64,000 nt of DNA from contig NZ_JAIHLP010000002.1 of the NCBI RefSeq assembly GCF_020009625.1, forward strand, positions 310,001 through 374,000, written 5' to 3'. Positions within the stretch are counted from its first letter, which is position 1. Each line of letters opens with the position of its first letter. The stretch comes from Leifsonia poae. GTDB lineage: Bacteria > Actinomycetota > Actinomycetes > Actinomycetales > Microbacteriaceae. The translations under genes and the position numbers were made by a program. The notes beneath the pieces are model-generated. The model was not told where the DNA came from and ran no database searches. It saw nothing but the letters and a program-made list of their open reading frames with translations. Below are positions 1 through 64,000 of the stretch, one piece after another.

Positions 1-1
1 C

Positions 2-142
2 ATCCAGCGCACTCCGACGGGCGATGTGCTCGTCGACAGTGAGGGCCGGGCGGCGGGCGTACTCGCCGGTGCCGCCAGCGAGGCAAGGGCCACGACCGTT
101 CCGGTCGTGGGTGCTCCGGCGCAGGGTGAGGAAGCGTCGTGA
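2..142 (+). CDS. C-terminal tail of osmoprotectant ABC transporter ATPase (partial)
   Basis: Only the last 46 codons are in the window, read in the frame that ends at the TGA at 140-142. The tail contains a stretch ending VLVDSEGRAAGVL, the kind of CBS/regulatory C-terminus seen on OpuCA/ProV-type glycine betaine and choline importer ATPases. The stop overlaps the GTG of the next gene (GTGA), so the two are translationally coupled. The identity is inferred mainly from the permease and binding-protein genes that follow; no ATPase motif lies in this fragment. Confidence 0.7.
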   Translation: MQRTPTGDVLVDSEGRAAGVLAGAASEARATTVPVVGAPAQGEEAS

Positions 143-825
143 GTTGGCTGTGGTCGAATCTCGACCTGGTCTGGTCTCTCACGGTCGCTCATGTGACACT
201 GAGCTTCTTCCCGATCGTGATCGGCTTCGTCGTCTCGTTGCCGATCGGCTGGGTGGCGAACCGGTACCACGCGAGCCGGGCGGTCATCCTGACGATCGGC
301 GGCATTCTGTACGCCATCCCGTCCCTTCCGCTGTTCATCGCGATGCCGGCGCTGATCGGTACCAAGATCCTCGATCCGATCAACGTCGTCATCGCGCTCA
401 GCCTCTATGCGCTCGCCCTGCTGGTGCGAACCAGTGCAGACGCCCTGGCCAGCGTTCCGGGTGATGTCCTGCAATCGGCGACCGCCGTCGGGTTCAGCAC
501 GTGGCGCCGGTTCTGGGCGGTCGACTTCCCGCTTTCCGGTCCGGTGCTGCTCGCGGGGCTCCGCGTCGTTTCGGTCAGCACGGTGAGCCTGGTGAGCGTC
601 GGCTCGCTGGTCGGTGTGTCCAACCTCGGCACGATGTTCGTGCAGGGGCTCAACCAGTACAACAATGCGGAGGTCGTGACCGGCATCGTCGCCGTCGTCG
701 TCGTCGCGCTGGTGTTCGATGTGCTGCTGGTGCTGCTCGGCCGTTTTCTGATGCCATGGACGCGGCTCGGAACCTCCAAGCGCGTGACCCGCCGCGCCGA
801 GCTGAAGGCGGTGACGGGAGCATGA
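139..825 (+). CDS. Osmoprotectant ABC transporter permease (OpuB/OpuC type)
   Basis: A 228-residue integral membrane permease, the usual size for OpuCB/YehW-type subunits that move glycine betaine, choline or carnitine into the cell. It has about five hydrophobic segments and the loop typical of binding-protein-dependent permeases near residues 115-135 (ending in a WRRFWAVDFPLSGPVLLAGL-like stretch), which contacts the ATPase. The GTG start overlaps the stop of the ATPase gene, and the stop overlaps the ATG of the second permease (ATGA). The complex is probably a heterodimer of this protein and the next. The substrate cannot be read from the sequence. Confidence 0.88.
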   Translation: MSWLWSNLDLVWSLTVAHVTLSFFPIVIGFVVSLPIGWVANRYHASRAVILTIGGILYAIPSLPLFIAMPALIGTKILDPINVVIALSLYALALLVRTSADALASVPGDVLQSATAVGFSTWRRFWAVDFPLSGPVLLAGLRVVSVSTVSLVSVGSLVGVSNLGTMFVQGLNQYNNAEVVTGIVAVVVVALVFDVLLVLLGRFLMPWTRLGTSKRVTRRAELKAVTGA

Positions 826-1562
826 CCGACATCATCGCGGCGTTCGCCTGGGTTCTCGACCCCGCCCACTGGGGCGGCCCCAGCGGGATCGGGGTGCGGC
901 TGGGCGAGCACGTCTGGTATTCGTTCCTCACGTTGATCCTCGCTGCCGTGATCGCGCTGCCGATCGGCTTCGCGATCGGCCACACCGGGCGGTTCCGAGG
1001 GCTCGCGATCGGCGTCTCCGGCGCCCTCCGGGCCATACCGACCCTCGGTCTCGTCGTCTACCTCGCCCTGATCACCCTGAACCTGAGCATCGTTCCGCCG
1101 CTGATCGCGTTGACGATCCTGGCGATCCCCCCGGTGCTCGCCGGTGCGTACTCCGGGCTTGAATCGGTCGACCGGCGCACCATCGACGCGGCGCGGGCCA
1201 TGGGCATGACCGAGATGCAGATCCTGGTCAAAGTCGAGCTTCCGCTCTCGCTACCGCTGATCATCGGCGGTCTGCGCTCGGCCGCCCTGCAGGTCATCGC
1301 CACCTGGACCGTCGCGGCGATCCTGCCGGTCGGCGGACTCGGCCGGTTCTTGTTCGACGGTCTATCCGTTCAGAACTACGGCGAGATGCTCGGCGGCTCG
1401 ATCCTCGTGATCGTGCTCGCCCTCATCACCGACGGTCTCTTCGCCCTCATTCAGCGGCTCGTCGTCCCACGGGGCGTCGCCGCCGGAAAGGTCGAAGACG
1501 TCCGCACCAAAGACCCGTGGCGTCCCCTCGGGATCGTAGTTCCGGGACGAAGCCCCAACTGA
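822..1562 (+). CDS. Osmoprotectant ABC transporter permease, second subunit
   Basis: A 246-residue inner-membrane permease paralogous to the one before it. The start is the ATG overlapping the previous stop. The open frame continues further upstream, but that part is the shadow of the first permease. It has five to six hydrophobic segments, and the EAA-like loop (DAARAMGMTEMQILVKVELP) marks the ATPase contact. With its neighbours it forms a four-gene importer: ATPase, two permeases and lipoprotein. Such systems are usually induced by osmotic stress; no operator is evident because the promoter lies outside the window. Confidence 0.88.
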   Translation: MTDIIAAFAWVLDPAHWGGPSGIGVRLGEHVWYSFLTLILAAVIALPIGFAIGHTGRFRGLAIGVSGALRAIPTLGLVVYLALITLNLSIVPPLIALTILAIPPVLAGAYSGLESVDRRTIDAARAMGMTEMQILVKVELPLSLPLIIGGLRSAALQVIATWTVAAILPVGGLGRFLFDGLSVQNYGEMLGGSILVIVLALITDGLFALIQRLVVPRGVAAGKVEDVRTKDPWRPLGIVVPGRSPN

Positions 1563-1608
1563 CCCATCGCAGCACTCCATCCATCGCACCAACGAAAGAG
1601 AGAACCCC

Positions 1609-2538
1609 ATGTTCGGATCCAAGAGAGGCCGCATCGCGGCCGGCGCGATCGCGGCGGGAGCCCTCCTGGCTCTCAGCGCGTGCTCGTCCGGCGGCGGCGC
1701 GCTCAGCGGAAACACCAGCTCGTCGTCCAGCGACACCATCACCATCGGCTCCGCCGCGTTCGGCGAGTCCGAGATCCTGATGGAGATCTACGCACAGGCA
1801 CTGGAGGCCAACGGTGTGAAGGTCACCACGAAGCCGAGCATCGGTCAGCGCGACGTCTACCTCGCAGCGCTGAAAGACGGCTCGATCGATCTGGTTCCGG
1901 AGTACAGCGGCAACCTGCTCCAGTTCTACGACAAGAGCAGCACCGCATCGTCGAGCGACGACGTCTACGCCGCGCTCAACGACGCGCTGCCGAAGGGCTT
2001 CGAGGTGCTCGACCAGTCAAGCGCGCAAGATGCCGACTCCTACAATGTCACCAAAGCCTTCTCCGACAAATGGGGTGTCACGAGCCTCTCTGACCTGTCG
2101 AAGGTCACCGAGCCGCTGACGGTGGGCGCCAACCCGGAGTTCGCGACGCGGCCCTACGGTATTCCGGGGCTGAAGAGCGCCTACGGTGTGACCGCGACCC
2201 TCAAGCCGATCAGCGACAGCGGCGGTCCGCTCACCGTGGCGGCGCTCAAGAACGGCGACGTGCAGCTGGCCGACATCTACACGACGACGCCCGCCATCAA
2301 GGACAACGACTTCGTGACCCTCAAAGACCCGAAGAACCTGATCGCAGCCCAGAACATCGTGCCGTTGATCAACACCGCGAAGGCATCGAGCACGGTCAAG
2401 GATGTGTTGAACAAGGTCTCGGCCGCGCTCACCACGGAAGACCTGATCGAGCTGAACGGAGAGAACCAAGGGGCGAATAAGACCCAGCCCGACGTGCTCG
2501 CCAAGGAATGGCTTTCGAAGCACGACATCAAGAAGTAG
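1609..2538 (+). CDS. Osmoprotectant-binding lipoprotein (OpuAC/OpuCC family)
   Basis: A 309-residue substrate-binding protein of the glycine betaine/choline family. It begins with a basic n-region and hydrophobic core ending in a lipobox LSAC, with Cys25 as the lipidated residue, so it is tethered outside the membrane. A Ser/Gly/Thr-rich linker follows, then the two-lobed binding domain with family-typical LVPEYSGNLLQF near residue 100. A purine-rich stretch (gaaagagag) lies just upstream of the ATG. It is the last gene of the importer operon and converges with the DedA gene 8 bases later. Confidence 0.9.
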   Translation: MFGSKRGRIAAGAIAAGALLALSACSSGGGALSGNTSSSSSDTITIGSAAFGESEILMEIYAQALEANGVKVTTKPSIGQRDVYLAALKDGSIDLVPEYSGNLLQFYDKSSTASSSDDVYAALNDALPKGFEVLDQSSAQDADSYNVTKAFSDKWGVTSLSDLSKVTEPLTVGANPEFATRPYGIPGLKSAYGVTATLKPISDSGGPLTVAALKNGDVQLADIYTTTPAIKDNDFVTLKDPKNLIAAQNIVPLINTAKASSTVKDVLNKVSAALTTEDLIELNGENQGANKTQPDVLAKEWLSKHDIKK

Positions 2539-2546
2539 GTGGGGTC

Positions 2547-3239
2547 CTAGACCTCGTCGGGATGCGGCGGCTCGGGCAACCGGGCTGCCGCATCTGTGTG
2601 CGGGGCATCCATGTGGCGGGCTTCGCGCTTCTGCAGCACCTTCTTCACGACCAGGGCGAGAACCAGGAAGACCGCGATGATCGCGACGAACACGTAGCCG
2701 GCCCCGTGCAGCTCCTGCGAGAGTTCGCGGTAGCTTCCCGCGGCGAGCGAACCGACGGTGACGTAGGCGAGGGCCCAGAGTGTGCAGGCGGGGGCCGTCC
2801 ACGCGATGAAGGTGCGATAGCGCATCGTGCTCATGCCGACCGTGAGGGGGATGAGCGAGTGCAGCACCGGGAGGAACCGGGAGAGGAAGACGGCGATACC
2901 GCCACGCTTCGCGAGGTAAGCCTCCGCACGCTCCCAATTGCTTGTGCCGATCCGTCGACCGAGCCCGCTGGCGCGGATCTTTGGTCCGAAGAGTCGCCCG
3001 AGACCGAAACCGATGCTCTCACCGATGAGCGCTCCGACGATCACCACGATGACGAGAGCGACGTACTCGACCGGATTGCCGACGGCCGTGCTGGCCACGA
3101 GCACCACGGTGTCGCCCGGCACGATCAACCCGATGAGGATCGACGTCTCCAGCATGATGCCGACACCGGCAAGGGCCGTGCGCAGGACGGGGTCGACGCT
3201 CTGGACGAGGTCGAGGATCCAGGTGAGCGCCTCGTTCAC
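2547..3239 (-). CDS. DedA family membrane protein (VTT/SNARE-associated domain)
   Basis: A 230-residue polytopic membrane protein. The conserved DedA features are visible: an acidic FLETSILIGLIVPGDTVVL-like segment, and the loop containing GRR and FLSRFLPVLHSLIPLTVG. Family members are implicated in undecaprenyl-phosphate or phospholipid handling and in membrane potential and drug tolerance. The GTG start at 3239 was chosen because it overlaps the stop of the TetR gene (GTGA), giving a coupled two-gene operon. The tail is charged and cytoplasmic. Confidence 0.85.
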   Translation of the reverse strand: MNEALTWILDLVQSVDPVLRTALAGVGIMLETSILIGLIVPGDTVVLVASTAVGNPVEYVALVIVVIVGALIGESIGFGLGRLFGPKIRASGLGRRIGTSNWERAEAYLAKRGGIAVFLSRFLPVLHSLIPLTVGMSTMRYRTFIAWTAPACTLWALAYVTVGSLAAGSYRELSQELHGAGYVFVAIIAVFLVLALVVKKVLQKREARHMDAPHTDAAARLPEPPHPDEV

Positions 3240-3823
3240 GAGGGGCTGCCCAATCGACGGATGAGTGACCAGAAATAGTCGAGAGTTGCTGCCATATCGG
3301 CGGTGCCGTCGAGCATCCACTGCACCTGCATGCCGTCGGCCACGGCGATTCCGAGCCGCGCGATCTGCTGCGGGTCGAGATCCGCGTCGAGCCTGCCGGA
3401 TGCCTGCTCCGACCGGATGTGTTGCTCGAGTTGCGAGAGTATCGAGCGGTAGCGCTCGACGAAATAGTCGTGTCCGGGGTGGTCGTCGTCGGCGGCCTCG
3501 GCTGAGATCGTGGCGTAGAGCTGCACGAGCCCGGGCACCTGGGCATTGTGGTGGACGACACGGACGAGAGCGGCGAAGGCGTCGTCCGCCCCGGGTTCCG
3601 CCGCCGAGAAGTCGACCTCGTCGCGTTTGCGCAGCACTTCGGCGAAGAGGTCTTCCTTCGACGTGAAATGGTGCAGCAGACCGGCCTGGCTGAGCCCCAC
3701 GGATTCGGCGATCTCGCGCAGGGAAGCCCGCCGATACCCCCGTTGGGCGAAGACGGTGAGCGCCGTGGCGAGAATCTCCTCCCGCTTGGCGATCCCTTTG
3801 GCGTACGACCCCTTCTTCGGCAT
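3236..3823 (-). CDS. TetR family transcriptional regulator
   Basis: A 195-residue regulator. The N-terminal helix-turn-helix covers roughly residues 15-60 (REEILATALTVFAQRGYRRA, then LREIAESVGLSQAGLLHHF), and a C-terminal ligand/dimer domain follows. The ATG at 3823 is preferred over one seven codons upstream because a TAGCAT hexamer ends 7 bases before it, which fits a leaderless transcript. It is coupled to the downstream DedA gene and may control it, or itself. The ligand is unknown. Confidence 0.85.
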   Translation of the reverse strand: MPKKGSYAKGIAKREEILATALTVFAQRGYRRASLREIAESVGLSQAGLLHHFTSKEDLFAEVLRKRDEVDFSAAEPGADDAFAALVRVVHHNAQVPGLVQLYATISAEAADDDHPGHDYFVERYRSILSQLEQHIRSEQASGRLDADLDPQQIARLGIAVADGMQVQWMLDGTADMAATLDYFWSLIRRLGSPS

Positions 3824-3830
3824 GGGTGAA

Positions 3831-3836
3831 ATGCTA
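3831..3836 (-). promoter_or_regulatory. -10 hexamer for the TetR gene, leaderless arrangement
   Basis: TAGCAT on the minus strand is followed by 7 bases and then the ATG of the TetR gene, so transcription would start at or next to the start codon. No Shine-Dalgarno sequence is present. Confidence 0.55.
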
Positions 3837-3865
3837 CTGTGCATCGCCTGAGCGGGTGCCGAACG

Positions 3866-4810
3866 TCAACTGGTCAGAACGAGCACCGGGGGCACGATCA
3901 CGAGGGCTGCTGTGCCGGCGACGACGAGGATGCGGGGGATCACGCCGACGGTGCTTCGTGCGCCGGTGAGCCGCTCCACCCGGGCGGCGATCGCCGTGCG
4001 GCGCTGTTCGGGCGTGCGCGCGTCTTTCGGCGCGCCGAGTACGGTGCCGGCGGACCCGGTGGCGTCGACCAGCTCGATCGCCGCCGCGAGCACGCCGTCG
4101 CCGACGAGGCGGCGGGCGTGGTCGTCGGCCAGCATCTCGACGAGCAGGGCCACCGCATCCTGCGCCCTTGTGGCGATCGGGAACCACGGGAGCGCCCGTT
4201 TCCAGGAACGGAAAGCGTCGAGCAGCAGGTGGTGCTTCTGCTGCAGATGCGCGTGCTCATGCGCGATCACGGCTTCGAGCTGTTCGGGGGTGAGCAGGGC
4301 GATCATGCCCTCCGAGAGCACGGTGACGCTCTGCGCGCCGGGTAGGCAATATGCGGCGGGGGCCGGATGGTCGATCACGCGGGTGCTCGGTGCGTCCGGG
4401 AGGGGGGAGCTGAGCAGGCTGAGGAGTTCGCGGTGCCGGTGCCGTTGCCGTTGGCTGCGTACGGAGGTGAGTGCGAGGTTCGCCAGGAGGTGCGCCGTGA
4501 GCAGCACGGCCGCGCTGAGCGAGAAGGTGGTGACCAGCGATGCTCCCGGCGGCAACGGCCCCGCGAAGACGGTGTTCGCAGCCTCACTGACTCGGGCCCA
4601 GAGCTCGTCTCCGAAGGGTTGCAGGCCGTAGAGCAGCAGCGCGCCGATCATCGAGATGCCACCCGCGAGAGCGATGGACTGCCAGAGGGCGAGCGCGAGC
4701 GCCGGCGCCGCTGACGGCCACTTCGCCCGCGCCAGCAGGACGGGGACCGGCCAGGCGAGTGCCAGCGCGAGCGCGCCGAGCGCGATGGCGAGGCCGTTGA
4801 CGGGCGTCAC
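3866..4810 (-). CDS. M56 family membrane metallopeptidase (BlaR1-like, no sensor domain)
   Basis: A 314-residue membrane protein with hydrophobic segments at the N-terminus, near residues 95-110 and at the C-terminus. The zinc protease motif HEHAH (HExxH) lies in VIAHEHAHLQQKHH. In the BlaR1/MecR1 family this domain triggers cleavage of the partner BlaI repressor. Unlike true BlaR1 there is no penicillin-binding sensor domain after it, so the signal is unknown. The GTG start at 4810 lies 7 bases after the blaI stop, so the pair is one operon. Confidence 0.85.
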   Translation of the reverse strand: MTPVNGLAIALGALALALAWPVPVLLARAKWPSAAPALALALWQSIALAGGISMIGALLLYGLQPFGDELWARVSEAANTVFAGPLPPGASLVTTFSLSAAVLLTAHLLANLALTSVRSQRQRHRHRELLSLLSSPLPDAPSTRVIDHPAPAAYCLPGAQSVTVLSEGMIALLTPEQLEAVIAHEHAHLQQKHHLLLDAFRSWKRALPWFPIATRAQDAVALLVEMLADDHARRLVGDGVLAAAIELVDATGSAGTVLGAPKDARTPEQRRTAIAARVERLTGARSTVGVIPRILVVAGTAALVIVPPVLVLTS

Positions 4811-4817
4811 GGAGCGG

Positions 4818-5186
4818 CTACTGCGTGCGCGCCGCGAGAAGGAGGCGAAGCGTCTCCGCCTCGGTTTCGTCGACAGAGCCGACGAAGTGGGCGAGGGCGG
4901 CGTTGCGGTCGGAGGAACTCTCCAGCACTTCGTGCATGAGGTCGGCCACATGGTTCGCGCGCGAGAGCGAGGCGCTGTAGAGATGCGGTCGAGCCTCGCG
5001 GTCGCGCTCGACGAAGCCCTTCTGCTCGAGGCGCGAGAGCACGGTGAGCACCGTGGTGATGGCCGGGCCCTTGCCCTCGCCTCGGCTTGCGGCTAGCTTG
5101 TCGCGTAGTTCGTTGGCGGTGGTTGGGGCGCCAAAGTTCCACAGAGCGTCCATCACCGCTCGCTCCAGTTCTCCGAGATTCGCCAC
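4818..5186 (-). CDS. BlaI/MecI family transcriptional repressor
   Basis: A 122-residue winged-helix repressor with family hallmarks LGELERAVMDALW at the start, TANELRDKLAAS in the HTH and TTVLTVLSRLEQKGFV in the recognition and wing region. Members are released when a partner M56 peptidase cleaves them. The GTG at 5186 follows TACTCT by 6 bases and also has AGGA in front. Two perfect operator-like palindromes lie just upstream, toward cydA, so autoregulation and control of the divergent cytochrome bd operon are both plausible. Confidence 0.88.
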   Translation of the reverse strand: MANLGELERAVMDALWNFGAPTTANELRDKLAASRGEGKGPAITTVLTVLSRLEQKGFVERDREARPHLYSASLSRANHVADLMHEVLESSSDRNAALAHFVGSVDETEAETLRLLLAARTQ

Positions 5187-5192
5187 GTTCCT

Positions 5193-5198
5193 AGAGTA
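5193..5198 (-). promoter_or_regulatory. -10 hexamer for blaI
   Basis: TACTCT on the minus strand ends 6 bases before the GTG start. The proximal BlaI-like palindrome would then sit around -33 to -49, over the -35 region. Confidence 0.5.
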
Positions 5199-5218
5199 GC
5201 GCTGGTTTGCTGAGTATG

Positions 5219-5235
5219 TTCTACACTGTGTAGAA
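5219..5235. promoter_or_regulatory. BlaI-type operator, proximal to blaI
   Basis: TTCTACACTGTGTAGAA is a 17-base palindrome with TACA and TGTA half-sites, as in known BlaI operators. Only the central base breaks the symmetry. Confidence 0.7.
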
Positions 5236-5241
5236 GTCAAA

Positions 5242-5258
5242 TTCTACAGTCTGTAGAA
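5242..5258. promoter_or_regulatory. BlaI-type operator, proximal to cydA
   Basis: TTCTACAGTCTGTAGAA is a second 17-base palindrome whose centre is 23 bases from the first. It contains a possible -10 for cydA (TACAGT at 5245-5250), so bound repressor would block that promoter. Confidence 0.7.
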
Positions 5259-5281
5259 ATGACGGATTGGTGGAGGATGCT

Positions 5282-6694
5282 GTGAACGAATGGCTGGACC
5301 CGCTGCTGCTTTCCCGCTGGCAGTTCGGGCTTACGACGATCTACCACTTCCTGTTCGTGCCCATCACGATCGGTGTCGTGACCTCCGTCGCGATCTTCCA
5401 GACCGCCTGGTACCGCACCGGCAAAGTGCACTACCTGCAGCTCACCCACTTCTTCGGCAAGATCTTCCTGATCAACTTCGCCATGGGGGTCGTCACGGGC
5501 ATCGTTCAGGAGTTCCAGTTCGGGATGAATTGGTCGAACTACTCGCGCTTCGTTGGTGATGTCTTCGGCGCACCGCTCGCGCTGGAAGGGCTGCTCGCCT
5601 TCTTCCTGGAGGCCACCTTCATCGGACTGTGGATCTTCGGCTGGGACCGATTGCCGAGAGGACTGCACCTCGCGACGATCTGGCTGGTGACCGTCGGCAG
5701 CATCCTCTCGGCCTACTTCATCATCGCCGCGAACGCCTTCATGCAGAACCCGGTCGGCTACAGGCTGAACGAAGCCAAAGGGCGGGCCGAACTGACCGAT
5801 ATCTGGGCGGTTCTCACCAACAAGGTGGCGCTAGCCGCCTTCCCGCACACGATCTTCGCCTGCTTCATGGTCTCGGCCGGTCTGATCATCTCGGTCTCGG
5901 CCTGGCACCTCTCGCGCCGGCAGAACCTCGACACGATGCGCCCCGCGCTCAAGTTCGGACTCTGGGCGATGGTGGGCGCCGGCGTGTGCACAGTTTTGAG
6001 CGGCGATCAGCTCGGTCTCGCGATGGTGCAGACGCAGCCGATGAAGATGGCGGCGGCGGAGGCGCTGTACAAGACGTCGACGGGAGCCGACGCCTCATTC
6101 TCGATCTTCACCCTCGGCACCCCTGACGGAGTTCACGAGCTGTTCTCCATCCGCATCCCCTATCTGCTCTCGTTCCTCTCCACACACACGCTGGACGGCA
6201 CCGTGGAGGGCATCAACGATCTGCAGGCCCACTACGTTCAGATCTACGGCCCGGGCGACTACACGCCGATCATCTGGATCACCTATTGGGCATTCCGGTG
6301 GATGATCGGGCTCGGCATGCTGCACGTGCTCGTGGCCGTCGTCGGCCTGTGGCTCACCCGCAAGGGCCGGATGCCGAACAACAGGTGGGTGTGGAAGGCG
6401 GCGATCTGGGCCTTCCCGCTCTCGATGCTGGCAATGATCGTCGGTTGGATCTTCACGGAGATGGGCCGGCAACCCTGGATCGTCTTCGGGCTGATGAAGA
6501 CGGCCGACGGTGTCTCGCCCGGCACCACGGGGGTGGAGGTGCTCATCTCGCTGATCGCCTTCACCGCGATTTACGGCATCCTCGCCGTCGTCGAATTCAA
6601 GCTCATCAAACGCGCGGCCCAGAAGGGTCCCGCCCCCGCCGAGGACCACCTCGACGACGAGGGCAAGCACGTTCCGGTCGCGACGGTCTACTAG
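5282..6694 (+). CDS. cydA: Cytochrome bd quinol oxidase subunit I
   Basis: A 470-residue membrane protein that carries hemes b558, b595 and d and oxidises quinol while reducing O2. The family signature SRWQFGLTTIYHFLFVPI is at the N-terminus, with His22 as a likely heme ligand, and conserved GRQPW and PVGY motifs are present. The length fits the short Q-loop class rather than the longer E. coli form. The GTG at 5282 was chosen over TTG 5267 and GTG 5270 because GGAGG lies 6 bases before it. It is followed by cydB after 9 bases. Confidence 0.93.
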   Translation: MNEWLDPLLLSRWQFGLTTIYHFLFVPITIGVVTSVAIFQTAWYRTGKVHYLQLTHFFGKIFLINFAMGVVTGIVQEFQFGMNWSNYSRFVGDVFGAPLALEGLLAFFLEATFIGLWIFGWDRLPRGLHLATIWLVTVGSILSAYFIIAANAFMQNPVGYRLNEAKGRAELTDIWAVLTNKVALAAFPHTIFACFMVSAGLIISVSAWHLSRRQNLDTMRPALKFGLWAMVGAGVCTVLSGDQLGLAMVQTQPMKMAAAEALYKTSTGADASFSIFTLGTPDGVHELFSIRIPYLLSFLSTHTLDGTVEGINDLQAHYVQIYGPGDYTPIIWITYWAFRWMIGLGMLHVLVAVVGLWLTRKGRMPNNRWVWKAAIWAFPLSMLAMIVGWIFTEMGRQPWIVFGLMKTADGVSPGTTGVEVLISLIAFTAIYGILAVVEFKLIKRAAQKGPAPAEDHLDDEGKHVPVATVY

Positions 6695-6703
6695 GAGGCT
6701 CTG

Positions 6704-7723
6704 ATGGATCTGGCAATTCTCTGGTTCGGCATCGTCGCCTTCTTCTTCGTGGGCTACTTCGTGCTCGACGGTTTCGACTTCGGCGTCGGGATGGCGCTGC
6801 CCTTCCTCGGCCGCGATGATGTCGATCGCCGTGTGATGATCAACACGATCGGCCCGGTCTGGGATCTCAACGAGACATGGGTGATCGTGGCCGGCGCGTG
6901 TCTCTTCGCCGCATTCCCCGAGTGGTACGCGACGTTGTTCAGCGGCTTCTACCTGGCCCTGCTTCTCATCCTTCTGGCCCTGATCGTGCGCGGCGTCTCG
7001 TTCGAATACCGCCACCAGCGCCCGGACTCGCGGTGGAAGAAGTGGTTCGACGGCATGATCATCGTCGGCTCGGTCGTCCCGTCGTTCCTGTGGGGTGTCG
7101 CGTTCGCGAACATGGTGCAAGGGGTCGCCCTGGATGCGCAGTTCAACTACACGGGCACGCTGTTCGACCTGCTCAACGGCTACGCGCTGCTCGGCGGGCT
7201 GACCACCCTGCTGCTGTTCTTCACGCACGGCGTTGTGTTCATCTCGCTCAAGACGGACGGGCCGATCCGGGAGCGGGCGCGCAGGCTCGCCATGAAGTCG
7301 GGTGGCCTCGCGATCGTGGTCGCCGCCTCGTTCCTGCTGTGGACGGCGATCGCCCACTTCTCGGTGGTGTTCGTCGTGCTGGCGGCACTGGCCGCGGTGG
7401 CGCTCATCGTCTCCTGGATCGCGAATCTGCGCGGCAAGGAAGGCTGGTCGTTCGCCTTCATGGCGACCACGATCGCCTTCGCGGTCGTGTCGCTGTTCGC
7501 CGCGCTGTTCCCGAACGTGATGCCGTCGTCGCCGAACCCCGAGAACAGCCTCACGATCGCCAACGCCTCGAGCAGCCAGATGACGCTCGAGGTGATGAGC
7601 TGGGTGGCGCTGATCTTCCTGCCGTTGATCGTGCTCTACCAGGGCTGGACATACTGGATCTTCCGTAAGCGCGTCACCCGTGCCCAGATCCCCGAGGAGG
7701 AGCCGGCGTCCGCCGCCGTCTGA
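6704..7723 (+). CDS. cydB: Cytochrome bd quinol oxidase subunit II
   Basis: A 339-residue polytopic partner of CydA. The N-terminal GYFVLDGFDFGVGM and GPVWDLNETW motifs are diagnostic of CydB. A strong AGGAGG precedes the ATG. It lies between cydA and the cydDC exporter genes, the standard order in actinobacteria, and a four-gene operon is likely from the 2-9 base spacings. Confidence 0.93.
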   Translation: MDLAILWFGIVAFFFVGYFVLDGFDFGVGMALPFLGRDDVDRRVMINTIGPVWDLNETWVIVAGACLFAAFPEWYATLFSGFYLALLLILLALIVRGVSFEYRHQRPDSRWKKWFDGMIIVGSVVPSFLWGVAFANMVQGVALDAQFNYTGTLFDLLNGYALLGGLTTLLLFFTHGVVFISLKTDGPIRERARRLAMKSGGLAIVVAASFLLWTAIAHFSVVFVVLAALAAVALIVSWIANLRGKEGWSFAFMATTIAFAVVSLFAALFPNVMPSSPNPENSLTIANASSSQMTLEVMSWVALIFLPLIVLYQGWTYWIFRKRVTRAQIPEEEPASAAV

Positions 7724-7725
7724 CC

Positions 7726-9414
7726 ATGCGCCCGTTCGATCCGCGACTCCTTCGCTACGCCCGCGCGGCGCGCGGCACCCTCGTCACCGGAGGTGCGCTC
7801 GCGTTGCTGCAGACGGCATGCGTGATCGCATTCGCCTGGCTGGTGACACAGCTCATCGTGCGCGCGATCGCGGGGGACGACCTGCCCGCTCTGAGCGGGC
7901 TGTTCGCCGGGCTCGTGCTCGTGATCGCCGTGCGCGGAGTGGTGCTGTGGCTTACTGAGACGACGGCGGCGCGCGGAGGCTCGACGGTGATCGGTCAGCT
8001 TCGGGAGGCGCTGGTCGGGGCGCTCGGTCGGCTGGGGCCGGGCTGGTTGAGCACACGCAATTCGGCGGAGGTGACTTTGACGGTGGGGCGAGGGCTGGAC
8101 GCGCTCGACGGGTACTTCACCAAATATCTGCCCCAGCTCATCCTGACCGCGCTGGCGACGCCCGTGCTCGTGGCCGTGATGTTCTGGCAGGACGCGACCA
8201 GCGGCATCATCGTGCTGATCACGTTGCCGCTGATCCCGCTGTTCATGGTGCTCGTGGGCTGGGCGACGCAGGCGGCACAGGCGCGGCAGTGGAGTGCCCT
8301 ATCAGGGCTCTCGCGCGGGTTCCTCGATGTGGTCGATGGGCTCTCGACACTGAAGTTGTTCGGGCGGCAGCACCGCCAGTCGGCGCACATCCGCGATGTC
8401 AGCGAGGAGTACCGCGCCCGCACCATGAAGGTGCTGCGGATGTCGTTCCTGTCGGGTTTCGTGCTGGAACTCGCCGCCAGCCTGTCGGTGGCTGTCGTCG
8501 CGGTCGCGATCGGCCTGCGCCTGCTGAACGGTCAGCTCGATCTCTCGGTCGGTCTGTTCGTGCTGCTTCTCGCGCCCGAGGCGTTCCTGCCGCTGCGGAA
8601 CGTCGGCGCCGCCTACCACGCGGCGACCGAGGGGATCGCGGCCGCCCACAGCGCATTCGAGACCCTGGAGGCGGAGCGTTCGGAGGCCGCTCCGACCTCG
8701 GCGGCGACCTCGGCGACGGCGGCGTCCTCGGTGTCCTCGGTGTCCTCGGTGCCGGCGTCGAACATCCTGCGCCGGGGCGAGGGTGTGCTCGTCTTCGACC
8801 GAGTGACGATCGACTACCGCGGGCGCACCGTGGTGCGGGAGTTCTCCGCGACCGTGGCGGCGGGCGTCCTCACCGTGCTGAGCGCGCCCAGCGGTGCGGG
8901 CAAGTCCAGTCTGGTGGGAGCTGCGCTCGGGTTCGTGCCGTTCGAGGGGCGGGTCTCGGTTGCCGACGCGGCCGGCGCGGAGGCGCGTCGGGCATCCATC
9001 GCGTGGGCCGGGCAGCACTCGGGCCTGCTAGCAGGCAGTGTCTCAGGCAATGTGGCGCTCGGATCGACCGAACCGGATGCGCTGCTGGTCGCTGAGTCCC
9101 TCCGCCTGGCGGCGGTCGACGACGTCCCGCCCTCGACCGTGCTGGGGGTTGGAGGAGCCGGGCTCTCGGGCGGGCAGGCTCAGCGTGTCGCGGTGGCCAG
9201 AGCGCTCTATCGGATGCGAGCCGAACACTGCCCGCTCCTCGTATTGGACGAGCCGACCTCTGCCCTCGATGACGCCTCCGAGGCTCGGCTCGTCGGTCAT
9301 CTCCGGGAGATCGCGGCGGGTGGCGTAGCCGTGCTCGTGATCAGCCATCGGGATGCCGTCGTCGCGGCCGCCGACACCCTGCTGACCCTGGAGGTGGTGA
9401 GCCGTGTCCGCTGA
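7726..9414 (+). CDS. cydD: Thiol reductant ABC exporter subunit CydD
   Basis: A 562-residue fused permease-ATPase half-transporter. CydDC exports glutathione or cysteine-type thiols to the periplasmic side and is needed for cytochrome bd assembly. Residues 1-310 are a six-helix transmembrane domain. The Walker A is SAPSGAGKSSL, the signature LSGGQAQRVAVARAL and the Walker B LLVLDEPTSALD. The linker between domains carries a Ser/Val/Ala tract from a three-fold 9-base repeat (8725-8751). It starts 2 bases after the cydB stop and overlaps cydC by 11 bases. Confidence 0.92.
   Translation: MRPFDPRLLRYARAARGTLVTGGALALLQTACVIAFAWLVTQLIVRAIAGDDLPALSGLFAGLVLVIAVRGVVLWLTETTAARGGSTVIGQLREALVGALGRLGPGWLSTRNSAEVTLTVGRGLDALDGYFTKYLPQLILTALATPVLVAVMFWQDATSGIIVLITLPLIPLFMVLVGWATQAAQARQWSALSGLSRGFLDVVDGLSTLKLFGRQHRQSAHIRDVSEEYRARTMKVLRMSFLSGFVLELAASLSVAVVAVAIGLRLLNGQLDLSVGLFVLLLAPEAFLPLRNVGAAYHAATEGIAAAHSAFETLEAERSEAAPTSAATSATAASSVSSVSSVPASNILRRGEGVLVFDRVTIDYRGRTVVREFSATVAAGVLTVLSAPSGAGKSSLVGAALGFVPFEGRVSVADAAGAEARRASIAWAGQHSGLLAGSVSGNVALGSTEPDALLVAESLRLAAVDDVPPSTVLGVGGAGLSGGQAQRVAVARALYRMRAEHCPLLVLDEPTSALDDASEARLVGHLREIAAGGVAVLVISHRDAVVAAADTLLTLEVVSRVR
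8725..8751 (+). repeat. Three tandem 9-base repeats in the CydD linker
   Basis: TCCTCGGTG is repeated three times in a row and encodes SSV repeats in the non-conserved linker between the membrane and ATPase domains. Copy number is likely to vary between strains. Confidence 0.8.
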
Positions 9415-11080
9415 CCCTGTTGCGACCCGACGTATCCTTCGACTCGCCCTGCCGCCGGCCGGCCGTCTGTGGCGCGCCATCGCCCTCGGCGTTCTGAGCG
9501 CGGGAAGCGCCGTCGCGCTGCTCGCGGTGTCCGCCTGGCTGATCACGCGAGCCGCCGAGCAGCCGTCGATCATCTACGTGTCGATGGCGGTCGTCGGCGT
9601 TCGCGCCTTCGCGCTCGGGCGAGCGTTCTTCCGCTACCTCGAGCGACTCTCCGGTCATGACGCGGCATTCCGCCAGTTGGCGACGATCCGCTCGGAGCTG
9701 TTCGGCAGGCTTGTTCCGCTGGCGCCCGACGGCCTCGGCGACACCCGGCGCGGCGACCTGCTCTCGGGCGTGGCCAATGATGTGGACGAGTTGCAGAACC
9801 ACTCCCTGCGGGTGGTGCAGCCGCTCGTCACGGCCGGTGTCATCGCCCTCATCTCCGTCGGAGGTGTGTTCGTGCTGTTGCCCGAGGCCGGAGTGTCGCT
9901 GCTGGTGGCCCTTGCGCTCGCGTTCGTCGCCGGAACCCTCGTGAACCGGTGGGTGTCGGGCCGCGCGGAACGGGAGATCGCGCCGCTGCGGGCCGAGGTG
10001 AACGACAGCATCCTCGACCTGGTCGGTCGGCTTGACGTGCTGACGGCTTTCGGGGCGTTGCCCCAGGCCGAACGCCGCGTCTCCGAAGCGGGGGACCGGC
10101 TCACCGCGGCACTCCGCTCGCGCGCTGCCGGGGTGGGCCTCACAACGGCCATCGTGTCTGTGTTGGCAGGCGCGGCGACGGCGTTCGCGCTGATGGCCGG
10201 CATCCCGGCCCTGGGAACCCATCGGCTGGATGCGCCGACGCTCGCCGTCGTGGCGTTGCTGCCGCTCGCTGTGTTCGAGATCTTCGGCATGGTGCCACTC
10301 GCGCTCGGCGCCTACCGGCAGCTGCACGCCAGCGCCGAACGCCTCGCCGCCGTCGCTCCGGCGTCGCTCCCCGCGGGCATCCCGGCGGATGCGGCGGTCA
10401 CCGTTCCACTGACCGCCCGCAGCGTCCCCTCCGTTGAGCTGACAGGGCTGAGCGCGCATTGGCCGGGGCAGACCCAGTCCGTGCTGGAGGATGTGACCCT
10501 GCGACTTGCGCCGGGCGAACGAGTGCTTCTCACCGGTCCGACAGGTGCGGGCAAGACGGCCCTCGCGCACGTGCTCACCCGGTTCATCGACTACAGCGGC
10601 GGATTCACCGTCGACGGCGTCGAAGCGAAGGACGCCGCACAGGATGAGGTTCGTCGCGTGATCGGTCTCTGCGAACAGCACCCGTACCTCTTCGACTCGG
10701 ATCTGCGACAGAATCTGCTGTTCGCCCGCGATACGGCGACCGACGAGGAGCTTCTGGCTGTTCTCGACCGGGTCGGGCTCACCGAGTGGGTTCAGGAACG
10801 GGGCGGTCTCACGGCGGATGTCGGGGAGCGGGGCGCCCTCGTCTCCGGCGGTCAGGCGCAGCGCATCGCGCTCGCTCGGGCCATCCTCGCCGACTTCGCC
10901 GTGCTGGTCGTCGACGAGCCGACCGCCAACGTCGATGCGGCCGTCGCTGCTCGGATCGTCGACGACATCCTGACGACCGCTGCCGAAGACGGGCGCACGG
11001 TTCTGCTCATCTCGCACACGCCGGTCGCCGACGGTCTGCTCACACGTCGGGTACACCTCGATGCGGGCCGGCTCGCCTGA
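9404..11080 (+). CDS. cydC: Thiol reductant ABC exporter subunit CydC
   Basis: A 558-residue second half of the CydDC exporter: a transmembrane domain over about residues 20-310, then the ATPase with Walker A LTGPTGAGKTAL, signature LVSGGQAQRIALARA and Walker B VLVVDEPTANVD. The GTG start overlaps the end of cydD by 11 bases, so the two are translationally coupled. It is the last gene of the cytochrome bd operon and converges on the pabC-like gene, with no clear terminator hairpin in the 39 bases between. Confidence 0.92.
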   Translation: MSADPVATRRILRLALPPAGRLWRAIALGVLSAGSAVALLAVSAWLITRAAEQPSIIYVSMAVVGVRAFALGRAFFRYLERLSGHDAAFRQLATIRSELFGRLVPLAPDGLGDTRRGDLLSGVANDVDELQNHSLRVVQPLVTAGVIALISVGGVFVLLPEAGVSLLVALALAFVAGTLVNRWVSGRAEREIAPLRAEVNDSILDLVGRLDVLTAFGALPQAERRVSEAGDRLTAALRSRAAGVGLTTAIVSVLAGAATAFALMAGIPALGTHRLDAPTLAVVALLPLAVFEIFGMVPLALGAYRQLHASAERLAAVAPASLPAGIPADAAVTVPLTARSVPSVELTGLSAHWPGQTQSVLEDVTLRLAPGERVLLTGPTGAGKTALAHVLTRFIDYSGGFTVDGVEAKDAAQDEVRRVIGLCEQHPYLFDSDLRQNLLFARDTATDEELLAVLDRVGLTEWVQERGGLTADVGERGALVSGGQAQRIALARAILADFAVLVVDEPTANVDAAVAARIVDDILTTAAEDGRTVLLISHTPVADGLLTRRVHLDAGRLA

Positions 11081-11119
11081 CGTCCATCGTGAGACGCGCG
11101 AGGAGCGCGAACGATCAGA

Positions 11120-11902
11120 TCAGAGCGGCCTCGCGAGCGCGCTCAGACGGGCGCGCCACGCAGTGGTACGGGACGCGTCCAGAGCGAGACGCGGGCCGTT
11201 CACCCAGGCCGTTACGGCGCGGATGCCGTGCAGGGCATTGACGGCCCAGACCACGCATCCCTCGAGTTCGGCGGGAGAGACCGCCTCCTCGTCGACAGGA
11301 GCGCCGAGCGCCGCAGCGACGCCTCGGACGGTGCGGGCAGCGACGCTGTCGACGCGCGGAAGAGCGAGCGGGGGAGTGAAGAGCGTATTTCCGCGCCACC
11401 AGAGGAGCGCCGTGGTGGCCCCATCGGACACTTTTCCGTCGTCCAGCAGCACCGGCTCCTGAGCGCCGACGCGCTGCGCATCCTGGCGCAGCCGGCCGAG
11501 CGCGTCGATGTCCGGCCCTTTGAGATGGCGCGCCGTTCGCGGATCGGAGCGCGCGGTGCTCAGCACCACGCTGTCACTCAGTTCCGGCGCGGAGCGGAGA
11601 CGGAAGCGCAGCCGGGGCGCCTCCCGGACGGTCACGAGTTCGAAACGTGGGAACCACCGGCCCGTGCGCGGGATCGCCTCGAGGGCCGTCGCCCAGAACG
11701 CGTCGAGGCCCGCGCGATCGGCGAAGCCCTGCTCGCGGGCGGTCTGGCCGAAACGGGAATGGTGCAGCCCGACGGCGAGGACCGCGCCGTCGTCAACGAG
11801 GAATGAGTCCGCGGCCAGGAGCGCTGTCTCGGCGACCTCGCGCCCGTCCACGGCGGCGAGCCCGCCCTCCTGCCAGTCGAAAAGGGTGATGCTCGCGTCC
11901 AT
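11120..11902 (-). CDS. Class IV aminotransferase, probable 4-amino-4-deoxychorismate lyase
   Basis: A 260-residue PLP fold-type IV protein. The expected product step is aminodeoxychorismate to 4-aminobenzoate plus pyruvate, in folate synthesis. The family-like segment LLDDGKVSDGATTALLWW is present, and a Lys precedes GPDIDALGRLRQ where the PLP lysine is expected; overall similarity to classical PabC is modest. The head-to-head pabB gene supports the role. The ATG is preceded 6 bases away by TAGCCT, so the mRNA is probably leaderless. Confidence 0.75.
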   Translation of the reverse strand: MDASITLFDWQEGGLAAVDGREVAETALLAADSFLVDDGAVLAVGLHHSRFGQTAREQGFADRAGLDAFWATALEAIPRTGRWFPRFELVTVREAPRLRFRLRSAPELSDSVVLSTARSDPRTARHLKGPDIDALGRLRQDAQRVGAQEPVLLDDGKVSDGATTALLWWRGNTLFTPPLALPRVDSVAARTVRGVAAALGAPVDEEAVSPAELEGCVVWAVNALHGIRAVTAWVNGPRLALDASRTTAWRARLSALARPL

Positions 11903-11907
11903 TCGCC

Positions 11908-11914
11908 TAGGCTA
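11908..11914. promoter_or_regulatory. Overlapping divergent -10 elements of pabC-like gene and pabB
   Basis: TAGGCT on the plus strand (11908-11913) lies 7 bases before GTG 11921, and TAGCCT on the minus strand (11909-11914) lies 6 bases before ATG 11902. One symmetric CTAGGCTAG core thus offers a leaderless -10 in each direction. Confidence 0.65.
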
Positions 11915-11920
11915 GTGCAG

Positions 11921-13351
11921 GTGGTTCGCCATCTTCGCTGGTACCCGGTCGAGACACCGGTCGATCCGGCCGACGCCTTCGTCACCCTCTTCGGCGAGGC
12001 GCAGAATGCGGTCTGGCTGGATGCCGGGCCCGGCGCGTCCGCCGGTCGCAGCTACCTGGCGGCGAGCGACACCGTTGCCACCGAGGTCGTGGCGCCGCAC
12101 GGTCGGGAGGTCGTCGTGTCCTCCCCGGGCGGGACCAGGACCGCGCCTGGAACGATGGTCGACTTCCTGCGGGACGATCTCGCAGCGAAGGAGCCTGTGA
12201 CGAACGGGCAGAGCGTCGTGTCGTTCGCGCTCGGGTGGGTCGGATGGCTCGGCTACGAGAGCGGGGCGGCGGCCAGCGGTGTGCCCGTCGCCGATAGTGG
12301 GGAGCCGGCGGCGGCGATGCTCTTCGTCGACCGGGCCCTCGTCTTCGACCACGAGCGCGGCACCGTGGAACTGCTGACGCTTGAGGGGGACGGCGACGCC
12401 GCTGGGTGGGTGGCCGAGACGCGACGGAGACTGGCGACCGCCTCTGGTGCCGCCTCCGGGCACGTGGAGCGGCACGCCCCAGCGGAGACAGCCGACGCCG
12501 CGACCTGGCGTCACGACGACGAGGACTATCTGGCGCTCCTCCGCTCGTGCCAGGAGTCGATCCGCGCCGGCGATGCCTATCAGCTCTGCCTGACGAATCG
12601 GGCGAGCGCCCGGGTCGACCGCGATCCGCTCGCCGTGCACCTGAGGCTGCGCGAAGCGAGTCCTGCGCACCACGGCGGCCTCGTGCGCATCAACGGCGTC
12701 TCCCTCGTCAGTTCTTCGCCCGAACAGTTCCTCTCGTTGACCGCGAACGGGCGGATCCGCACGAAACCGATCAAGGGCACGCGCCCCCGGGGAGCGACGA
12801 TCGCTCGCGACGTGGAACTGCGAGCCGAGCTGGAGGCGAGCGAAAAGGAACGGGCCGAGAACGTGATGATCGTCGACCTCATGCGCAACGACCTGGGGCG
12901 CGTCTGCGAGGTCGGCTCGGTGGGCGTGCGCCACCTGCTCGCGGTCGAGAGCTACCCCCAGGTGCATCAGCTGGTCAGCACGGTGGAGGGAACCCTGCTC
13001 CCGGGGCTTGTGGCGGCGGACGCCATCGCGGCCTGCTTTCCGGCGGGGTCGATGACCGGGGCTCCCAAACTGAGTGCGATGCGCATCCTGCACGCGCTGG
13101 AGGGGGGCCCGCGCGGAATCTACGCGGGATGCTTCGGGTACCTCGGGCTGGACGGTGCGATGGACCTCGCCATGGTGATCCGGAGCGTCGTCGTGAAGCC
13201 GGGACTCGTGTCGATCGGAGCGGGCGGCGGGATCACGGCACTGTCCGTTCCGGAGGAGGAGCTGGAGGAGGTCGCGATCAAAGCGCGGGCACTGCTGGCC
13301 GCCGCGGGTCTGCAGGTTCTCGGGAACGGACAGACGGTCCGCAACGTTTAG
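11921..13351 (+). CDS. pabB: Aminodeoxychorismate synthase component I
   Basis: A 476-residue chorismate-binding enzyme that aminates chorismate for folate synthesis. The active-site lysine motif PIKGT (Lys285) marks it as PabB rather than anthranilate synthase TrpE, which has PIAGT. Conserved VMIVDLMRNDLGRV and GSMTGAPK follow. No glutaminase domain is fused and no pabA is in the window. GTG 11921 was chosen by the upstream -10; GTG 11915, two codons earlier, is the alternative. Confidence 0.88.
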   Translation: MVRHLRWYPVETPVDPADAFVTLFGEAQNAVWLDAGPGASAGRSYLAASDTVATEVVAPHGREVVVSSPGGTRTAPGTMVDFLRDDLAAKEPVTNGQSVVSFALGWVGWLGYESGAAASGVPVADSGEPAAAMLFVDRALVFDHERGTVELLTLEGDGDAAGWVAETRRRLATASGAASGHVERHAPAETADAATWRHDDEDYLALLRSCQESIRAGDAYQLCLTNRASARVDRDPLAVHLRLREASPAHHGGLVRINGVSLVSSSPEQFLSLTANGRIRTKPIKGTRPRGATIARDVELRAELEASEKERAENVMIVDLMRNDLGRVCEVGSVGVRHLLAVESYPQVHQLVSTVEGTLLPGLVAADAIAACFPAGSMTGAPKLSAMRILHALEGGPRGIYAGCFGYLGLDGAMDLAMVIRSVVVKPGLVSIGAGGGITALSVPEEELEEVAIKARALLAAAGLQVLGNGQTVRNV

Positions 13352-13446
13352 TACTGTGGGCGTAGGAAATGTGCTCGAAACGAGCGCGGCCTCCCCCTCT
13401 TTCTCCCGGCTTTTCGTCGGGGCGAACCACTACGAATGAGAGTCAC

Positions 13447-16035
<2,589 letters not shown>

Positions 16036-16057
16036 CGCCTGCTGGTATCGCGATTCT

Positions 16058-16087
16058 GCGGCGGTCCTCCACAGGGAGGGCCGCCGC
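16058..16087 (+). terminator. Terminator hairpin after leuS
   Basis: GCGGCGGTCCTCC and GGAGGGCCGCCGC form a 13-bp stem with one wobble pair around an ACAG loop. There is only a weak T-run (cgtcttctcc) after it. Confidence 0.7.
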
Positions 16088-16151
16088 CGTCTTCTCCACC
16101 GGCGCGCACGTCCGGCTGCGGCATCGGCGTCGGTCTCCCTAGCGTGAGGGC

Positions 16152-16820
16152 ATGCGACATCGGGCAGGGGGCGAGCCGCAGGCAGACGGCCTGGCGGTGC
16201 AGACCGGCGCGGTCTCAGCCCGCGTGCGGATGGGCGTTGGAGCCGGGGTGGTCCTGCTCATCGTGGCGTTGGTGGTGACGGTCGCCGTCACGGCTTTCGC
16301 GCAGCGGGGGAGCGAGCGCGAGATCACTGGGAGCGAACCCGGTGCAACCGCGACGATCGGGGCGCCGTCGATCTCTGCCGTGACGGGGGCCGAGGTGCTT
16401 GTGCATGTGCTCGGCGCCGTGAAACGGCCGGGTCTCGTGTCGTTGTCGGCCGGGGCCCGGGTGATGGACGCCGTCGCCGCCGCCGGCGGCCTCACCGACG
16501 ATGCCGACGTCAGCCGAGTCAACTTGGCGCGGCCACTCGCCGATGGTGAGCAGCTCGTGGTCCCACGCGTCGGCGAAGCGGTGGTGACCCCACCGGCTGC
16601 GGGAGCGGACGGCGGCGCACCGACGTGGGCTTCGGTGAACCTGAACACGGCCGATCAGACCCAGCTGGAGACGCTTCCGCGCATCGGACCGGCGTTGGCG
16701 CAGCGCATCCTCGACTGGCGAACGGCCAACGGCCGATTCACATCGGCGGCCGATCTGCTGAAGGTCAGCGGGATCGGGCAGAAGCTGTTCGACGGGTTGA
16801 AAGACCGGGTCACCGTGTGA
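16152..16820 (+). CDS. comEA: ComEA family DNA-binding protein
   Basis: A 222-residue membrane-anchored DNA receptor of the competence system. One transmembrane segment lies near residues 27-50, an SLBB domain (VLVHVLGAVKRPGLVSL) near 80-145, and a C-terminal helix-hairpin-helix domain (NLNTADQTQLETLPRIGPA and DLLKVSGIGQKLF) over the last 65 residues. It overlaps comEC by a GTGTGA junction, so the two are made together. Confidence 0.9.
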   Translation: MRHRAGGEPQADGLAVQTGAVSARVRMGVGAGVVLLIVALVVTVAVTAFAQRGSEREITGSEPGATATIGAPSISAVTGAEVLVHVLGAVKRPGLVSLSAGARVMDAVAAAGGLTDDADVSRVNLARPLADGEQLVVPRVGEAVVTPPAAGADGGAPTWASVNLNTADQTQLETLPRIGPALAQRILDWRTANGRFTSAADLLKVSGIGQKLFDGLKDRVTV

Positions 16821-19558
16821 ACGTCGATCTGCGTCTCGTGGCACCGGCCGTTGCCGGCTGGACTGTCTGTTGGCTCGGCGTCGCTGCGCCCGAGGTGGTG
16901 TCCGTCGCTGTCGTGCCCGCCTGGGCGATCGCCGTTCTGGCGGTTCTCGCACCCATTCTGCGCTCCGGTCTCCTCTCCGCTCCTCCGTCTGGTCCCCTTC
17001 GGCCTGTCGATCAACGGGGAAAGTCCGACCCGAACGGCGGCGGCGCTGGTCGCCGCCGACGTGCGGCGGCGGCGGTCTCCCTCTCGGCCGTGGCCGGCGC
17101 GCTCATGGTGAGTCTCATTGCCGCCGACGCACCGCGGCGCGCGCCAACCCTGCTCGTCGGGGTGGCGCAGGAGCGCGGCACGGTGATCGCGGAGGTACGC
17201 ACCGACAGCTCGCCGAACAGCATCAGAGCAGGCTTCGACGGCGGTGCGCGCTGGATGTGGAAGGGAACGGCGATCGCGATCTCGGCGGGCTCGAAATGGC
17301 TGCGGAGCGAGGTGCCGGTTTCGGTGATCGCGACCCTGTCGGCATCCGAGGTGCGCGCGGTCGCATTCGGTGCAGTGATCCGCGTCGAGGGCACGGTGCG
17401 CAAGACCGACTCCGGTGAAGCGACGTCGTTCATTCTCACCTCGGTCGGCCGTCCATCCGAGAGTGCTCCGCCTCCGGTGTGGTTCGGGTGGACAGGTGGG
17501 CTGCGCAGCTCGCTCTCGTCGGCTGCCGCCCGCACGCCGGGCAACGGCGGAGACCTCCTCCCGGGGCTGTCGATCGGCGATGTCACGGCCGTCAGCGCGA
17601 CGCTGGACGCGGCGATGAAGTCGAGTTCGTTGAGCCACCTCACCGCCGTTTCCGGAGCGAACTGCGCCCTGGTGACCGGCATCGTCTTCTTCTGCTGCGC
17701 GTTCGTGGGCCTCGGTCGTCGCAGCCGCATCGCCCTGTCGCTGTTCGCGCTGATCGCGTTCGTCGTGCTTGTGACCCCGGGCGCGAGTGTGGTGCGCGCG
17801 GCCGTGATGGCCGCGGTCGTGCTCCTGGCGCTCGCTCGCGGGCGGCCGGCGCACGGGCTGCCGGTGCTGGCCCTCGCCGTGATCCTGCTCCTGGGCCACG
17901 ATCCGTGGCTTTCGCGCGATTTCGGATTCGCGCTTTCGGTGCTCGCCACAGGCGGGCTCCTGGTCTTGGCCGCTCCGCTCGCCCGGGCGCTCGGCCGCTG
18001 GATGCCCCGGCCGCTGGCGCTGATGATCGCGGTTCCGCTCGCGGCCCAGTTGGCGTGTCAGCCAGTACTCATCCTGCTCACGCCCACCCTGCCGCTGTAC
18101 GGTGTCGCGGCGAACCTCCTGGCGGAGCCTGCGGCCCCGGCAGCGACCGTTCTCGGTCTGCTCGCGTGCATCGTGCTCCCTCTCGCACCGGCGCTGGGGC
18201 AGGCACTGGTCTGGATGGCCTGGGTGCCGTCCGCGTGGATAGCGGAGGTCGCCGAGACAACGAGCAGGCTCCCGGCGGAGAGCCTGCCCTGGGTCGGGGG
18301 GCCGATCGGCCTCCTGCTCTGCGCGGGCGCGGTGCTCGCCATCGGGGTGGTCGTGCTGGCGAAGCAGGGGCGCGGGCGGGGCGTCGTGGTCGCGTTGTCC
18401 GGTCTCAGCCTGGTCGCCGGGTTCGGCGTTTACGTGGGCGGTCTCGGCGGCAACGCGCTCGGGCGGAGTCTCGGGATTCCGCAGGACTGGCAGATCGCCG
18501 CCTGCGATGTCGGCCAGGGGGATGCGCTGCTGCTCCGTGACGACGGCCACGTGGCGATGATCGACGTCGGGAGAAGGCCGGAGCCCGCCGAGGCCTGCCT
18601 CCAGCAGCTCGGGATCGCCCGGCTCGACCTGCTCATCCTCACCCACTTCGACGCCGACCATGCCGGGGGAGTGGCGGCGGTCGCCGGTAGAGCGGACACC
18701 GTCATCGTCGGGCAGGTCGGCCGCCCCTCCGACGAGCGCACGATCGACGTGCTCCGCAACGGCGGCGCGCGTATCGTGCAGGGGTTCGCCGGGCAGGCCG
18801 GAATGCTCGGTGGGCTCGCGTGGCGCATCGTCTGGCCGCAGACGCCTCCCGGGGGAGTACCGGCGATCAGCGGCAACCCGGGGAGCGTCACCGTGATGGT
18901 GGAGGGGCGGGGGATGCGCTCGCTGTTCCTCGGCGATCTCGGGGAGAGTGCGCAAGACGACCTGCTCGCGACCGGCGCGGTGACCGGTGTCGACGTGGTG
19001 AAGGTGGCGCATCACGGCTCAGCCGATCAGAGCGAAGCCCTCTACCATCGCCTCCGGGCAGAGGTCGGTCTGGTCTCGGTCGGCGCGGACAATGGGTACG
19101 GGCATCCCACGCCCCGCGCGCTCGACATCCTCGCGCGGTCCGGCACCGCCGTAGAACGCACGGACGGCCAGGGTCTCATCCTCGTAGCCCCCGGAACCGC
19201 ACCCGGGCGGCTGCGGGTGTGGAGCGAGCGGCCTCCGGAGTCGCCGGTGCGCGGTGACGGTGCCGTCTCGGAAACGAATGACACCCCTCCACCGTATGCT
19301 GGAAGCGACCGAGGAGGAACGTGGCGGCACGAGTCAGCAGCAAGGCGAATGCGAGCAAGGGGCGCACCGTCGCCGCGTCGATCCCGCAGCTCGCCTGGAA
19401 CCAGATCCGGCCGGCGCCGGTGGTGCTGGTGTCGGGCACGGAAGTCTTTCTCGCCGAACGCGCGATCCGTTCGCTGCGTGACCGTCTCAAGAGCGAAGAC
19501 CCGAGCCTGGAGATCAGCGACCTCGCCGCCAACGACTGCGCGCCCGGAGAACTGCTGA
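16817..19558 (+). CDS. comEC: ComEC/Rec2 family competence DNA channel, C-terminus running into holA
   Basis: A 913-codon frame. Several N-terminal hydrophobic segments are followed by the Competence domain (LSIGDVTAVSATLDAAMKSS, HLTAVSGANCALV) and a C-terminal metallo-beta-lactamase-like domain with LTHFDADHAGG (His610, Asp612, Asp614, His615) and VKVAHHGS. ComEC carries single-stranded DNA across the membrane. The recognisable protein ends near 19215. No stop follows in frame until 19558, so the last 80 codons lie over holA in another frame and are Arg/Ser-rich. A lost stop by frameshift, real or a sequence error, is likely. The start overlaps comEA. Confidence 0.85.
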   Translation: MNVDLRLVAPAVAGWTVCWLGVAAPEVVSVAVVPAWAIAVLAVLAPILRSGLLSAPPSGPLRPVDQRGKSDPNGGGAGRRRRAAAAVSLSAVAGALMVSLIAADAPRRAPTLLVGVAQERGTVIAEVRTDSSPNSIRAGFDGGARWMWKGTAIAISAGSKWLRSEVPVSVIATLSASEVRAVAFGAVIRVEGTVRKTDSGEATSFILTSVGRPSESAPPPVWFGWTGGLRSSLSSAAARTPGNGGDLLPGLSIGDVTAVSATLDAAMKSSSLSHLTAVSGANCALVTGIVFFCCAFVGLGRRSRIALSLFALIAFVVLVTPGASVVRAAVMAAVVLLALARGRPAHGLPVLALAVILLLGHDPWLSRDFGFALSVLATGGLLVLAAPLARALGRWMPRPLALMIAVPLAAQLACQPVLILLTPTLPLYGVAANLLAEPAAPAATVLGLLACIVLPLAPALGQALVWMAWVPSAWIAEVAETTSRLPAESLPWVGGPIGLLLCAGAVLAIGVVVLAKQGRGRGVVVALSGLSLVAGFGVYVGGLGGNALGRSLGIPQDWQIAACDVGQGDALLLRDDGHVAMIDVGRRPEPAEACLQQLGIARLDLLILTHFDADHAGGVAAVAGRADTVIVGQVGRPSDERTIDVLRNGGARIVQGFAGQAGMLGGLAWRIVWPQTPPGGVPAISGNPGSVTVMVEGRGMRSLFLGDLGESAQDDLLATGAVTGVDVVKVAHHGSADQSEALYHRLRAEVGLVSVGADNGYGHPTPRALDILARSGTAVERTDGQGLILVAPGTAPGRLRVWSERPPESPVRGDGAVSETNDTPPPYAGSDRGGTWRHESAARRMRARGAPSPRRSRSSPGTRSGRRRWCWCRARKSFSPNARSVRCVTVSRAKTRAWRSATSPPTTARPENC

Positions 19559-20361
19559 CCCTGGCGAGTCCGTCGCTCTTCGGTGAACCCCGGTTGATCC
19601 GCGTCGCGAACGTGGAGAAATGCAACGACGTCTTCCTCAACGACATGCTCGACTACCTTGCGGCACCGGCCGATGGCACCGTGGTGGTGTTGCGCCACGG
19701 CGGCGGTGTCAGGGGCAAGAAGTTGCTCGACGCCATCCGTGCCGGCGGAGGTTCCGGCATCGAGGTCGTCTGTACCGAGCTGAAACGGGATTCCGACAAG
19801 TACGACTTCGCACAAGCCGAGTTCAGGGCGGCGGGCAAGAAGATCACGGCCGGCGCACTGCGCTCGGTCACCTCGGCCTTCTCGGACGACCTGGCCGAAC
19901 TGGCCGGCGCCTGCCAGCAGCTCATCTCGGATTCCGCGGCCGAGATCACGGACGCCACCGTCGACAAGTATTACGGCGGCCGGGTCGAGACGAATGCGTT
20001 CCAGGTCGCGGATGCGGCGATCGCCGGCCGGCACGGCGAAGCCCTGGTGACCCTGCGCCACGCGCTCGCTTCCGGCGCCGACCCGGTGCCCTTGGTGGCG
20101 GCGTTCGCCAGCAAGGTGCGCACGATGGCGAAGCTCTCCGGGGCGCGCGGCGGATCAGGCCAGCTTGCGCAGCAATTCGGGCTGGCCCCCTGGCAAGTGG
20201 ATAGGGCGCGTCGCGATCTGCAGGGTTGGACAGACGAGGGCCTCGGCCGCTGTATCGAGATCCTCGCCGAGACCGATGCCAATGTGAAGGGCGGCGGCCG
20301 CGATCCGGTGTTCGCCCTGGAGCGGATGATCCGCATCGTCAGCTCACACGGACGCGACTGA
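19321..20361 (+). CDS. holA: DNA polymerase III subunit delta
   Basis: A 346-residue clamp-loader subunit that opens the beta sliding clamp. The N-terminal region VVLVSGTEVFLAERAIRSLRD and the later LAGACQQLISDS and FQVADAAIAGRHGEAL segments fit the family, as does the conserved position behind comEC. The GTG start has a strong AGGAGGAAC in front. The first 238 bases overlap the unterminated comEC frame. Confidence 0.9.
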   Translation: MAARVSSKANASKGRTVAASIPQLAWNQIRPAPVVLVSGTEVFLAERAIRSLRDRLKSEDPSLEISDLAANDCAPGELLTLASPSLFGEPRLIRVANVEKCNDVFLNDMLDYLAAPADGTVVVLRHGGGVRGKKLLDAIRAGGGSGIEVVCTELKRDSDKYDFAQAEFRAAGKKITAGALRSVTSAFSDDLAELAGACQQLISDSAAEITDATVDKYYGGRVETNAFQVADAAIAGRHGEALVTLRHALASGADPVPLVAAFASKVRTMAKLSGARGGSGQLAQQFGLAPWQVDRARRDLQGWTDEGLGRCIEILAETDANVKGGGRDPVFALERMIRIVSSHGRD

Positions 20362-20369
20362 CGCGGAAA

Positions 20370-20408
20370 CGCGAAGAGCCCCCGTCGTGACGACGGGGGC
20401 TCTTCGCG
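20370..20408. terminator. Bidirectional terminator between holA and rpsT
   Basis: An 18-bp perfect stem (arm beginning CGCGAAGAGCCCCCG) with a TGA loop lies between two convergent genes. The A/T-poor flanks mean no strong U-run on either side, but the stem is very stable. Confidence 0.85.
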
Positions 20409-20451
20409 ATTCGGGCGAACCCGCGGTGCTCGGCCGCTGAGCGGCAGAGAC

Positions 20452-20712
20452 TCAGAGGCTTGCGACCTGCTTGGCGATGGCCGACTTCTTGTTGGCGGCC
20501 TGGTTCTTGTGGATGACACCCTTGCTGGCAGCCTTGTCGAGCTTCTTGGTGGCAACCTTCAGAGCCGAGGTGGCCTTGTCTTTGTCGCCCGCGACGATCG
20601 CCTCGCGCGTGGCGCGAACGGCGGTCTTGACCTCGCTCTTGACGGCCTTGTTGCGCTCCTGGGCCTTCTTGTTGGTGCCGATGCGCTTGATCTGCGACTT
20701 GATATTTGCCAC
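20452..20712 (-). CDS. rpsT: 30S ribosomal protein S20
   Basis: An 86-residue basic protein with the S20 start [20 protein letters not shown] and the conserved [15 protein letters not shown] near the end. It binds 16S rRNA early in small-subunit assembly. The start is GTG. The 149 bases upstream (20713-20861) hold no gene and are presumably its promoter and leader, since S20 synthesis is autoregulated in other bacteria. Confidence 0.96.
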
Positions 20713-20861
20713 GTGTGGGTACTTTCGTTCGTAAGTGAGTTTCGGATGTGCCGCTCAGCGAGAGAGGGCGCCTTGCGGCAGTCGTGCGGACGGAACCCAC
20801 ACGCAAGCCAACAAACAACATTACCAGGGGGCGCCTCTACCACCAAACGCGCCGCCGCGCG

Positions 20862-21740
20862 TCATACGGCCGGACGGTACGACCCGGATGCGATGTCGTC
20901 GAGCAGGGACGGGCCGTTCGGCTCCCACCCCAGGTCGATCCGGGCACGGGAGCCTCTCGACACCTGATCCAGCAGCAAGGCATCGGCGAACGCTGCGCCG
21001 AGGCGCTCACGCGAAGCATCCGCGAGTTCTGCTTCGACGCGTCCGTCGAGTCCGGCCGCCGTAGCCGCCGCCGCCCCGAGTTCGCGCACCGTGGGGTTGG
21101 CGCCACTGGCCCCCACATAGACGGCTCCCGCATCCCCGTGTTCGAAAGCCAGCACATACAGGGCCGCGATGTCGTCGACGTGAACCGTTGTCCAGTGCTG
21201 CGAACCGTCGCCGACGAGGCGGAGGGCGGGCGCGGTGCCGTCGCCGCGAGGCGCGTCGACGATCACCCGGGGGATGCCGGCGCCGCGCCCGTACACGACG
21301 GCCGGCACCACGATCGAGGTACGGATGCCGGAGGCGGCGAGAACGCGTTCCTCGTTCGAGCCTCGCCATGCGGTGAGCTGCGGCGGGTTGCGTGGCGAAT
21401 CTTCGCTGATGTCCGGGTTCGAACCGTAGCTCCAGATGCCGCCGGTGTGCACAAACGGCTTATCGCTGCCTTCCAGGCCGCGGAAGACGGCGTCGATGAA
21501 CGCCGGGTCGACATCGTGGCCCGACGCGAGGTGGATGACACCGTCGCTCTCGAGCGCGAGGCGCTCGACGAGGTCGGCGTCGGTGGCGTCCCCGATGACG
21601 ACGGCGGCGCCAGACGTCGCGGCAGTGGCGGCCTTCGCCGGGTCACGCACGAGGGCGGTGACACTGTGCCCCTCCTCGATCAGCAGCGGGAGGAGGGATG
21701 ATCCGATATATCCGGTCGCGCCGGTGAGGAGAATGCTCAT
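20862..21740 (-). CDS. NAD-dependent epimerase/dehydratase family protein (SDR)
   Basis: A 292-residue atypical or extended short-chain dehydrogenase. The Rossmann glycine motif GATGYIG is at residues 7-13, IHLASG follows beta-4, and the YGRG and HWTTVHVDDIAALYVLAFE segments match NAD(P)H-binding epimerase-like proteins. The substrate is unknown and a canonical catalytic YxxxK is not obvious, so a reductase role is only inferred from the fold. The ATG at 21740 is divergent from the amidohydrolase gene. The frame runs further upstream but only across that gene. Confidence 0.8.
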   Translation of the reverse strand: MSILLTGATGYIGSSLLPLLIEEGHSVTALVRDPAKAATAATSGAAVVIGDATDADLVERLALESDGVIHLASGHDVDPAFIDAVFRGLEGSDKPFVHTGGIWSYGSNPDISEDSPRNPPQLTAWRGSNEERVLAASGIRTSIVVPAVVYGRGAGIPRVIVDAPRGDGTAPALRLVGDGSQHWTTVHVDDIAALYVLAFEHGDAGAVYVGASGANPTVRELGAAAATAAGLDGRVEAELADASRERLGAAFADALLLDQVSRGSRARIDLGWEPNGPSLLDDIASGSYRPAV

Positions 21741-21800
21741 GATCGACTTCAACGCGCGGCCGGCCGGCGCATTCCCCGGTTCGCATGTCGCGGCCGGGCG

Positions 21801-21806
21801 TAGGCT
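21801..21806 (+). promoter_or_regulatory. -10 hexamer for the amidohydrolase gene, leaderless arrangement
   Basis: TAGGCT is followed by 7 bases and the ATG at 21814. No Shine-Dalgarno sequence is present. Confidence 0.6.
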
Positions 21807-21813
21807 CGAAAAC

Positions 21814-23031
21814 ATGATCAGCACTGCATCCATCGCCATCGTCAACGGATACATCGTTCCGGTCGCCGGCCCGCCGATCGAGAACGGCACCGTCCTCATC
21901 GAGAACGGCACGATCACCGCAGTCGGAGCCGAGGTCGTGATCCCGGTCGGCGTCGGATCGGTCGACGCGGGCGGGCGGTGGGTGCTACCGGGTTTCATCG
22001 AGTCGCACGGGCACGTGGGTATCCACGAGGAGGCCAACGGTCCGGCCGGCGACGACACGAACGAGATGACGACGCCCAACACGGCCGCTGTGCGCGCCAT
22101 CGACGCGGTCAACATCGACGACGAAGGCTTCCGCGACGCACTCTCCGGGGGTGTCACCTCGATCGTCGTGAAGCCGGGCTCAGGCAATCCGATCGGTGGT
22201 CAGACCGCAGCGATCAAAGCGTGGGGAGGTCGCACCATCGACGAGCAGGTCATCCGCGAGGCGGTGAGCGTGAAGTCGGCGCTCGGCGAGAACCCGAAGC
22301 GCGTGTACGGGGCCAAGAATGTGACACCGAGCACGCGCCTCGGAGTGGCCCTGATCATTCGTGAGGCGTTCGTCGAGGCGCAGAACTATCGTGCGGCGCG
22401 GGACGACGCGGCGAAAGAGGGAAAGCCGTTCGCCCGCGACCTGGGCAAGGAGACGCTGGTGCGGGTGCTCGACGGCGAGCTCGCCTGGGACCAGCACACG
22501 CATCGCCACGACGACATCGCCACGGCCATCCGGCTCGCGGATGAGTTCGGCTACCGTCTCGTGGTGAACCACGGCACCGAAGCGCACAAGATCGCCGACG
22601 TGCTCGCCGAGCGGGACATCCCGGTCATCTTCGGTCCGATGTTCACATCGCGGTCGAAAGTGGAGCTGCGCGATCGAGCGATCGCCAACCTGGCGACGCT
22701 GGCAGCCGCGGGTGTGCGGATCGCCATCACGACCGACCACCCCGTCGTCCCGATCAACTTCCTGGTGCATCAGGCGTCGCTCGCGGTGAAGGAGGGCCTG
22801 CCGCGCCAGACGGCGTTGGAAGCGCTCACTGTCAACCCGGCCTCGTTCCTGCGGCTGGACGAGCGCATCGGATCGCTCACGCCCGGCCTGGACGGCGACG
22901 TCGTGATCTGGTCGGGTGACCCACTCGATGTCAATTCGCGCGCCGAACAGGTGTTCATCGAGGGCGCCGAGGTCTACCGGTGGGAGGGTGGCCACGGCCA
23001 CGTGGTCGAACGGTCCGAGCGCTTCGCCTGA
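21814..23031 (+). CDS. Amidohydrolase family protein (imidazolonepropionase-like)
   Basis: A 405-residue metal-dependent hydrolase of the composite-domain amidohydrolase superfamily. The N-terminal beta-sandwich begins IAIVNGYIVPVAGPP. The barrel metal site begins GFIESHGHVGIHEE, with VNHGTEAHK and ITTDHPVVP carrying later ligand residues, and the family C-terminus EALTVNPASFLRLDERIGSL closes the fold. The first metal site reads HGH instead of the usual HxH preceded by D. The substrate is unknown. The start is fixed by the leaderless promoter. Confidence 0.85.
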   Translation: MISTASIAIVNGYIVPVAGPPIENGTVLIENGTITAVGAEVVIPVGVGSVDAGGRWVLPGFIESHGHVGIHEEANGPAGDDTNEMTTPNTAAVRAIDAVNIDDEGFRDALSGGVTSIVVKPGSGNPIGGQTAAIKAWGGRTIDEQVIREAVSVKSALGENPKRVYGAKNVTPSTRLGVALIIREAFVEAQNYRAARDDAAKEGKPFARDLGKETLVRVLDGELAWDQHTHRHDDIATAIRLADEFGYRLVVNHGTEAHKIADVLAERDIPVIFGPMFTSRSKVELRDRAIANLATLAAAGVRIAITTDHPVVPINFLVHQASLAVKEGLPRQTALEALTVNPASFLRLDERIGSLTPGLDGDVVIWSGDPLDVNSRAEQVFIEGAEVYRWEGGHGHVVERSERFA

Positions 23032-23097
23032 GAGCTCCGGGCGGCCTTCCGACGCGGGGCACGATCGCCGGAATAGGCCGGGCGGCCCCGCTCATGG

Positions 23098-23103
23098 GAG
23101 AAT
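23098..23103 (+). promoter_or_regulatory. -10 region of lepA (GAGAAT with TGG extension)
   Basis: TGGGAGAATC at 23095-23104 precedes the lepA ATG (9 bases from GAGAAT). The same ten bases precede dusB. Confidence 0.45.
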
Positions 23104-23112
23104 CATCACACA

Positions 23113-24963
<1,851 letters not shown>

Positions 24964-24970
24964 GCCCACC

Positions 24971-25618
24971 ATGAGACGCTCCACGTTCACCGACGAGCCG
25001 GTCACTTATGGCGCTGTCGGCGGCACGCAGGCGGCGGATCTGCTGTACTACCCGCCGAAGGGTTACCGTTCGTTCGAGCGCCAGGCTCGGCTGGGCAGCG
25101 GGGACGAGCGGTTCCGCTCCGCCGTCACCGCGCTCATGACGTGGGGTGTGCAGCGCGGCAGCGGCATCCGGGTGACGGAGGCACGCGAAGGCACGGGCGT
25201 GCAGTACGAGGGCGTGATCTTCAACCCCGATGGGACCCCGGCCAAATTGCAGGAGCACCGCCAGAGTGAGGCGGTCTTCGCAGACGATGGTTCGCCGTAC
25301 ATCGTCAACGGGATGACCGCCGTGCTCAAGATCCCGTTCTGGCCGCTCACCGTCAGTGCGCCGATCCGTGTCGTGTATGTGGTGGACGAGCCGAACCGGG
25401 CCGGTTTCGCCTATGGAACCTTGCACGGTCATCCGGAGAGCGGCGAGGAGGCCTTCCTCGTCGAACTCCGCGACGACGGCTCGGTCTGGTTCGTGCTGCG
25501 TGCCTTCGGGCGCCCGTCGACGGCGTTCTACCGCCTGTTCTCGCCTGTGCTGCGGCTTGCGCAGCGGCGGTTCACCGCGCGGTATCTGCGTTCCCTGCTG
25601 CCCGTGCGGGCGGCCTGA
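24971..25618 (+). CDS. DUF1990 family protein
   Basis: A 215-residue protein of the DUF1990 family, common in actinobacteria and of unknown function. Visible family features are VTYGAVGGTQ near the start, PPKGYRSFERQARLGSG, MTWGVQRGSGIRV and FAYGTLHGHPESGEEAF. It has no signal peptide or membrane segment. It sits between lepA and hemW in one apparent operon, and its stop is followed after one base by the hemW GTG. Confidence 0.82.
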   Translation: MRRSTFTDEPVTYGAVGGTQAADLLYYPPKGYRSFERQARLGSGDERFRSAVTALMTWGVQRGSGIRVTEAREGTGVQYEGVIFNPDGTPAKLQEHRQSEAVFADDGSPYIVNGMTAVLKIPFWPLTVSAPIRVVYVVDEPNRAGFAYGTLHGHPESGEEAFLVELRDDGSVWFVLRAFGRPSTAFYRLFSPVLRLAQRRFTARYLRSLLPVRAA

Positions 25619-25619
25619 G

Positions 25620-26849
25620 GTGCCGAGCGCGCTTCCGCTCGGGGATCCGGCGCCTGCCGACGGTCTGCTTCCGGCCTCGACTCTGGTCGGGGCCGACCAG
25701 CGTCGTCTCGGTGTCTACCTGCATGTGCCGTTCTGCCGTGTGCGGTGCGGGTATTGCGACTTCAACACCTACACCGCCACCGAACTGCGCGGCGTCTCCC
25801 AGAGCGAGTACGCGGGGCACGCGGTCGCCGAGGTCGCGTTCGCCGCCGGCGTTCTCGCCGCGAGCTCTCTTCCGGCCCGGCGCGTGTCGACCGTCTTCTT
25901 CGGCGGGGGGACGCCGACGATGCTTCCCTCCGGTGATCTCGCCGCGATGCTGGCAGCGGTCCGCGAAGCGTGGGGTCTGACCGACGATGCCGAGATCACC
26001 ACGGAGGCTAATCCGGACTCCGTCGACGCACCATATCTGGAGAGTCTCGCCGCGGCCGGCTTCACCCGCGTGTCGTTCGGGATGCAATCGGCCGTTCCCC
26101 ACGTGCTCGCAACGCTCGAGCGCACCCACGACCCGGAACGGGTGCCCCTTGTCGTGGAGTGGGCGCGCGCCGCAGGCCTGCAGGTGAGCCTCGACCTCAT
26201 CTACGGAACGCCGGGGGAGTCCGTCGACGACTGGCGTCGATCGCTCGACGCCGCGATCGCCTGCGAGCCCGACCATCTGTCGGCGTACTCGCTTATCGTC
26301 GAGACCGGCACCAAGCTGGCCCGCCAGATCAAGTCCGGTGCCGTCGCCGAACCCGATGAAGACCTGCAGGCCGATATGTATGAGACGGCGGATTCGCGGC
26401 TCGGCGCGGCCGGCTACGACTGGTATGAGGTCAGCAACTGGGCGAAGGATGTGCACCACCGTTCCCGCCACAATCTGGCTTATTGGCAGGGACACGATTG
26501 GTGGGGTGTCGGACCAGGCGCGCACAGCCACGTCGGTGGGGTTCGCTGGTGGAACGTGAAGCATCCGGCCGCGTACGCGGGGCGCATCGTGGCGAACGAG
26601 TCGCCCGCCGCCGGGCGGGAGACCCTCGATGCGGAGACGCAACGGGTGGAGCGCGTACTGCTGCTGACACGCATCCGTGAGGGCCTGTCGACCGCTGAAT
26701 TGGAGCCCGCGGGTCGGACGGCGGTGGCCGGGCTCATCGCGGACGGACTGGTAGACGCGAAAGCCGCCCTGCGCGGATCAGTCGAGCTGACCCTGCGAGG
26801 GCGGCTTCTGGCCGACACGGTGGTGCGCCGACTGCTGTCGGATGACTAG
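25620..26849 (+). CDS. hemW: Radical SAM heme chaperone HemW
   Basis: A 409-residue radical SAM protein. The [4Fe-4S] cluster motif CRVRCGYC (CxxxCxxC) is near residue 35, followed by FFGGGTPT and the HemW-type C-terminal domain. Such proteins were long annotated as HemN, but bind and insert heme rather than oxidise coproporphyrinogen. The GTG start almost abuts the DUF1990 stop. The TAG stop shares a CTAG with the convergent DUF4870 gene. Confidence 0.9.
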   Translation: MPSALPLGDPAPADGLLPASTLVGADQRRLGVYLHVPFCRVRCGYCDFNTYTATELRGVSQSEYAGHAVAEVAFAAGVLAASSLPARRVSTVFFGGGTPTMLPSGDLAAMLAAVREAWGLTDDAEITTEANPDSVDAPYLESLAAAGFTRVSFGMQSAVPHVLATLERTHDPERVPLVVEWARAAGLQVSLDLIYGTPGESVDDWRRSLDAAIACEPDHLSAYSLIVETGTKLARQIKSGAVAEPDEDLQADMYETADSRLGAAGYDWYEVSNWAKDVHHRSRHNLAYWQGHDWWGVGPGAHSHVGGVRWWNVKHPAAYAGRIVANESPAAGRETLDAETQRVERVLLLTRIREGLSTAELEPAGRTAVAGLIADGLVDAKAALRGSVELTLRGRLLADTVVRRLLSDD

Positions 26850-27226
26850 CTGAGGAACTTGATGGCGAGGGGGTAGGTGTAGAACTCACCCTGGTTCGCC
26901 CTCACCGCAGCGATGATGCTGAACACGATGTTGAGCACGGCGGCCGCGATGATGATGAAGACGCCGACCACGACGATCGACAGGATGCCGCCCACGATGT
27001 AGGCGATGAAGATCGTGATCTGGAAGTTCAGGGCCGTGGCGGTGTGGGCGCGCACGAACGGGCCCTTGTCTTTGAGCACGAGGTAGCCGATGAGCGCGGG
27101 GATCCAGTTGAACAGGATGCCGCCGATGTGAACGAGCGTTGCCCACAGTTTCTCGTCGGCGGGGCTGAGCTGCTGCGGCGAGCCGCCGTACGGCGGCTGG
27201 GGCGGCGGCGGGGGCGTTGCGGACAT
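26846..27226 (-). CDS. DUF4870 domain membrane protein
   Basis: A 126-residue small membrane protein. A Pro-rich N-terminus (SATPPPPPQPPYGG) leads into the DUF4870 domain (EKLWATLVHIGGILFNWIPALIGYLVLKDK, split here as LWATLVHIGG then PALIGYLVLKDKGP) with about three membrane helices. The function is unknown. AGGAG lies 8 bases before the ATG. A paralogue lies upstream on the same strand. Confidence 0.82.
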   Translation of the reverse strand: MSATPPPPPQPPYGGSPQQLSPADEKLWATLVHIGGILFNWIPALIGYLVLKDKGPFVRAHTATALNFQITIFIAYIVGGILSIVVVGVFIIIAAAVLNIVFSIIAAVRANQGEFYTYPLAIKFLS

Positions 27227-27313
27227 TGTGTTTTCTCCTAGGCTGCGCCGGAAGCGGCGGTGGACGGGTGGATATCGTCCCCAACCCTAAGGCAAACGGG
27301 CCGAAACTGAGAA

Positions 27314-27344
27314 GAAGCCGAGAGGATCATGTCCACTCGGCTTC
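27314..27344 (-). terminator. Possible terminator after the upstream DUF4870 gene
   Basis: GAAGCCGAG and CTCGGCTTC form a 9-bp stem with a 13-base loop between the two DUF4870 genes, followed on the minus strand by TTCTC. Confidence 0.45.
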
Positions 27345-27373
27345 GTCTCGTTACGCGAGTCGGCGTCGTCTCG

Positions 27374-27964
27374 TCACTTGATGAAACGGAAATTGACGGG
27401 GTAGCGGTACGTGCCGCCGCCGTTGACCCGCACGAAACCGATGATCGAGAAGACGAGGTTGACGATGTAGAGCGCCCAGGGGATCAGCGTGGCGAAGAGC
27501 CACCAGATCGGGGTGAACAGCAGGATGATCCCGAGGATGTACGAGACGACCCAGACGATCAGCCACGTGATCTGCCAGTTCAGGGCCTCCTTCGATTCCT
27601 GCCGGGTGAGGGCCCCGCGATCCTTGAAGACCAGGAAGATGATGAGCGACGGCAGGATCCACAGGATGCCGCCGAGGTGGGCGAACGACGCCCACTGCTT
27701 ATCCTGGGCCTGGTCGAGCGGGGCGGCGGGCGCGGCGGCGTATTGCTGCGGGGGCACCCCCGGTTGCTGCGGGGGGACTCCGCCGTAGGGTTGCTGCGGC
27801 GGCACGCCCGGCTGCTGTGGGGGGACGCCGCCGTAAGGCTGTTGCGGCGGAACGGCTCCCGCAGGAGGCTGCGGGGGGAGCGGCTGCTGCGGGGGCTGCG
27901 GCGGCTGGGGCGGAACGCCGCTACCGGCCGCGGGATCGATCGGGGGCTGGTTCTGGTCGGTCAT
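27374..27964 (-). CDS. DUF4870 domain membrane protein with Pro/Gln-rich repeats
   Basis: A 196-residue paralogue of the downstream gene. The first 90 or so residues are low-complexity Pro/Gln/Gly, with PYGGVPPQQPGVPPQQ repeated twice, and are probably a flexible cytoplasmic tail. The DUF4870 domain follows (KQWASFAHLGGILWILPSL and ITWLIVWVVSYILGIILLF) with about three helices. The ATG at 27964 was chosen because GAAAGG lies 8-13 bases upstream; an earlier in-frame ATG would add nine residues. The function is unknown. Confidence 0.8.
   Translation of the reverse strand: MTDQNQPPIDPAAGSGVPPQPPQPPQQPLPPQPPAGAVPPQQPYGGVPPQQPGVPPQQPYGGVPPQQPGVPPQQYAAAPAAPLDQAQDKQWASFAHLGGILWILPSLIIFLVFKDRGALTRQESKEALNWQITWLIVWVVSYILGIILLFTPIWWLFATLIPWALYIVNLVFSIIGFVRVNGGGTYRYPVNFRFIK
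27731..27840 (-). repeat. Tandem Pro/Gln-coding repeat
   Basis: Two near-identical units in the DUF4870 gene encode PYGGVPPQQPGVPPQQ, with further degenerate PPQQP units on either side. Confidence 0.7.
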
Positions 27965-28115
27965 GATCGGTGCCTTTCGTTCGAGATCCATCGAATCGAA
28001 CCGTCGGCTGGACGGGCCTGCCGATCAGTGCGTGCCACGCTGTTGTGAGATCGCACCCATAAGGTACTGCGCACGCTGTGGGCGGTGCAATCAGTCGGCG
28101 GGTGTGTCAGCGCGA

Positions 28116-28121
28116 TATGAT
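28116..28121 (+). promoter_or_regulatory. -10 hexamer of hrcA
   Basis: TATGAT runs directly into the CIRCE element, so HrcA bound there would cover the -10 and start site. Confidence 0.55.
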
Positions 28122-28147
28122 TAGCACTCAGGATCAGCGAGTGCTAA
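28121..28147. promoter_or_regulatory. CIRCE heat-shock operator (HrcA binding site)
   Basis: TTAGCACTC, 9 bases, GAGTGCTAA: a perfect match to the CIRCE consensus, 38 bases before the hrcA start. It implies that hrcA, dnaJ and perhaps rsmE are repressed by HrcA and induced by heat. Confidence 0.97.
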
Positions 28148-28185
28148 GCAATCGGGGGCACGCACACAGTCGGGAGGCGAGTCGG

Positions 28186-29205
28186 ATGGTGTCTGATCGG
28201 AGCCTCGAAGTGCTGCGGGTCATCGTGCAGGACTACGTCGCATCCCGCGAGCCGGTCGGCTCCAAAAGCATCGTCGAGCGACACGCTTTCGGTGTCTCGG
28301 CCGCCACGATCCGCAACGATATGGCCGCCCTCGAAGAAGAAGAGCTCATCGCCGCGCCCCACACCTCGTCCGGGCGCGTGCCCACCGACAAGGGGTACCG
28401 GCTGTTCGTCGACCACCTGGCGGAAGTGCGCCCGCTCAGCCCGGCGCAACGCCAGGCGATCGAGGTCTTCCTCGGGCAGTCCGCGGACCTCGACGATGTG
28501 CTCGCCCGCACAGTGAGGCTGCTCTCCCAGCTGACGAACCAGGTCGCGCTCGTGCAGTACCCGTCCGTGTCGCGGTCACGCATCCGGCACATCGAATTGG
28601 TGATGCTGGCCCCGCGGAGGCTGCTCAGCGTGCTGATCACCGACTCCGGCGCAGTGGAGCAGCGGGTGATCGAGCTCGGCAGCGATCTCACCGATGAAGA
28701 CGTCGCGGAGATCCGGGGCGCCATCAACGGCGCCGTCGCGGGTCTCTCGCTCAACGATGCCGCGACTCGGCTCCGAGAACTCCCCGCCGCGCTCACGGAC
28801 CGCACGCGCGCATTGGTAGAACCGGTCGCGAGTGCGCTGCTCGACCAGATCGCGGCGAATCGCCAAGAGAAGCTGGTGATGGCCGGTGCCGCGAATCTCG
28901 TGCGCACCGAGCACGATTTCACCGGGAGCATCTTCCCGGTGCTGGAGGCGATCGAGCAGCAGGTCGTCCTGCTCCGGCTCTTCGGCGAGATGGCGACCGA
29001 TCAGCACGGCGTTGCCGTCAGCATCGGCCGCGAGAACGCCCCTTTCGGTCTGGCCGAGACGTCGGTGCTCTCGAGCGGGTATACGGCGTCGGGCTCCGAC
29101 ATCGCCCGCCTGGGAGTGCTGGGCCCGCTCCGCATGGACTACTCCAACAACATGGCCGCCGTCCGTGCGGTGGCCCGCTACCTCTCCCGCCTACTGGGCG
29201 AATAG
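28186..29205 (+). CDS. hrcA: Heat-inducible transcription repressor HrcA
   Basis: A 339-residue repressor that binds CIRCE and is kept active by GroEL. The winged helix lies over about residues 5-75 ([27 protein letters not shown] split across the motif, then GYRLFVDHL). The GAF-like and C-terminal parts end [20 protein letters not shown], which is typical of the family. The ATG at 28186 has GGGAGG about 10 bases upstream. Its own CIRCE operator shows autoregulation. Confidence 0.95.
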
Positions 29206-29233
29206 AAATCCGAACGAGAAGGAAAAGCCGTAC

Positions 29234-30343
29234 GTGGCCGACCATTACGAAGTCCTCGGCGTTGAGCGCAACGCCACCCCCGACGAGATCAAGAAGGCTT
29301 ACCGCCGTCTGGCACGGGAGCTGCACCCCGACGTGAACCCGAGCCCGGATGCGGCGGAGCGGTTCAAGCTGGTCACCCACGCCTACGACGTGCTCAGCGA
29401 CCCGCGCGAACGGGAGCAATACGATCTCGGCCCGCAGCCCGGATTCGGTGGGGGCGGCGCCAACTTCGGTGGATTCGGCGACATCTTCGAGACCTTCTTC
29501 GGTGGGGGCGGCGGCGCGACCCGCGGTCCCAAGTCTCGGCGCGAGCGAGGTCAGGACGCGCTGCTGCGGGTGGAAGTCGAACTCGATGAGGTCGTGTTCG
29601 GCACCCACCGCGATTTGGAGGTCGACACGGCGATCGTCTGCGAGACGTGCAACGGCTCCTGCTGCCAGCCGGGCACCGCGCCCGTCACCTGCGACATCTG
29701 CCACGGCACCGGCAGCATCCAGCGGTCGGTCCGCTCCCTGCTCGGCAACGTCATGACCTCGAGTCCGTGCGGAACCTGCCGCGGCTACGGCACCGTGATC
29801 GCGACGCCCTGCGTCACCTGTCAGGGTCAGGGACGGGTCCGAGCCCGGCGCACGGTTCCGGTCGACATCCCCGCCGGCGTCGACACCGGTCTGCGGCTGC
29901 AGATGCCGGGCAGTGGCGAGGCGGGGCCTGCCGGCGGCCCGAACGGCGACCTCTACCTCGAGATCAAGGTGAAGCACCACGATGTGTTCAGCCGCGACGG
30001 CGACGATCTGCTCTGCACGCTCGAGGTTTCGATGACGGATGCGATCCTGGGCACCACGGCGACGGTCAAGGCGCTCGACGGCGACATCAGCCTCGACCTG
30101 AAGGCGGGGGTGCAGAGCGCTGACATCCTGACGGTGAAGGATCGTGGCATCACCCACCTGCGGGGCAGCGGTCGCGGCGATCTGCGGGTGGGCATCCAGG
30201 TCGTCACACCGACCAAGCTCGACCACAAAGAGCGCGAGCTGATCAAACAGTTCGCCGCCACGCACAAAAACGCCGAGCCCAGTCTCGCGCGGTTCCAGCA
30301 GGGGCTGTTCGCCAAGCTGCGCGACCGTTTCCTCAACGTCTGA
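29234..30343 (+). CDS. dnaJ: Chaperone protein DnaJ (DnaJ2 type)
   Basis: A 369-residue Hsp40 with a J domain over residues 1-65 (HPD in ELHPDVNPS), a Gly/Phe linker ([20 protein letters not shown]), a zinc-binding domain with four CxxC pairs and C-terminal substrate domains. The first zinc motif reads CETCNGSC, lacking the usual final Gly. It stimulates DnaK ATPase. The pairing with hrcA rather than dnaK-grpE marks it as the second actinobacterial DnaJ. The start is GTG. Confidence 0.94.
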
Positions 30344-30350
30344 CCGTCGC

Positions 30351-31079
30351 ATGAGCTCGCTCTACCTCCGCGAAGACCTCGAGCACGTCGAGGTGGGGGA
30401 TCGTCTATCGCTCACCGGTGCAGAGGCGAAGCATGCGTCGACGGTCACACGCACCCGGGTGGGACAATCGGTGATGATCGGCAACGGTCGCGGGCTGATC
30501 GCCTCGGGCCGGGTACTGGTGGCCACACCCTCCGAACTCGCGATCGAGGTCGAGTCGGCGCAGCGGGTCGAACGGTCCGCGCCCGCGGTCACGCTCGTGC
30601 AGGCCCTTGCGAAAGGCGATCGCGACGAGTTGGCGGTGCAGGCGTCGACAGAGCTCGGCGTCGACGCGGTCGTCCCGTGGGCTGCGGCGCGCTCTGTGTC
30701 GCGTTGGGAGGGGCAGAAGATCCAGAAGGGGCGCGACCGCTGGGCCACGATCGCCCGCGAAGCGGCCAAGCAGTCGATCCGCGCCTGGGTGCCCGCTGTC
30801 GAGGAGCTCACGAACACGAGGTCACTGGCGAAACGGGCGGCCGGTGCGCGCATCCTGCTGCTGGACCCGGATGCGCCGGTGCGGTTGACGTCGCTGACCT
30901 TCGACGATCGACCGCTCGTCCTCGTCGTCGGACCGGAAGGCGGCATCGCCCCAGAAGAACTCGCCGCGCTGGTCGAGGCGGGTGCGGAACTCGTTCGCCT
31001 CGGAGACACCGTGCTCCGCACCTCCACGGCTGGTCCGGCGGCGCTGGCGGTCGTGAACGGACTCCTCGGGCGCTGGTAG
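30351..31079 (+). CDS. rsmE: 16S rRNA (uracil1498-N3)-methyltransferase
   Basis: A 242-residue SPOUT-family methyltransferase that modifies U1498 of 16S rRNA. The N-terminal PUA-like domain contains LTGAEAKHASTVTRTRVGQ. The SAM-binding trefoil knot motifs are VVGPEGGIAPEEL and LRTSTAGPAALAVVNGLLG, both diagnostic. It begins 7 bases after dnaJ and probably shares the HrcA-controlled transcript. Confidence 0.93.
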   Translation: MSSLYLREDLEHVEVGDRLSLTGAEAKHASTVTRTRVGQSVMIGNGRGLIASGRVLVATPSELAIEVESAQRVERSAPAVTLVQALAKGDRDELAVQASTELGVDAVVPWAAARSVSRWEGQKIQKGRDRWATIAREAAKQSIRAWVPAVEELTNTRSLAKRAAGARILLLDPDAPVRLTSLTFDDRPLVLVVGPEGGIAPEELAALVEAGAELVRLGDTVLRTSTAGPAALAVVNGLLGRW

Positions 31080-31177
31080 GGCGCTCAGTCACCGACCTCG
31101 AGTGCGCCGAGAGCGGACAGGCGCGAACCGTGGGCGTCGGGAAGGCGTTCCCGCGCACTGCACCCAGCCTCGAACTC

Positions 31178-31183
31178 TAAGAT
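31178..31183 (+). promoter_or_regulatory. -10 hexamer of the HIT gene, leaderless arrangement
   Basis: TAAGAT is followed by 6 bases and the ATG at 31190. Confidence 0.6.
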
Positions 31184-31189
31184 GGAATC

Positions 31190-31558
31190 ATGGAAACGGA
31201 CGAGCGCTCCCTCTTCTCGCGGATCATCGATCGCGAGATCCCCGCCGATATCGTCTACGAAGACGATGAGGTGATCGCCTTCCGCGATATCGCGCCGAAG
31301 GCGCCGGTGCACCTGCTCGTCGTGCCCAAGACGGGACAGTACCGCGACGTGGCCGAGCTCGCCGCGGGCGACCCGGCTCTGCTGGCCACGGTGGTCGCGA
31401 CGGCCAAACGCCTCGCGGACGAGCACGCGAACGGCGATTTCCGGCTGATCTTCAACACTGGCGCCGGTGCGGGGCAGACCGTGTTCCACGTGCACGCCCA
31501 CGTTCTGAGTGCCCCCGGAGAGGGAAACAGCCTCGAGGAAGGAAACCTTGCCGACTAG
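31190..31558 (+). CDS. HIT family nucleotide hydrolase (HinT-like)
   Basis: A 122-residue protein with the histidine triad HVHAHVL near residue 104, and the family start FSRIIDREIPADIVYEDD. HIT proteins of this branch hydrolyse purine nucleoside phosphoramidates such as AMP-lysine. It overlaps the TTG start of phoH by 11 bases, and the order HIT-phoH-ybeY-CNNM-era is conserved in actinobacteria. The promoter is leaderless-type. Confidence 0.92.
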   Translation: METDERSLFSRIIDREIPADIVYEDDEVIAFRDIAPKAPVHLLVVPKTGQYRDVAELAAGDPALLATVVATAKRLADEHANGDFRLIFNTGAGAGQTVFHVHAHVLSAPGEGNSLEEGNLAD

Positions 31559-32633
31559 CGAAACAGACCCCCAGCGCAGCGACGGGCAGTCCGAGGCACG
31601 GTTCGACGTCGACGGCGTCGCAATGGTGCGACTGCTCGGCCCGCAGGACAGGCTGCTCAAGACGCTGGAACGGCAGTATCCGCTGGTCAGCGTGCACGTG
31701 CGGGGCAACGAGATCACTCTCGCCGGCGACCCGGTGCAGCTTGATGCGGCCCGTCGCCTGATCGAGGAGCTGCTCCAGATGGTGCGGAACGGTCAAGAGA
31801 TCAGCCCGGCCGAGGTCACCAGCTCGGCCCGGATGCTTAACACCGACCTCAACCTCAGCCCGGCCGACGTGCTGAGCCAGGCCATTCTGACCGCGCGTGG
31901 CAAAGCGATCCGAGCCAAGACCCTCGGTCAGAAGAACTACGTGGACGCGATCGACCAGAACACCATCGTGTTCGGTATCGGCCCCGCCGGAACGGGCAAG
32001 ACCTACCTGGCGATGGCGAAGGCGGTTCAGGCCCTCCAACGCAAGGAGGTGAACCGGATCATCCTGACGCGTCCGGCCGTGGAGGCAGGGGAGCGTCTCG
32101 GCTACCTGCCCGGCACCCTGACCGACAAGATCGACCCGTACCTGCGCCCGCTCTACGACGCCCTGAACGAGATGATGGATCCCGATCTGGTGCCCAAACT
32201 CCTGGCCGCCGGCACGATCGAGGTCGCACCGCTCGCCTACATGCGCGGTCGCACGCTGAACGACTCGTTCATCGTCCTGGACGAGGCGCAGAACACCACC
32301 CCGGAACAGATGAAGATGTTCCTGACCCGGCTCGGCTTCGGTTCGCGCATGGTCGTGACCGGCGATATCACGCAGGTCGACCTTCCGAACGCGGCGAGTG
32401 GCCTGCGTCTAGTGACGCGGGTGCTCAAAGACATCGACGACATCCATTTCGCCCGGCTCACCAGCGAAGACGTCGTGCGGCACACCCTGGTCGGCCGGAT
32501 CGTCGACGCATACACCGAGTACGACGCGCAGAAACAGGCTTTGCACTACGAGCGCGAGCAGGCGGCCGAGTTCGCGAACCGGGCGGAGCGGCGCTCGTCG
32601 ATTCCGCGCGACCGTCAGCCGAAACGGCGCTGA
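31548..32633 (+). CDS. phoH: PhoH family ATPase
   Basis: A 361-residue PhoH-like protein. A KH-like N-terminal part (LKTLERQYPLVSVHVRGNEI) precedes the P-loop domain with Walker A GIGPAGTGKTYLAM and a DEAQNTTPEQMKMFLTRLGF segment. It is thought to act in RNA metabolism, often with YbeY, whose gene follows. The TTG start at 31548 was chosen because GAGGAAGGA lies in front and it overlaps the HIT stop; the frame itself extends further upstream. Confidence 0.9.
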   Translation: MPTSETDPQRSDGQSEARFDVDGVAMVRLLGPQDRLLKTLERQYPLVSVHVRGNEITLAGDPVQLDAARRLIEELLQMVRNGQEISPAEVTSSARMLNTDLNLSPADVLSQAILTARGKAIRAKTLGQKNYVDAIDQNTIVFGIGPAGTGKTYLAMAKAVQALQRKEVNRIILTRPAVEAGERLGYLPGTLTDKIDPYLRPLYDALNEMMDPDLVPKLLAAGTIEVAPLAYMRGRTLNDSFIVLDEAQNTTPEQMKMFLTRLGFGSRMVVTGDITQVDLPNAASGLRLVTRVLKDIDDIHFARLTSEDVVRHTLVGRIVDAYTEYDAQKQALHYEREQAAEFANRAERRSSIPRDRQPKRR

Positions 32634-32672
32634 GCTCGAGACGATGACGGAAGAACAGCGAAGGCAGACCCC

Positions 32673-33134
32673 ATGAGCATCGAAGTCAACAACGAGTCGG
32701 CGATTCCGGTGGATGAGGCGGCCCTGCAGCGTCTTGCCGGTTATGCGCTCGACATCATGCATGTGCACCCGGACGCGGAGCTCGCCATCGTGCTCGTTGA
32801 CGAAGCGGCAATGGAGCAACTCCACGTGCAGTGGATGGACGAGCCCGGTCCGACCGATGTGCTCAGCTTCCCGATGGATGAGCTGCGCCCGGGAACCGAA
32901 GACGACCCGGCACCGGCGGGGCTGCTCGGCGATGTCGTGCTCTGCCCGCAGGTGGCACAGGCGCAGGCCGAGACCGCGGGCCACAGCCTGATGGAAGAAC
33001 TGCTGCTCCTCACGACTCACGGGATGCTGCACCTGCTCGGCTTCGACCACGCGGAGCCGGCGGAAGAGCGTGAGATGTTCGGAATCCAGCGCGACATCCT
33101 CATCGGGTTCTCGCGCTACGACCGACAGCATTAG
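32673..33134 (+). CDS. ybeY: Endoribonuclease YbeY (16S rRNA maturation)
   Basis: A 153-residue zinc-dependent protein with the signature [11 protein letters not shown] (HxxxHxxxxxH) that binds the metal, and DVLSFPMDE earlier. YbeY is required for 16S rRNA 3'-end maturation and late 70S quality control. It lies 39 bases behind phoH and 8 bases ahead of the CNNM gene. Confidence 0.94.
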
Positions 33135-33142
33135 GGGCCGGG

Positions 33143-34441
33143 ATGCTCGCAACGCTGTTCTTCATCGTCGCGTTCCTTCTCGTGGCGTTCGGCGGGTTGA
33201 TGGCCGCCGTCGACGCCGCGATCTCGGTGCAGTCGCGCTCCGACATCGCCGAACTGGCCGAGACGTCGCGGGCCCAAAGCTCACTCCGGGCCATCGCAGC
33301 CGACCCGGGGGCGCACTTCAACGCCATCAACTTCATCCGCATCACTGCCGAGACGACGGCGGCGGTGCTCGTGACGCTCGGTTTCGAGACGATCTTCGAA
33401 GAGTGGTGGGTGTCGCTGATCCTCTCCGCGCTCATCATGACCGGTGTGTCGTTCGTGCTGGTCGGTGCGAGCCCTCGGAGCGTCGGCCGGGCCAACTCGA
33501 CGTATCTGCTGCGCTTGACAGCCCCACTCATCCGGTTCATCCGTGTGCTCCTCGGCCCGATCGCCAACGGGCTCGTGGCGCTGGGGAACAAGGTGACGCC
33601 ATCCCGCTCCCGCTCGGCCCCGGTTGCGAGCGAGGAGCAGCTGCTGAGCATCGTCGACGAGGCCGCCGAATTCGATGTTCTGGAGGAGGACGACCGCGAG
33701 CTGATCCACTCGATCTTCGAGTTCAGCGACACGGTGGTGCGCGAGGTGATGATCCCGCGCACCGATATGGTGACGGTCGATCGCGGCGCCGGGATCGGCA
33801 CCGCGATGGGCCTCTTCCTCAGCAGGGGCGTCTCTCGTATGCCGGTGATCGACGGGGACCCGGATGAGGTGGTCGGCGTGCTCTACCTGCGCGATGTGGC
33901 CAAGCTCAGCTTCGAGAGCCCGCTGGGGGCCGACGAGATGACGATGGGCGACCTCGCCCGCCCTGCCCTGTTCGTTCCGGAGTCGAAAACGGCCGACACC
34001 CTGCTGCGCCAGATGCAGCTGGAGTCCAACCACCTCGCGATGGTCGTGGACGAGTATGGCGGCATCGCCGGTCTCGTCACCATGGAGGACCTCATCGAAG
34101 AGTTGGTGGGGGAGATCTCGGACGAGTACGACCACGAGGTCGAACTGGTCCAGCAGGTCTCCGAAGGGCGGTACCGCGTCAGCGCGCGACTCCCCATCGA
34201 CGAGCTCGGGGAGCTTTTCGGCCTCGAACTCGACGACGACGACGTCGACACTGTCGGCGGCCTCGTCTCCAAAGCACTCGGACGGCTCCCCGGTGTGGGG
34301 TCGACCGCATCAAGTCACGGTCTGCGGTTCACCGTCGACCGAACCGAAGGCCGGCGCAAACACGTCAGCACCGTGCTCGTCGAACGTGACGCAGCCCTGA
34401 TCGCGGCGCCGGACGCGTCGCAAGAGGAGAACAAACCGTGA
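33143..34441 (+). CDS. Hemolysin/CorC-type CNNM membrane protein with CBS domains
   Basis: A 432-residue protein with an N-terminal DUF21/CNNM membrane domain (about three helices within residues 1-150), two CBS domains (near 205-330, with REVMIPRTDMVTV and HLAMVVDEYGGIAGLVTMEDLIE in part) and a C-terminal CorC/HlyC domain. Relatives are linked to magnesium and cobalt efflux; the name hemolysin is historical. Its stop overlaps the era GTG (GTGA). Confidence 0.9.
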   Translation: MLATLFFIVAFLLVAFGGLMAAVDAAISVQSRSDIAELAETSRAQSSLRAIAADPGAHFNAINFIRITAETTAAVLVTLGFETIFEEWWVSLILSALIMTGVSFVLVGASPRSVGRANSTYLLRLTAPLIRFIRVLLGPIANGLVALGNKVTPSRSRSAPVASEEQLLSIVDEAAEFDVLEEDDRELIHSIFEFSDTVVREVMIPRTDMVTVDRGAGIGTAMGLFLSRGVSRMPVIDGDPDEVVGVLYLRDVAKLSFESPLGADEMTMGDLARPALFVPESKTADTLLRQMQLESNHLAMVVDEYGGIAGLVTMEDLIEELVGEISDEYDHEVELVQQVSEGRYRVSARLPIDELGELFGLELDDDDVDTVGGLVSKALGRLPGVGSTASSHGLRFTVDRTEGRRKHVSTVLVERDAALIAAPDASQEENKP

Positions 34442-35331
34442 ACGACTTTCACGCCGGATTCGTTTCGTTCGTCGGCCGCCCGAATGTCGGGAAGTCCACG
34501 CTCACCAACGCGCTCGTCGGCGAAAAGGTTGCCATTACGAGCTCGAAACCCCAGACGACCCGTCGGGCGATCCGCGGCATCGTTCACCAGAAGAACGGGC
34601 AGCTCATCCTCGTCGACACGCCGGGGATCCACCGCCCGCGCACACTGCTCGGCGAGCGGCTGAACTCACTCGTGCAGGCCACGCTCGGCGATGTCGATGT
34701 GATCGGCTTCTGCGTTCCGGCCGACGAGAAGATCGGCCCCGGCGACCGCTTCATCAATGAGCAGCTCGACGAGTATCCGCGGGCGAAGAAGGTGGCCATC
34801 GTCACGAAGATCGACGCGGTGAGCCGGCCGGCGGTGGCCGAACAGCTGCTCGCCGTCTCCGCGCTGCGGGAATGGGAGGCTATCGTGCCGATCTCGGCGA
34901 CGAGCAGCATCCAGCTCGACACGCTGACGGCCGAACTGATGCGACTGCTCCCGAGCTCGCCGTCCCCGCTCTACCCGGCCGACACGGTCACCGACGAGGG
35001 ACTCGAAGACCGGATCGCCGAATACATCCGGGAGGCCGTGCTGGAGGGTGTCGAAGACGAGCTGCCCCACTCGCTGGCCGTGACGATCGACGACATCATC
35101 GAACGCGACGACAAAGAGCTGGTGGAGGTGTACGCCAACCTCTTCGTCGAGCGCGACAGCCAGAAGGCGATCGTGATCGGGAAGGCGGGCAGCCGCATCC
35201 GCGAGGTGGGGGCGACCGCCCGTGTTCCGATCGAGAAGCTGCTCGGCAAGCATGTGTTCTTGTCGATCCGGGTCAAGGTCGCCAAAGATTGGCAGCGCGA
35301 CCCGAAACAGCTCGGGCGTCTCGGTTTCTGA
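34438..35331 (+). CDS. era: GTPase Era
   Basis: A 297-residue ribosome-assembly GTPase that binds the 3' end of 16S rRNA. The G motifs are GRPNVGKSTL (G1), DTPG (G3) and TKID (G4). The C-terminal KH domain contains VIGKAGSRIREVGATAR. It starts at a GTG overlapping the preceding stop. It fits the phoH-ybeY-era ribosome maturation group. Confidence 0.96.
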   Translation: MNDFHAGFVSFVGRPNVGKSTLTNALVGEKVAITSSKPQTTRRAIRGIVHQKNGQLILVDTPGIHRPRTLLGERLNSLVQATLGDVDVIGFCVPADEKIGPGDRFINEQLDEYPRAKKVAIVTKIDAVSRPAVAEQLLAVSALREWEAIVPISATSSIQLDTLTAELMRLLPSSPSPLYPADTVTDEGLEDRIAEYIREAVLEGVEDELPHSLAVTIDDIIERDDKELVEVYANLFVERDSQKAIVIGKAGSRIREVGATARVPIEKLLGKHVFLSIRVKVAKDWQRDPKQLGRLGF

Positions 35332-35396
35332 TCCGGTTGCATACATCCAGGGGATGAAATCCGCCACGACGGCGCCTGAGCGGTCGTCGCGGCCCG

Positions 35397-35402
35397 TACC
35401 GT
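35397..35402 (+). promoter_or_regulatory. -10 hexamer of the histidine kinase gene, leaderless arrangement
   Basis: TACCGT is followed by AGAGGC and the ATG at 35409. The surrounding CCGTANCGTNGAGGCATG is shared with the ABC transporter promoter at 38016. Confidence 0.55.
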
Positions 35403-35408
35403 AGAGGC

Positions 35409-37274
35409 ATGCTGCGCCCCACTCGACTCCTGGATCGGCTCGTACCGTTCCGGTGGGTGCTCGAGCCCGCCCTCGGACTGGTGCTGTTGGGCGTCTGGCT
35501 GCTGTCGGGGCTGGCCGTCGACATCGAGGCGGCGCTGGCCCTGGTGTTCTATTGCGCCAGCGTGGCATTGTCGCGGGTGCTGCCCGCTGTCTCGCTGTGC
35601 CTGATCTGGGCCGCAGTCGTCGTCGACGTCGGCAATTCCGGAACGCAGGAGGCGCTGTTCCGCGTCATCGCGGCCCTGGCGGTGTTCCTGACGACGTTCG
35701 GCGTTGCGGCGCACGCCGGGCCGGTGGCGCGCTGGTTCGACTTCGCCTCCGCTTTTCTGCTCGGCCCGGCGGTCGCCTATCTGTTCACTGTCGGCGGCGA
35801 GCTGAAGTTTCCGCAGTTCGGCCCGGTGATCGCGGGCTACTACACGAGCCAGGGCGTCGGCCTCCTGCTGATGAGCCTGCTTCTCATCGTCGCCTTCGTC
35901 GCCGGGTGGTTCGTGGGCTACCTCGTCGCGCGCCAGCGGGCGACGCCGACCACGGACGGCCGCTCGGTGCTGGTCTGGTTGGCGTCGTCCGGCGGAACGC
36001 GTCTCGCCGATCCGCACACAGAGAGCGCCGGACTCGTGCGCCGGCTCACCCGCCCCGAGCTCACCTTCGACATCGCCGGCGCGGCTGCGTTCGCGTTCTT
36101 CTGCATCGTCTTGGATGCGGTGAACGTGGGCGGCTTCGACGGCAGCGGGGGACCGCGCTCGGGCTTCCTCGTGATGATCGGCTTCGCGGTGGCCGTCGCG
36201 GTGCGCCGAATGTCGCCGGCTGTCGCTCTCTCACTGGCGTGGATCTCGGCGATCCTGCAGATGACCACGGGCCACAACATCCAGTTCAGCGACGTCGGCG
36301 TGCTGATCGTGCTCTACGCGACGGCCGCGTACGGCGACACGATCGTGCGCTGGTCCGGGCTGATCTCGGCCGGCATCGGCGCCGTGGTCGCCTCGCTCTA
36401 CCTCACGCTGACCTCGGCGGTCAGCCAGAACTATCTCGACCTGCTGTCAAGCTCGATCGGCCAGCTCACGCTGCAATTCGCCTTCCTGTTCGTCGTGAGC
36501 GTCACCGTGCTCGGACTCTCCTGGGTGCTCGGGCTCCTGATGCGCACCTGGCGCAATGCCCGCGTGTCGCGGCGAGCGCAGGTCGCCGCCGAGTTCGATC
36601 GCGCCCGCGCCGTCGAAGACGTCGTCGTGGAGCAGGAGCGAACACGCATCGCGCGCGATATGCACGACGTCGTCGCCCACTCGCTCGCGGTGGTGATCGC
36701 ACAGGCCGACGGCGCACGCTACGCCCGACACTCCGATCCGGACACCGTGGACGAAGCCCTCAAGACCATCGCGTCGACCGCGCGCTCGGCGCTCGGCGAC
36801 GTGCGGGTGCTGCTCGCCGAGCTGCGGCATGCCCAGCCGGAAGGCCCCCAACCATCGCTGGACGACCTGGAGCGCACCGTCGACCAGATTCGCGCCGCAG
36901 GGCTCGACGTCACCGTCGAACGGGTCGGCGACCTCGGCTGGCTGGGCTCGGCCCAGCAGATCGCCGCATATCGCATCGTGCAGGAGGCGCTCACCAACGC
37001 CCTCCGGCATGGGGACACCGCCGCCTCCGCCTCCGTCGTGCTCGCCGAAGTGGCGAGCGAGAACGGGGGACCGGGGGTCGTCATCACCGTGAGGAACACC
37101 ATGAAACCCATCAGCATCGACACGCCATCGGCCGGGACGGCATCCGCCCGTGTGGGGCACGGCCTGCCCGGGATGCGGGAGAGGGCGACGCTCGCGGGCG
37201 GTTCCCTCGCGGCCGGACCGGCCGGCGACCTGTTTGTGGTGAGCGCGTTCCTTCCGGCGGGAGCGGCGGCGTGA
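35409..37274 (+). CDS. Two-component sensor histidine kinase (NarL/LuxR-type, HisKA_3)
   Basis: A 621-residue membrane kinase. Two groups of hydrophobic helices (about residues 15-180 and 220-385) replace a large extracellular sensor, which suggests that it senses the membrane itself or a partner. The phosphoacceptor His419 lies in ARDMHDVVAHSLAVVIAQ, and the ATPase domain has YRIVQEALTNALRHG and GHGLPGMRERATLAGG. It is coupled by GTGA to its response regulator and followed by an ABC transporter. Confidence 0.9.
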   Translation: MLRPTRLLDRLVPFRWVLEPALGLVLLGVWLLSGLAVDIEAALALVFYCASVALSRVLPAVSLCLIWAAVVVDVGNSGTQEALFRVIAALAVFLTTFGVAAHAGPVARWFDFASAFLLGPAVAYLFTVGGELKFPQFGPVIAGYYTSQGVGLLLMSLLLIVAFVAGWFVGYLVARQRATPTTDGRSVLVWLASSGGTRLADPHTESAGLVRRLTRPELTFDIAGAAAFAFFCIVLDAVNVGGFDGSGGPRSGFLVMIGFAVAVAVRRMSPAVALSLAWISAILQMTTGHNIQFSDVGVLIVLYATAAYGDTIVRWSGLISAGIGAVVASLYLTLTSAVSQNYLDLLSSSIGQLTLQFAFLFVVSVTVLGLSWVLGLLMRTWRNARVSRRAQVAAEFDRARAVEDVVVEQERTRIARDMHDVVAHSLAVVIAQADGARYARHSDPDTVDEALKTIASTARSALGDVRVLLAELRHAQPEGPQPSLDDLERTVDQIRAAGLDVTVERVGDLGWLGSAQQIAAYRIVQEALTNALRHGDTAASASVVLAEVASENGGPGVVITVRNTMKPISIDTPSAGTASARVGHGLPGMRERATLAGGSLAAGPAGDLFVVSAFLPAGAAA

Positions 37275-37993
37275 GCGCGGCCGAGCGAATCCGGGTACTG
37301 CTCGTCGACGATCAGGCGCTGTTCCGCGCCGGGGTGCGGATGCTGGTGACGTCGCAGCCCGATCTCGAACTCGCGGGGGAGGCCGCGAACGGTGCCGAAG
37401 GCGTCCAGCTCGCCGCCGAGACCAGCCCGGATGTGGTGCTCATGGACATCCGCATGCCGGTGATGGACGGCATCGCCGCGACCACCCAGATCGTCGAGAA
37501 CGCAACGAAGGAGGGGCGCACGCCCCCGCGCATCCTCGTATTGACCACGTTCGACCTCGACGAAGCGGCCGCCAGGGCGATCCGCGGCGGCGCGAGCGGC
37601 TTCGTGCTGAAAGACGCCGAGCCCGAGTTCCTCCTCGCGGCAATCCGTACAGTGCACGCTGGAAGCGCCGTCATCGCGGCGGGGGCCACGCGCGAGCTCT
37701 TCCAGTACTTCTCGTCGAGTGAGCCGGTCAAACCGCAGCCGCCCGAGTTCGGCAACCTCACCTCGCGGGAACGCGAGATCTTCGTGCTCGCCGCGCGAGG
37801 GCTCAGCAATTCCGAGATCGCGTCGACGGAATTCCTCAGCGAGGCGACAGTGAAGACGCACATCAGCCGCATCCTGAGCAAACTGGGGCTGCGCGACCGG
37901 GTGCAGATGGTGGTCTACGCCTTCGAACACGGACTCACCGGGGCGGATGAGGAATCATCCTCCCGACGGAGATCGGATGGGTCCAACGCCTGA
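37271..37993 (+). CDS. LuxR/NarL family response regulator
   Basis: A 240-residue regulator. The receiver domain has the acidic pair in VLLVDDQALFRAG and phosphoacceptor Asp59 in DVVLMDIRMP. The C-terminal LuxR helix-turn-helix reads LTSREREIFVLAARGLSNSE and later TVKTHISRILSKLGLRDR. The GTG overlaps the kinase stop. A likely target is the ABC transporter that starts 34 bases downstream from a promoter similar to that of the kinase. Confidence 0.92.
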   Translation: MSAAERIRVLLVDDQALFRAGVRMLVTSQPDLELAGEAANGAEGVQLAAETSPDVVLMDIRMPVMDGIAATTQIVENATKEGRTPPRILVLTTFDLDEAAARAIRGGASGFVLKDAEPEFLLAAIRTVHAGSAVIAAGATRELFQYFSSSEPVKPQPPEFGNLTSREREIFVLAARGLSNSEIASTEFLSEATVKTHISRILSKLGLRDRVQMVVYAFEHGLTGADEESSSRRRSDGSNA

Positions 37994-38015
37994 TTCGCCT
38001 GCGGCGCCGGGTCCG

Positions 38016-38021
38016 TAGCGT
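38016..38021 (+). promoter_or_regulatory. -10 hexamer of the ABC transporter gene, leaderless arrangement
   Basis: TAGCGT is followed by GGAGGC and the ATG at 38028. GGAGG may also serve as a ribosome binding site on a longer transcript from the two-component operon. Confidence 0.5.
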
Positions 38022-38027
38022 GGAGGC

Positions 38028-38825
38028 ATGGACAACGCCACCAGCGAGACGATCCCCGCCCTCGAACCGGGCTCGACATCCACCGAAGGCCTCGTGGCCC
38101 GCGTGGTGGATGCCACGAAGTCCTACGGGACAGGCGCCGGACGGGTGAACGCGCTCGACGGCGTGACCCTCGGCATCCCGGCCGGTCGCTTCACGGCGAT
38201 CATGGGACCGAGCGGTTCGGGCAAATCGACCCTCATGCACATCATGGCCGGGCTCGACACCGTCACCTCCGGCCAGGTCTGGCTGGGCGAGACAGAGATC
38301 ACCGGTCTCGGCGACGCGGAGTTGACCATGCTCCGTCGTCGGCGCGTCGGGTTCGTGTTCCAGTCGTTCAACCTCGTGCCGACCCTGGATGTCGCGGCGA
38401 ACATCCGTCTGCCGTTCGAGCTCGACGGGCGACGGCCCACGCGGACGCAGGGGGAGTGGATCGACCACCTCATCGAGTCGCTCGGCCTCACAAACCGGTT
38501 GCGCCACCGCCCCCACGAACTCTCCGGCGGTCAGCAGCAACGCGTCGCGATCGTGCGCGCGCTGGCCACCCGGCCCGACCTCATCTTCGCCGACGAGCCG
38601 ACCGGCAACCTCGACTCCCGGACGGGGCGGGAAGTGCTCGGCTTGCTCGCGGAGGCGAGCCGGACGTACGGGCAGAGCATCGCCATGGTGACCCACGACC
38701 CGATCGCCGCCGGCTACGCCGATCGCATCGTGTTCCTCGCCGACGGAGCGGTGGTGGCGGAACGACCCCGCTCGACGCCGGAAGCGATCTCCAGCTACAT
38801 GCTGGGGATGGAGCAGCACGCATGA
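38028..38825 (+). CDS. MacB/LolD-type ABC transporter ATPase
   Basis: A 265-residue ATPase with Walker [21 protein letters not shown]-loop [14 protein letters not shown], signature [15 protein letters not shown] and Walker [14 protein letters not shown]. This is the class that drives FtsX/MacB permeases in mechanotransmission rather than classical transport. It is coupled to the permease by ATGA. The N-terminal 25 residues are a non-conserved extension. Confidence 0.92.
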
Positions 38826-40273
38826 ACCGTCCGTTCTCCGCCTTCCGGGCGAATGCGCGGGACCACCGTGCCAGCATCCTCGTCGCGGCGCTCAGTTCGG
38901 CGTTCGGTGTCGCCCTGCTGTCGTCGACCGGGGTGCTGACCGCCTACATCTCGCACAGTGATGTGGCCGCACACGGCAGCGTGCTCGTCGCGTTGAGTGT
39001 CGTCGCCGTCATCTTCTTCATCATCGCCGTGTACGTCGGCGCCATCGTGACGACGAACACTTTCGCGACGATCATCGCCGGGCGCACCCGCACCATCGCC
39101 CTGTTGCGCCTCATCGGTTCCAGCGCGCGGGCCCAGCGGCGATCGGTCGCCTCCGAGGGGCTCGCCGTCGGCCTCCTCGGCGCCGTGCTCGGCGGCGCGG
39201 TGTCAGCGGCTCTCACGCTCGTCGCCGTGCGACTGTTCGTCGCGGCGGGTGTGTTGCCGGATGTGCTGTATCCCGTGATCACGCCCGTACTGCTCGCCCC
39301 GTTGGCGGTCGTCGTTTTCACGACCTGGTTGGCCTCCTGGGTGGGGAGCCGGCGGGTGCTCACCGTCACCCCGGTGCAGGCGCTGGGCGCTGCCGAGGAA
39401 CGCCCGGCCGCGCAGGTCCGAGCGAGCCGGGGCCGCGTGGTCGTCGCCGTGCTACTGATGGTGGTGGGCGCCCTGCTACTGGTCTTCGGCCTGCTCCTCG
39501 GCCTGGGCGTCTTCGCCAGGCCGGCGGACTCGCTGCTGTCATCGTTGGGGCCGTACGGCGTGCTGATCGCGCTGCCGGGCGGCGTGCTGTCGTTCACCGG
39601 CGTCATCCTCGCCGCGCCGCTGTTCATGCCGGGCGTGCTCCGCGCCGTCGGGCTGTTGTTCGGCCGAGGCACCGCAGCTCGGCTCGCCGCAGCGAACGCG
39701 GTGCGCAATCCGGAGCGCAGTTCGCGCACCACGATCGGGCTCGTGATCGGTGTGACATTGATCACGATGTTCGTCGTCGCCTCGCAGTCGTACCTTCAGA
39801 TGATCCAACGCGCGCAGGAGAGCGAACCGGGCCTCTACGGCGGAGTGGACGGCGTGCTCACGGTGACGATGGCGGTCTTCACCGTGCTGATCGGCTTCTC
39901 CGCCGTCATCGCCGCGGTCGGGGTGGTGAACAGCCTCTCGCTCAGCGTGCTGCAGCGGCGGCGGGAGCTCGGCCTGCTGCGAGCTCTGGGTTTCAGCGCC
40001 GGCCAGGTGCGTCGGATGATCCTCGCCGAGAGCGCGCAGCTCACCTTTGCCGCGATCGTCACCGGCCTCATGCTGGGAACGCTTTACGGGTGGATCGGTG
40101 CACAGTCTCTACTGGGAGCCATCCCGGGCGGAGGGCTTCTGGTTCCCGAACTGCCGTGGCCGTTCCTTGGACTGGTGATCCTCGCCGCGGCAATCCTCGC
40201 CGTGACGGCTTCGGTCGCCCCCACCCGAAGGGCGACCGCTGTGGCACCGGTCGCAGCCCTGGCGGTCGATTAG
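38822..40273 (+). CDS. FtsX-like ABC transporter permease
   Basis: A 483-residue permease with about eight hydrophobic segments in two FtsX domains (residues 50-180 and 350-480); the conserved segment SLSVLQRRRELGLLRALGF precedes the last helices. It has no large periplasmic domain, unlike MacB. Together with the ATPase and the two-component system before it, it resembles antimicrobial peptide or envelope-stress modules, though the substrate is unknown. Between 40274 and 40411 there is no gene, only a possible promoter (TATCCAATAAT at 40351). Confidence 0.88.
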   Translation: MNRPFSAFRANARDHRASILVAALSSAFGVALLSSTGVLTAYISHSDVAAHGSVLVALSVVAVIFFIIAVYVGAIVTTNTFATIIAGRTRTIALLRLIGSSARAQRRSVASEGLAVGLLGAVLGGAVSAALTLVAVRLFVAAGVLPDVLYPVITPVLLAPLAVVVFTTWLASWVGSRRVLTVTPVQALGAAEERPAAQVRASRGRVVVAVLLMVVGALLLVFGLLLGLGVFARPADSLLSSLGPYGVLIALPGGVLSFTGVILAAPLFMPGVLRAVGLLFGRGTAARLAAANAVRNPERSSRTTIGLVIGVTLITMFVVASQSYLQMIQRAQESEPGLYGGVDGVLTVTMAVFTVLIGFSAVIAAVGVVNSLSLSVLQRRRELGLLRALGFSAGQVRRMILAESAQLTFAAIVTGLMLGTLYGWIGAQSLLGAIPGGGLLVPELPWPFLGLVILAAAILAVTASVAPTRRATAVAPVAALAVD

Positions 40274-40411
40274 GCGATCCTTCCGACGAGCCGTTCGCTT
40301 CCTAGGAATTGCCTGAACGGCCCCGTCACCTCAGCTTGAGACCGGCTGAGTATCCAATAATGGTGCGTCGGCCATGCCGTCGCATTGAAAGGACCCGCCC
40401 TGAACTGGCTC

Positions 40412-41698
40412 ATGACCCTGCGCATCGATCAGCGCCCGTTCCTCATCACGGTGGACGTGCTGGTCTCGCTTCTCGCGCTGTACCTCCTCATCCGCCCGAC
40501 CGTCCGTCGGATGCTGGCGGGGATCTCGGCCGTGGTGATCGGTGCGCTGCTCGGCCTGTTCGTGATCTGGCTGTTCGGCGATGTCATGGACGTGTTCGGA
40601 GTCGAGCTGACACCGGTGACCCGGATGTGGACGGCCATCGGTTTCGCCGGACTCGCCCTCGCGCTCGTCAACCTCTTCCGCTCGCGGTGGTGGCGGAAGG
40701 TGATCGCCGTTCTGAGCATCCCCGTGTTCCTCATTGCAGCGGGTGCCGGAATCAATGTGGACTTCGGCGCTTACCGAAACCTCGATGACGCCCTCGGTGT
40801 CGTGCCGTACAAAGCGCTGACGATCCACAGCGAACGCGGCGAAGTGGCGAACATCGGCACCGATTACGAGAAGACCTGGACGCCCCCGGCGAGCGTTCCG
40901 GCACGCGGTGAGATCGGAACGGTGCGCATCCCGGCGACGACCTCGGGATTCCCCGCTCGCAAGGCCATCGTCTACCTTCCGCCGGCGGCGCTGACAGCCG
41001 CCCCTCCCGTTCTCCCGGTGCTGTACGCGTTCGCAGGCCAGCCCGGCGCGCCCGCCGATGTGTTCACGGCAGGGCACATCGCCACGACGATGGACCAGTA
41101 TGCGGCGAAGCACGGCGGTATCGCGCCGATCGTGGTGGCGGCGGATCAGCTCGGCGGAGCCGGCCGCAACCCGATGTGCGTCGATTCGGCGGCGTTCGGC
41201 AAGTCGGCCACTTACCTCCTGAAAGACGTGCCGGCGTGGATCAAGGCGCATTTCCGGGTCAGCAGCGACCCGGCCGCCTGGAGTGTCTTCGGCTACTCGC
41301 AGGGGGCGACCTGCGCCGTGCAATTCGCTACAGGACACCCCGACCAGTTCGGGTCGGCGCTGGCTTCATCCAGCGAACTCGGCCCGACACTCGGCGCAGA
41401 ATCGACCACCGTGACCAAGGGGTTCGGCGGCTCGAAGAAGGCCTACGAGGCCGCCCAGCCCGCAGCGCTGATGAAGGCCGGTGCTCCGTTCACGAACACG
41501 CTCATCGTGTTCGGCGTCGGACAGGACGATGCGAAATATCTCGCCTTCGCCAAAACACTCGACGCAGAGGCGCGGGCCGCCGGCATCACCTCCGACCTTC
41601 TGGTCTCTCCGGGTTCCGCCCATGACTGGAACACGGTGCGCTACACCCTCGTGCACGGCTTCCCGCTCATCGCGGCCCATCTAGGATTGCGCTCGTGA
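40412..41698 (+). CDS. Membrane-anchored esterase/alpha-beta hydrolase, probable aminoacyl-lipid hydrolase
   Basis: A protein of about 428 residues. Three or four N-terminal hydrophobic segments are followed by an extracytoplasmic esterase-D-like alpha/beta hydrolase, whose nucleophile is in VFGYSQGATC (GxSxG), with a C-terminal SAHDWNTVR carrying the likely catalytic His. It is coupled by GTGA to a DUF2156 aminoacyl-lipid synthase. Similar synthase-hydrolase pairs are known for alanylated lipids in Pseudomonas and Corynebacterium. The start is uncertain: AAAGGA suits a CTG at 40400, and TTG 40385 is also possible. Confidence 0.78.
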   Translation: MTLRIDQRPFLITVDVLVSLLALYLLIRPTVRRMLAGISAVVIGALLGLFVIWLFGDVMDVFGVELTPVTRMWTAIGFAGLALALVNLFRSRWWRKVIAVLSIPVFLIAAGAGINVDFGAYRNLDDALGVVPYKALTIHSERGEVANIGTDYEKTWTPPASVPARGEIGTVRIPATTSGFPARKAIVYLPPAALTAAPPVLPVLYAFAGQPGAPADVFTAGHIATTMDQYAAKHGGIAPIVVAADQLGGAGRNPMCVDSAAFGKSATYLLKDVPAWIKAHFRVSSDPAAWSVFGYSQGATCAVQFATGHPDQFGSALASSSELGPTLGAESTTVTKGFGGSKKAYEAAQPAALMKAGAPFTNTLIVFGVGQDDAKYLAFAKTLDAEARAAGITSDLLVSPGSAHDWNTVRYTLVHGFPLIAAHLGLRS

Positions 41699-44226
41699 GC
41701 GACGAAACTCCTGCGGTCGAGCCCCGCCGGCCAGGACGCGTGGCCGCCGGGGCCAGACGCGCCCTCCGGCTCGTTGTCGCGCATCCCTTCACCGCCACGA
41801 TCACGGTGGTCATCCTGGTTCTCGCCCTGGTCACCGGGCCGATCCATGGCCCGCACCGGCCGCTGCGCATCTGGCTGGGAACAGGGCCCGGACCGCTGCT
41901 CGACGGCCACTGGTGGACACCGATCACCTCGGTGATCTTCACCGACAGCCTGGGTGAACTGATCGTGGCACTCGCGCTCACGGTCCTTCTCGTCGGGGCC
42001 GCGGAGCACCTGATGGGGTGGTGGCGCACGGCCGTGTCGTTCTTCGTCACCTCCGTTCTCGGCATCGTCGTGGGTGTGGGGGTGCAGCTTCTCGCATCCC
42101 AGACCGGTGAGATGTGGGCGCGCAATGTTCACAACCTCGTCGTGCTCGACGTGTTCACCGCGATCGGCGGCACGATCATGGCTGCGAGCGCTTTCGCGAG
42201 CGCGCTGTGGCGACGGCGCATCCGGGTGCTCACCGTGCTCGTCGCACTGGTCTTCGTGCTCTACTCCGGATTGCCGTCCGATGTCTATCGGATGCTCGCC
42301 GTGCTCTTCGGATTGGCGCTGGGCGTGCTGTTGCGGCCCACCGCGAAACTCGGCGGATGGGTTCGCAGCTCCCACCACGAGATCCGGGTGCTGCTCGCCT
42401 CGGCTGTGTCAATCACAGCGATCGGGCCGGTGATCGGGCTGCTCACCAAATCGCGCTATGGTCTTCTCTCGCCGATCGGCCTGCTGTTCAGCAACGACGT
42501 TCCCGACCGCGGCTCGCTGCTGGAGCGCTGCCAGGCGTTCGCGGTGACCAGGCAGTGCCTCCACGATCTGACCATCGAGCGCATCAACGGCATCGGGCCG
42601 ATCCTCGTCTCGGTGCTCCCGCTGTTGGTACTGCTCGTCGCGGCGTACGGATTGCTCCGCGGAAGCCGGTTCGCCGTGTGGCTCGCCGTGGCCGTCAACG
42701 TCATGCTCGCCGTTCTGTCGGCGCTGTACTTCGGACTGCTGCCGTTGGCGGGCGTCTCCACCCATCCGCATTTCGCCGCCCGCTACTGGGAAGTGACCGC
42801 GATGCTGGCGCTCTCGGCTCTGCTGCCGTTGGCGATCGCCATCGTGCTGATCGCGCTGCGGCAGCACTTCCCGGTGCGGCCTTCGACGCGAGCGGTCGTT
42901 CGGTACGTGGTCACCATCGTCGTTACCGGCGTCGTCTTGGCGCTCCTGTACATCGCGGTCGGATATCTGCAGCGCAACTCGGGCTACACGCGCCCGATCG
43001 ACCTCGGGGACCTACTGGGCGACGTGCTCGAGCGGTTCATCCCGGTCAACTTCCTGCGCCGCGAGCCGGTCAGCTACCTGCCGACCTCCCCGCTCGGGGT
43101 CGCCCTTTACCGCAACATCGGCACGATCTTCTGGCTCGTGGTGATGATCGCGGCGATCCCCGTGATGCGCGGGCGCGGGTTCCGTCGTGATACCAGCGAC
43201 GCGACACGCGTGCGCGACCTCCTCGAGCGAGGCGGGGGAGACGCCATCTCGTTCATGGCCACCTGGTCGGGGAACAGCTATTGGTTCGATCCGGCCGACG
43301 GTCGCGCGATCGCCTACCGCGTCGTGGGACGCATTGCGATCACAACCGGCGGTCCGTTCGGCGCACCGCCTCCGCACGACCGCACGATCGACCGGTTCGC
43401 CCGGTTCTGCGACGACAACGGATGGATCCCGGTCTACTACAGCGTCGACGCCGACCTGCAGCCGGTCTTCGACGAGATGGGCTGGTCGACGATGGTGGTA
43501 GCGGAGGAGACCGTGATCCGCCCGCAGCAGTGGGCGACCACCGGCAAGAAGTGGCAAGACGTGCGAACCTCCATCAATCGGGCGCAGCGGGCAGGCATCC
43601 GTGCGGAATGGACGACCTACCAGGCGCTCCCGCTGACCTCGGCCGTGCAGCTCTCCGACATCTCCGAGCAGTGGGTGGCCGAGAAGGACCTGCCCGAGAT
43701 GGGCTTCACCCTCGGCGGTCTCGACGAACTGCGCGACCCGGCCGTCGGCCTCATGCTCGCGGTCGACGAGAACGGTCGCATCGAGGCCGTCACGAGCTGG
43801 CTCCCCACCTACCGCAACGGTCTGGTCGTGGGGTGGACGCTCGACTTCATGCGGCGCCGGCCGGGAAGCATCAACGGTGTGATGGAGTTCCTCATCGCCG
43901 AATCCGCCACCCGGATGCGCGACGAGGGCGTGGAGTTCATGAGCCTCTCGGCCGCTCCGCTCGCGCACACCGCCGAGGGCGGCCCCGAGACGGAACGCTC
44001 CGGAATGGACCGCACGCTCGGCTTCCTCAGCGCCTCGCTCGAACCGGTCTACGGCTTCCGGTCGCTGCTCAAGTTCAAACGCAAGTTCCAGCCCGAACTG
44101 CATCCGCTGATCATGGCCTACCCGGATCCGGTCGCCCTTCCGGCCATCGGGGTCGCGCTGGCCCGCGCTTACCTGCCTCAGCTCTCTGTGCGCCAGGCGG
44201 CGAATCTCGTGAGGGGCCGCGGATGA
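41695..44226 (+). CDS. DUF2156 aminoacyl-phospholipid synthase (MprF-like) with N-terminal membrane domain
   Basis: An 843-residue protein. The N-terminal half is a rhomboid-like and further multi-helix membrane region (about residues 20-500). The C-terminal 330 residues are the LPG-synthase/DUF2156 fold, with DVRTSINRAQRAGI, WVAEKDLPEMGFTLGG and FKRKFQP. Such domains transfer Lys or Ala from aminoacyl-tRNA to phosphatidylglycerol or diacylglycerol, lowering surface negative charge and susceptibility to cationic peptides. The amino acid used cannot be told. No tRNA synthetase domain is fused, unlike mycobacterial LysX. Confidence 0.82.
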   Translation: MSDETPAVEPRRPGRVAAGARRALRLVVAHPFTATITVVILVLALVTGPIHGPHRPLRIWLGTGPGPLLDGHWWTPITSVIFTDSLGELIVALALTVLLVGAAEHLMGWWRTAVSFFVTSVLGIVVGVGVQLLASQTGEMWARNVHNLVVLDVFTAIGGTIMAASAFASALWRRRIRVLTVLVALVFVLYSGLPSDVYRMLAVLFGLALGVLLRPTAKLGGWVRSSHHEIRVLLASAVSITAIGPVIGLLTKSRYGLLSPIGLLFSNDVPDRGSLLERCQAFAVTRQCLHDLTIERINGIGPILVSVLPLLVLLVAAYGLLRGSRFAVWLAVAVNVMLAVLSALYFGLLPLAGVSTHPHFAARYWEVTAMLALSALLPLAIAIVLIALRQHFPVRPSTRAVVRYVVTIVVTGVVLALLYIAVGYLQRNSGYTRPIDLGDLLGDVLERFIPVNFLRREPVSYLPTSPLGVALYRNIGTIFWLVVMIAAIPVMRGRGFRRDTSDATRVRDLLERGGGDAISFMATWSGNSYWFDPADGRAIAYRVVGRIAITTGGPFGAPPPHDRTIDRFARFCDDNGWIPVYYSVDADLQPVFDEMGWSTMVVAEETVIRPQQWATTGKKWQDVRTSINRAQRAGIRAEWTTYQALPLTSAVQLSDISEQWVAEKDLPEMGFTLGGLDELRDPAVGLMLAVDENGRIEAVTSWLPTYRNGLVVGWTLDFMRRRPGSINGVMEFLIAESATRMRDEGVEFMSLSAAPLAHTAEGGPETERSGMDRTLGFLSASLEPVYGFRSLLKFKRKFQPELHPLIMAYPDPVALPAIGVALARAYLPQLSVRQAANLVRGRG

Positions 44227-44257
44227 GGCTCGCGGCGGCCGGCACGGGCTTGCGTGG

Positions 44258-44263
44258 TAAGCT
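44258..44263 (+). promoter_or_regulatory. Extended -10 of the leu leader transcript
   Basis: TAAGCT, preceded by TGG as an extended -10, ends 7 bases before the leader-peptide GTG, so the transcript would begin at the leader start codon. Confidence 0.65.
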
Positions 44264-44270
44264 CAACCCT

Positions 44271-44296
44271 GTGTTCGGTCTGCTCCTTCTTAGCTG

Positions 44297-44312
<16 letters not shown>
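44271..44312 (+). CDS. leuL: leu operon leader peptide
   Basis: A 13-codon ORF, MFGLLLLSCRDES, starts at GTG. It has four consecutive leucine codons (CTG CTC CTT CTT, 44280-44291) and lies 69 bases ahead of leuA, which makes the first committed enzyme of leucine synthesis. This is the hallmark of ribosome-mediated attenuation: a ribosome stalled for lack of charged leucyl-tRNA changes folding of the RNA downstream. The stop codon lies between the two arms of the adjacent hairpin. Leaderless initiation is likely from the -10 spacing. Confidence 0.85.
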
Positions 44313-46154
<1,842 letters not shown>

Positions 46155-46166
46155 ACCCGCTGAAGA

Positions 46167-46200
46167 GAAACGCCCCGGACCGCACGGTCCGGGGCGTTTC
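46167..46200. terminator. Bidirectional terminator between leuA and the TRIC gene
   Basis: A perfect 16-bp stem (arms starting GAAACGCC and CGGTCCGG) with a CA loop lies between convergent genes. The AAA and TTT at the base give a short U-run in both directions. Confidence 0.9.
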
Positions 46201-46208
46201 TGCATTGC

Positions 46209-46943
46209 TCAATCGGGTTTGTCGAGCTTGTACCGCGGGATCGAACCGGTCTCCGTGCGTTCGGTGGCCGTGCGGCGCGGGATGCGCGGCCAGCGCGGGC
46301 GAGGAATGCGGCTGAGTTCCCGCTGCTCCGGAAGGCTCCAGCCGAAGCGAACGGCGAGGAGCCGGATGATGAGGGTGACGGCCACACAGACGATCGCCGC
46401 GACGCCGATCGGAACCCGCAGATCGACGAGCAGGACGAGCACGATGGTTCCGCCGCCGGCGGCCACCGCATAGAGAGAGCCGACATGCATGAGAGCGATC
46501 GGCAGGTTGAGCAGCATATCGCGCAGAATGGAGCCGCCCACGGCGGAGACCACGCCGACGAACACGGCCGGCACCTCGGGAAGGCCGAGCGAGAGCGCCT
46601 TCGTGGCGCCGATGGCGCCGAACAGCCCGATCGTCAGAGCGTCGAGCAGCGTGATCAGAGGATCGAGCCGCCGGAACAGCCGAACCAGCAGCATCCCGAG
46701 CAGCGCGGCGACGACCGTCATCGGTAGATACCAATTGGATTGCAGCGCCACCGGGCGGGTCACGAGGAGCAGATCGCGCAGCAGTCCACCCCCCACGCCG
46801 GTGGCCACACCGATGATCGCGACACCCAGGAGGTCGAGACGACGGTCACGGAAACCGGAGGCGAACATGGCCCCCTGGAGGCTGCCGACACCCACGGCGA
46901 CGAGGTCGATCCACAAGGGGATCGTGAAGGCCGAGGTGCTCAT
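46209..46943 (-). CDS. Trimeric intracellular cation (TRIC) channel family protein
   Basis: A 244-residue membrane protein with seven hydrophobic helices and the two internal repeats characteristic of the family (formerly UPF0126), each with a glycine-rich kinked helix: GVGGGLLRDLLL and AVGGSILRDMLL. Bacterial homologues conduct K+ and Na+. The C-terminal 50 residues are basic and cytoplasmic. TACAAG lies 6 bases before the ATG, again suggesting a leaderless start. Confidence 0.88.
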   Translation of the reverse strand: MSTSAFTIPLWIDLVAVGVGSLQGAMFASGFRDRRLDLLGVAIIGVATGVGGGLLRDLLLVTRPVALQSNWYLPMTVVAALLGMLLVRLFRRLDPLITLLDALTIGLFGAIGATKALSLGLPEVPAVFVGVVSAVGGSILRDMLLNLPIALMHVGSLYAVAAGGGTIVLVLLVDLRVPIGVAAIVCVAVTLIIRLLAVRFGWSLPEQRELSRIPRPRWPRIPRRTATERTETGSIPRYKLDKPD

Positions 46944-47003
46944 ACGTCACTTGTACCATGCGCGGCTGATCCGCATTGTCGGCGTGACGCGGGATAATCG
47001 GGT

Positions 47004-47744
47004 GTGCCCGTTTACCGTGATGAAGCCGTCGTGCTGCGCACCCACAAATTGGGTGAAGCCGACCGCATCGTCACGCTGCTCACGCGGCAGCACGGCAAGG
47101 TGCGAGCGGTCGCGAAAGGGGTGCGGCGCACGGCGTCGAAGTTCGGTGCCCGGCTGGAGCCGTTCATGGTCGCCGATGTGCAGCTCTACGAGGGCCGCAG
47201 CCTCGACGTGGTGACGCAGGCCGAGTCGCTCGGCTCGTACGGTGCCGCGATCGCGGAAGACTACGCGAGCTACACCGCCGCCAACGCCATGGTCGAGACC
47301 GCCGATCGCGTAACGGAGTCCGAGTCATCGCTGCAGCAGTACCTGCTGCTGGTCGGCGCACTCCGGTCGCTGTCGAAGCTGGAGCACGGGGCGGCACTGA
47401 CCCTCGACTCCTACCTCCTCCGGGCGCTCTCGCTGGCCGGATGGGCGCCCAGCTTCCTCGACTGCGCTCGTTGCGGCGCGCCCGGCCCGCACCTGTCGCT
47501 CGTCGTCCAGTTGGGCGGCGTCGTCTGCGCAGACTGTGCACCGCAGGGCGCGCCCCGGCTCGACACGGCCACCATCGATCTGCTCGGCGCCCTGCTGACC
47601 GGCGACTGGGCGGCGGCGGAGCGGACCGACGACTCCACGCAGTCCAAGGCCAGCGGCGTCGTCGCCGCGTACACCCAATGGCACCTGGAGCGCGGCCTGC
47701 GCTCGCTCCAGCACGTGCAGCACGAACGGAGAGCAGGCGCATGA
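47004..47744 (+). CDS. recO: DNA repair protein RecO
   Basis: A 246-residue recombination mediator that loads RecA onto SSB-coated DNA with RecR. The N-terminal OB fold begins [20 protein letters not shown], and a zinc site CARCG...CADC is near residues 154-175. GATAAT ends 5 bases before the GTG start, so the transcript has little or no leader. The stop overlaps the uppS ATG. Confidence 0.92.
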
Positions 47745-48550
47745 GCCCCAAGCCGTACACGCACCGGGATGCGGTCGAGTTCCGCCCTGTCGACTGGACC
47801 GGGGTGTATCCGCCCGAGATCCCGCGCGCGGCCGTGCCCGAGCATGTCGCGATCGTGATGGACGGCAACGGACGCTGGGCGAACACGCGTGGACTCACCC
47901 GCATCGAAGGGCACCGGGCCGGAGAGGCGGCCCTGCTTGATGTGGTGGCCGGCGCCATCCAGATCGGGGTCAAGCATCTGAGCGTCTACGCCTTCTCCAC
48001 AGAGAACTGGAAGCGCTCGCCCGACGAGGTGCGGTTTCTGATGGGGTTCAATCGCGACGTGCTGCATCGGCGGCGCGATCAGCTGAACGAGTGGGGCGTG
48101 CGAGTCCGCTGGGCTGGGCGCAAGCCGCGGTTGTGGTCATCGGTGATCAAAGAGCTGCAGTTCGCCGAACGCCTCACAGCCGGCAACGATGTGCTCACCC
48201 TGACCATGTGCGTGAACTATGGCGGACGAACCGAGATCGCGGATGCGGTGCGCGCAATCGCCGACGAGGTGGCCGCCGGCCGACTCAAACCGTCAGCGGT
48301 GACCGAGAAGACCATCCGGCGCCACCTCTACGCGCCCGAGATGCCCGATGTCGACCTGTTCGTGCGCAGCTCGGGGGAGCAGCGCACGAGCAACTTTCTG
48401 CTCTGGCAGAGTGCCTACGCCGAGATGGTGTTCCTCGATACTCTCTGGCCCGACTTCTCCCGTGCCGACCTCTGGCGCGCGGTCGAGCTGTTCGCCTCCC
48501 GCAACCGGCGATTCGGGGGAGCGGTGGATGCGCCGGGAATGCCCGCGTGA
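47741..48550 (+). CDS. uppS: Isoprenyl (undecaprenyl/decaprenyl) diphosphate synthase
   Basis: A 269-residue cis-prenyltransferase making the lipid carrier for peptidoglycan and other envelope polymers. Conserved regions are [12 protein letters not shown] (catalytic Asp), [23 protein letters not shown] and the C-terminal [19 protein letters not shown]. Chain length is not predictable here. It overlaps recO (ATGA) and the DsbA-like gene (TGATG). Confidence 0.92.
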
Positions 48551-49275
48551 TGCCGGATGTTGCCCCTCACGTGAGTGAACCCATCAAGATCGACATCTGG
48601 TCCGATATCGCCTGCCCGTGGTGCTATATCGGCAAACGCAAGTTCGAAGCGGGAAGCGGTGAGTTCGAGCAGAACGGCGAGGAACGCGCCGTCGAGATCG
48701 AATACCACTCCTTCGAGCTCTCTCCGGACACCCCCGTCGACTTCGACGGAAGCGAGATCGACTTCCTTGCCGGACACAAGGGGATGCAGGCCTCCCAGGT
48801 GACCCAGATGCTGGAGCGCGTCACCGGCATCGCGTCCTCTGTCGGACTCGACTACGACTTCGACAGCCTCAAGCACACGAACACCGTCAAAGCCCATGAG
48901 CTGCTGCACTTCGCGAAGACACAGGGCAAGCAGCTCGAACTGTCGGAGAGGCTGTTCAAGGCCTACTTCACCGAGGGCCGTCACATCGGTCGGATCGCCG
49001 ACCTCGCCGACCTCGCGGCGGAGGTCGGGCTCGACCGCGCCGCCGCGGTCACCGCGCTCCAATCCGAACAGTTCCTCTCGGATGTGCGAGCCGACCAGTC
49101 CCTGGCGCAGGAGTATGGCATCCAGGGCGTCCCCTTCTTCGTCATCGACGGGCGCTACGGCGTCTCGGGTGCGCAGGATGCGTCGACTTTCGCCCAGGTG
49201 CTGGAGCAGGTCTGGACCGAGCGCGCCGACGCGGATGGTGTCGCCGGTTCGGAGCAGTCAGGGGTGCACGCATGA
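48550..49275 (+). CDS. DsbA family oxidoreductase (FrnE-like)
   Basis: A 241-residue cytoplasmic thioredoxin-fold protein with active site CPWC in DIACPWCYIGKRKFE, an inserted helical domain and cis-Pro region GIQGVPFFVIDGRYGVSGAQ. FrnE-type proteins are disulfide isomerases or polyketide-related oxidoreductases, so the substrate is unknown. It starts at TGATG behind uppS; GTG 48571 is an alternative. Its stop overlaps a small Cys-containing ORF. Confidence 0.88.
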   Translation: MPDVAPHVSEPIKIDIWSDIACPWCYIGKRKFEAGSGEFEQNGEERAVEIEYHSFELSPDTPVDFDGSEIDFLAGHKGMQASQVTQMLERVTGIASSVGLDYDFDSLKHTNTVKAHELLHFAKTQGKQLELSERLFKAYFTEGRHIGRIADLADLAAEVGLDRAAAVTALQSEQFLSDVRADQSLAQEYGIQGVPFFVIDGRYGVSGAQDASTFAQVLEQVWTERADADGVAGSEQSGVHA

Positions 49276-49394
49276 CCGCCAAGCCCGGGTTGATCCCGCT
49301 CGGCGACGCGAACGCCGTGGTCTGCGATGGTGACGTCTGCGTCGTCCCGGGTGCGGACGCGACCCCCGGCTCCACAGCCACCCCGACCGTCTAG
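49272..49394 (+). CDS. Small protein with two cysteines, downstream of DsbA-like gene
   Basis: A 40-codon ORF, MTAKPGLIPLGDANAVVCDG followed by DVCVVP and a Pro/Thr-rich tail. The ATG overlaps the oxidoreductase stop (ATGA), which argues for real translation. Cys18 and Cys23 are in a VCDGDVC arrangement that could be a redox partner or metal ligand. No known family is recognised. It ends in a CTAG shared with the convergent DUF559 gene. Confidence 0.6.
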   Translation: MTAKPGLIPLGDANAVVCDGDVCVVPGADATPGSTATPTV

Positions 49395-50347
49395 TTGGCA
49401 CGAATCGCCGTGCCGTCGCCGAACGGCACGGCAATTCGTGACGACTCATACGGCGATGCCAAGGTGAGACGGATGCGCCGCGTCGCCTCGGCTGCGTTGT
49501 TGCGCATGTGGGTGCTGTTGAGGCGCAGAACACGCCACCCCAGCCGTTCGATGCGCCAGAGGCGGTCCACATCCTTCGTGTACTGGTCGGCGTCGGTTCG
49601 GTGATGGTCACCGTCGTACTCGACGACGACGCCATGCGTGCGGTAGACGAGGTCACCGAAGGCGACGAAGGAGCCGCTTTCGTCGAGGATCACGGCGTTC
49701 ACCTCTGGCTCGGGCAGACCGGCACGGGCGATCGCGAGTCGCAGGAGAGACTCCATCGGCGAGTCGGTTCTCGGTCGGATGAGGCGGAGCGCCTCATCCA
49801 GCCGTCGTACTCCCGGACGATTCGTCGCTGACGCAATGGCAGCATGCACGTCTTCCTCCGTCGCAAGGGGGTTCTGGCGCCGGAGGAGCGCATCGCCGGC
49901 CTGCACCACGGCATCGACGGTGAGCATCGAGGCGAGTTCGCACCAGACCTCGACCGCGTCCGGCACGGGAAGCGTTGCGACATCGACGATCCGTGCCGGG
50001 TCGATGCGGAGCTGGTGGCCGGCAACGCCCCGCCTTCGCGGTGCGCGGTGCGGCGGAATGACGGAGACATGCATCGTCGGGTCTGCGGCGACAGCCGCCG
50101 GCAGTGGCAGACCGTGAATTCGTGCTGCCGTCGTGTGACTGAAGAAGTGATCGGCGCCCATCACCGTCTGCAGGGCGGCACATCGATCGAGGAATCCGCG
50201 GTCGCCGGCCGGAAGTCGGGTTCCATGGAACGGGCGGTCGAGGTCGGCGCGGCGGAGTCTGGAGTGTGGAATCCCTGCATCCAGCGCCTGCGCGGTTGCG
50301 AAGGGACGCGCTCGGAACTCGGCTGGAAGGGGGCGGGCGTTCGGCAT
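49391..50347 (-). CDS. AbiEi-like/DUF559 endonuclease-domain protein
   Basis: A 318-residue protein. The N-terminal about 100 residues resemble the AbiEi antitoxin type (LRRADLDRPFHGTRLPAG, HTTAARIHGLPLP). The C-terminal part (about 195-280) is a Vsr/DUF559 PD-(D/E)xK nuclease fold: Glu199, Asp232 in FGDLVY, and EYDGDHHR at 243-250, then RLGWRVLRL. The substrate is unknown. The gene is bracketed by two copies of a hairpin repeat; the downstream copy encodes residues of about 303-316, so the C-terminus was probably acquired with the repeat. ATG 50347 has a purine-rich GGCAGGG upstream; GTG 50353 is the alternative. Confidence 0.82.
   Translation of the reverse strand: MPNARPLPAEFRARPFATAQALDAGIPHSRLRRADLDRPFHGTRLPAGDRGFLDRCAALQTVMGADHFFSHTTAARIHGLPLPAAVAADPTMHVSVIPPHRAPRRRGVAGHQLRIDPARIVDVATLPVPDAVEVWCELASMLTVDAVVQAGDALLRRQNPLATEEDVHAAIASATNRPGVRRLDEALRLIRPRTDSPMESLLRLAIARAGLPEPEVNAVILDESGSFVAFGDLVYRTHGVVVEYDGDHHRTDADQYTKDVDRLWRIERLGWRVLRLNSTHMRNNAAEATRRIRLTLASPYESSRIAVPFGDGTAIRAN
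49399..49440. repeat. Hairpin repeat, copy 1 (in the 3' end of the DUF559 gene)
   Basis: CACGAATCGCCGTGCCGT and ACGGCACGGCAATTCGTG form an 18-bp stem with one mismatch and loop CGCCGA. The first 37 bases match copy 2 (50413-50449) in the same orientation with one difference. It may also serve as terminator for the convergent genes. Confidence 0.85.
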
Positions 50348-50386
50348 CCGCACACCCTGCCACGAATCCGTTGACGTCTGTCGACG

Positions 50387-50395
50387 TTATCCACA
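50387..50395 (+). other. DnaA-box-like 9-mer
   Basis: TTATCCACA, a perfect match to the bacterial DnaA box, lies between the DUF559 start and hairpin repeat copy 2. It is isolated: I saw no cluster of boxes and no AT-rich unwinding region. Confidence 0.4.
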
Positions 50396-50405
50396 GCCCC
50401 TGAAG

Positions 50406-50461
50406 GAGTTGTCACGAATTGCCGTGCCGTCGCCGAACGGCACGGCAATGAGTGACAACTC
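50406..50461. repeat. Hairpin repeat, copy 2 (upstream of the DUF559 gene)
   Basis: A 56-base two-step palindrome. The outer arms are GAGTTGTCAC/GTGACAACTC (10 bp), then a 3-base internal mismatch (GAA/TGA), the inner arms are TTGCCGTGCCGT/ACGGCACGGCAA (12 bp) and the loop is CGCCGA. It lies 9 bases beyond the ybaK stop, so it could also terminate that transcript. Confidence 0.88.
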
Positions 50462-50470
50462 GTGTGAGGG

Positions 50471-50989
50471 TTACTCCGGGTCGGTGATGTCGGCGACGGT
50501 CGCGTCGAATGCCGAGATGAGGTCGTCGGCCTCGACGAAGAGGGAGTATCCGTGCTCGCCGGCGCCCATGGCGAGGCTGCGACCGGCGACCGACTGGTCG
50601 GCGACGACTGGCCAGGCGGTCGTGCTGCCGAAAGGTGTGATCGTCCCGCGCTCGTACCCCGTGGCCGAGAGCGCGACGGCGGCATCGGGAAGTTGGAGCT
50701 TGTTCACACTGAGGAGTCCGCGCAGTTTCGGCCAGGAGATCTTTCGGCCGCCGGGCACAAGCGCGAAGAGGAACGTTCCGTCGCTGCGTTTTACCACCAG
50801 TGTCTTGACGATCCCGGAGGGCTCGATCCCGAGCAGAGCGGCGGCCTCCTGCAGGTTGCCGGCCGCGGGGCGTTCGACGATCCGGACGCTCACTCCGCGA
50901 CGCGCGGCGTCGGCTTCGGCCCGGGCACGACCGCCCTCCACAGGCGAGCCGTTGCTCGGAGTCTCCACAGCATCCGTGCTCTCGGTCAT
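50471..50989 (-). CDS. YbaK/EbsC family aminoacyl-tRNA deacylase
   Basis: A 172-residue protein of the YbaK/ProX editing family, which removes misacylated amino acids (for example Cys from tRNA-Pro). The family core VKTLVVKRSDGTFLFALVPG, RKISWPKLR and ITPFG are present; the Lys in KTLVVK is the usual catalytic residue. The first 20 residues are acidic and variable. It is divergent from dusB with 33 bases between the starts. Confidence 0.85.
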   Translation of the reverse strand: MTESTDAVETPSNGSPVEGGRARAEADAARRGVSVRIVERPAAGNLQEAAALLGIEPSGIVKTLVVKRSDGTFLFALVPGGRKISWPKLRGLLSVNKLQLPDAAVALSATGYERGTITPFGSTTAWPVVADQSVAGRSLAMGAGEHGYSLFVEADDLISAFDATVADITDPE

Positions 50990-51008
50990 GGTTCACCGTG
51001 CTTTCTGG

Positions 51009-51014
51009 GAGAAT
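51009..51014 (+). promoter_or_regulatory. -10 region of dusB (GAGAAT with TGG extension)
   Basis: TGGGAGAATC at 51006-51015 is identical to the ten bases ahead of lepA. GAGAAT ends 8 bases before the dusB ATG. Confidence 0.45.
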
Positions 51015-51022
51015 CGAGTGAG

Positions 51023-52213
51023 ATGTCTACTACTGCAACGATAAGCCACGCACCCCAGCTGACCATCGGTCCGCTGGCACTCGACGTGCCCGTCGTGCTG
51101 GCCCCAATGGCCGGCATCACGAACACCGCCTTCCGGCGACTCTGCCGGGAGTTCGGGGCGGGTCTCTATGTGAGTGAAATGATCACGTCGCGAGCCCTGG
51201 TCGAGCGCACGCCCGAGTCGCTCCGTCTGATCACGCATCATGCCTCGGAGACGCCGCGCTCCATCCAGCTCTACGGGGTCGACCCGAAAACGGTGTCCGA
51301 GGCGGTCACCATGCTGGTCGCCGAAGACCGGGCAGACCACATCGACCTCAACTTCGGCTGCCCAGTGCCGAAAGTCACGCGCAAGGGCGGAGGGGCGGCG
51401 CTCCCGTGGAAGCTCGGGCTGTTCCGCGAGATCGTCGAGGGGGCCGTCAAGGCAGCCGGCGACGTGCCGCTCACGATCAAGATGCGCAAGGGGATCGACG
51501 GCGACCATCTGACCTACCTCGAGGCCGCTCGTGCGGCTGAGGGGGCCGGTGTCGCATCGATCGCCCTGCACGCGCGCACAGCCGCCGAGTTCTACTCCGG
51601 CCACGCGGACTGGTCAGCCATCGCGAAGCTCAAAGAAACGATCACCGGAACGCCGGTGCTCGGCAACGGAGACATCTGGTCCGCGTCCGACGCTCTGCGC
51701 ATGGTCGACGAGACGGGATGCGACGGTGTGGTCGTCGGTCGCGGCTGCCTCGGCCGTCCGTGGCTGTTCGGCGATCTCGCCGCGGCCTTCCGCGCCCGTT
51801 CGGGCGAGATCACCGCCGCTGAGGCGCAACGTGCGCAGGCACATCCCACACTCGGTCAGGTCGCGCGCACGTTCCGGCGCCACGCCGAACTGCTCGTCGA
51901 GTTCTTCGACAGCGAAGAGCGCGGCTGCCGCGACATCCGCAAGCATGTCGCCTGGTACTTCAAGGGCTACCCGGTCGGGGGCGATCTGCGGGCGAGCCTG
52001 GCGACGGTCGACACCCTCGCCCACCTGGACGATCTGCTCGCCACTCTCGACTGGGAGCAGGAATACCCGGGGGAGGCCGCCGAGGGCCAACGCGGTCGTG
52101 CGGGTTCGCCCAAACGCCCCGCCCTGCCGGAAGGCTGGCTCGCCAGCCGCGATCTCGACGGCTATCAGCGCGCCGAGATCGCCGAAGCGGAGGTGCACAA
52201 CAGTGGTGGCTGA
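51023..52213 (+). CDS. dusB: tRNA-dihydrouridine synthase
   Basis: A 396-residue FMN-dependent enzyme reducing uridine in tRNA D-loops. Conserved features are VVLAPMAGITNTAFRRLCRE, the catalytic Cys in LNFGCPVPKVTRKGGGA, MRKGIDGDHLTY and the RCxxDGVVVGRG-like GCDGVVVGRGCLGRPWLF. The length fits the actinobacterial DusB branch. It overlaps the dgt gene by 11 bases, so the two are coupled. Confidence 0.93.
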   Translation: MSTTATISHAPQLTIGPLALDVPVVLAPMAGITNTAFRRLCREFGAGLYVSEMITSRALVERTPESLRLITHHASETPRSIQLYGVDPKTVSEAVTMLVAEDRADHIDLNFGCPVPKVTRKGGGAALPWKLGLFREIVEGAVKAAGDVPLTIKMRKGIDGDHLTYLEAARAAEGAGVASIALHARTAAEFYSGHADWSAIAKLKETITGTPVLGNGDIWSASDALRMVDETGCDGVVVGRGCLGRPWLFGDLAAAFRARSGEITAAEAQRAQAHPTLGQVARTFRRHAELLVEFFDSEERGCRDIRKHVAWYFKGYPVGGDLRASLATVDTLAHLDDLLATLDWEQEYPGEAAEGQRGRAGSPKRPALPEGWLASRDLDGYQRAEIAEAEVHNSGG

Positions 52214-53486
52214 GCAGACGGTGGCAGTTGGAGCGGGCCTACCCGCGGGCGAGTACAGCGTGCACGACCGGGAACGGTGGCTCCCGGAACAGCACTCGAG
52301 CCGACGCAGCGATTTCGCTCGCGACCGCGCGCGGCTGCTGCATTCGAGCGCCCTTCGGCGTCTCGCGGCCAAGACCCAGGTGCTCTCGCCGACCGCCGGC
52401 ATCGATTTTGCACGCAACCGCCTCACCCATTCGCTCGAGGTGGCGCAGGTCGGGCGTGAACTCGCCACGAGCCTCGGGCTCGACCCCGATATCGTCGACA
52501 CCGCCTGCCTCGCACACGACATCGGGCATCCGCCCTTCGGGCACAACGGCGAGCGCGCGCTCAACACCTGGGCCGCTGACATCGGCGGATTCGAGGGCAA
52601 CGCGCAGACGCTCCGGCTGCTCGCACGGCTGGAGCCGAAAGTCTTCGGCCCCGACGGTCGGGTCTACGGTCTCAACCTCACCCGGGCCAGCCTCGACGCC
52701 AGCTGTAAATATCCGTGGCCCTCCACGTCGTCGGTCGCCGATCCCAGCGGACGGGCGAAATACGGTTTCTACGCCGACGACACGCCGGTCTTCGAGTGGC
52801 TGCGGGCCGGAGCACCCGAGCGCGTGCGCTGCATCGAAGCGCAGGTCATGGATCTCTCCGACGACATCGCCTACTCCGTTCACGATTTTGAGGATGCGGT
52901 CGTCAACGGGTACATCGACGTTGCGGCACTGGGCAGCCGGGTCGATCACGACGACCTCGTTCGGTCGATGTACGAATGGATCGGAGGCGAGTTCACCCAC
53001 GACGAGCTGATCGCGGCATTCGACCGTCTCGACAACCTCGACGTCTGGCTCGACGGCTGGGACGGCAGTCGCCGCTCGCAGGCACGGCTCAAGAACCTGA
53101 CCAGCCAGCTGATCGGCCGATTCGCGGGTGCGGCCATCCATGCCACCCGGCAGGGGGCGACAGGGGCGACCCTCGTCCGATTCGGGGCCGACGTCGTCGT
53201 GCCCCCCGGCATCCAGGCGGAGATCGCTGTTCTCAAAGGCATCGTCGCCACGTTCGTGATGTCGCGCAACACCCGCCAACCGATCTACGCCCAACAGCGG
53301 CAGATCCTCACCACGCTGGCCGACGCGCTCTACGCGGATGCGCCGCAGCACCTCGATGCCGGCTTCGCCGAGGATTGGCACGACGCGGAGAACGATGTCG
53401 CCCGCAAACGGGTGATCGTGGATCAGGTCGCGAGCCTCACGGATCAGTCGGCTCTCAGCTGGTACGAACGTCTCGTACGACAATGA
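52203..53486 (+). CDS. dgt: Deoxyguanosinetriphosphate triphosphohydrolase-like protein
   Basis: A 427-residue HD-domain phosphohydrolase releasing triphosphate from dNTPs. The metal ligands are visible in RLTHSLEVAQVGRELA and ACLAHDIGHPPFGHNGE (HD motif), with a later SDDIAYSVHDFEDA. GTG 52203 has GGAGG 9 bases upstream and overlaps dusB; GTG 52206 is one codon later. The order dusB-dgt-dnaG is conserved in actinobacteria. Confidence 0.92.
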   Translation: MVAEQTVAVGAGLPAGEYSVHDRERWLPEQHSSRRSDFARDRARLLHSSALRRLAAKTQVLSPTAGIDFARNRLTHSLEVAQVGRELATSLGLDPDIVDTACLAHDIGHPPFGHNGERALNTWAADIGGFEGNAQTLRLLARLEPKVFGPDGRVYGLNLTRASLDASCKYPWPSTSSVADPSGRAKYGFYADDTPVFEWLRAGAPERVRCIEAQVMDLSDDIAYSVHDFEDAVVNGYIDVAALGSRVDHDDLVRSMYEWIGGEFTHDELIAAFDRLDNLDVWLDGWDGSRRSQARLKNLTSQLIGRFAGAAIHATRQGATGATLVRFGADVVVPPGIQAEIAVLKGIVATFVMSRNTRQPIYAQQRQILTTLADALYADAPQHLDAGFAEDWHDAENDVARKRVIVDQVASLTDQSALSWYERLVRQ

Positions 53487-53557
53487 GTTCGCCGAACGGG
53501 GTTGAAAGCCCCGGCCCACTGCAGAATGCTGGAAGTCTCGGCGATCGGGAGGAAAAG

Positions 53558-54667
53558 ATGAGCACCCCACAACCACCGGTGAACGGCGACGAGCCGACGC
53601 ACGCGGACGAACCGGCCACGCCGGTCAAGCGCGCGCCGACCCGGACAGCCGGCAAGACGGCGGGTGGGGGAGCAGGGGGCGCCGCCTCATCGACCGGGAA
53701 GACGCGACCGAAATCCACCCCCGCCGGACCTGCCAAACCCGCCACGGCAGCGTCGAAAACGACGGCAGCCAAGGGCGCCCCCACGGCAGCGGGAGCGGCA
53801 GCGACCGAGGTTCCAGCGGCAAAGGTTCCAGCGGCAAAGGTTCCGGCGGCGAAGGTACCAGCGTCCAAGGCACCGGCCACCAAGCCGGCGAAGACCACGT
53901 CTGCAGCGACGAAGGCGGCGGCCGCCTCCGCGACGAATGCGGCTCCCGCGGTGAAGTCAGCAACACGTCGGGCGGCCAACAAGAGCACACCGCCGCCTGA
54001 GGAGTTCCTCGGCGACGAGCCAAGCATCCTCGAGAACGCTCTGGCAGCCCACAACACGTCGCTGCAGCGGTCCGCCGCGGCCGAGAGCGCGACTCCCGGC
54101 AAAGTCGCCGGCCCGGGCACCGCCGCTACGCCGACGGAGGAAGGTGCGGTCTCAGCGTCGGTTACAGAGCCCACAGAGCCCACGGAGCCCACAGGGCCCG
54201 CAGAGCCCACAGCATCCGAGACGCTTACCGCAAGCGCGACCGTCACGGCGACTGTGACTGCGGCGCCGACAGAGGAGTTCGCCGACGCCGATACCGACGC
54301 CGGCACCGTCGCCAGTTCGCCTCGCAGCGTGACCGACTTCGCCGAACGGCTCGACGACACCCGGTTCTTCTCGTCGCTGTTCGACTTCACGTTCACGAGC
54401 TACGTGACGCGCAAGCTCGCCGGGCCCGTGTACGTGGTCGGTCTGGTCCTCATCGGCCTGAGCACGCTGCTCTCGCTGGTGTACAGCCTGGTGATCGCCC
54501 TCGCCACGCATTCGTTCCTCGGCGCTTTCGTCTTCCTATTCGGCCTGATCATCACGCTCGTCGGCGCAATGCTCGCCGTTCTGCTGCTACGGGTGGGCAT
54601 CGAAGTGTTCGTCGCCATCATCGAGATCGCACAGAACACCCGAGGGCGCAAACGGCCCCGCCCCTAG
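53558..54667 (+). CDS. DUF4282 domain membrane protein with long Ala/Lys/Pro/Thr-rich N-terminus
   Basis: A 369-residue protein. The first 270 residues are low complexity and likely disordered: a basic Ala/Lys/Pro/Thr region with a four-fold VPAAK-type repeat, then an acidic/Thr-rich stretch with TEP repeats. The C-terminal 95 residues are DUF4282, with two long helices (PVYVVGLVLIGLSTLLSLVY, FLFGLIITLVGAMLAVLLL). The strong GGAGGAAAAG before ATG 53558 decides the start over ATG 53483, which overlaps the dgt stop. The function is unknown. Confidence 0.8.
   Translation: MSTPQPPVNGDEPTHADEPATPVKRAPTRTAGKTAGGGAGGAASSTGKTRPKSTPAGPAKPATAASKTTAAKGAPTAAGAAATEVPAAKVPAAKVPAAKVPASKAPATKPAKTTSAATKAAAASATNAAPAVKSATRRAANKSTPPPEEFLGDEPSILENALAAHNTSLQRSAAAESATPGKVAGPGTAATPTEEGAVSASVTEPTEPTEPTGPAEPTASETLTASATVTATVTAAPTEEFADADTDAGTVASSPRSVTDFAERLDDTRFFSSLFDFTFTSYVTRKLAGPVYVVGLVLIGLSTLLSLVYSLVIALATHSFLGAFVFLFGLIITLVGAMLAVLLLRVGIEVFVAIIEIAQNTRGRKRPRP
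53812..53871 (+). repeat. Four tandem 15-base repeats coding VPAAK
   Basis: Four adjacent 15-base units encode VPAAK, VPAAK, VPAAK and VPASK in the disordered part of the DUF4282 protein. The units differ by a few third-position changes, so the repeat is not very recent. Confidence 0.75.
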
Positions 54668-54708
54668 GCTGAAGCCCCGCGCCCCGTCCGGTGACGTCGG
54701 GAGTTCAC

Positions 54709-54714
54709 TAGAAT
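54709..54714 (+). promoter_or_regulatory. -10 hexamer of dnaG, leaderless arrangement
   Basis: TAGAAT is followed by 7 bases and the dnaG ATG at 54722. Confidence 0.65.
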
Positions 54715-54721
54715 CGAAAGC

Positions 54722-56557
54722 ATGGCCGGCCGGATTCGACAGAACGACATCGAAGAGGTCAAAGCTCGCACAAACATCGCCGACATCATCGGTGACTATG
54801 TGAGCCTCAAATCGGCCGGAGTGGGCGCGCTCAAAGGACTGTGCCCGTTCCACGACGAGAAGAGCCCCAGCTTCCAGGTGCGCCCCGGCGTCGGCCGCTA
54901 CCACTGCTTCGGCTGCGGCGAAGGCGGCGACGTCTACGAGTTCCTGCAGAAACTCGACCATGTGTCGTTCACCGAGGCCGTCGAGCGACTCGCCGCACGG
55001 ATCGGGTTCGGCCTCCACTACGAAGAGGGCGGGGGACCGACGGAGCACGGCAACCGCGCCCGCATCCTCGCCGCCAACGGCGCCGCCGAAGAGTTCTTCC
55101 GCTCCAAGCTGGGGGCGCCCGAAGCGGAGATCGGCCGGCGCTTCCTCGGCGAACGCGGATTCGACTCGATGGCCGCCACCATGTTCGGTGTCGGTTTCGC
55201 GCCCAAAAGCTGGGATGAGCTCACCAAGCACCTGCGAGGCAAAGGGTTCACGGTCGAAGAGCTGAGCACGGCCGGTCTCGTGTCCCAGGGCGATCGGGGC
55301 GTTTACGATCGTTTCCGCGGCCGGCTCATCTGGCCCATCCGCGACCTGACCGGCCAGACGATCGGGTTCGGCGCGCGCCGCCTGCTCGACGACGATAAGG
55401 GGCCCAAGTACCTCAATACGCCGGAGACCCCGGTCTACAAGAAGGCCCAAGTGCTCTACGGGCTCGACCTCGCGAAGCGTGAAGTTTCACGGCTCGATCA
55501 GGTCGTCGTCGTCGAGGGGTACACCGACGTGATGGCCTGTCATCTGGCCGGCATCACGACGGCGGTCGCCACCTGCGGAACCGCGTTCGGCGTCGACCAC
55601 ATCAAGGTGATCCGGCGGGTCATGGGCGACGACAATAGCAAAGGCTCGGTCATCTTCACCTTCGACCCGGATGCGGCAGGCCAGAAGGCGGCCGCTCGTG
55701 CGTTCGGCGAGGAGCAGCGCTTCTCGGCGCAGACGTATGTCGCGGTCGGACCGGACGGGCTCGACCCGTGCGATCTTCGGCTGATGAAGGGCGACGACGC
55801 CGTGCGGCGGATGATCGACGCCAAGAAGCCGATGTTCGAATTCATGATCCGCCAGGTCGTCGAACGGTACGACCTGAACACAGTTGAAGGCCGAACCTCT
55901 GCGATGCGCGGAGGCGCGCCGATCGTCGCGACCATCCGCGATCCCGCTTCGCAGAACGGTTACGCCCGTGAGCTCGCTCGGCTCTCGGGCGCCGATCTGC
56001 AGGACACCCTTCGTGCGGTGCAGTCCGCCCGCCGCGGGGAGCGGCCCGCGACCGCGGGTCGGGCGACGACGCTCACGGAGGAACGTCCCGTCGTCGGCAT
56101 GGTCGAGATCCCGAACGATCCCGTCTCGCGCACGGAACGCGAGACGCTCATGGTGCTGCTTCAGCTGCCGTCGGAGGTGGGCACGGAACGGGCTGCCCGC
56201 GTGGTGCAGGTCCCCTTCAGTAATCCGTCGCTCGGCGTCGTGAAAGATGCGATCGGCAGCCAATTGGCTTCGCTCACCGAGCCGGGCTGGGTGGATCGCA
56301 TCGCCGCCGAAGTGCCGCCGCCGTTCGCTCCGCTCGTCAACGAGTTGAGCGTCGCCTCGGTGCCTCAAGCTCAAACCGGGGACCTCACGGCGTACGCGCG
56401 TTCGGTGGCGGGTGCGCTGATCGAACGCGACCTGCTGCGGGAGAAGGCCGAACTGCAGCTGCGTCTGCGACGCACCGACGATCCGGCCGCTGCGCGCGCG
56501 CTCAGCCAGGCGATGATGCAGATCGAAGCCGAGCGTCGACGCTTGCGCGAGGAGTAG
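54722..56557 (+). CDS. dnaG: DNA primase
   Basis: A 611-residue primase. The zinc-binding domain is CPFHDEKSPSF (Cys41, His44) followed by YHCFGCGEGGD. The RNA polymerase domain carries GFGARRLLDD, the Toprim VVVVEGYTDVMACHLAG and the acidic FTFDPDAAGQKAA. The C-terminal helicase-binding part is divergent, as in other actinobacteria. The start is supported by the leaderless-type promoter 7 bases upstream. Confidence 0.96.
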   Translation: MAGRIRQNDIEEVKARTNIADIIGDYVSLKSAGVGALKGLCPFHDEKSPSFQVRPGVGRYHCFGCGEGGDVYEFLQKLDHVSFTEAVERLAARIGFGLHYEEGGGPTEHGNRARILAANGAAEEFFRSKLGAPEAEIGRRFLGERGFDSMAATMFGVGFAPKSWDELTKHLRGKGFTVEELSTAGLVSQGDRGVYDRFRGRLIWPIRDLTGQTIGFGARRLLDDDKGPKYLNTPETPVYKKAQVLYGLDLAKREVSRLDQVVVVEGYTDVMACHLAGITTAVATCGTAFGVDHIKVIRRVMGDDNSKGSVIFTFDPDAAGQKAAARAFGEEQRFSAQTYVAVGPDGLDPCDLRLMKGDDAVRRMIDAKKPMFEFMIRQVVERYDLNTVEGRTSAMRGGAPIVATIRDPASQNGYARELARLSGADLQDTLRAVQSARRGERPATAGRATTLTEERPVVGMVEIPNDPVSRTERETLMVLLQLPSEVGTERAARVVQVPFSNPSLGVVKDAIGSQLASLTEPGWVDRIAAEVPPPFAPLVNELSVASVPQAQTGDLTAYARSVAGALIERDLLREKAELQLRLRRTDDPAAARALSQAMMQIEAERRRLREE

Positions 56558-56663
56558 CGGTTTCGCGCACACCTCGGTGACCGTCGGGGCCGCTTGCCGT
56601 GCCTCCGCGATCGAACAGGCCGACCGGCGGGGGAAGCTCCGCGCTTTGCACTCGGAGAGCGCC

Positions 56664-56669
56664 TAGTGT
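56664..56669 (+). promoter_or_regulatory. -10 hexamer of the orphan ABC ATPase gene, leaderless arrangement
   Basis: TAGTGT is followed by 7 bases and GTG 56677, which is preferred as start although the frame is open for a further 78 bases. Confidence 0.55.
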
Positions 56670-56676
56670 CGTAGGT

Positions 56677-57528
56677 GTGAGTTCTGTCCCCGCCATCGCT
56701 GTCAACGACCTGTCCGTCGAGTATCCGTCGCGGGGCGCTAGCGCCTCCTGTGTCGCCTTGCGAGGCGTCAGTTTCCGCGTGGAAGCGGGGGAGGTGCTCG
56801 GGATCCTCGGGGAGACCGGATCGGGCAAGTCGACACTGGCGGCTGTGCTGGCGGGCCAGAGCCTTCCGTTGCGGGCCTCGGAACCGGGCCCGCGAATCAG
56901 CGGGGGAGACGCCACCGTGCTCGGGCATTCGCTGCGTAAAGCCCGTCGGCGCGACCTCGCGGAGGTGACCTTTCATGTCGGCTATCTGGCGCAGGATGCT
57001 GCGAACACCCTCGAGCCGTCGCTGACCATCTCCGAGAACGTGTCGCTCCCCATCATCGAACGTGACGAGCACTACAGTCGCCGCGCGGCGGGGGAGCGGG
57101 CGGCGACCATGCTCGACACCGTCCATCTGCCCCTGAGCGTGCTCAGCAAGTATCCCTACGAGCTCAGCGCCGGCCAGCGGCAGCGGGTGGCACTCGCCCG
57201 GGCGCTCGTGCTCGGTCCCTCGGTGCTGGTCGCCGACGAACCCACGGCCGGCATCGATGCCACCGTTCGGGATGCGGTCATCGATCTCCTGGGTCAGCTG
57301 AAGGACCATGTCGGCTTCTCGGCCGTTCTGGTGAGCCACGATCTGTCGGTGCTGAGGCGGGCGACGACGAACTCGCTCGTGCTCCACACCGGACGCGTCG
57401 TCGGCTACGGGCCGATCGAGGAGGTGCTCGCGGCTCCCGAGCATCCGTTCGTCGCCGGGCTCGCCCGTGCTCTGAAACCGCCGCAGCGCCGCACGGAACG
57501 CCGGCCGCAGCACACCTCCACCGATTAG
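56677..57528 (+). CDS. ABC transporter ATPase of the oligopeptide/nickel type, orphan
   Basis: A 283-residue ATPase with Walker A GETGSGKSTLAAVLAG, signature ELSAGQRQRVALARAL (LSAGQ instead of LSGGQ) and Walker B VLVADEPTAGID. The C-terminal HPFVAGLARALKP is of the Dpp/Opp/Nik type. The usual partners (permeases, second ATPase, binding protein) are absent nearby, so it either serves a transporter encoded elsewhere or has a regulatory role. A 2-hydroxyacid dehydrogenase gene follows 42 bases later. Confidence 0.82.
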   Translation: MSSVPAIAVNDLSVEYPSRGASASCVALRGVSFRVEAGEVLGILGETGSGKSTLAAVLAGQSLPLRASEPGPRISGGDATVLGHSLRKARRRDLAEVTFHVGYLAQDAANTLEPSLTISENVSLPIIERDEHYSRRAAGERAATMLDTVHLPLSVLSKYPYELSAGQRQRVALARALVLGPSVLVADEPTAGIDATVRDAVIDLLGQLKDHVGFSAVLVSHDLSVLRRATTNSLVLHTGRVVGYGPIEEVLAAPEHPFVAGLARALKPPQRRTERRPQHTSTD

Positions 57529-57570
57529 GCGTCCGCGTCACCGCCGGCCGAACCGAGAAAGAGTCCTGCC

Positions 57571-58602
57571 ATGACAACGAGAACCCCAAGTACGCCGCCT
57601 GCCTCTCGCGCGGGCGGCCAGCACCGCGCCGTGCTCGCCGCCGATGCCGACCCCATCCCGACGGCGCGGCGTCCCGAGCCGGGCCCGATCGCCATCCTCC
57701 CGCGGCCCAACCAGACGTTCGTCGACGCGGTGGTCGCCGGTGGCGGCACGGTCGCCGAACTCTCCGATGAGACCCGGGGCGTCGTCTGGCTGTCGTACAA
57801 AGACGCCGCCGCCTTCTCGCCGATCCTGGAAGCCCATCCGGGTATCGGCTGGGTGCAGCTGCCCTATGCGGGCGTCGACGCCTTCGCCGACATCCTCGAC
57901 ACGGAGTCCCGCCCCGGTCTTCTCTGGACGAGCGCCAAAGGGGCGTATGCCGAGCCGGTCGCCGAACACGCTCTCGCCCTCACGCTCGCGCTGTTGCGGG
58001 TGCTGCCCAAACGGGCGGTGGCCACCAGCTGGAGCACTGTTCAGGAGGGGCGCTCGCTCTACGGCCTGAATGTCGTCATCGTCGGCGCCGGCGGGATCGC
58101 GCTCGAACTCATCCGGCTCCTTCAGCCGTTCGACACGGAGATCACGATCGTGCGCCGCTCCAGCGAACCGGTGGACGGTGCGCATCGCACGGTCACGGCC
58201 GATGCCCTTCACACGGTGCTCCCGGACGCCGACGTCGTGGTGATCGCGGCCGCGCTCACGGGCGGAACGCGACACCTGTTCGGTGCTGAGGAGTTCGCCC
58301 TCATGAAACACACGGCCTCCCTCGTGAACATCGCCCGGGGCGGGCTCGTCGACACCGACGCACTGGTGGAGGCGCTCGCCTCGGGAATGATCGCCAGCGC
58401 CGGACTCGATGTGACCGATCCTGAGCCTCTGCCAGACGACCACCCGCTCTGGCGGGAACCGCGGTGCCTCATCACGCCTCACCAGGCGGACACTCCCGAG
58501 ATGACGGCTCCGTTGCTGGCCGAGCGTATCCGGCTCAATGTGCAGGCGTTCCTCGGGGATGGGCGGTTCGTGGGCGTCGTCGACCCGGCGAAAGGCTACT
58601 GA
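57571..58602 (+). CDS. D-isomer specific 2-hydroxyacid dehydrogenase
   Basis: A 343-residue NAD(P)-dependent dehydrogenase. The first 35 residues are a variable extension. The nucleotide fold has VIVGAGGIALELIRLL, the catalytic Arg region is NIARGGLVDTDALVEAL, the Glu is in DVTDPEPLPDDHPLW and the His in LITPHQADTPEM. The substrate cannot be assigned; the GAGGIA loop departs from the usual GxGxxG. There is probably co-transcription with the ABC ATPase. Confidence 0.85.
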   Translation: MTTRTPSTPPASRAGGQHRAVLAADADPIPTARRPEPGPIAILPRPNQTFVDAVVAGGGTVAELSDETRGVVWLSYKDAAAFSPILEAHPGIGWVQLPYAGVDAFADILDTESRPGLLWTSAKGAYAEPVAEHALALTLALLRVLPKRAVATSWSTVQEGRSLYGLNVVIVGAGGIALELIRLLQPFDTEITIVRRSSEPVDGAHRTVTADALHTVLPDADVVVIAAALTGGTRHLFGAEEFALMKHTASLVNIARGGLVDTDALVEALASGMIASAGLDVTDPEPLPDDHPLWREPRCLITPHQADTPEMTAPLLAERIRLNVQAFLGDGRFVGVVDPAKGY

Positions 58603-58684
58603 TCGGCTGCGACGCGCGCGGATGTCCGCCCCGATTTTCGCGGCCACGGATTCCTTGCTACAGTAGCTACGCTGATTCAAGCAT

Positions 58685-58757
58685 TCCTCGATAGCTCAAT
58701 TGGCAGAGCAGCCGGCTGTTAACCGGCAGGTTCTTGGTTCGAGTCCAAGTCGGGGAG
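58685..58757 (+). tRNA. tRNA-Asn (anticodon GTT)
   Basis: A 73-base cloverleaf: acceptor TCCTCGA pairs with TCGGGGA, discriminator G, anticodon stem GCCGG/CCGGC with loop CTGTTAA and anticodon GTT at 58718-58720, and T-arm GGTTCGAGTCC. The 3' CCA is not encoded. A strong terminator follows. Confidence 0.97.
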
Positions 58758-58764
58758 CACTGAG

Positions 58765-58800
58765 AAACCCCCGAACTCCACACAGAGTTCGGGGGTTTTT
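58765..58800 (+). terminator. Terminator after tRNA-Asn
   Basis: CCCCCGAACTC and GAGTTCGGGGG form an 11-bp stem with loop CACACA, extended by AAA/TTT and followed by TTTTT. This is the clearest intrinsic terminator in the window. Confidence 0.95.
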
Positions 58801-58986
58801 CGCGTCCTCGGTCGTTCATGCCGATTCGGGCATATCTGAAAGACCCCACAGAATGGGGGTCCCTCGGCCACCCCGCGTTCCCCTTCCCGTCGCCGTTCGT
58901 ACACCTACGTACCCGAGCGTTTGGCTGACGGAACGCCGTGAGCACACAACCCGAGTGCAGGCCCGTCCTCACCCTGAAGGCCCGCC
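58801..58986. other. Intergenic stretch without a gene
   Basis: There is no supported gene in these 186 bases. A small hairpin (GACCCC/GGGGTC, 58842-58861) is visible; its role is unknown. Confidence 0.5.
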
Positions 58987-59547
58987 ATGCCCGCGATCCC
59001 CCGAATCGTGTTCTCGACATTCCGTTCCGAGGCCGACCCGATGTACCTCGCTTGGTCGCGATTCCTGCAGTCGATCCAGGCCTCGTCGAAACGGGCCTCA
59101 CGCGTCGCCGAGGTCCGCCTGGAGTCCCCGAGCGTGCGCCGGCCCCTTGCGATGTCTTCTCGTGCCGCCCAGGGGCGGATCGTCTCGCCCGGCACATTCG
59201 GCATCTGGCGGATTCTCGCGTCGAACAACCGGGAACTCGGCCGGAGCGCCTTGGCTTACACGACCCTCGACTCCGCTCGGGCCCACGTGCAGGCTCTGCG
59301 GGGATCGACCGACGCACTCTCGATCACCGTCGTCAACGGAAACTCGACAGGCAAACACGGGTGGTACATGACAATGAAGGGGAGTCCCGTGCTCACCTGC
59401 GGTCGCTGGTACGGCGCCTCGGCCTCCAGTTCCGAGGCGGCTCTGGCAACGATCGAGGCGCTGCGCGACGGCGAGATCGAGGCGTTCGCCCGGTCGATCA
59501 CGCCGCCGCGGCGGAACGCCCCGATCGTGGATGACTGCGTCTGGTGA
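58987..59547 (+). CDS. Hypothetical protein
   Basis: A 186-residue protein with no recognised family. It has no signal peptide or membrane segment. The second half (IWRILASNNRELGRSALAYT, then GWYMTMKGSPVLTCGRWYGA) has two blocks resembling in spacing the tandem DUF1508/YegP fold, but this is only an impression. GAAGG lies 6 bases before the ATG. The stop overlaps the start of the lytic transglycosylase (TGATG), so it is probably expressed with it and the PASTA kinase. Confidence 0.6.
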   Translation: MPAIPRIVFSTFRSEADPMYLAWSRFLQSIQASSKRASRVAEVRLESPSVRRPLAMSSRAAQGRIVSPGTFGIWRILASNNRELGRSALAYTTLDSARAHVQALRGSTDALSITVVNGNSTGKHGWYMTMKGSPVLTCGRWYGASASSSEAALATIEALRDGEIEAFARSITPPRRNAPIVDDCVW

Positions 59548-60296
59548 TGCGGAGGGTTCTCTGGGGCGTGGCCCTGGCGGTCGTGCTGATCGGCGGCGTG
59601 ATGTATGCGTCGACACCGGCTGCGGAGGGACACGGCTGGTCGGTTCCGCTGGCGGAGGCCACAGAGGCCACGCCCGTTGGTCCGGCCGACGAACCCGCTT
59701 CCACGACGTCGGATGAGCGCGCCAAGCCTTCGAACAACGATCGTGTGTCGGCAGAGTGGAGTTCGGCCGTGTCCGCCCGCACCGGTATCCCCGTGCGAGC
59801 AGTGCGCGCCTACGCCGGGGCAGCGCGCGCGGCAGCGGCAACGACACCGGCGTGCCATCTCGGTTGGACCACGATCGCCGCGCTCGGCGAGATCGAGTCG
59901 CACCATGGAGCGTTCGGTGGTTCCCGCTTGGGGGCGGACGGTGTCGTGCGCCCAGGAATTCTGGGACCCCGGCTCAACGGTGACGGCTACGACGCGGTCA
60001 CCGACACCGACGGCGGGGTGCTCGACGGCGATGTCCGTCACGACCGCGCGGTGGGCCCGCTTCAGTTCCTTCCCTCCTCGTGGGCGACCTGGGGCGCTGA
60101 CGGGAACGGAGACCGTGTGGCCGACCCGCAGCAGCTCGACGATGCAGCCCTGGCCGCAGCCGGTTACCTCTGTCACAGTGGCGATCTGTCGATGGCGGAA
60201 CGGTGGCGCGCTGCGATCTACTCCTACAACCACCTCGACAGCTATGTCGAGCGAGTCGCCGCGACGGCCAACGCCTACGCCCGCGAGGCGTCGTGA
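59547..60296 (+). CDS. Lytic transglycosylase (membrane-anchored or secreted)
   Basis: A 249-residue protein. An N-terminal hydrophobic segment (residues 4-22) is a signal peptide or anchor, and a Pro/Ala/Thr-rich linker precedes a lysozyme-like SLT domain: ALGEIESHHGAFGGS with likely catalytic Glu, AVGPLQFLPSSWATWG and IYSYNHLDSYVERVA. It would cleave peptidoglycan glycan strands. The start overlaps the hypothetical gene and the stop overlaps the kinase GTG (GTGA). Confidence 0.85.
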   Translation: MRRVLWGVALAVVLIGGVMYASTPAAEGHGWSVPLAEATEATPVGPADEPASTTSDERAKPSNNDRVSAEWSSAVSARTGIPVRAVRAYAGAARAAAATTPACHLGWTTIAALGEIESHHGAFGGSRLGADGVVRPGILGPRLNGDGYDAVTDTDGGVLDGDVRHDRAVGPLQFLPSSWATWGADGNGDRVADPQQLDDAALAAAGYLCHSGDLSMAERWRAAIYSYNHLDSYVERVAATANAYAREAS

Positions 60297-62053
60297 GCGA
60301 AGCGACACGGCCGGAGCTCGTCGGCGGTCGGTTCGCACTGGCCGGTCTGCTCGGCTCCGGCGCGACAGCCTCCGTGTTCGCAGCGACGGATACGGCCGGC
60401 GGTGACCGCCTCGTCGCGATCAAGATGCTGCACCCGCATCTGACGTCGACCGAAGCGGAACGTCGGGCCTTCTTCGGCGAGGCGGAGCGCGCATCCCTCG
60501 TGTCGCATCCCTCGGTGCCGAGGGTGCTGGCGACCGGCGTGGACGAGGTCGGGCGAGACCAGTACGCCTGGATCGCGACCGAGTTCGCCGCCGGCACGAC
60601 GATGGCCGAACTCGTCGCACGCGGGCCGCTGGCTGCTGTCGACGCGCTGGCGGTCGTCACGGCCCTGCTCGACGGTGTCGCGGCCATCCACGCGACCGGA
60701 CTCGCCCACCGCGATCTGGCACCCCAGAACATCGTGATCACTGAGGACGGCGCGGTGCGCATCCTCGACTTCGGGCTCTCCGAGACGCCCGGGTCGCCGG
60801 CGACCAGTTCGGATGTGCTGCGCTCACGGCCCGACGACGCCGGGCGTCTTGTGCTCGGCAGTGCGAACTACCTCTCGCCCGAGCACGCCCGCGGTGACGC
60901 CGTCGACGAGCGAAGCGACCTGTACCAGATCGCCGGGCTGCTCCATTTCCTGCTCACGGGTCGCCCGCCGTTCCCACGGGCGACGGTGGCGGCCGTTCTG
61001 GATGCGCATCGCAGCGCTCCTCCGCCGGTTCCCTCGGTGCTCGACTCGCGCATTCCGCGCAGCGTCGACCGCATCGTCGTGCGCGGGATGCTGAAGCAGC
61101 CACCGGCAAGGTACGGCTCGGCCGAAGAGATGGCGGCGGCCGTGGCTGAGGCCGCGGCCGGGCTGGCGGCGCGCGACGCGACGGCGAGCACACCGGTTTC
61201 GTTCACGATATCGATGCCGCCGGCCAGGTCGGAGGCGACGGCGCTCATCCCGTCGGTCGGCGGAACAGCACTGCCGGTGAGACGCCCCGGCGCGGGCCCG
61301 CTCGATCCGAGGCGGCCCCAGCCCACTCGCTCATCCGCGACGGCGGCGGATTCTCGGAGCGCCACCGCGCCGATGTCTGCGGCGAGCGCCCGGCCCGCCA
61401 AACGCTCGGCGGCGATCGTCGTGGCCACCTCGCTCGCCGTCGTCGCGACGATCTGGCTGATCGCGGCGAACGCCGTGACCGGCGGGGAAGCGCCGCTGGC
61501 ACCGGCGAGCGCCGACCCGGTGACCGCAGTGGCTACGGGCACGCCCACGCCGAGCGCACAGCTTCCCGTGGCGCCCTCGGCGGCGCCACCGGCTGCCTCG
61601 CGGGTTCCGACGATCATCGGGCTGGGGCGCGGCGAGGCCCTCCGCCGGATCACCGCGGCGGGGCTGGCGGTTGGCGCGATCGCCGAGCAGGATGGGCCGG
61701 CGCCGCGGGGCCTCGTGCTCGCCTCGGCGCCCGAGGCCGGAACCGAGACGGTTGCGGGCGCACAGGTCGATCTGACGATCGCCTCCGGTTTCAGCGATGT
61801 TCCCGAGGTGCGTGGCCGCGCGGTCGCCTCCGCCGGCGGAGTGGTCGTGACGGCCGGTTTCAGTGTTGCCGAGCGAACGGTCGTCGACTCCACCGTCCCC
61901 GACGGCACCGTGATCGGCTCGGAGCCGGCGGTGGGCACCCGCCTGGCGCTCGGCGAGGTCGTCGTGATCGTCATCACCCGGCTGCTGCCCGCCCCACCGG
62001 CCACGTCCGGCCCGACGGGAACGCCGTCCCCTGCTCCGTCGAGGACGCCGTGA
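60293..62053 (+). CDS. PASTA-domain Ser/Thr protein kinase-like protein
   Basis: A 586-residue protein. Kinase domain features over about residues 10-275 are the Gly loop LGSGATASVF, Lys44 in VAIKML, the catalytic loop HRDLAPQN (His139-Asn146), DFG and SPE. The usual Lys two residues after Asp141 is Ala, as in tyrosine kinases. One transmembrane helix follows (AAIVVATSLAVVATIWLIAA), then two PASTA domains (VPTIIGLGRGEALRRITAAG and VPEVRGRAVASAGGVVVTAG), which bind peptidoglycan fragments. Coupling to a lytic transglycosylase suggests cell-wall control. Confidence 0.87.
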   Translation: MSEATRPELVGGRFALAGLLGSGATASVFAATDTAGGDRLVAIKMLHPHLTSTEAERRAFFGEAERASLVSHPSVPRVLATGVDEVGRDQYAWIATEFAAGTTMAELVARGPLAAVDALAVVTALLDGVAAIHATGLAHRDLAPQNIVITEDGAVRILDFGLSETPGSPATSSDVLRSRPDDAGRLVLGSANYLSPEHARGDAVDERSDLYQIAGLLHFLLTGRPPFPRATVAAVLDAHRSAPPPVPSVLDSRIPRSVDRIVVRGMLKQPPARYGSAEEMAAAVAEAAAGLAARDATASTPVSFTISMPPARSEATALIPSVGGTALPVRRPGAGPLDPRRPQPTRSSATAADSRSATAPMSAASARPAKRSAAIVVATSLAVVATIWLIAANAVTGGEAPLAPASADPVTAVATGTPTPSAQLPVAPSAAPPAASRVPTIIGLGRGEALRRITAAGLAVGAIAEQDGPAPRGLVLASAPEAGTETVAGAQVDLTIASGFSDVPEVRGRAVASAGGVVVTAGFSVAERTVVDSTVPDGTVIGSEPAVGTRLALGEVVVIVITRLLPAPPATSGPTGTPSPAPSRTP

Positions 62054-62224
62054 CGCGGCCCGCCGTGACGCAGCCCGCCGTGACGCCACCCGCTATGACG
62101 TTTCTGGGATGCACCGCCTTCACTCCACGGACCCCTCGCGTTCACCTCCGCTCCAGAAGCTGTGGCGAGCGCTGGGGGGCACTGGAGAATGTCCCGCCCC
62201 GCACGACAGAGCCGAGGAACCCAC

Positions 62225-63274
62225 ATGTCCGATGACACGCGCCTTGTCGAACGCCCCGGGCCACGATCCATTGTGCGCGAAACCGAGCCGGCAGCCGAGC
62301 CCGGCCGTCGGCGCCGCTCGTTGGTCGCCCGTCGTTCGGGTTCTGATTCGATCTTCTCCGCGGTGAGCTACACGGCGGGGGCCACCACCGTCGGCATCAT
62401 GCTGGCGGTCGGACTGTTCCTCGCCCTCCGGGCCTCCGATGCGCTAGCGGTCACCGGTTTCGGTTTTCTGACCGAACAGCAGTGGTCGCCCGAGACGCGC
62501 ACCTTCGGAATCGCGGCGGTGCTCTCGGGGACGATAACGATCGCCCTTATCGCGATGGCCGTATCGGTGCCGCTCGCACTCGGCACTTCCTTGCTCATCT
62601 CCGAGGTGGCTCCGCCCAAGGTGAAGTCGTTCCTGGTGGCTCTCGTCGATCTGATGGCGGCCGTGCCGAGCGTCGTCTACGGGCTCTGGGGCGTGTTCTT
62701 CCTCCAGGCCACGGTCATCCCGGTGTCGAAGTGGATCGCGGCGCATTTCTCGTGGATCCCGATCTTCTCCGTCACCGACGCGAGCGGACACCCCCAGACA
62801 GAAGTCAGCATGTTCACCTCGTCGGCGTTCATCGCCGGGCTCGTCGTGGCCCTGATGGTGGTCCCCACGCAGACCTCTGTCATGCGGGAGGCGTTCTCGC
62901 AGGCTCCCGCCGGCGAGCGCGAGGGAGCGTACGCGCTCGGTTCGACACGGTGGGGGATGATCCGCTCGGTCGTGCTGCCGTTCGGCCGTGGCGGCATCAT
63001 CGGAGGAACGATGCTGGGGCTCGGCCGCGCGCTCGGGGAGACCATTGCGGTGTACATGATCATCTCGCCGATCTTCACCATCAACTGGCAGATCCTGAAG
63101 ACGGGCTCGAACTCGGTCTCCGCTCTCATCGCGCTCCGCTACGGCGAGGCCAGCGAGTTCGGGCTCTCTGCCCTGATGGCCGCCGGTCTCGTGCTCTTCC
63201 TCATGACCCTGGCCGTCAACTTCACAGCGTCGTCCATCGTGGCGCGCTCACGCTCCGGAGCACAGACCACCTGA
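62225..63274 (+). CDS. pstC: Phosphate ABC transporter permease PstC
   Basis: A 349-residue permease with six membrane helices after a 50-residue basic N-terminus. The permease motif near the C-terminus, EGAYALGSTRWGMIRSVVLP, and LGRALGETIAVYMI are typical of PstC. It is coupled to pstA by TGATG. Unusually, the phosphate-binding protein gene pstS does not precede it; the 171 bases upstream hold no gene. GAGG lies 8 bases before the ATG. Confidence 0.9.
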   Translation: MSDDTRLVERPGPRSIVRETEPAAEPGRRRRSLVARRSGSDSIFSAVSYTAGATTVGIMLAVGLFLALRASDALAVTGFGFLTEQQWSPETRTFGIAAVLSGTITIALIAMAVSVPLALGTSLLISEVAPPKVKSFLVALVDLMAAVPSVVYGLWGVFFLQATVIPVSKWIAAHFSWIPIFSVTDASGHPQTEVSMFTSSAFIAGLVVALMVVPTQTSVMREAFSQAPAGEREGAYALGSTRWGMIRSVVLPFGRGGIIGGTMLGLGRALGETIAVYMIISPIFTINWQILKTGSNSVSALIALRYGEASEFGLSALMAAGLVLFLMTLAVNFTASSIVARSRSGAQTT

Positions 63275-64000
63275 TGACCACCACACAGCCCTGGACAGCC
63301 CCCTACAACGACATCACCGTCGCCGTGCCCGTCAGCACGCTCGCCGAAGCCGAGCTCGCCGATCCCGAGTTCGCCGCACGTGGCGCGACGAGCGCGGGGG
63401 AGGGAGGCCCGCCACCGGGGCGCACCGTGCTTCCCTCGCCGACCCGGCCCGAGGTCGGACCGCGACGCGCTGTGCGCGCTGCGACCGCGGAGGACAGGTT
63501 CAACCTCTGGGGTGCACTGATCGCCGGTCTCGCTGTCGCTGTTCTCCTCTTCGGGTGGTTCACACCGTTGACCGGTGAGATCGGCTGGGCGATCGTCGGA
63601 TTCCTCGCGTTCGTCGGGCTCTATGCGCTGCTCATCTCGCTGCGCTCCACCCGGCGGGATGTGACGGATCGGGTGATGACGGTTCTTCTCGTCAGCGCCG
63701 GCGTGCTGCTCTTCGCGTCGCTCGTCTTCGTTGTGGCGTTCGCGATCGTGCGCGGCTGGTCGGCGATCTGGCACCTCAACTTCTTCACCCAGACGATGCA
63801 ATTCGCCGGTCCGCTCGACCCTCTGACGGTCGGCGGCATCCTGCACGCCATCGTCGGAACGCTCATCCAGATCGGCATCGCATTGGCGATCACCATCCCG
63901 CTCGGGGTCACGACGGCTGTCTTCCTCAACGAGATCGGTGGGCGATTCGCGCGCTTCGTCCGGACGATCGCGGATGCGATGACAGCTCTGCCCTCGATCG
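63274..64000 (+). CDS. pstA: Phosphate ABC transporter permease PstA (partial, runs off the window)
   Basis: 242 codons are visible from the ATG overlapping the pstC stop. The long N-terminal region (about 75 residues, Pro/Ala/Glu-rich) is followed by several hydrophobic helices, then GILHAIVGTLIQIGIALAITIP, split here as GILHAIVGTLIQ and IALAITIPLGVTTAVFLNE, matching PstA. The permease loop and C-terminus lie beyond the window, where pstB would be expected. Confidence 0.88.
   Translation, partial: MTTTQPWTAPYNDITVAVPVSTLAEAELADPEFAARGATSAGEGGPPPGRTVLPSPTRPEVGPRRAVRAATAEDRFNLWGALIAGLAVAVLLFGWFTPLTGEIGWAIVGFLAFVGLYALLISLRSTRRDVTDRVMTVLLVSAGVLLFASLVFVVAFAIVRGWSAIWHLNFFTQTMQFAGPLDPLTVGGILHAIVGTLIQIGIALAITIPLGVTTAVFLNEIGGRFARFVRTIADAMTALPSI

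Follow-up and report, generated by a model that had tools for sequence, protein, structure and literature searches.

A hairpin-bracketed Vsr-like nuclease of Leifsonia and its scattered repeats: a probable non-homologous counterpart of the REPIN-RAYT systems

The hairpin-bracketed nuclease

The window, the entire 64-kb stretch of DNA analysed here, encodes a Vsr-like nuclease whose gene is framed by two copies of a hairpin, and we propose, with a probability of roughly 0.6, that the nuclease and the two hairpins constitute a coupled unit with hairpins scattered elsewhere in the genome, similar in organization to the REPIN-RAYT systems but centered on a non-homologous nuclease. RAYT transposases are the enzymes with which REP-like repeats are associated in the Gram-negatives studied, and we know of no account of the origin of such repeats in Actinomycetes.

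The first hairpin (copy A; 49393..49447, no strand) lies at the 3' end of the nuclease gene, overlapping its stop and last codons, and the second (copy B; 50406..50461, no strand) is situated upstream of the gene, where it is separated by 9 nt from the stop codon of a YbaK-like gene. Sequence comparison within the window showed the two, with copy B taken as 50407-50461, to be 55 nt long, 91% identical, in direct orientation and spaced by 1014 nt, with a common core of 37 nt, CACGAAT(C/T)GCCGTGCCGTCGCCGAACGGCACGGCAAT, containing a single mismatch. This bears out the original prediction of two same-orientation copies, 37 bases with one mismatch and 1014 apart, and its placement of one at the 3' end and the other about 60 bases upstream agrees with the observed 52 nt before the listed GTG or 58 before an in-frame ATG. 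When folded as single-stranded DNA, copies A and B yield -23.4 kcal/mol (z -6.6) and -27.8 kcal/mol (z -9.4) respectively, a stability equaled by none of 200 shuffles. The window contains five palindromes scoring at least 14, these two included, and three block shuffles of it contain none. The other three (20366-20412, 46166-46201 and 58765-58798) have the shape of ordinary terminators and by eye are unlike the nuclease hairpins.

The nuclease gene itself (49391..50353, minus strand), recognized from the ORF list and by Pfam, PADLOC, AlphaFold2 and fold comparisons, encodes 320 residues from the listed GTG and 318 from the in-frame ATG at 50347, which we think is the true start. Six nt ahead of this ATG, the hexamer CAGGGT (50354..50359, minus strand) is by eye a candidate -10 box of a leaderless promoter, and similar hexamers, again by eye, precede several relatives. 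On one side the gene is neighbored by the gene for a YbaK-like aminoacyl-tRNA editing protein (50471..50989, minus strand; Pfam tRNA_edit, 4e-27), and on the other by a convergent 40-aa ORF (49273..49394, plus strand) located behind a gene that we take to be DsbA/FrnE-like; these two mark the edges of a segment that is present or absent in different genomes. Neither neighbor is an AbiEii nucleotidyltransferase toxin gene.

Analysis of the protein indicated two parts: an N-terminal AbiEi-antitoxin-like part (residues about 5-193), detected by the PADLOC AbiEi profile (2.5e-6) and by its fold, and a C-terminal Vsr-like/DUF559 nuclease part (residues about 196-304), detected by Pfam (25.9 bits against a cut-off of 20.6) and again by its fold. 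The three lines of evidence thus agree with the earlier description of a DUF559/Vsr-like gene with an AbiEi-like N-terminus. PADLOC otherwise gave two weak profiles, and an NCBIfam search recovered no family. The AlphaFold2 model has a pLDDT of 92.9, with values below 50 at residues 308-312 and 314-320, the stretch overlapped by copy A. Upon structural re-alignment, the top-scoring fold was the homing endonuclease I-Bth0305I, which in Foldseek alone was outranked by four Toxoplasma mitoribosome chains and came only fifth (E 0.03); sequence-profile matches were obtained to 3hrl (E 0.006) and 3r3p (E 0.16). As modelled, the protein is an AbiEi-antitoxin-like part joined to a Vsr/homing-endonuclease-like nuclease. 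An alignment of 58 sequences has 12 invariant positions, and of these E201, D234, E245, H251 and D261 are likely candidates for the nuclease residues.

Recurrence of the bracketing in Actinomycetes

The bracketing seen in the window is not a local oddity and recurs both in Leifsonia and in other Actinomycetes. A relative of the nuclease is present in 27 of 28 Leifsonia genomes, and in the 30 scorable loci of this genus palindromes scoring at least 14 occur at 36 of the 60 gene ends (at both ends in 14 loci and at either end in 22). Elsewhere in these loci there are only two per 103,632 bases, one lying upstream of a split gene as its hairpin (L051) and the other being a third copy of the local hairpin (L061). 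In 80 loci from named genomes, palindromes were found upstream in 47, downstream in 35, at both ends in 28 and at either end in 54, against 32 per 485,529 bases elsewhere; fifteen of these 32 are flank-like, at least one of them being trivial (a GC simple repeat) and one extending into the flank itself.

When similarity above the 99th percentile of mismatched pairs was counted as a match, the upstream and downstream flanks resembled each other in 74 of 104 loci, with the remaining 30 failing the test, as opposed to none of 540 control block pairs from the same loci. The 104 comprise the first 33 loci save L048, L049, L015 and L051, and the 80 named loci save five with short flanks; they are not all independent because seven proteins are common to both sets. 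Among the 75 usable named loci 50 have matching flanks, distributed over 19 of 29 genus labels and including Leifsonia, Curtobacterium, Rathayibacter, Agromyces, Microbacterium, Arthrobacter, Phycicoccus, Promicromonospora, Isoptericola and Jiangella. Hairpin sequences vary from one species to another, and do so even within a single orthologous site.

A further recurrent element lies between hairpin B and the start of the gene, where the motif TTATCCACA (50387..50395, plus strand; TGTGGATAA in the sense of the gene) presumably corresponds to the DnaA-box consensus. The pattern TGTGGA(T/G/C)AA is present in the gene sense in 51 of 104 upstream flanks and lacking from the other 53; it occurs four times in the opposite sense and three times per 420,174 bases of background.

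Dispersed copies and their relationship to the resident gene

The hairpin is not confined to the nuclease locus; such a confinement had been named in advance as an outcome that would speak against a mobile element. With an arm pattern allowing up to three mismatches, 18 arm matches were recovered in the genome of the window, compared to three for the reversed control; they represent eight full palindromes, including the pair at the gene, plus two isolated arms, one of which by eye lies outside any palindrome. The core typical of most genes at the YbaK/FrnE site, AACACGCCG-spacer-CGGCGTGTT, is found in 189 copies, those at gene ends counted, in 18 of 28 Leifsonia genomes (2-25 each), and the reversed control pattern is found in none of the 28. 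As placed by a simple gene caller, 73 copies, including the two of the window gene, lie between convergent genes (50), tandem genes (16) or divergent genes (3), with one falling within a doubtful gene and three being unclear. Genomes of Jiangella carry a wholly different hairpin of the TGATCATGGAG type, in 9, 14, 7 and 37 copies in four genomes, some at nuclease genes; this type was not found in 12 genomes of other genera.

Outside the common core, the outer arm of the hairpin, some 13 nt in length, is variable and tends to match that at the resident gene. Sixty-four of the 189 copies, all of them away from the gene and from the genomes up to G018, the last in part, were examined in detail. 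In 57 off-gene copies from seven genomes, the mean best arm mismatch was 2.09 to the resident gene versus 4.19 to 11 other residents, and just 3 of 5040 assignments of residents to genomes were as good as the true one, itself counted. The resident arms were located with a relaxed core pattern, and the comparison covers the genomes with a scorable resident arm, which sets aside G004 and G008. G015 and G012 show a clear match to the own arm; the resident of G001 ties with that of its sister G012; in G005 the own resident barely leads that of G010 (2.4 versus 2.6), in G010 the match is weak (3.6 versus 4.0), and no match to the own arm is seen for G009 and G018, where the copies are closer to the gene of another genome. 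Pairing between left and right arms exceeds that in shuffles, also inside genomes. Identity within genomes is 79% for the arms, and for the spacers 43% versus 40% between genomes; that the spacers are hardly alike within a genome speaks against the repeats being fresh or recent copies of whole hairpins. In Mantel comparisons, hairpin distance correlates with that of the nuclease at 0.53 and with that of YbaK at 0.54, so that coevolution is not separable from common descent; the values for the N-terminal (0.51) and C-terminal (0.24) parts of the nuclease are suggestive only.

Presence, absence and descent of the gene

The nuclease gene occupies the site between YbaK and FrnE in 19 of 28 genomes, with G002 assigned on the evidence of a contig edge and the gene of G019 being split. 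A YbaK ortholog was found in 27 genomes, with G027, which also lacks a relative of the nuclease, retaining only a fragment. At eight of the 27 orthologous sites the gene is absent, and YbaK is directly followed by a stretch resembling the 40-aa ORF; the insertion/absence polymorphism sought for the gene therefore exists. By eye no hairpin of the window type is present at these eight empty sites, although a short hairpin of another kind exists at two of them (G007 and G016).

Of the 19 genomes in which the gene occupies this site, 17 carry repeats with the AACACGCCG core, versus one of the nine in which it does not (Fisher 1.2e-4), contrary to the abundance in gene-less genomes that had been put forward as grounds for rejection. 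The two gene-bearing misses, G000 and G017, have other hairpin cores at their gene, and the single gene-less carrier, G008, has six repeats. After correction for kinship, four well-supported contrasts remain, of which 3.1 agree, none oppose and 0.9 show no difference (median p 0.25), a trend that cannot reach significance. In G019 (L051) the gene at this site is split in two pieces, yet 12 repeats are kept.

The presence of the gene changes seven times on the best species tree and at least four times on well-supported branches; G002 and G023 contribute little or no YbaK part to these trees. With site labels assigned by eye from the flanks, the sampled nuclease genes form clades by site (YbaK/FrnE, 16 genes; CTACCAGCGGGG-adjacent, 6; LuxR-side, 2) with SH-aLRT values of 99-100, and the five genes of a fourth site group with a support of 65. 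In particular, the 16 sampled genes from the YbaK/FrnE site define one clade (SH-aLRT 99), which does not support the original suggestion of a minimal mobile cassette insofar as the hairpin would move with the gene. Hopping between sites with the gene on board is discounted as the main mode, as the genes of each site cluster together. Thus, the gene appears for the most part to have been transmitted vertically at its site, lost, or exchanged there. The nuclease of G017 (L040) groups with those of G005, G010 and G020, while its host groups with G001, G002 and G012, and one hairpin elsewhere in this genome (L293) has the GGGGTCGC-type arm of its own gene. This suggests, for this one site, an exchange of the gene with the repeats following.

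Individual hairpin sites provide a complementary picture. The site downstream of the Mrp gene, beside a solitary hairpin in the genome of the window, has no palindrome in 19 of the 27 genomes that are scorable (G015 being at a contig edge); of the remainder, the genome of the window has its own type, six genomes have other palindrome families and one has a C/G run. The type at this site in G021 and G019 by eye resembles the flank of the nuclease locus L147. A copy in G012 (L201) is missing from its close relative G001 by an exact difference of 63-64 nt, with the flanks abutting. At the same site G002 has what appears to be the decayed remains of a hairpin, and G017 carries a hairpin whose arm is of the GGGGTCGC type found at its own gene, so that the difference could equally well reflect loss in G001 or gain in G012. 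The counterpart in G012 of a copy in G001 (L193) is a cluster of hairpin pieces, and this comparison is not clean.

Relationship to known systems

Like the REP/REPIN-RAYT systems, the hairpins described here are multi-copy extragenic palindromes (189 copies in 18 of 28 genomes) that flank the gene of an enzyme (74 of 104 loci), and their abundance goes with the cognate gene (17 of 19 versus one of nine genomes, the four independent contrasts not being significant). In REPINs, a spacer that is constant in length but less conserved in sequence is enclosed by conserved inverted ends, and compensatory changes occur (PMC3116915); for REPIN-RAYT, the abundance of the repeats is likewise described as dependent on the cognate gene, with different repeat classes carried by orthologous genes (PMC3686654). 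In contrast to these systems, the enzyme is not an HUH/Y1 transposase but a Vsr-like/DUF559 nuclease possessing an AbiEi-like part, exact-core copies number 2-37 per genome rather than hundreds, and the two window copies, inspected by eye, are devoid of a GTAG-type tag. The Y1_Tnp/RAYT domain (PF01797) was not detected in any of the 28 Leifsonia genomes at E <= 0.001, while 5 of 14 control genomes were positive. Hence, the pair is not a member of the REPIN-RAYT class, because the defining enzyme was not found, though it is close in architecture; the REP/RAYT-like arrangement with an unrelated nuclease, as first proposed, is upheld by the dispersal of the hairpins and their tendency to match the resident gene.

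The protein shares the Vsr-like catalytic fold of I-Bth0305I and the Vsr-like (EDxHD) homing endonucleases, but differs from I-Bth0305I in its free-standing gene, paired hairpins, AbiEi-like N-terminal part and dispersed matching repeats. It shares an AbiEi-like domain with the AbiE toxin-antitoxin systems, but unlike the type IV AbiEi antitoxins (6y8q from S. agalactiae and Rv2827c, 1zel, from M. tuberculosis) it has no adjacent AbiEii toxin gene, is fused to a nuclease, and has repeats on both sides and elsewhere. In a literature search with subscription journals and preprints outside its scope, nothing among the matches listed linked this nuclease family to repeats; DUF559 together with hairpin matched a single paper, on SPOUT methyltransferases.

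Potential mechanism and alternative explanations

In the proposed coupled unit, the AbiEi-like N-terminal part would bind the arms of the hairpin, a role suggested by the binding of inverted repeats by AbiEi antitoxins, and the Vsr/homing-endonuclease-like C-terminal part might nick or cut the hairpin once it is extruded or single-stranded. Such processing could perhaps occur around replication, a timing that we propose because a DnaA-box-like motif often precedes the gene. Once processed, the hairpin would be repaired or copied, which would seed and maintain further copies, mostly between convergent genes, with protein and arm sequence co-evolving inside each genome. In its widest form, for which we see about even odds, Actinomycetes would have an independently evolved second counterpart of REPIN-RAYT, wherein an AbiEi-Vsr fusion recognizes, cuts and propagates its own hairpins, possibly timed by DnaA, and each gene lineage has its own hairpin family. 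This would provide an origin for many intergenic palindromes of Actinomycete genomes that are otherwise unexplained, and would show that repeat-enzyme partnerships can arise from unrelated enzymes. The link to a changing hairpin would also give the Vsr-like nuclease family a role, and supply many natural enzyme-target pairs for studying the evolution of DNA specificity.

The main rival, which we regard as rather unlikely, holds that the hairpins are immobile binding sites of a DNA-binding regulator or chromosome-structure factor acting at gene ends, with selection matching the sites to its changing specificity. Arms that are alike while spacers are not fit selection on binding sites equally well, most copies (50 of 73) are located between convergent genes, and AbiEi antitoxins autoregulate via inverted repeats (PMC7319586). 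It is less readily reconciled with the invariance of the likely nuclease residues across 58 sequences, the scattered hairpins of unrelated families at one orthologous site, and the copy that is absent with abutting flanks from a close relative. That the hairpins are ordinary bidirectional transcription terminators with a chance likeness is highly improbable: strong stems located mostly between convergent genes would be expected, but not their near-constant length, the blank reversed-pattern control, species-specific arms, a copy upstream of the gene, or the lack of any T-run after the window copies on inspection. Other palindromes are almost lacking from the nuclease loci of the genus. The hairpins may additionally act as terminators.

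The top fold in structural re-alignment, I-Bth0305I, brings to mind a homing-type selfish cassette, in which the nuclease cuts cassette-free chromosomes and repair inserts hairpin, gene and hairpin at the same site; the at least four changes in its presence on supported branches (seven on the best tree) and the differing affinities of the G017 nuclease and its host point the same way. We nevertheless deem this very unlikely, as by eye all eight empty sites are without the window-type hairpin, which is thus probably not the target there, and the copies elsewhere are left unexplained. Least probable, though by a small margin, is that another enzyme disperses the hairpins and that a chance insertion placed the nuclease gene between two of them. 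No computed result speaks for this idea, and the recurrence of the bracketing over sites and families, with the hairpin type changing along with the gene, opposes it.

Additional features of the repeats

Four plasmid records contain distant relatives of the nuclease. An Rfam search gave eight sub-threshold hits, in seven loci, and none at the gathering score, six being of the microRNA type on bare hairpins and the other two (cspA and ASdes) falling outside the hairpins. Hairpins grouped closely in twos, threes or longer arrays, reminiscent of REP clusters, are seen at L231 and L234 (G015), at L227 (G009) and at G012:C3:124850-125215. The sequence RACACGCCG or its complement is common to otherwise unrelated stems, at gene ends (L117, L139, L143 and L147) as well as at the Mrp site (L262, L265, L267 and L274). 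It is present in 16 of 82 hairpins called in the 80 named loci, with the Leifsonia core type counted, against about 0.25 expected, and could possibly represent a common inner recognition element. At L061 the same hairpin occurs three times (1368-1430, 2374-2430 and 3453-3509), with the third copy about 1 kb past the downstream one.
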